Source: a virus
Virus record (IMG/VR): IMGVR_UViG_3300009481_004080
Location: 1-20,663 of that record
Length of the DNA: 20,663 nt
Reading direction: 5' to 3' (one strand)
The translations under genes were made by a program, and so were the position numbers. This document shows positions 1 to 20,663 of this stretch, piece by piece. The stretch's first letter is position 1. The number at the start of each line of letters is the position of its first letter. The notes beneath the pieces are model-generated. The model was not told the origin of the DNA. It saw only the letters and a list, made by a program, of their open reading frames with translations, and did no database searches.

Positions 1-35
1 ATGACAAACCATACTGCAAAAAAGAAAAATAGTTG

Positions 36-64
36 TTGACAAAACGTGTAGAGTAGTGTATAGT
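36..64 (+). promoter_or_regulatory. sigma70-type promoter for the lipoprotein gene
   Basis: A perfect -35 box TTGACA (36-41) is followed after 17 bases by TATAGT (59-64), one mismatch from the -10 consensus. The expected transcript would begin near 71, giving a leader of about 25 bases that contains the ribosome site AGGAG (84-88) before the ATG at 96. This is a host-polymerase type of promoter, unlike the NATAAATA late boxes elsewhere in the window, so the lipoprotein gene is probably expressed early or independently of the late programme. Confidence 0.8.
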
Positions 65-95
65 AAGACATAATGTTCAGAATAGGAGAAAGTGA

Positions 96-548
96 ATGAA
101 CAAGTATATTAAAGCAGTGAGTGCTGTCGGAATGTGTGCATTACTCGCTGGATGTAACGCCCATTCTAGTGGATTTAATAATTCTCAGATGGGTACTGTG
201 ATCGGCGGAGTCGCTGGTGGCGTTGTCGGTAATCAGTTCGGAAAGGGTTCTGGAAAGACTGCTGCGACGGCACTTGGTGCGGTAATCGGTGCGATGACAG
301 GAAATAACGTGGGAGCTTCTATGGATCGCCCAAGGGTCATCTATCAACAGCCTCCTGTGATTTATCGACCTCAGGTCGGGTCAGGTCGCTGCGCTGGTTA
401 TGCGAATGAAGGTGTTCGAGCTGCATGTAATCGTGGAGTTGCGGAACGAGAAGCAGAACGTCAGCGTCGATTAGAAGAAGATGCGTATCGCCGTGGTCGT
501 GGAGTAGTCGGACGGACTTGTGGATCATTGTCAAATCCGTGTCGGTAA
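96..548 (+). CDS. Glycine-zipper lipoprotein (probable moron gene)
   Basis: A 150-residue exported lipoprotein. Residues 1-19 are a signal peptide with a lipobox ending LAGC, so Cys20 would be lipidated; Asn21 at +2 fits outer-membrane sorting by the E. coli rule. Residues 33-73 form a glycine zipper (repeated GxxxG as in GGVAGGVVG and GAVIGAMTG), the arrangement seen in the 17-kDa antigen/SlyB/OsmB-like 2TM family. The C-terminal part is rich in Arg and Glu and has four cysteines that could form disulfides outside the membrane. The start is supported by AGGAG seven bases upstream. GC counted by hand over 181-420 is 54%, against 22-38% in four 60-base lines sampled in downstream genes, which suggests recent acquisition from a richer-GC genome. 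A role in altering the infected cell envelope, such as superinfection exclusion, is only inference; it could also be a virion or lysis-related protein. Confidence 0.85.
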   Translation: MNKYIKAVSAVGMCALLAGCNAHSSGFNNSQMGTVIGGVAGGVVGNQFGKGSGKTAATALGAVIGAMTGNNVGASMDRPRVIYQQPPVIYRPQVGSGRCAGYANEGVRAACNRGVAEREAERQRRLEEDAYRRGRGVVGRTCGSLSNPCR

Positions 549-551
549 TTG

Positions 552-659
552 ATGCGTGAACTAGGAAAGTTCATAGGAATACTTATTTGGTTATGGGTAT
601 TCCTTCTTGTATTCGATTTAGGTGGATTTACTCTAATAGAGTATTTTGGTAAAATGTGA
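552..659 (+). CDS. Small single-pass membrane peptide (35 aa)
   Basis: A 35-codon reading frame starts four bases after the lipoprotein stop codon and ends 12 bases before the next ATG, filling the gap between them. Residues 7-24 are a strongly hydrophobic stretch (FIGILIWLWVFLLVF within it) that fits one transmembrane helix, preceded by a basic N-terminus (Arg2, Lys6), so the N-terminus is probably cytoplasmic. No good ribosome site is visible, so translation may depend on coupling to the lipoprotein gene. I do not recognise the family. Its position next to an envelope lipoprotein suggests the two may act together at the membrane, but this is inferred from neighbourhood only. Confidence 0.5.
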   Translation: MRELGKFIGILIWLWVFLLVFDLGGFTLIEYFGKM

Positions 660-671
660 GGACTAAATAAT

Positions 672-956
672 ATGTATAGTATTGGTGATGACGTTCGCTA
701 CTATGACGAGTATAGCGAGCGAGAGAAAAGTGGAACCATAACAGAAGTCAATTCTGATTTGGACTCGTATGTTAACCTTGAAGTAAAAAATGATGTAGTT
801 CATTATTACTCCAAGAAACTCAAGAAGTATGTGCCGGTAAAACCAAAGAATATGGATACCCTATACTTCACGATTCCGCAACGAACCAGTGATGACTTTG
901 TTTTGGTTAGAAATATTCTAGGGAGCTCAGATGGGAAAGAAAGAAATAACGCCTGA
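672..956 (+). CDS. Hypothetical protein, small beta-rich
   Basis: A 94-residue soluble protein preceded by GAGG ten bases upstream of the ATG. The first 40 residues, beginning MYSIGDDVRYYDEY and containing GTITEV, look like a short SH3-like or KOW-like beta barrel by eye; the middle carries a lysine-rich stretch (KKLKKYVPVKPK). I do not recognise the family and propose no function. Its last 26 bases overlap the next gene in another frame, the tight packing of a phage operon. AT-rich codon use matches the downstream phage genes rather than the lipoprotein gene. Confidence 0.7.
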   Translation: MYSIGDDVRYYDEYSEREKSGTITEVNSDLDSYVNLEVKNDVVHYYSKKLKKYVPVKPKNMDTLYFTIPQRTSDDFVLVRNILGSSDGKERNNA

Positions 957-1173
957 AACTATGGAAAAACATGCGAAGGCTGCGGTGATGACAGGAATCA
1001 ATGCGATGACTGATTTCTCCAATCCTGTTTCTATTATGAATACGTCTGCCTTGATGTTACAGACAGCATTGAATTTATATTCGATGGTTCTGACAAAAGA
1101 AGATATGCATGAGTTACTTGATATGGCAAAAAAACAGCTTGAAGAAAATGTAGAGGATACTGTTTATCATTGA
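931..1173 (+). CDS. Hypothetical protein, small helical
   Basis: An 80-residue protein started by ATG with GGGAG five bases upstream (921-925), a strong signal that supports the start even though it lies inside the end of the previous gene. The sequence looks almost wholly helical, with an amphipathic middle (SALMLQTALNLYSMVL) and an acidic C-terminal helix (KKQLEENVED). No signal peptide or clear membrane helix. I do not recognise the family. Its stop codon overlaps the proposed TTG start of the next gene (TTGA), which suggests coupled translation. Confidence 0.7.
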   Translation: MGKKEITPETMEKHAKAAVMTGINAMTDFSNPVSIMNTSALMLQTALNLYSMVLTKEDMHELLDMAKKQLEENVEDTVYH

Positions 1174-1799
1174 GTTTACTAAGAGAAATGGCGAACAATG
1201 TTTCGTCTAAAAAGGGTACGTTCACAAATTCATACCCTGTAATTATAGAACATCAATCATTTGACAATGAGGTTATAGAGGAAGTTATTCGTTCTGTAGG
1301 TGATCAGGATGGACAGCGAACACGGGCAAAGTGCTATCGTACTCGCTGGGATTTACATAATGTACACCCCGAAGTAGAAAAAATTGGATTGACTGCAATA
1401 AAGATTGCACACAAACATCCACTAGCAGGACGAACATCCCCCGATGGAACACCCGAAGAGATACAATATGGTATACGAGAGTGTTGGGGTCTTATCTATA
1501 CGCAAGGACAAGAGACTCGTTCTCACTCACATTGGCCCTCTACATGGGCATTTGTCTATAACGTGAAGTCCTGTTCTAAGTGTTCCCCCCTTATATTACC
1601 TTCCAATGGTGTTCATCCAGACACTAAAATTCCACCAGTAGATGGACAATTGACATTGTTTCCAGCTTGGTTGAATCATGAAGTTCCTAATCAACCATGC
1701 GAACATGATAGAATTATTGTTGCCGGTAATCTAGATATTGTGTGGAGAATAAATTGGGACACAAAAAATATCGAAACAAATTTATCAGAGGACATTTAG
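1170..1799 (+). CDS. 2-oxoglutarate/Fe(II) oxygenase-like protein
   Basis: A protein of 209 residues from TTG at 1170, or 203 from ATG at 1188; the start is uncertain because GAGG (1153-1156) is far from the TTG and the purine run 1181-1186 is very close to the ATG. The core resembles the double-stranded beta-helix of 2OG-Fe(II) oxygenases of the TIGR02466/PF13759 type: His119 and His121 in SHSHWPSTWAFVY, then DGQLTLFPAWLNHEVP with His170, and Arg181 eleven residues later, the usual spacing for the Arg that binds the 2OG carboxylate. His119 or His121 with His170 are the likely iron ligands; I do not see a plain HxD motif. A CSKC pair (135-138) interrupts the strands after the first His motif. 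Such oxygenases are common in marine T4-like phages, with mostly unknown substrates. Position ahead of the baseplate genes might mean a virion protein or nearby factor is modified, but nothing proves this. Confidence 0.7.
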   Translation: MSLLREMANNVSSKKGTFTNSYPVIIEHQSFDNEVIEEVIRSVGDQDGQRTRAKCYRTRWDLHNVHPEVEKIGLTAIKIAHKHPLAGRTSPDGTPEEIQYGIRECWGLIYTQGQETRSHSHWPSTWAFVYNVKSCSKCSPLILPSNGVHPDTKIPPVDGQLTLFPAWLNHEVPNQPCEHDRIIVAGNLDIVWRINWDTKNIETNLSEDI

Positions 1800-1817
1800 T
1801 TTACTAAATAAACCACC

Positions 1818-1997
1818 ATGATAAGATACAGAATTATCCATACAAATATGGTATGCGATGGTATGATGTACGATGATGCCCTGTTAACTCTTCAGCAGTT
1901 ACAGGATACCAACCCTGACATTGAATATGAAATAGAAGAATACAACTACGTTCTGGCAGAACATAAAGGTTTAGGCCGAGATCCTGATCTCCATTAA
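1818..1997 (+). CDS. Hypothetical protein (59 aa)
   Basis: A 59-codon frame fills the space between the oxygenase-like gene and the late promoter of gp5. It begins MIRYRIIHTN, has an acidic middle (YEIEEYNYVLAEH) and ends GRDPDLH. Codon use and the compact alpha/beta look are like a real small phage protein rather than random sequence. No convincing ribosome site precedes the ATG. I do not recognise a functional family, and no role can be offered beyond its place in the accessory block. Confidence 0.6.
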   Translation: MIRYRIIHTNMVCDGMMYDDALLTLQQLQDTNPDIEYEIEEYNYVLAEHKGLGRDPDLH

Positions 1998-2001
1998 TCG
2001 T

Positions 2002-2009
2002 TATAAATA
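2002..2009 (+). promoter_or_regulatory. T4-type late promoter ahead of gp5
   Basis: A perfect TATAAATA lies in the 38-base gap before gp5. With the box at about -13 to -6, transcription would start near 2015, just ahead of the ribosome site GGAG (2025-2028) and ATG 2036. In T4 this box is read by the gp55 late sigma factor with the sliding clamp; marine relatives use NATAAATA. Confidence 0.85.
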
Positions 2010-2035
2010 GTTCCATATAACAGTGGAGCTTTTTA

Positions 2036-3349
2036 ATGAAAGATTTTTTGGGCAAAGACGGATTCGTTTGGTTCGTAGGTGTAGTAGAGGATCGTGACGA
2101 TCCAGATCAATTGGGCCGTCTGCGAGTTCGTTGTTTAGGCTGGCATACTGATGATCGTGCTGAATTAGAACATACAAACTTACCGTGGGCAACGGTAATG
2201 CAACCTACCGACACGCCAGGAACCGTACCAAATACTGCTTTGGTAGAAGGTACTTGGGTTGTCGGTTTTTTTCAAGATGCAGATAAAGGACAACACCCTA
2301 TTATCATGGGGTCGTTGCCAGGCTTTCATTTAGAAAAACCAAATTTCAGTAAGGGGTTTTCTGATCCAAAAAAGAAATATCCTATTAGTGAAGGTGGTGA
2401 ACCAGATACTAGCAGACTTGCAAGAGGATCTATAGCAGAAACACATCCATCTCTTCAACAACGTAGGTCTATGAAACAGACAAAAGTTCCTAAGGCAAAG
2501 AAACCTCATTTGTCACAAACCGATGCCGATTCAACAGATGAAGAGAGAACAACTTGGGATGAGGAAGATCCTAGACAGAATACTAGTTCCAGATATCCTT
2601 TTAATCATGTGAGAGAATTTGAATCTGGAATTGTATATGAGGATGATGATACGCCTGGAGCTGTCCGTATTTTACGTCAACACCCAACGGGAACATTTGA
2701 AGAAATAGAACCTAAAGGGGATCGAGTATTAAAGGTTATAGGGAAAAGTTATGAGATTGTTATGAAAGACAATAATGTTCTTATTTCTGGTGATTTAAAT
2801 GTTACTGTTCAAGGAACAAAGCGGGAGTTAATTAAGGGAGATTATGTTTTAGAAGTTGAAGGTGATTATACGCAAAACATTGGTAAAAATCAAAGAACAA
2901 AAATAGGTTATATTAACGGTGGAAATAAGTACGAAGAAATTCTTGGGAATTGGGCGTTTAATATCAACGATAATGTAAGAGGACGAGTCGAGGATGATGT
3001 AGATGTAATGATTGGTGGAAACCAGAGTTATAAGATTAACGGGGAAAACAAGATACAGGTACAGAAAGATTTTACTACTATAGTAGGAAACGATATACTT
3101 ACTAACGCAAAGAATAATATGGCAGTAAGTACTACTTCTGGAATTATGTCGCATAAGTCTGGTAGTAAACTTAATATGAAGTCTGCTGCTACCATGACAA
3201 TTAAATCAGAATCAACAACGGATTGGACTTCAGTAGGATTGGTTACAGAGACATTCCAAGCCTCTCATACCAATAACACTACTGGAACATTTGATCTAAA
3301 TGTGAGTACAGAGGTTGATGTTGATTCTGGAATTATTAATTTGAACTAA
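2036..3349 (+). CDS. 5: Baseplate hub spike, gp5-like, no lysozyme domain
   Basis: A 437-residue homologue of T4 gp5, the trimeric needle that punctures the outer membrane. Residues 10-105 are the OB-fold domain (WFVGVVEDRDDPDQLGRLRV, matching T4 NWFVGVVEDR). FSDP at 108-111 also has a T4 counterpart. From Tyr187 the triple-stranded beta-helix begins (YPFNHVREFESG, DDTPGAVR, HPTGTFEEI, all with close T4 matches) and continues with short glycine-turn repeats such as VSGDLNVTVQG-type strands to the C-terminal DSGIINLN, which should carry the PAAR tip. T4 gp5 is 575 residues and has a lysozyme between these parts; here only about 78 hydrophilic residues separate them, with no catalytic motif. 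GGAG eight bases before the ATG and the late promoter support the start. The stop TAA overlaps the next ATG (TAATG). Confidence 0.92.
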   Translation: MKDFLGKDGFVWFVGVVEDRDDPDQLGRLRVRCLGWHTDDRAELEHTNLPWATVMQPTDTPGTVPNTALVEGTWVVGFFQDADKGQHPIIMGSLPGFHLEKPNFSKGFSDPKKKYPISEGGEPDTSRLARGSIAETHPSLQQRRSMKQTKVPKAKKPHLSQTDADSTDEERTTWDEEDPRQNTSSRYPFNHVREFESGIVYEDDDTPGAVRILRQHPTGTFEEIEPKGDRVLKVIGKSYEIVMKDNNVLISGDLNVTVQGTKRELIKGDYVLEVEGDYTQNIGKNQRTKIGYINGGNKYEEILGNWAFNINDNVRGRVEDDVDVMIGGNQSYKINGENKIQVQKDFTTIVGNDILTNAKNNMAVSTTSGIMSHKSGSKLNMKSAATMTIKSESTTDWTSVGLVTETFQASHTNNTTGTFDLNVSTEVDVDSGIINLN

Positions 3350-3552
3350 TGGCAGATTTTCAATTCATAGTTAATGGAGAGTTAAAGACATATACAAAAT
3401 ATGAAGACATTCCAGAAGAATGGGATCATATGATTAAGTTTGTTTTTGATATACCACCAGAACCGCATACAGAAGAAGAACATAAAGAAATCGAAGAGTG
3501 GAATAACAGGTTTAAGAAATTAATGGAGAAAGAACGTGCCAGCAGCAACTAG
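3349..3552 (+). CDS. Hypothetical protein between gp5 and PAAR
   Basis: A 67-residue acidic protein whose ATG overlaps the gp5 stop codon, so it is probably translated by termination and reinitiation. It starts MADFQFIVNGELKTYTKYED and ends in a charged helix (EEWNNRFKKLMEKE), with a proline-rich turn (DIPPEPHTEEEH) between. Similar short proteins sit beside gp5 in other marine T4-like phages as far as I recall, without a known function. It may help spike assembly or be a chaperone; this is guesswork from position. Its last 17 bases overlap the PAAR gene. Confidence 0.75.
   Translation: MADFQFIVNGELKTYTKYEDIPEEWDHMIKFVFDIPPEPHTEEEHKEIEEWNNRFKKLMEKERASSN
3525..3528 (+). promoter_or_regulatory. 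Ribosome binding site fixing the GTG start of PAAR
   Basis: GGAG lies inside the preceding gene and seven bases before GTG at 3536. No ATG is available near the beginning of the PAAR domain, so this site supports GTG as the true start. Confidence 0.7.
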
Positions 3553-3826
3553 AATCGGAGATGCAGATGTATCCCATTGTTCGGGAATGACTCGAGCACA
3601 GGGTTCACCAAATGTATTTGTAAATGGGATAGCATGGAGTAGACAGGGTGATGTTAACACTGTTCATTTATTGCCTGGTGTTCCTTGTCCTTCCCATGCG
3701 GCACCGATTGCTTCTGGTTCGTCTACAGTAAAGGTTAATACTAAAGGTGCTGGAAGAATTGGTGATGCTATTAGTGGTTGTACTTCTGTGGCAGCAGGAA
3801 GTCCTAATGTGTTTGCTGGAGGGTAA
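3536..3826 (+). CDS. PAAR-domain spike tip protein (gp5.4-like)
   Basis: A 96-residue PAAR protein, the sharp cone that caps the gp5/VgrG beta-helix. The domain fills the whole protein: PAATRIGDADVSHCSG at the start, PCPSHAAPIASGSSTV in the middle, and AGRIGDAISGC near the end, then SPNVFAGG. PAAR tips bind zinc through three His and one Cys; His14, His44, His54 and Cys82 are the obvious candidates. It starts with GTG inside the end of the previous gene and follows gp5, which agrees with co-assembly on the DSGIINLN end of gp5. In T4 the matching protein is gp5.4 (97 residues), almost the same length. No toxin or extension domain is attached. Confidence 0.92.
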   Translation: MPAATRIGDADVSHCSGMTRAQGSPNVFVNGIAWSRQGDVNTVHLLPGVPCPSHAAPIASGSSTVKVNTKGAGRIGDAISGCTSVAAGSPNVFAGG

Positions 3827-3828
3827 GA

Positions 3829-5073
3829 ATGGCGCAATTTAATTTAGGAAATCTTTGCGGAACAAACGCTAACTTTAATCAGTTAGAAATTCAGTTTGAA
3901 GATTTGAAAACTAAACTTCTAAATGATATTGAGGCAGAAGCTTCTGCACTTGTATCCAATATGACAGGTGGACTTGTTCAATTGGATTTGGATTTGCGTT
4001 CATTACTTTCGGAGAAACCTACACTACCTAATGTTAGTCTGCAATCGGAAATTAAAGATTTAGTTGGTCTTGCAGTTGGTTCTTCACAATATAATAGTAA
4101 ACTTGCAACTCTTATAACACAATTTGGTACGGCATTAGCAGGGGATAATAAAGATCTTGTGAAATTAGTTGCAGCAGCTGCGGTTCTTATTGCCGGTGGA
4201 AAGGATATTTGTGATTTGATTCCAAATATGACAATTCCAGCAGCTGGAGGTGCAGTTACTACTCTTGCAAAGAATGTATCACAACCAGATAAAAATTCAA
4301 TTCCAGAAGTTGTATCTACTATTATAACACCTGTTGAATCTGTAAATAAATCAAATGAAAATAAAGATAAAAGACATGCAAAGGCAGAAGAATTATTCAA
4401 ACAAGAAATTGTTAAAATAGATGAAAGTTGTGGAACTACAGGAAGAGTAACTGCTAAAACTAGAAGAACTTTTTTAGAATCAGATGAAAAAATTAAATCC
4501 TCTATGATAAATGAGGGATATACTTTACCTGTAGATATGAAATTACAAGATATCACTGATATGGAAACGCATCTTATAGGTGGTACTGGTACTAGTAAAC
4601 CGTGGTTAAATCCTGATGAAGACGGAACGGCAATTAAAGAACAAAAATACGAGAAATCTGTAACCGCAGCAGCAGCTCCACTTTCTGCATCTATATCTAA
4701 ACTATCCGAATCTCTAAAAAGAGCATCTGGTTCATTTCCGTACAATACTACTTCTGATGGTACAAAGGTATTTTTCAATAATAATAGCTCAGAAATTATA
4801 GGTATTAAAGAACAACTAAATCGTGCTGGACAATTTCAGAGTAACGCCATTTCTGCTATTATGTCTAATAAAGAAGGTGCTGATTTTGATACATCAAGTG
4901 AAATATTCAAATCATTTGAATTGGATATGAAAACTTTATCCTCTACATTAGAAACTTCTCTTGCGTCATTAAATACAAACTTTACTCGTCCTATTACTGA
5001 TATAGATAAAATAATTGAAGAAGATGTAGAAATTACTCCACAATCTTTACCAAAAATCAGCGATGTTATATAA
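3829..5073 (+). CDS. Unknown structural or assembly protein next to PAAR
   Basis: A 414-residue protein starting two bases after the PAAR stop, with GGAGGG (3818-3823) as ribosome site. It starts MAQFNLGNLCGTNANF. Residues 15-160 look helical, including an alanine-rich hydrophobic stretch (LVKLVAAAAVLIAGG) near residue 112; residues 165-200 are a charged lysine/glutamate-rich section; the rest is mixed helical and Ser/Thr-rich, ending in acidic residues. There is no signal peptide. I do not recognise a T4 counterpart. Its place between the spike tip and gp25, in one transcription unit with both, suggests a hub-associated structural protein or assembly factor. A tape-measure role is unlikely at this length, and a lytic activity replacing the missing gp5 lysozyme is possible but no catalytic motif is visible. 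Confidence 0.8.
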   Translation: MAQFNLGNLCGTNANFNQLEIQFEDLKTKLLNDIEAEASALVSNMTGGLVQLDLDLRSLLSEKPTLPNVSLQSEIKDLVGLAVGSSQYNSKLATLITQFGTALAGDNKDLVKLVAAAAVLIAGGKDICDLIPNMTIPAAGGAVTTLAKNVSQPDKNSIPEVVSTIITPVESVNKSNENKDKRHAKAEELFKQEIVKIDESCGTTGRVTAKTRRTFLESDEKIKSSMINEGYTLPVDMKLQDITDMETHLIGGTGTSKPWLNPDEDGTAIKEQKYEKSVTAAAAPLSASISKLSESLKRASGSFPYNTTSDGTKVFFNNNSSEIIGIKEQLNRAGQFQSNAISAIMSNKEGADFDTSSEIFKSFELDMKTLSSTLETSLASLNTNFTRPITDIDKIIEEDVEITPQSLPKISDVI

Positions 5074-5076
5074 ATA
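5069..5076 (+). promoter_or_regulatory. T4-type late promoter ahead of gp25
   Basis: A perfect TATAAATA overlaps the stop codon of the preceding gene. The expected start near 5082 lies just before AAGGAG (5085-5090) and the ATG at 5096, so it would drive the gp25-gp6-gp7 wedge genes. Confidence 0.8.
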
Positions 5077-5095
5077 ATATAATAAAGGAGTATCC

Positions 5096-5542
5096 ATGAG
5101 AACTTGGAATAACACTGGTTACGTTGATGCACAAACAACAAATGCATCTGACAAAGTAAATCGTATATATCAAGATCTAGATTTGTTTTTTACAAGGAAA
5201 CCATCAGATTCAGATGTTGCTGTCCTAAAAGATGTTATGGCTATAAAAAGATCAGTCCGTAATCTTGTTCTTCTTAATCATCACGAAAAACCTTTTCATC
5301 CAGAAATTGCTGGTGGTGTTAGGGAGATGTTATTTGAAAATTCAAGTCCTGTATTAGCGGAAGTAATTCGCCGAAAAATTGAATTGGTTATTGAAACTCA
5401 TGAGCCTAGAGTTGAACTAGATGACGTTTTAGTAGTTCCTAAATATGATGGGAATGCTATGGATGTTTCCATTACATTTACGATACTTAATGCTCCTAGA
5501 GAACCACAAACTGTGGAAATACTATTAGAGAGATTACGATAA
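5096..5542 (+). CDS. 25: Baseplate wedge protein gp25
   Basis: A 148-residue member of the GPW/gp25 family (T4 gp25 is 132 residues), the wedge protein that joins baseplate to tube and nucleates sheath assembly. Family marks in order: VNRIYQDLDLFF (21-32), DVMAIKRSVRNLVLLN with EKPFHPEIAGG (46-74), MLFEN (78-82), and the hallmark ETHEPRVEL, whose Glu-Pro-Arg (103-105) is the conserved EPR motif shared with TssE of type VI secretion. A strong AAGGAG five bases before ATG fixes the start. The stop TAA overlaps the gp6 start codon (TAATG), so the two are coupled, as expected for partners that bind in the wedge core. Confidence 0.95.
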   Translation: MRTWNNTGYVDAQTTNASDKVNRIYQDLDLFFTRKPSDSDVAVLKDVMAIKRSVRNLVLLNHHEKPFHPEIAGGVREMLFENSSPVLAEVIRRKIELVIETHEPRVELDDVLVVPKYDGNAMDVSITFTILNAPREPQTVEILLERLR

Positions 5543-7443
5543 TGACCCAAAAAAGATTAGATGTAACGGAACTAGATTTTGATGCATTAAAAAATAATCT
5601 AAAAATATTTTTACAGAATCAAGATACCTTCACTGATTATGATTTTGAGGGTTCTGGTATGAATATTCTATTAGATACTCTTGCCTATAATACACATTAT
5701 ATGGCATTTAATGCAAACATGCTTGCAAATGAAATGTTTCTCGACAGTTCATCTTTGCGTTCCAGTGTAGTATCTCATGCAAAAACTTTGGGTTATGAAC
5801 CTACTTCTGTAGTTTCACCCCAAGCCACAATTAATGTTACTCTTAATAATGTTACTGCCGATACTTACACAATGCCTATTAATACAAAATTTAATGCCAC
5901 AATAGAAGGTCAAACATATTCTTTTGCAACTACTACTGCATATACCGCTTCTAAATCTGGAACAAATGTTACTTTTAATAACGTATTAGTTTATGAAGGA
6001 AGTTATATTACAACCAGATATATAGCAAACACAACTGATATAGATCAGAGATTTATTATTTCAAATGATCTTGTTGATACAAAAACAATAACAGTTGTAG
6101 TACAAAATTCTGCTAGTGATACTGTTCAAACTACTTGGACTAAAGCAACAGATATTACACAATTAACAGGTTCCAGTAATTCATATTTTATTCAAGAAAT
6201 AGAAGATAGTAAATTTGAAGTTGTTTTCGGTGACGGTGTTGTAAGTAAGTCTCTGGAAAATGGAAATATTGTCTTAATATCTTACATAGTTACCAATAAA
6301 CAAAATGCGAATGGTGCATCTTCTTTTACTAATGCGGCCTCTATTCAAGGAATTACAGATGTTACTGTCACAACAGTCGGAAAAGCTACAGGGGGTGGGG
6401 AAAGAGAAAGTATAAATTCTATTAAATTACTTGCACCACTAGATTATGCATCTCAAGGAAGATGTGTAACTACTAGTGATTATAAAGTGTATGCGAAAAA
6501 ATTATATCCTTCCGCACAAACTGTACAGGTATTTGGTGGAGAAGATGGTTCATTTGATAGCTCGTTAGGTGTTGTGAGTACTCCCGAATATGGTCGAGTA
6601 TTCATATCAATTAAATCTGTGTCTGGTAATAATTTGACCTCTTCAGAAAAGAACAATCTTATTAAAGGATTGAAACAATATAACGTAGCATCTATAACAC
6701 CTGTAATTGTTGATCCAGAAGTTACTTGGATAGTTATTCAATGTGTATTTAAGTATGATTCTAATAAAACATCAGAATCAAGTGAAACTTTAAAAACTGA
6801 TGTAATAGATACTATCAGAACTTTTAGTAATGAAGAACTGAAAGATTTTAATAAACCCTTTAGACATTCTGCTCTTACAGGGTTAATAGATGATACAGAT
6901 AAATCTATAACAAGTAACTCTGTTAATGTCACTCTTGCAAAATTTGTTACTCCATCTATAAATAAAACTACAAGTTATACGGTAGCATATAATAACAAAT
7001 TATATAATCCACATGCAAGTCATTTGAAATCCACTGGTGGAATTATATCTTCTACAGGATTTAAAATTACTGGCAACACAACTGATGTTTTCCATTTTGA
7101 CGATGATGGATCAGGAAATCTTAGAAGGTATTATCTTGTAGGTTCTACTAGAACTTATGTTGATAATTCAGCTGGAGTAATTAATTATACTACAGGAATA
7201 ATTACAATTAATGGTATTAATATTTCTAGTGTTGAACCAGTAGATGGTTTAGCATCATTACAATTTAGAATTACTGCAATTCCTGAATCAAAAGATATTG
7301 TTCCGTTGCGAAATCAATTATTAGAACTAGATTTGGTAAACTCAACCGTTATTGGTGAAGTAGATACAGTGGCGGTAACAGACCAAGGAGGCGCCACGGC
7401 GTTTAATTCGACACCAACTAACCCAACAGCATCGAGCTACTAA
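5542..7443 (+). CDS. 6: Baseplate wedge protein gp6
   Basis: A 633-residue homologue of T4 gp6 (660 residues), the J-family protein that forms the inner ring of the baseplate and rearranges on sheath contraction. Marks in order: DYDFEGSG with LLDTLAYNTHYMAFNANM (32-60) and LRSSVVSHAKTLGYEPTS matching T4 LRSSVVQAAQDNGYLPTS; ANGASSFTNAAS; RCVTTSDYK (307-315) matching T4 RCVTATDYD; LKQYNVASITPVIVDP; and HSALTGLIDDTDKSI (442-456), the counterpart of the T4 segment with YVDDADHSV. The C-terminal 150 residues are less conserved and low in complexity. It is coupled to gp25 by TAATG and followed after one base by the gp7-like gene. A TATAAATA match lies inside the gene at 6957-6964. Confidence 0.93.
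   Translation: MTQKRLDVTELDFDALKNNLKIFLQNQDTFTDYDFEGSGMNILLDTLAYNTHYMAFNANMLANEMFLDSSSLRSSVVSHAKTLGYEPTSVVSPQATINVTLNNVTADTYTMPINTKFNATIEGQTYSFATTTAYTASKSGTNVTFNNVLVYEGSYITTRYIANTTDIDQRFIISNDLVDTKTITVVVQNSASDTVQTTWTKATDITQLTGSSNSYFIQEIEDSKFEVVFGDGVVSKSLENGNIVLISYIVTNKQNANGASSFTNAASIQGITDVTVTTVGKATGGGERESINSIKLLAPLDYASQGRCVTTSDYKVYAKKLYPSAQTVQVFGGEDGSFDSSLGVVSTPEYGRVFISIKSVSGNNLTSSEKNNLIKGLKQYNVASITPVIVDPEVTWIVIQCVFKYDSNKTSESSETLKTDVIDTIRTFSNEELKDFNKPFRHSALTGLIDDTDKSITSNSVNVTLAKFVTPSINKTTSYTVAYNNKLYNPHASHLKSTGGIISSTGFKITGNTTDVFHFDDDGSGNLRRYYLVGSTRTYVDNSAGVINYTTGIITINGINISSVEPVDGLASLQFRITAIPESKDIVPLRNQLLELDLVNSTVIGEVDTVAVTDQGGATAFNSTPTNPTASSY
6957..6964 (+). promoter_or_regulatory. Possible internal late promoter within gp6
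   Basis: A perfect TATAAATA lies within gp6 coding sequence (codons for Ser-Ile-Asn-Lys), about 480 bases before the gp7-like gene. It could raise transcription of that gene, but an 8-base AT-only word is expected by chance about twice per strand at this base composition, so it may mean nothing. Confidence 0.25.
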
Positions 7444-7444
7444 A

Positions 7445-10400
7445 ATGGCACCCTTTGATTCTACGTTGACTACAAAAATCAGTCCGATTATTGATGAACA
7501 AACTCCTGATTTTGTTCGCACAGATCATCCTGTTTTTGTTCAACTCCTAAAAGACTATTATAAATTTTTAGAATCAGCAGAATTAATTATTACGGCTACT
7601 GTAGACCACTTCTTACAGGAAACAATTTCAACCCAATTTATTCTTGATGAAGTTGGAGAGAAAGTTGTTACTGAAACTGGCACTGGAACAAGTGGTAAGT
7701 TTGTTGCAAATGAAACGATTACAGGTGAAACATCTAATGCCACATCTACTGTCCTTGTCGATGATATGGTTAACAATGATCGGTTGTTCATTACTTCCCA
7801 ACAAAGATTTATAATCGGAGAAACTATTACAGGATCGACTTCTGGTGCTACAGCAGTAATTAAAAAATATCGTGGAAATCCTGTTCAGAATATTCAACAA
7901 TTATTAGATTTGCGTGATCCTGATAATACGGTTGATAATTTTCTTACAGAAATGGTTAATCAATTTGTTAGTGCAGTTCCGCATACTATGGCGTCCGGCC
8001 TATCAAAAAGAAATCTAATTAAAAATATACGAGATTTATATTCTGCGAAAGGTACATCAGAAGGACATAAATTATTTTTAAGGCTTCTTTTTGATGAAGA
8101 AGGTGAAATAACATATCCAAACCGATTTATGGCAAGAGCATCTAAAGCGGAATGGATTAATCCGACTATTATAAGATGTACTGCAACTTCGGGTTCTTCT
8201 GGTGATGCTATTACAGGACAAAAAATTACGGGAGTAACTTCTGGTGCAATTGCTACAGTTGTGTCTGCTACTGCTTTTCAACAAGGTTTATTTTCTGTAA
8301 CAGAACTTACTGTTGATACTGATAGTATAAGTGGAACCTTTATTGATGGAGAGACTATTAATGCAAACTCTCTAACTGAAGACAAGGCTATGAGTTTTGT
8401 TGTCAATCAGTTTGTTACTAATATGACAATTACTAATGACGGTATTTTATACAGAAAAGATGATGCAATAATTCTTGATAGTAGTGTAGGTAATGGTTTT
8501 GCAGAAGCTATTGTTGAAGAGGTTGGTACAGGTAAATTAAATGCGGTTTATGTTGAAGATGGTGGATCTAATTATAAGGTAGGAGATAAGTTAACATTTA
8601 CTCCTGATGCAACATGGGACAAAGCCTTTGATCTTCCTACTGGACAAGTTACAGTAGTTGGTGGTAGTTTTATATTAGAAGATAATGTTGATACAGATGG
8701 TTCAAATGATTATATAATTCAAGAAACAGGAACCACCACTTATATAAAATATCCCATTCTTGCTCTAAATGGAACGAATGAAAATTATGCCAATGTCGGG
8801 GATGCAATTATATTAGAAGGTACTGATGGCGCCAGCACAGATGAAAATGACTATATTTTAGATGAAACTCATTATGAGGTTACTGATATCCTTGCTGATG
8901 GGAATAAACAAATTGTATTAGAAGAAGCGTCATTACCAACATCAGATATTGGAAAAATTACAAAGGTTGCAATAGCAGAACCCGGCGGTGGATTTAGTCG
9001 TATGCCAGAGGTTTCCGTTACCTCGGCCACTGGTACAGGGGCAAATTTATATGGTGGAACAGATGACATAGGTAGAGTTTTAGCTGTTAGATTAAAGGAT
9101 GGTGGATTTGAATATGATGAAACTCCACCAGTTTCATTCCTTGCAAGATTTATTTTACGAAATATTAATGGTTCATTTACCATAGGTTCTGCATTATCTA
9201 CTCAGCCTGGTGGAATTGTTAAAGCATTTGATCCTCAAACAAATATACTGACAGTAGAATTAACAGATAACGAAAGAATTGTACAGGAAACAGGTGGTAG
9301 TCTTACACCTAGATTTCAATTAGAAGAATACCCTGCTACTGATGGACAATATCTTATTGCAAATAGCGTAATTGAAAATGCAGAAACAAATAAAGTAGAA
9401 TTTGGTGAATATTACGATCCAGAAAAATATATGAATGCTTTTAGAACTGGAAGCATGGGAGTTGCACTTGAAAGTGCAACGCCAGGAGCTCCTGGCAGAA
9501 TGAGAAGAGAAGGTGGAAGTTATTACGGAACAGGTCCTTTTGCTTCCACCATGCGTGAAGTTCGTTCTGCAGCAAACGAATTATATCTTGCACAAGAACT
9601 TTCATCTAATGATGTAGCAACCCAAGTTAGAGGATTTGTTGTCGGTGGTGACAGAATAACTATTGATGGTACAGATGCCGATAGTACGGATGAGGGTAGT
9701 GAAATTTTACTTGAAGATAGTATTTTAATGCCTTCACTTGCTGCTGGTGATAACCGATATCTTTTCACAGAAACAGAACATCCTCAAGTTGATGTTATTG
9801 GTATAGATAACTTTTTTAGAGATGGTAATATTGAAACTCTCTTTTTTGTAACCGAAGATGGAGATCGGTTAATTAGTGAGGATGTAGGACAACAAGTATT
9901 ATTAGAAGATCATACTGCAGCAAGTCCTTCTTTTATGGTTGGTGAAACACAAATTGAAGCATTAGATGATATTCTTCTTGATGGAACAGATACAAGCGGA
10001 AAAGATGCTGATAGTTTTCTTGTTACAAATATAAAAAGAGAGTATATAAATGAAAATATTATTGATTCAGACGGCGGGTCTGCTGTAATTAGAATTGCAG
10101 ATGTGGCGTCTGCAACACCAGTATTAGGATCAATTAGTACAAAGGACGGTTTCTTTTCCACAACAGATCATCAAATTAGTGAATTTACAGTTCGACTACA
10201 AGATTCATATTATTATCAAGACTTCTCTTATGAAGTTAAGATTGGACAATCAACAACTGATTATTTACAAGAGTTAAAAGGAACAGTTCATCCTGCTGGA
10301 TTTATTCCTTTTGGTAAAGTTAATCTTGCAACATCTGTAGCTGCAAATATTAATATTCCTACCGCTGGACATCTCATTGATTATACAGGTGATACTGATA

Positions 10401-11695
10401 CGTTTACACCAGAACTTGCTTCTATATTACAAACTGCATTTACTTCTCACCTTAAACGTAGATTGGGAGTTGCGGAAGATTATAGAATGGGTGAAGGATT
10501 ATTTGAAAAAATAATATTGGAAGCTAGTATTGATGGAAGGATTCAAATAGAGGGTGCTCAAGGTGGATATGTTGCACATGAGTCTGCCGCACTTACTCCT
10601 GATGCAGATAGAGATGTTACATTAATTAGTATGATGACTGCAAAAATGCAGCTACCAAAACCGAATCCATTTTCTTCAACAGGACTTCAGTATGTAAATG
10701 CGACAGGATCAGATGTAACATCAGAGTTTGGAGGAATAGAATTAGAGGATGGGTTTAGATCAGCAGGTCCTACTACTATGCGTGATAGACTTATTCTTGA
10801 TGGACATGTACATGAACATGCACAGGATACAGTTGCTGATGTAGGTTCATTGATGCAATTAGAAGATTTCTCAAATCCTAATATTGATTACAGTGTATCG
10901 TTTAATGATATTGCATATAAGGATGTATTCGATCTTATATCAGAATCAGGTGATAATCTTGTTATGGAAACTGGTGCTGGTGGTGAAGCTGTAGTTAGGG
11001 GTAATATTCGATTTACCACAGAAGCAGCACTTGTACATACTGCTACTATTAATGATTTTGTGCGTCCTTCTCAAATACTTGCCGAAGATGGTACGGTTGA
11101 TACAGAAAAGATTATTCCAGAAGATGCAACTGATGACCAGAATGAAGGTGATTCCTTTAGAATGGAAGACAATTCTGGTAATATAGAATTGCAGATACGA
11201 ACAGGATTACAGATTGGTGGACAACTTTCATTAGAAAATACTGGTTTTCAATTAGAAGATGGTGATGATGAAGGTACTTTCCAACCAGAAAATAAAGAAG
11301 ATTCAAATTTTGTAACATTCACCCGTCCCTCTAAAATTCATATTAGAAGTCGAGGAAGGGTTGCAATACAAGATGAAACGCAACCTCTTACAGTGGTATT
11401 AGAAGATGGAGACAATTTACTCATTGATAATGTTGATTCATCAGGATTAGATGCTGGTGAAAATATTATTGGTGAAAGAGGAGCATACGACCTACATCCA
11501 GAAACACCAGAAGGTGGATTTACTCTACTTGAAACTGGTGGGTACATGGAGTTTGAAGGAGCAACATATAACACATTATCTGGTTCTTATCCAGTGTTTG
11601 TTCTGGATAAACCAGAAACATTTGATAGAACAGACGGCTTCTTTGATAGTGAAGTGTTCACATTTGACAGAGTATTTGGTGATGGTGGGTTATAA
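7445..11695 (+). CDS. 7: Baseplate wedge protein, gp7-like, heavily rebuilt
   Basis: A 1416-residue protein in the place of T4 gp7 (1032 residues). The N-terminus FVRTDHPVFVQLLKDYYKFL (23-42) resembles the T4 gp7 segment with SNFEAFCEAYIQYL. DLYSAKGTSEGHKLFLRLLF (197-216) matches T4 DFYSTKGIEASYKFLFKVLY, and ITGQKITGVTSG to FIDGETINAN follows as in T4. QDFSYEVKI and VHPAGFIPFG (948-957) match T4 FVHPVGF. So the protein appears to correspond to the C-terminal half of T4 gp7, lacking its N-terminal ~500 residues and gaining about 700 residues between the last two conserved blocks plus a long C-terminal extension. The added parts carry repeated Asp/Gly-rich units ending in LLED or similar. Gene order gp25-gp6-gp7 supports the call. 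Many marine phage copies are simply called structural protein. Confidence 0.8.
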   Translation: MAPFDSTLTTKISPIIDEQTPDFVRTDHPVFVQLLKDYYKFLESAELIITATVDHFLQETISTQFILDEVGEKVVTETGTGTSGKFVANETITGETSNATSTVLVDDMVNNDRLFITSQQRFIIGETITGSTSGATAVIKKYRGNPVQNIQQLLDLRDPDNTVDNFLTEMVNQFVSAVPHTMASGLSKRNLIKNIRDLYSAKGTSEGHKLFLRLLFDEEGEITYPNRFMARASKAEWINPTIIRCTATSGSSGDAITGQKITGVTSGAIATVVSATAFQQGLFSVTELTVDTDSISGTFIDGETINANSLTEDKAMSFVVNQFVTNMTITNDGILYRKDDAIILDSSVGNGFAEAIVEEVGTGKLNAVYVEDGGSNYKVGDKLTFTPDATWDKAFDLPTGQVTVVGGSFILEDNVDTDGSNDYIIQETGTTTYIKYPILALNGTNENYANVGDAIILEGTDGASTDENDYILDETHYEVTDILADGNKQIVLEEASLPTSDIGKITKVAIAEPGGGFSRMPEVSVTSATGTGANLYGGTDDIGRVLAVRLKDGGFEYDETPPVSFLARFILRNINGSFTIGSALSTQPGGIVKAFDPQTNILTVELTDNERIVQETGGSLTPRFQLEEYPATDGQYLIANSVIENAETNKVEFGEYYDPEKYMNAFRTGSMGVALESATPGAPGRMRREGGSYYGTGPFASTMREVRSAANELYLAQELSSNDVATQVRGFVVGGDRITIDGTDADSTDEGSEILLEDSILMPSLAAGDNRYLFTETEHPQVDVIGIDNFFRDGNIETLFFVTEDGDRLISEDVGQQVLLEDHTAASPSFMVGETQIEALDDILLDGTDTSGKDADSFLVTNIKREYINENIIDSDGGSAVIRIADVASATPVLGSISTKDGFFSTTDHQISEFTVRLQDSYYYQDFSYEVKIGQSTTDYLQELKGTVHPAGFIPFGKVNLATSVAANINIPTAGHLIDYTGDTDTFTPELASILQTAFTSHLKRRLGVAEDYRMGEGLFEKIILEASIDGRIQIEGAQGGYVAHESAALTPDADRDVTLISMMTAKMQLPKPNPFSSTGLQYVNATGSDVTSEFGGIELEDGFRSAGPTTMRDRLILDGHVHEHAQDTVADVGSLMQLEDFSNPNIDYSVSFNDIAYKDVFDLISESGDNLVMETGAGGEAVVRGNIRFTTEAALVHTATINDFVRPSQILAEDGTVDTEKIIPEDATDDQNEGDSFRMEDNSGNIELQIRTGLQIGGQLSLENTGFQLEDGDDEGTFQPENKEDSNFVTFTRPSKIHIRSRGRVAIQDETQPLTVVLEDGDNLLIDNVDSSGLDAGENIIGERGAYDLHPETPEGGFTLLETGGYMEFEGATYNTLSGSYPVFVLDKPETFDRTDGFFDSEVFTFDRVFGDGGL
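7697..7864 (+). repeat. Two copies of a GETITG-TSGAT protein module
   Basis: Two coding repeats 108 bases apart encode FVANETITGETSNATSTV and FIIGETITGSTSGATAVI. A third, weaker copy (AITGQKITGVTSGAIATV) begins at 8207. The repeat is clear in protein but not in DNA, so it is old. Related units occur in gp8 and in the DUF4815-type protein. Confidence 0.7.
8671..11480 (+). repeat. Dispersed Asp/Gly LLED units within the gp7-like protein
   Basis: Degenerate protein repeats of about 20 residues with the theme D-x-I-x-L-[DE]-G-T-D, an Asp/Ser/Thr turn, then ILLED. Clear copies begin near 8801 (AIILEGTDGASTDEND), 9650 (RITIDGTDADSTDEG) and 9964 (DILLDGTDTSGKDAD); weaker ones lie near 8671, 9860, 10960 and 11399. 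They are spread through the insertion and C-terminal extension and probably form beta-hairpins that bind ions or pack as a beta-rich stalk; that structure is inference. Confidence 0.6.
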
Positions 11696-11710
11696 TTAGA
11701 TAGAAACTGT

Positions 11711-11718
11711 TATAAATA
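11711..11718 (+). promoter_or_regulatory. T4-type late promoter ahead of the fibre gene
   Basis: A perfect TATAAATA in the 47-base gap after gp7. Expected start near 11724, before GGAGAG (11731-11736) and ATG 11743. It makes the fibre gene a separately promoted unit. Confidence 0.85.
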
Positions 11719-11742
11719 ATAGTAGTATTCGGAGAGAAATAA

Positions 11743-12657
11743 ATGGCATATCAATCCATAGGTTTAGGTTCCGCCGCCGATGACGGCACAGGAGACAGTT
11801 TGCGAGCTGGCGGTACAAAAGTCAATGCAAACTTTAGTGAGGTATATAACCTTTTAGGAACAGGAACCGCATTATGTACTGGTATTACTGCGTCCGCTGA
11901 TGACTTTACTCTTGTAGGAAACTCATATAATGTTATATGGGATAAATCCATGAACATGTTAGGGTTTGAAGATAATGCTAAAGCTATGTTCGGTACAGGT
12001 AATGATTTACAAATTTATCATGATGGTAGTCATAGTTATATTACCGATACAGGCACAGGAAACCTCTATATTAAAGCAACAAACTTCTTCCTTACTGACG
12101 ATGATAGTGAAACCAAAATAGGTATGGTTGAAGGTGGTGCAGTAACTTTGTACCATGATAATTCAGCGGCAAAACTTGCAACAACTTCTTCTGGTATAAG
12201 TGTAACAGGAACAGTTGTAACAAGTGGTAATATCGAACTTGGTTCTGGTGCAACTCTTATTTTTGAAGGTGCATCAGCAGATGCACATGAAACAGTATTA
12301 ACGTGTGTAGATCCTACTGCTGATAGAACAATTACACTACCGAATTCAACGGGTACACTTATCACCACGGGTGACACAGGTGTTATTACTGCAACAATGA
12401 TAGCAGATGGTGCTATTACGGCAAATGACTTAGCAAATGGAACTATAACACTTGCAAAATTAGCTGATAATTCAGTTAATTCTGCTAAAATAGTTGATGC
12501 TTCTATTGTTGGTGGAGATATAGCAGCAGATACAGTTGCGGAAGCAAATATGGCTGATGATGCCATTGGTTCTGCTCAACTTAAATCATTATCAACATTA
12601 CTAATTAAAAACTCTAGCGGAAGCACATTAAAAACATGTCATTGTGCTGGTGCGTAA
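11743..12657 (+). CDS. Short fibre-like protein with gp10-type N-terminus
   Basis: A 304-residue fibre-like protein. Residues 6-38 (IGLGSAADDGTGDSLRAGGT, then KVNANFSEVYNLL) match the N-terminal motif of T4 gp10 (IGNVVDDGTGDYLRKGG, then INENFDELYYEL), which binds gp7 and other baseplate proteins, so it is probably the attachment domain. Residues 80-160 have marine-fibre themes such as DLQIYHDGSHSYI and GTGNLYIKATN, then TLYHDNSAAKLATTSSGISV. Residues 180-210 contain DRTITLPNSTGTL. Residues 211-280 are seven tandem 10-residue repeats. The end is LKTCHCAGA. It lacks the long collar and tip of a receptor-binding fibre, so it may be a baseplate-bound stub, a connector, or a truncated fibre. GGAGAG eight bases upstream supports the start. 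Its position between gp7 and gp8 differs from T4, where these genes are adjacent. Confidence 0.8.
   Translation: MAYQSIGLGSAADDGTGDSLRAGGTKVNANFSEVYNLLGTGTALCTGITASADDFTLVGNSYNVIWDKSMNMLGFEDNAKAMFGTGNDLQIYHDGSHSYITDTGTGNLYIKATNFFLTDDDSETKIGMVEGGAVTLYHDNSAAKLATTSSGISVTGTVVTSGNIELGSGATLIFEGASADAHETVLTCVDPTADRTITLPNSTGTLITTGDTGVITATMIADGAITANDLANGTITLAKLADNSVNSAKIVDASIVGGDIAADTVAEANMADDAIGSAQLKSLSTLLIKNSSGSTLKTCHCAGA
12373..12582 (+). repeat. Seven tandem decapeptide repeats in the fibre protein
   Basis: Seven exact-length units of 30 bases (10 residues), starting at 12373, 12403, 12433, 12463, 12493, 12523 and 12553. Examples are ADGAITANDL and ADNSVNSAKI. The theme is Ala-Asp at 1-2, Ile/Val at 5 and Leu/Ile/Met at 10, with no insertion or deletion. 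The DNA copies have diverged. Regular hydrophobic spacing suggests a trimeric beta or coiled fibre shaft. Confidence 0.85.
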
Positions 12658-12661
12658 GGTG

Positions 12662-12669
12662 CATAAATA
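12662..12669 (+). promoter_or_regulatory. Late promoter variant CATAAATA ahead of gp8
   Basis: CATAAATA matches the marine T4-like consensus NATAAATA and lies four bases after the fibre stop codon. The expected start near 12675 coincides with the beginning of the ribosome site GAGG (12675-12678), so the leader would be very short before ATG 12688. Confidence 0.7.
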
Positions 12670-12687
12670 TAGACGAGGATATAAAAA

Positions 12688-14187
12688 ATGGCAGCTATAA
12701 TAACAGAAAAATTTAAGCAGCACAATGCGAATCAATTTTTTGAGTCGTTCAGTGAATCTGCTAATAACACATATTACCTATTTTTAGGTAAAGCAACTCC
12801 ATTTACGAGTGGAACAAGTGGTGGTACGGATGCAGCGCCTCCTACGCCATCTGACTCGCCTGCTGATGAATATTATATTTGGGACGATATGCTTGCTGCC
12901 AAAAAGATCGGAACAACTGATATTACTTATGCCATTCCTCGTAGAAATTGGGTAAATAGTACAATTTATGACCAATATGAAGATAATATTAATGCATCAA
13001 ACACATCAACTTCTGGTGCGACAAATCTTTTTAGTTCAACATATTATTTCATGACTTCTGATTATCGTGTATATAAAGTTCTTGACAATAATGCTGGAGC
13101 AGTATATAATGGTATTGAACCTACATCTACATCAAACTCTGCATTTACTCTTGGGGGATATGTTCTCAAATACATGTATTCATTAACAAGTGCAGAAATT
13201 GAAAAGTACTTGACAACAGACTTTATGCCTGTTAGTACAGATAGTACTGTTAGTGCAGCTGCAATAGATGGAGCTATTGAATCTCTAGTTATTACGGGTG
13301 GAGTGGGATACACAGACGGGACATATTACGCCGCAGTATATGGTGATGGAACAAACCAAGGAGCTGCATCTGGTGCGATTGTTCGTATTACTATCGCCTC
13401 TGGAGCAATTCAAGGTTTCGGTGTTACTGCCGGAACAGATACTACTATTCATGCTGCCGGTGCTTCATACACATATGGTACAGTTAATCTAGGAAGTGGT
13501 TATACATTCTCTGATGCTGGACTAACATCTGCTTCTTCTGTAGGAAGTGGTTCGGGTGGTGTAGTTAGTGTTCAAGCAAGTCCTAAAGGTGGACATGGTT
13601 CCAATGCCGTGACAGAATTGGGTGGACACTATGTAATGTTAAATACTACCTTGACACAAGCAGAAGGAGATGACTTTACGACCAAAAATGATTTCCGTAG
13701 AGTTGGACTTGTAATTGATCCATTTAATTATGGTACGACAACGGTTGCTTCTGCTTCAACTCGTAGACAAACATTTGCATTGAAGTTGACAAGTACTTCT
13801 GGAACTTTTGATGCAGATGAGAAAATTTCTCAGACATCTACAGGTGCGATTGGTAAAGTTGTAGAATGGGATGCTGTAAATAGTATTTTGTATTATCAAC
13901 AGGAACGCTTTGGTGATTATGGAACAGTTAGTACAACTGGTTCTTATGTTGCCTTTAGTGGTGCAAATGCCGTAACAGGTGCAACTTCAAGTGCAGCAGG
14001 AACACCAGATGCAAGTGCAGATGCTGCTATCACTCTTGCTGGTGGTGGTACTATTACATTTACAAATGGATATGCAAATCCAGAATTAGATCCTGATAGT
14101 GGAGACATTATCTATGTGGAAAATAGGAAACCGATTAGTCGTGCTTCCGATCAAACGGAAGACATTAAACTTGTAGTGGAATTTTAA
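12688..14187 (+). CDS. 8: Baseplate wedge protein gp8 with a large insertion
   Basis: A 499-residue homologue of T4 gp8 (334 residues), the dimeric wedge protein that links gp7 and gp6. Marks in order: an N-terminal IITEKFKQHNANQFFES corresponding to T4 IVTSKFRTEKMLNFYNS, APPTPSDS, AIPRRNW (82-88; T4 AIPRRDW), SDYRVYKVLDN, GGYVLKYMYSL (156-166; T4 GYVWEYLFEI), NDFRRVGLVIDP (T4 GFRQISIITNP) and the C-terminal YVENRKPISRASDQTEDI, nearly identical in pattern to T4 YMENRPPIIMAMDQTEEI. The extra length is two insertions: a Gly/Ser-rich beta section at about residues 200-305 and a module with DEKISQTSTGAIGKVVEW at about 373-390. It has its own late promoter and GAGG ribosome site. The stop is three bases before the next ATG. 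Confidence 0.92.
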   Translation: MAAIITEKFKQHNANQFFESFSESANNTYYLFLGKATPFTSGTSGGTDAAPPTPSDSPADEYYIWDDMLAAKKIGTTDITYAIPRRNWVNSTIYDQYEDNINASNTSTSGATNLFSSTYYFMTSDYRVYKVLDNNAGAVYNGIEPTSTSNSAFTLGGYVLKYMYSLTSAEIEKYLTTDFMPVSTDSTVSAAAIDGAIESLVITGGVGYTDGTYYAAVYGDGTNQGAASGAIVRITIASGAIQGFGVTAGTDTTIHAAGASYTYGTVNLGSGYTFSDAGLTSASSVGSGSGGVVSVQASPKGGHGSNAVTELGGHYVMLNTTLTQAEGDDFTTKNDFRRVGLVIDPFNYGTTTVASASTRRQTFALKLTSTSGTFDADEKISQTSTGAIGKVVEWDAVNSILYYQQERFGDYGTVSTTGSYVAFSGANAVTGATSSAAGTPDASADAAITLAGGGTITFTNGYANPELDPDSGDIIYVENRKPISRASDQTEDIKLVVEF

Positions 14188-14190
14188 GAT

Positions 14191-17100
14191 ATGCCTCAAA
14201 AAACAGATCTAAACGTATCGCCATATTATGACGATTTTGATGAAGAAAAGAATTTTTCTAATATTTTATTCCGGCCGGGGTTTGCAATACAAGCTCGTGA
14301 ACTGTCACAAATTCAAAGTTTACTACAGAATAAAATGCAGAAGGTTGGTGATCATCTTTTCAGAGATGGTGCAATGGTGGTGCCTGGACAATTATCAATA
14401 ATTAAAGGTATATATTCTGTTCGTCTACAGACAACATTTAGTGGAGAAACAGTAAACCTATCTCAATATGTTAATGCCGATGTTCCTGTCACGTTGACAG
14501 GGGTAACAAGTGGTGTTACTGCAAAAGTATTTGCTTATGCAGATGCAACTTCAACAGAACCCGCTAAACTATATGTTATGTTTAGTGGTGGTAAAGATAC
14601 GAGTCTTGATGGCAGTACAGCAATAGATATAACAAGAACAGGTAGATTTTTTATAGAAGGTGAACAACTAAAAGCAAATGTAACGATTACTCACACAACA
14701 AATTATGCAGCGAATGTCGCAAGTTTGAATGTGGAAACCTCTGATCAAATAAAATTAAAAGTTGCAACAACGAGAGCATGTCATCGTGCTATTACTGCAA
14801 AATTAGAAGAAGGTGTGTATTATATTAGAGGAACTTTTGTTACTGTTTCAGAAACTATTACACCTTTAGAACAAATTGCAGATTCTAATTCGACTGATTT
14901 GCGATCCCCAAACGATGGTGATCCATATTACACTGGTCGGGTTGGACTTAAAATAACAGAAGAAATTATTACACCAGAATTGGATGGTTCTCTTTTGGAT
15001 AATTCAACTGGTTCTTCTAATTTCGCCGCAAAAGGTTCTCATAGATTAAAAATTTCTACAGCACTTCATGCAATAAAAAAAGATTCAACTGAAGATGCAG
15101 ACTTTATTGAATTGATGCGAATAGAAAATAATCAGATTGTTCAAGATACAAGAGTAACAGAATTTGGAACGATAGAACAGACTCTTGCACGAAGGACTTT
15201 TGATGAATCTGGTAACTATACAGTTCGTCCATTTCAATTTGAAATGTCAGAAAGTGTTACTCTGAATGAAAATCAAGGATTTTTCACTGCTGGAGATACA
15301 ACACAGGATGGAAACATAGCAGATACTTCTCGACTAGCACTTGCAGTATCGCCAGGTAAAGCTTATGTTCAAGGTTATGAAATTGAACAAATATCTACCA
15401 TTATTAAAGACATTGATAAAGCTCGAGAATTTAATACAGTTAATTCTGGTGTGTCAACCTTTAATATGGGAAACTATGCAAAGGTTACAAAAGTTTATGG
15501 TACTCCTGATGTTGATTTTGTATCAGGTGAAACAACTGCATATAAAATGTGTAAGTTGTATGATACACTAACATCAACTAGAGGAAGTGCTTCTGGTACG
15601 TTGATTGGAGCTGCTCGTGTTCGTACTATGGAATATGATTCTGGTACTGCCGGTGCCTCTTCATCTAATGCAACTTCAAAATATAAATTATTCTTATTTG
15701 ATATTCGTCCGTTTACAAAATTAACTCTTAGTGGAACACCATCCCCTACACTTATCGCAACACACTCTAACGGTGGAGTACAGGTTAAAGGTGTGACTTC
15801 TAGTGCTACAGGTTGGGTATTTGCTGAAGGTACGTCTAGTACAAATGTAAATCTGACAAACGTATCTGGTACATTTGTTGCTGGAGAAAAAATTACAGCA
15901 TCTGACTCTGCTGAAACAGATAGTATTGTAGAAACTTCTGGAAATGCAGATATTACAATTTCTTCTACTTCTGTTCATACCTTTTCAGATGTGAAACAGA
16001 TTTATATGCAAGATACTGGTGCAGATAGCGGTCAGGATTTTACTTGCGATATTTCTCTTGAAGACACATTAACTCTTTCTGGTACATATCGTACAGAGAC
16101 AAGTGGAACAGATAATCTTATTGGTGTATCTGGTTATGATACAGCGCAAGTTAAGGTTGGAGATGTTGTTACTATTCCTACAGGAACAGCTGGTGCAACA
16201 GAAAATAGAGTTGTAGACGCAATTACAGCAACTGCGATCTCCTTTAGTGCTGCACCAACTACAGACGCAATTACGACTTCTAACATTATTCGTAATCGTG
16301 CAAAATTATTTGATACCGAAAAGAACTTGTCAGTCATCAAACTACCAAAGGCTACCGTTAAGACTCATTTAACTGCAACAAACGCTGGTGCAAGTGATTC
16401 ACAATACACTCTTAGAAAACAGTTTGTAGGGACTTCAAACTCTTCTGGTGTTGTTACTCTTTCTGCTGGTACAAACGAAACTTTTGTAGCATTTGCAGAA
16501 AAGGATTATTCATGTTCAATTATTACAGCAGGAAGTGGTGGAAGTCCTGCTCCTCAAGGAGATGTTATTTCTTTGAATGGAAAGGTAACAGGTACAGGTA
16601 GTGGTACATTGACCGTTACGGATAACAGTAATTTCTCTAACGGTGCAAAAGTTAAAATTATTGCTACAGTTCTTAAAACATCCGTAACTTCAAAAATCAA
16701 AACAACGAAATTAATGAAACAATTAAAAGTTGTGCCTGGAACTACTGATGCGTATGGTACACGACCTACAGATCAAACAATATCACTTGGTCGTGGAGAT
16801 TCTTTTAAATTAGTTGCTGTTTATGATAGTGAAGATACTGGAACAGACGCTACTGCTCCAGAGTTTCAGTTGTCAGATATGACAGGAACCTTTATAAAAG
16901 GTGAACAAATTTCTGGTGGAACATCTCAAGCACTTGGACGTATTGTTGATATATCTACTCCGATGAATTATGTTTCTACCTCTGTTAAACAATTTTCTGT
17001 GGGAGAAACTATTACAGGAGAAAGTTCTGGTGCAACTGGTATTATTACTACTATTGCAACGGGCTCTGCTGTTATCACAACTCGATATGTTTTAGATACA

Positions 17101-20100
17101 GGACAACGAGATAATTATTATGATATTGCACGTTTGGAACGAAAGCCTGGAATGCCATCACCGACAGGACGTTTGTTAATCATTCATGATTACCTAGAAC
17201 ATGGTGCTGGTTCATTCTTTACAGTTGATTCATTTTCTGATATTGCAAATCAAATGACATATGAAGATATCCCAACATATAGTGCAACAAAAGTTGATCC
17301 AGATTTGCCTGCACCTTCTGGGGAGTATCCTCTCTATGACGTATATGATTTTCGTCCAAGATGTGAGGATGTAACTGGTGCATCAGCTGATATAGATAGT
17401 GTTGATGAAATTACAGGAAACTCGTTTGATATTTTCAATAGACAGTTTGATGGAGCAGGGTCGTCAACAACTTATTGGCCACAACCTAACTCTACTGTTC
17501 AAAGTGATTTTGAATATTACCTACCAAGAATAGATATGGTTCATTTGAACAAAGACGGTGAAATAATAATAACTAAAGGTATTTCTGCTGAGATACCAGA
17601 ACGTCCAAAAGAACCAGACCATGCTATGAAACTTGCTGAATATAGTTTACCAGCATATACATTCAAACCACAAGATGTTGGTGTTACCAGAGAGAAAAAT
17701 CAACGATTTACCATGAAGGATATTGGTAAACTTCAAGATCGTGTAGAAAATCTGGAATATTATACTGCATTGTCTTTACTTGAAAGGGATGCAGAATCAT
17801 TTGAGGTTACAGATTCAAATGGACTGAATAGATTTAAGTCTGGTTTTATTGTAGATAATTTTGCTGGACATAAAGTTGGTGATACTCAACATGTAGATTA
17901 TAAGATTGCAATGGATGGTATCAATAATACTTTACGTCCTATGCACGCTACTAAAGGTATTGATTTAGTTGAATCGGTTTCTGTTGATAATGATAGAACA
18001 GCAAACCACTATCAAAAAACGGGAGATTTGATTACTCTACCTTACAATGAAGTAATATACACAGAACAACCATATGCTACTAGAGTTGAACGTGTTCAAC
18101 CAGTTATGCTTAAACAGTGGTTAGGACGCCTTGAATTAAACCCATCAAGTGATGTTTGGTTTGAAACAGAAGTGGCCCCTGCTCTTGTAATTAATGTTGA
18201 AGGTAATTTTAATACTCTTCTTAATCAAAATAGAGATGCCTTGGGATCAATTTGGAACGCTTGGCAGACTCAGTGGAGTGGTGTTGTTGAAAGTTCATCA
18301 ACTTCCAATGATATTTTTGATGGTATGGGAGGAATTACTCGACAGACAAGAACAACCACAACAACTCGTTCAGATTTACAACGAACTGGTGTTAATACAC
18401 AGGTTTTAGAAAAAATTGATAGAGAATCACAGGGTAGTAAAGTTATTGCTCGTGCAATGATACCGTTTATGAGAAGTAAAACTATTCGTTTTGAAGGTGA
18501 AGCTTTTTATCCTAATACAAGACTATATGCTTTCTTTGGTGAAAAACCAGTTAGTATTCATTGTACTCCTGATGCTGGATTTACAGATGGTTCAACAACT
18601 GTTCCTACAGTTGGTAGTCCCATAGTTACAAATGGTGCTGGTTCTGTTAAAGGAAGTTTCACTATTCCTGATCCAAAAATTTCTGGAAATTTACGATTTC
18701 AGACAGGTGATGTTAACTTTAGATTAACATCTAGTATTAATAATGATCGTAAAAATCAACCTGTTACTGCTGGTGAAACAACATATTCTGCCAAAGGTAT
18801 TTTAGAAACAGAACAAGAAACAATTATTGCAACAAGAAATGCAGAAGTTGTACGAACAAATGTGACAGAACAAAGTTCAGTATTTTCATCATCTTCTAAT
18901 GTTTCTAGTAGAGTTATTCAACAACCTGTTGCTTGGGACGATGCTGATGGTGACGGTTGTGACGGTGATCCTTTAGCTCAAACTTTTGCAGTTAAAAATA
19001 GTGCTGAAAATAAACAATTCACTACTGGTAAAATTGATGCTATGAAGGGTGGACAGTTTATTACAAGTTTAGATTTGTTCTTCTTTGATAAAGATCCTGA
19101 TCTTCCTTGTTGGGTTGAAATACGAACTACAGATAACGGTTATCCCGGCCCCAAAATTATGCCCTTTGGACGGTCTTATATGCAACCCAATGAAATTAAT
19201 TTGTCAGCGGACGCTTCAGTTGCTACTAAATTTAAGTTTCCTTCACCAGTGTTTTTGAAACCTGACGTTGAATATTGTTTTGTCGTTCTATCAAATTCGG
19301 TACTTCCTAAAATTTGGATTTGTCGTATGGGTGAAACTGAAATAGGTGGAACTCGACATGTTTCTAAACAACCGCATTTGGGTGTTCACTTTAAGTCTCA
19401 CAATAACACAGGTTGGTCTATTTCTCTTATGGAAGATATTAAGTATAGACTCAATGCTGCAAGATTTAATAATACTAAGAGTGGAACATTAACTTTACAA
19501 AACACTGCTTTACCATCAAGAACTTTAGATGAAAATCCATTGATCTTTACTAATGGTAGTACTGTATTAAGAGTTTTGCATAAAAACCATCATATGTATA
19601 GTACAACAAATAATGTAACTATTGACAATGTTAAATCTGGAGCTGAAACAACATTGAATGGTGCCATAACTTCTAGTGCATCTTCTTTGATATTACTTAA
19701 TGGTGCAAACTTTGATGATACTACGGGACGGTATAGAAGAAATTCTAGTAATGAATGGTTCATTAAAATTAATGATGAGATTATGAAATATACCACTATT
19801 AGTGGTACTAATGTTTCTAGTATAACCAGAGCCCAAGGTAGTACTACTGCTACATCTCATGCAGATGGTTCTACTGTGGAATTTTATAGTCTTCATGGTG
19901 TTCCGCTTACAGAAGTTAATAAAACATTTACAACGATAACCAATATTGGAATGGATTCTTATACGGTTGCACTTACTAGTACACCTACTATTGGTGGATC
20001 AGGTGTTGCGAGTAATGGTGGAAAATTGGTTAGTGCCTCTGAAAATGCCATATATAATGTATCTGATTTACTTCTTTCAACGATGATACAGACCAATACT

Positions 20101-20663
20101 GAAGTTTCAGTTAAGTTAAGAGGAACTACAGGGACAAGTCCTTCTGGTACAGAAACCCCATTTAGTCTAACATCCGCTAGTGATGCGTTAGTAATTCCTT
20201 TGGAAGAAAATCATGAGCATGATGTAACTCGTATGATTGCTTCTCCTATTAATGAAACAAATGAAATGGGGGGAAGTAAATCGTTGAATGTTGATCTGAT
20301 ATTATCCTCGTCCAAAGAAAACTTATCACCTGTAATTGATGTTGGCACAATTGGTGCATTGGGTATCATGAACAGAGTAAATGATATCGATTCATCAAAT
20401 GATATTCCAACAGGAACAACCTATGTCGCATCAACAGAACCAGATGGCGATAATAACGCAATGGTTTATGTGACTAGAAAAGTGAATCTAAAGAATCCTG
20501 CAACTTCATTGAAAGTGATTGCAGATAACTTTAGACCACCAGAAACAGATTTGAAATTCATGTTTAAGATATTGAAGAATGACGAAACAACACCTATCGA
20601 TGATTTAGGATTTGAATTCTTCAATACAGATGGTTCACCAGATGTATCTACAGAACAAGATGC
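14191..20663 (+). CDS. Giant DUF4815-type baseplate or tail structural protein (3' end missing)
   Basis: An open frame with no stop from ATG 14191 to the window end, at least 2157 residues. The first 75 residues carry the DUF4815 signature: SPYYDDFDEEKNFSNILFRP, AIQARELSQIQSLLQNKM and GDHLFRDGAMVVPGQ. Later marks include DNYYDIARLERKPG and LLIIHDYLEHGAGSFFTVDS (from about 975), DVYDFRPRCED (about 1050), MKDIGKLQDRVENLEYYTAL (from 1176), RFKSGFIVDNF (about 1213), a WNAWQTQW motif (about 1356), and a beta domain starting DPLAQTFAV (1593) and ending HFKSHNNTGWSISLMEDI (about 1735-1752). Five or so GETITG-type modules lie at about 99-115, 528-570 and 900-953. T4 has gp9, gp10 and gp11 after gp8, so this protein may replace some of them at the baseplate rim; that is inference from position. 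No strong ribosome site is seen, so translation is probably coupled to gp8. Confidence 0.88.
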   Translation, partial: MPQKTDLNVSPYYDDFDEEKNFSNILFRPGFAIQARELSQIQSLLQNKMQKVGDHLFRDGAMVVPGQLSIIKGIYSVRLQTTFSGETVNLSQYVNADVPVTLTGVTSGVTAKVFAYADATSTEPAKLYVMFSGGKDTSLDGSTAIDITRTGRFFIEGEQLKANVTITHTTNYAANVASLNVETSDQIKLKVATTRACHRAITAKLEEGVYYIRGTFVTVSETITPLEQIADSNSTDLRSPNDGDPYYTGRVGLKITEEIITPELDGSLLDNSTGSSNFAAKGSHRLKISTALHAIKKDSTEDADFIELMRIENNQIVQDTRVTEFGTIEQTLARRTFDESGNYTVRPFQFEMSESVTLNENQGFFTAGDTTQDGNIADTSRLALAVSPGKAYVQGYEIEQISTIIKDIDKAREFNTVNSGVSTFNMGNYAKVTKVYGTPDVDFVSGETTAYKMCKLYDTLTSTRGSASGTLIGAARVRTMEYDSGTAGASSSNATSKYKLFLFDIRPFTKLTLSGTPSPTLIATHSNGGVQVKGVTSSATGWVFAEGTSSTNVNLTNVSGTFVAGEKITASDSAETDSIVETSGNADITISSTSVHTFSDVKQIYMQDTGADSGQDFTCDISLEDTLTLSGTYRTETSGTDNLIGVSGYDTAQVKVGDVVTIPTGTAGATENRVVDAITATAISFSAAPTTDAITTSNIIRNRAKLFDTEKNLSVIKLPKATVKTHLTATNAGASDSQYTLRKQFVGTSNSSGVVTLSAGTNETFVAFAEKDYSCSIITAGSGGSPAPQGDVISLNGKVTGTGSGTLTVTDNSNFSNGAKVKIIATVLKTSVTSKIKTTKLMKQLKVVPGTTDAYGTRPTDQTISLGRGDSFKLVAVYDSEDTGTDATAPEFQLSDMTGTFIKGEQISGGTSQALGRIVDISTPMNYVSTSVKQFSVGETITGESSGATGIITTIATGSAVITTRYVLDTGQRDNYYDIARLERKPGMPSPTGRLLIIHDYLEHGAGSFFTVDSFSDIANQMTYEDIPTYSATKVDPDLPAPSGEYPLYDVYDFRPRCEDVTGASADIDSVDEITGNSFDIFNRQFDGAGSSTTYWPQPNSTVQSDFEYYLPRIDMVHLNKDGEIIITKGISAEIPERPKEPDHAMKLAEYSLPAYTFKPQDVGVTREKNQRFTMKDIGKLQDRVENLEYYTALSLLERDAESFEVTDSNGLNRFKSGFIVDNFAGHKVGDTQHVDYKIAMDGINNTLRPMHATKGIDLVESVSVDNDRTANHYQKTGDLITLPYNEVIYTEQPYATRVERVQPVMLKQWLGRLELNPSSDVWFETEVAPALVINVEGNFNTLLNQNRDALGSIWNAWQTQWSGVVESSSTSNDIFDGMGGITRQTRTTTTTRSDLQRTGVNTQVLEKIDRESQGSKVIARAMIPFMRSKTIRFEGEAFYPNTRLYAFFGEKPVSIHCTPDAGFTDGSTTVPTVGSPIVTNGAGSVKGSFTIPDPKISGNLRFQTGDVNFRLTSSINNDRKNQPVTAGETTYSAKGILETEQETIIATRNAEVVRTNVTEQSSVFSSSSNVSSRVIQQPVAWDDADGDGCDGDPLAQTFAVKNSAENKQFTTGKIDAMKGGQFITSLDLFFFDKDPDLPCWVEIRTTDNGYPGPKIMPFGRSYMQPNEINLSADASVATKFKFPSPVFLKPDVEYCFVVLSNSVLPKIWICRMGETEIGGTRHVSKQPHLGVHFKSHNNTGWSISLMEDIKYRLNAARFNNTKSGTLTLQNTALPSRTLDENPLIFTNGSTVLRVLHKNHHMYSTTNNVTIDNVKSGAETTLNGAITSSASSLILLNGANFDDTTGRYRRNSSNEWFIKINDEIMKYTTISGTNVSSITRAQGSTTATSHADGSTVEFYSLHGVPLTEVNKTFTTITNIGMDSYTVALTSTPTIGGSGVASNGGKLVSASENAIYNVSDLLLSTMIQTNTEVSVKLRGTTGTSPSGTETPFSLTSASDALVIPLEENHEHDVTRMIASPINETNEMGGSKSLNVDLILSSSKENLSPVIDVGTIGALGIMNRVNDIDSSNDIPTGTTYVASTEPDGDNNAMVYVTRKVNLKNPATSLKVIADNFRPPETDLKFMFKILKNDETTPIDDLGFEFFNTDGSPDVSTEQD
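16891..17049 (+). repeat. Two GETITG-type modules in the DUF4815 protein
   Basis: Two coding repeats 99 bases apart encode FIKGEQISGGTSQALGRI and FSVGETITGESSGATGII. The second is nearly the same as the copy at 7805 in the gp7-like gene at protein level. Weaker units lie near 14485, 15781 and 15868. Confidence 0.7.

Follow-up and report, generated by a model that had tools for sequence, protein, structure and literature searches.

A gene for a glycine-zipper lipoprotein, with a sigma70-type promoter and a probable leader ahead of it, lies close to the start of the window (the whole 20,663-base stretch of DNA analysed, which is a single IMG/VR virus record). The source of the window is a lytic T4-like marine phage, Kyanoviridae-like in character. 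The cultured phages closest to it in gp6 are Methylophilales phage Melnitz (47%) and the Pelagibacter phages HTVC008M and Mosig (both 46%), and all three are Kyanoviridae. From gp5 on, at 2036, the window carries a tail and baseplate block made up of a gp5-like hub, PAAR, gp25, gp6 and large structural proteins. A sister contig, L002, has the same gene order from the lipoprotein gene to gp6. A first-pass annotation had described an envelope lipoprotein with a glycine zipper, a near-consensus sigma70 promoter and a position at the edge of a late structural region. The gp5, PAAR, gp25 and gp6 block downstream bears out the last of these and conservation of the promoter in L002 the second; the lipobox and the domain matches given below support the first at the level of predicted protein features.

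Table 1. Features of the lipoprotein gene and its surroundings, numbered as in the window
Feature	Position	Strand	Description
sigma70-type (early) promoter	36..64	+	TTGACA-17-TATAGT, 11/12 match to consensus
probable 5′ leader	73..89	+	block common to L002 (ATGTTCAGAA) and Shine-Dalgarno aggaga, 84-89
glycine-zipper lipoprotein	96..548	+	150 aa, ATG start; lipobox LAGC with Cys20
possible membrane peptide	552..659	+	35 aa, single-span, from sequence; gap in L002 alignment
ORF2	672..956	+	94 aa, conserved, junction marker in relatives; homologs known from L002, L006 and other contigs
ORF3	931..1173	+	80 aa; conserved in L002
2OG-Fe(II) oxygenase	1170..1799	+	PF13759 E=1e-7; phrog_81 E=4e-23
T4-type late promoter motif TATAAATA	2002..2009	+	26 bases 5′ of gp5; motif scan
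gp5-like baseplate hub protein	2036..3349	+	PF06714 E=3e-19; phrog_430 E=5e-84; first clear structural gene

Several minor features accompany these genes. A weak terminator-like hairpin at 575–604, found by a terminator scan, overlaps the ORF of the possible membrane peptide; at the corresponding position in the relative L006 there is an unrelated 64-aa membrane protein, which follows uvsX. Where the window has one 2OG-Fe(II) oxygenase gene ahead of gp5, relatives have several oxygenase-like genes of this kind in tandem, likewise between ORF2 and gp5 (L006:2746-5758). An unlisted ORF of 59 aa (window 1818–1997) occupies the gap between the oxygenase gene and gp5; it is conserved at 68% in L002, and its end, GRDPDLH, is also found in L006. 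In L002 a second small lipoprotein-like ORF of 98 aa (MRRILPIVAISLLVSGC; L002:3791-4087), for which no Pfam or PHROG match was found, is immediately 5′ of the glycine-zipper lipoprotein gene, and tRNA-Arg(tct) is about 650 bases ahead of the latter.

The N-terminal signal and a lipobox ending in cysteine (MNKYIKAVSAVGMCALLAGC in the window, LGAC in L002) mark the product as a probable lipoprotein of the bacterial type. Its zipper extends over approximately residues 32–73, and is followed by a conserved segment containing Cys99 and Cys111 and then by a variable C-terminal helix. The Pfam model PF05433 (Rick_17kDa_Anti) matches the window protein over the full model length (E=2e-11, 44 bits against a cut-off of 24.2) and the L002 homolog with 38 bits, and PF13488 also matches the window protein above its cut-off (E=2e-6). 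The two proteins are 73% identical: all 41 residues from 26 to 66 are the same, 33 of the 36 at 81–116 are kept (the two cysteines among them), and at 117–150 only 13 of 34 are. A model made by AlphaFold from two input sequences has a mean pLDDT of 48 and gives nothing firm on the fold.

The sole solved relative with a meaningful score in a PDB search is SlyB of Escherichia coli (7ojf, E=0.0023). Matches to prion protein (E 0.3–0.6) were dismissed as low-complexity Gly/Ala. SlyB is likewise a lipoprotein expected in the outer membrane, and its zipper stretch aligns at residues 25–80. However, it is bacterial and PhoPQ stress-induced, and its C-terminal part is unlike that of the phage protein. 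The match is weak and does not reach beyond the zipper, which is itself found repeatedly among unrelated proteins, and no SlyB family model was matched in Pfam or NCBIfam. Similarly, the signal peptide, lipobox and zipper align at residues 11–78 with the NCBIfam model YiaD_Gzip_OmpA (NF053611), but this match, which is to the zipper part only, reaches just 41 bits where the cut-off is 175, and the phage protein is without the OmpA peptidoglycan-binding domain.

The Shine-Dalgarno sequence of the lipoprotein gene is 6 bases 5′ of its ATG. Single matches to a sigma70 promoter are to be treated with caution. Chance alone would give about 1.5 sites of at least 11/12 in the window, counting both strands, and a perfect 12/12 match at 13082–13110, within a 499-aa structural coding ORF, is probably such a chance occurrence. 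For the promoter of the lipoprotein gene the comparison with L002 is more telling. At the matching place upstream of its lipoprotein gene, L002 has TTGACA-17-TATAAT (12/12; 4100–4128). The two agree at 11 of the 12 hexamer positions and in the 17-base spacing, but at no more than 7 of the 17 positions within the spacer. Since hexamers and spacing were retained as the spacer diverged, the promoter is, on this sequence comparison, very likely real.

The non-structural 4.2 kb of L002 have three sigma70 promoters, the other two being at 1249 and 1795, and a motif scan of its structural part revealed none of such quality on the coding strand. The late-type motif TATAAATA has further copies in the window ahead of gp25 (5069) and of a 304-aa ORF (11711), and in L002 it also precedes both gp5 and gp25. 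With sigma70 promoters on the non-structural side and TATAAATA on the structural side, the lipoprotein gene is the final unit of early type ahead of the late genes. (A CTAAATA at 662, ahead of ORF2, was excluded as a promoter; it overlaps the ribosome-binding region.) The study of Melnitz lists 31 early promoters, equating these with its predicted sigma70 promoters, alongside 15 late ones of the TATAAAT type (PMC9004378). Sigma70 promoters are the ordinary early promoters of this phage group.

Among the phages searched, the lipoprotein gene is present in two viral contigs only, the window and L002. There is no tblastn match in cultured phage records even at E=10, and none of the other related fragments searched has a PF05433 match above cut-off. 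An apparent homolog in L003 was rejected: it is a secreted protein rich in glycine that aligns only over a short segment around YQQPPVIY. Twenty other contigs include ORF2 together with sequence on its upstream side, and all of them lack the lipoprotein gene there; in 19 of these uvsX lies no more than about 2.5 kb upstream, most commonly with a 186-aa gene next; the 20 are all fragments and include many near duplicates. The absence of the gene from these relatives, and the usual presence of uvsX there, indicate that the site is a hypervariable island at the boundary of the replication and structural modules. It corresponds to a hypervariable region between these modules in pelagimyophages, which has envelope and coinfection-related genes (PMC7029224). 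Annotated near gp5 and gp25 are an outer membrane porin in HTVC008M and a lipid A pathway enzyme in Mosig. The lipoprotein gene is a conserved, lineage-restricted accessory gene of a known general kind.

The reading favoured here, with a probability of roughly 40%, is that the product is an early accessory lipoprotein of the outer membrane, which forms oligomers by means of its zipper and strengthens or remodels that membrane as SlyB does. Given the conserved promoter, host RNA polymerase with sigma70 would transcribe the gene early. The Asn at +2 points to the outer membrane as destination. There the near-invariant glycine-zipper hairpin would drive oligomerisation inside the membrane, with the Cys99–Cys111 segment and the variable charged helix turned to the periplasm. 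The lipoprotein most likely packs around outer-membrane proteins or weakened patches of lipid, and such packing could keep or reshape the outer membrane during infection in the manner of SlyB in Escherichia coli. SlyB rings surround outer-membrane proteins and stop rupture under stress (PMC13067283).

The main rival is superinfection exclusion, which is rather unlikely, though by no means fanciful. On this view the lipoprotein would bind, on the periplasmic side, the outer-membrane receptor used by the phage itself and block adsorption or DNA entry of further phages; the precedent is T5 Llp, with FhuA as its target. Encoded beside the gene for the receptor-binding protein, Llp is a small lipoprotein that works from the periplasm (PMC9586334). 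The early-type promoter and the encoding of an envelope lipoprotein next to structural genes fit exclusion too, and the pelagimyophage hypervariable island has been proposed to hold coinfection-avoidance genes (PMC7029224). The C-terminal part differs between the window and L002 proteins, as a receptor contact might. However, no known exclusion lipoprotein was matched in Pfam, NCBIfam or PHROGs, and the families of Llp and of T1-type Cor are absent from those results. Llp and Cor resemble the window protein in being phage-encoded lipoproteins (with the Llp gene adjoining a structural gene), but no zipper has been described in them. The best-conserved part of the window protein is a generic zipper rather than a surface specific to a receptor. 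Invariance of residues 26–66 combined with variability of 117–150 favours generic membrane packing over a purely receptor-specific role, and SlyB is the best model for such packing.

The first-pass annotation had taken the gene to be a moron, newly acquired and expressed apart from the phage programme. A true moron in this sense, gained recently from a bacterium and transcribed independently of the phage, is improbable, even though the gene has its own promoter, a raised GC content, an occurrence in just two of the phage contigs searched and matches in cellular genomes. The best of these cellular matches are to surface proteins of the RT0821/Lpp0805 family on Azospirillum plasmids (44% over 79 residues, E=1e-3). 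No close homolog was found in host genomes or other cellular genome contigs; this absence is weak evidence because the search was seeded with short exact peptides.

The GC peak itself is as first described: positions 181–420 are 54.2% GC (54% had been reported) against 36.3% for the whole window. Beyond base 550 no sampled 240-base window exceeds about 47%. Individual 60-base lines vary between 22 and 58%, and their median is 35%. When the lipoprotein is re-coded in the average codons of the phage its GC content is 45%, from which it follows that about 60% of the excess reflects the glycine, alanine and arginine content. Third-position GC of the lipoprotein gene is 0.34 against an expected 0.19. 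It is 0.40 for ORF2, 0.29 for the oxygenase gene and 0.26 for gp5, with most structural genes at 0.15–0.20, and upstream non-structural genes of L002 have values of 0.33–0.52 with the exception of one at 0.26. Since ORF2 and most of the upstream L002 genes share the raised values, the bias is one of the non-structural side and not of the lipoprotein gene alone. In Melnitz the contrast in composition between the non-structural and structural sides is weaker, but in the same direction.

Divergence also argues against recent gain. Between the window and L002 the lipoprotein gene has a dN of 0.24 with 61% of four-fold sites the same, and gp5 (70% identity) a dN of 0.24 with 57% of four-fold sites the same. 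The lipoprotein gene has diverged at about the rate of its neighbours and so was already present in the common ancestor of the two. With sigma70 promoters being the ordinary early promoters of the group, the gene is probably not expressed outside the phage programme. Of the moron claim, what stands is the gene's own promoter and its absence at this site in 20 relatives; its composition is not foreign when set against that of its neighbours. Occurrence of the same gene at the same place in all close relatives, which the annotation had set against its own proposal, holds for the sole close relative found, L002, but does not extend to all wider relatives. A GC peak, a separate promoter and an envelope product can all belong to a regular early gene situated where the early and late regions meet, and what look like signs of fresh acquisition can stem from protein content and gene class.

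A role in lysis or in disrupting the outer membrane, for instance as an outer-membrane spanin, ranks low and is very improbable. A possible 35-aa membrane peptide encoded just after an outer-membrane lipoprotein would suit it, but the promoter is early-type, the peptide is missing from L002, the adjoining genes have no recognised inner-membrane spanin partner and a glycine zipper is not known as a feature of spanins.

A different glycine-zipper protein, secreted and not lipidated, is encoded by gene 58 of the OM43 phage Melnitz, the nearest relative in culture, and is annotated there as hypothetical. Upstream of gene 58 is a promoter, TTGACA-17-TATAGT, and downstream are tRNA-Arg(tct) and the gene for ribosomal protein S21. 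Relatives of gene 58 are encoded in 63 viral contigs. A sigma70 site of at least 11/12 is present within 400 bases upstream in 46% of the 57 loci examined, against 1.2% of shuffles, a descriptive statistic that overstates the number of independent cases because the Melnitz-type loci are related to one another. Gene 58 and the window protein give only a marginal pairwise match. The two are alike in type (envelope-targeted zipper proteins behind the same kind of promoter in related phages) and differ in that the gene 58 group mostly has a standard signal peptide without a clear lipobox. The location of gene 58 and its relatives behind sigma70 promoters suggests that early envelope zipper proteins are recurrent in the phage group, and glycine-zipper envelope proteins would then recur among the early products of abundant marine phages. 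A bolder and somewhat doubtful extension is that the pelagimyophage/Melnitz group has an undescribed class of early glycine-zipper envelope proteins, secreted in most members and lipidated here, that guard or remodel the host outer membrane in slow-growing hosts.

The secreted zipper protein is widespread in marine T4-like phages (L073:1336-1746; L075-L137). In these contigs a sigma70-type promoter is often about 200 bases upstream of its gene, and in several tRNA-Arg(tct) is just downstream.
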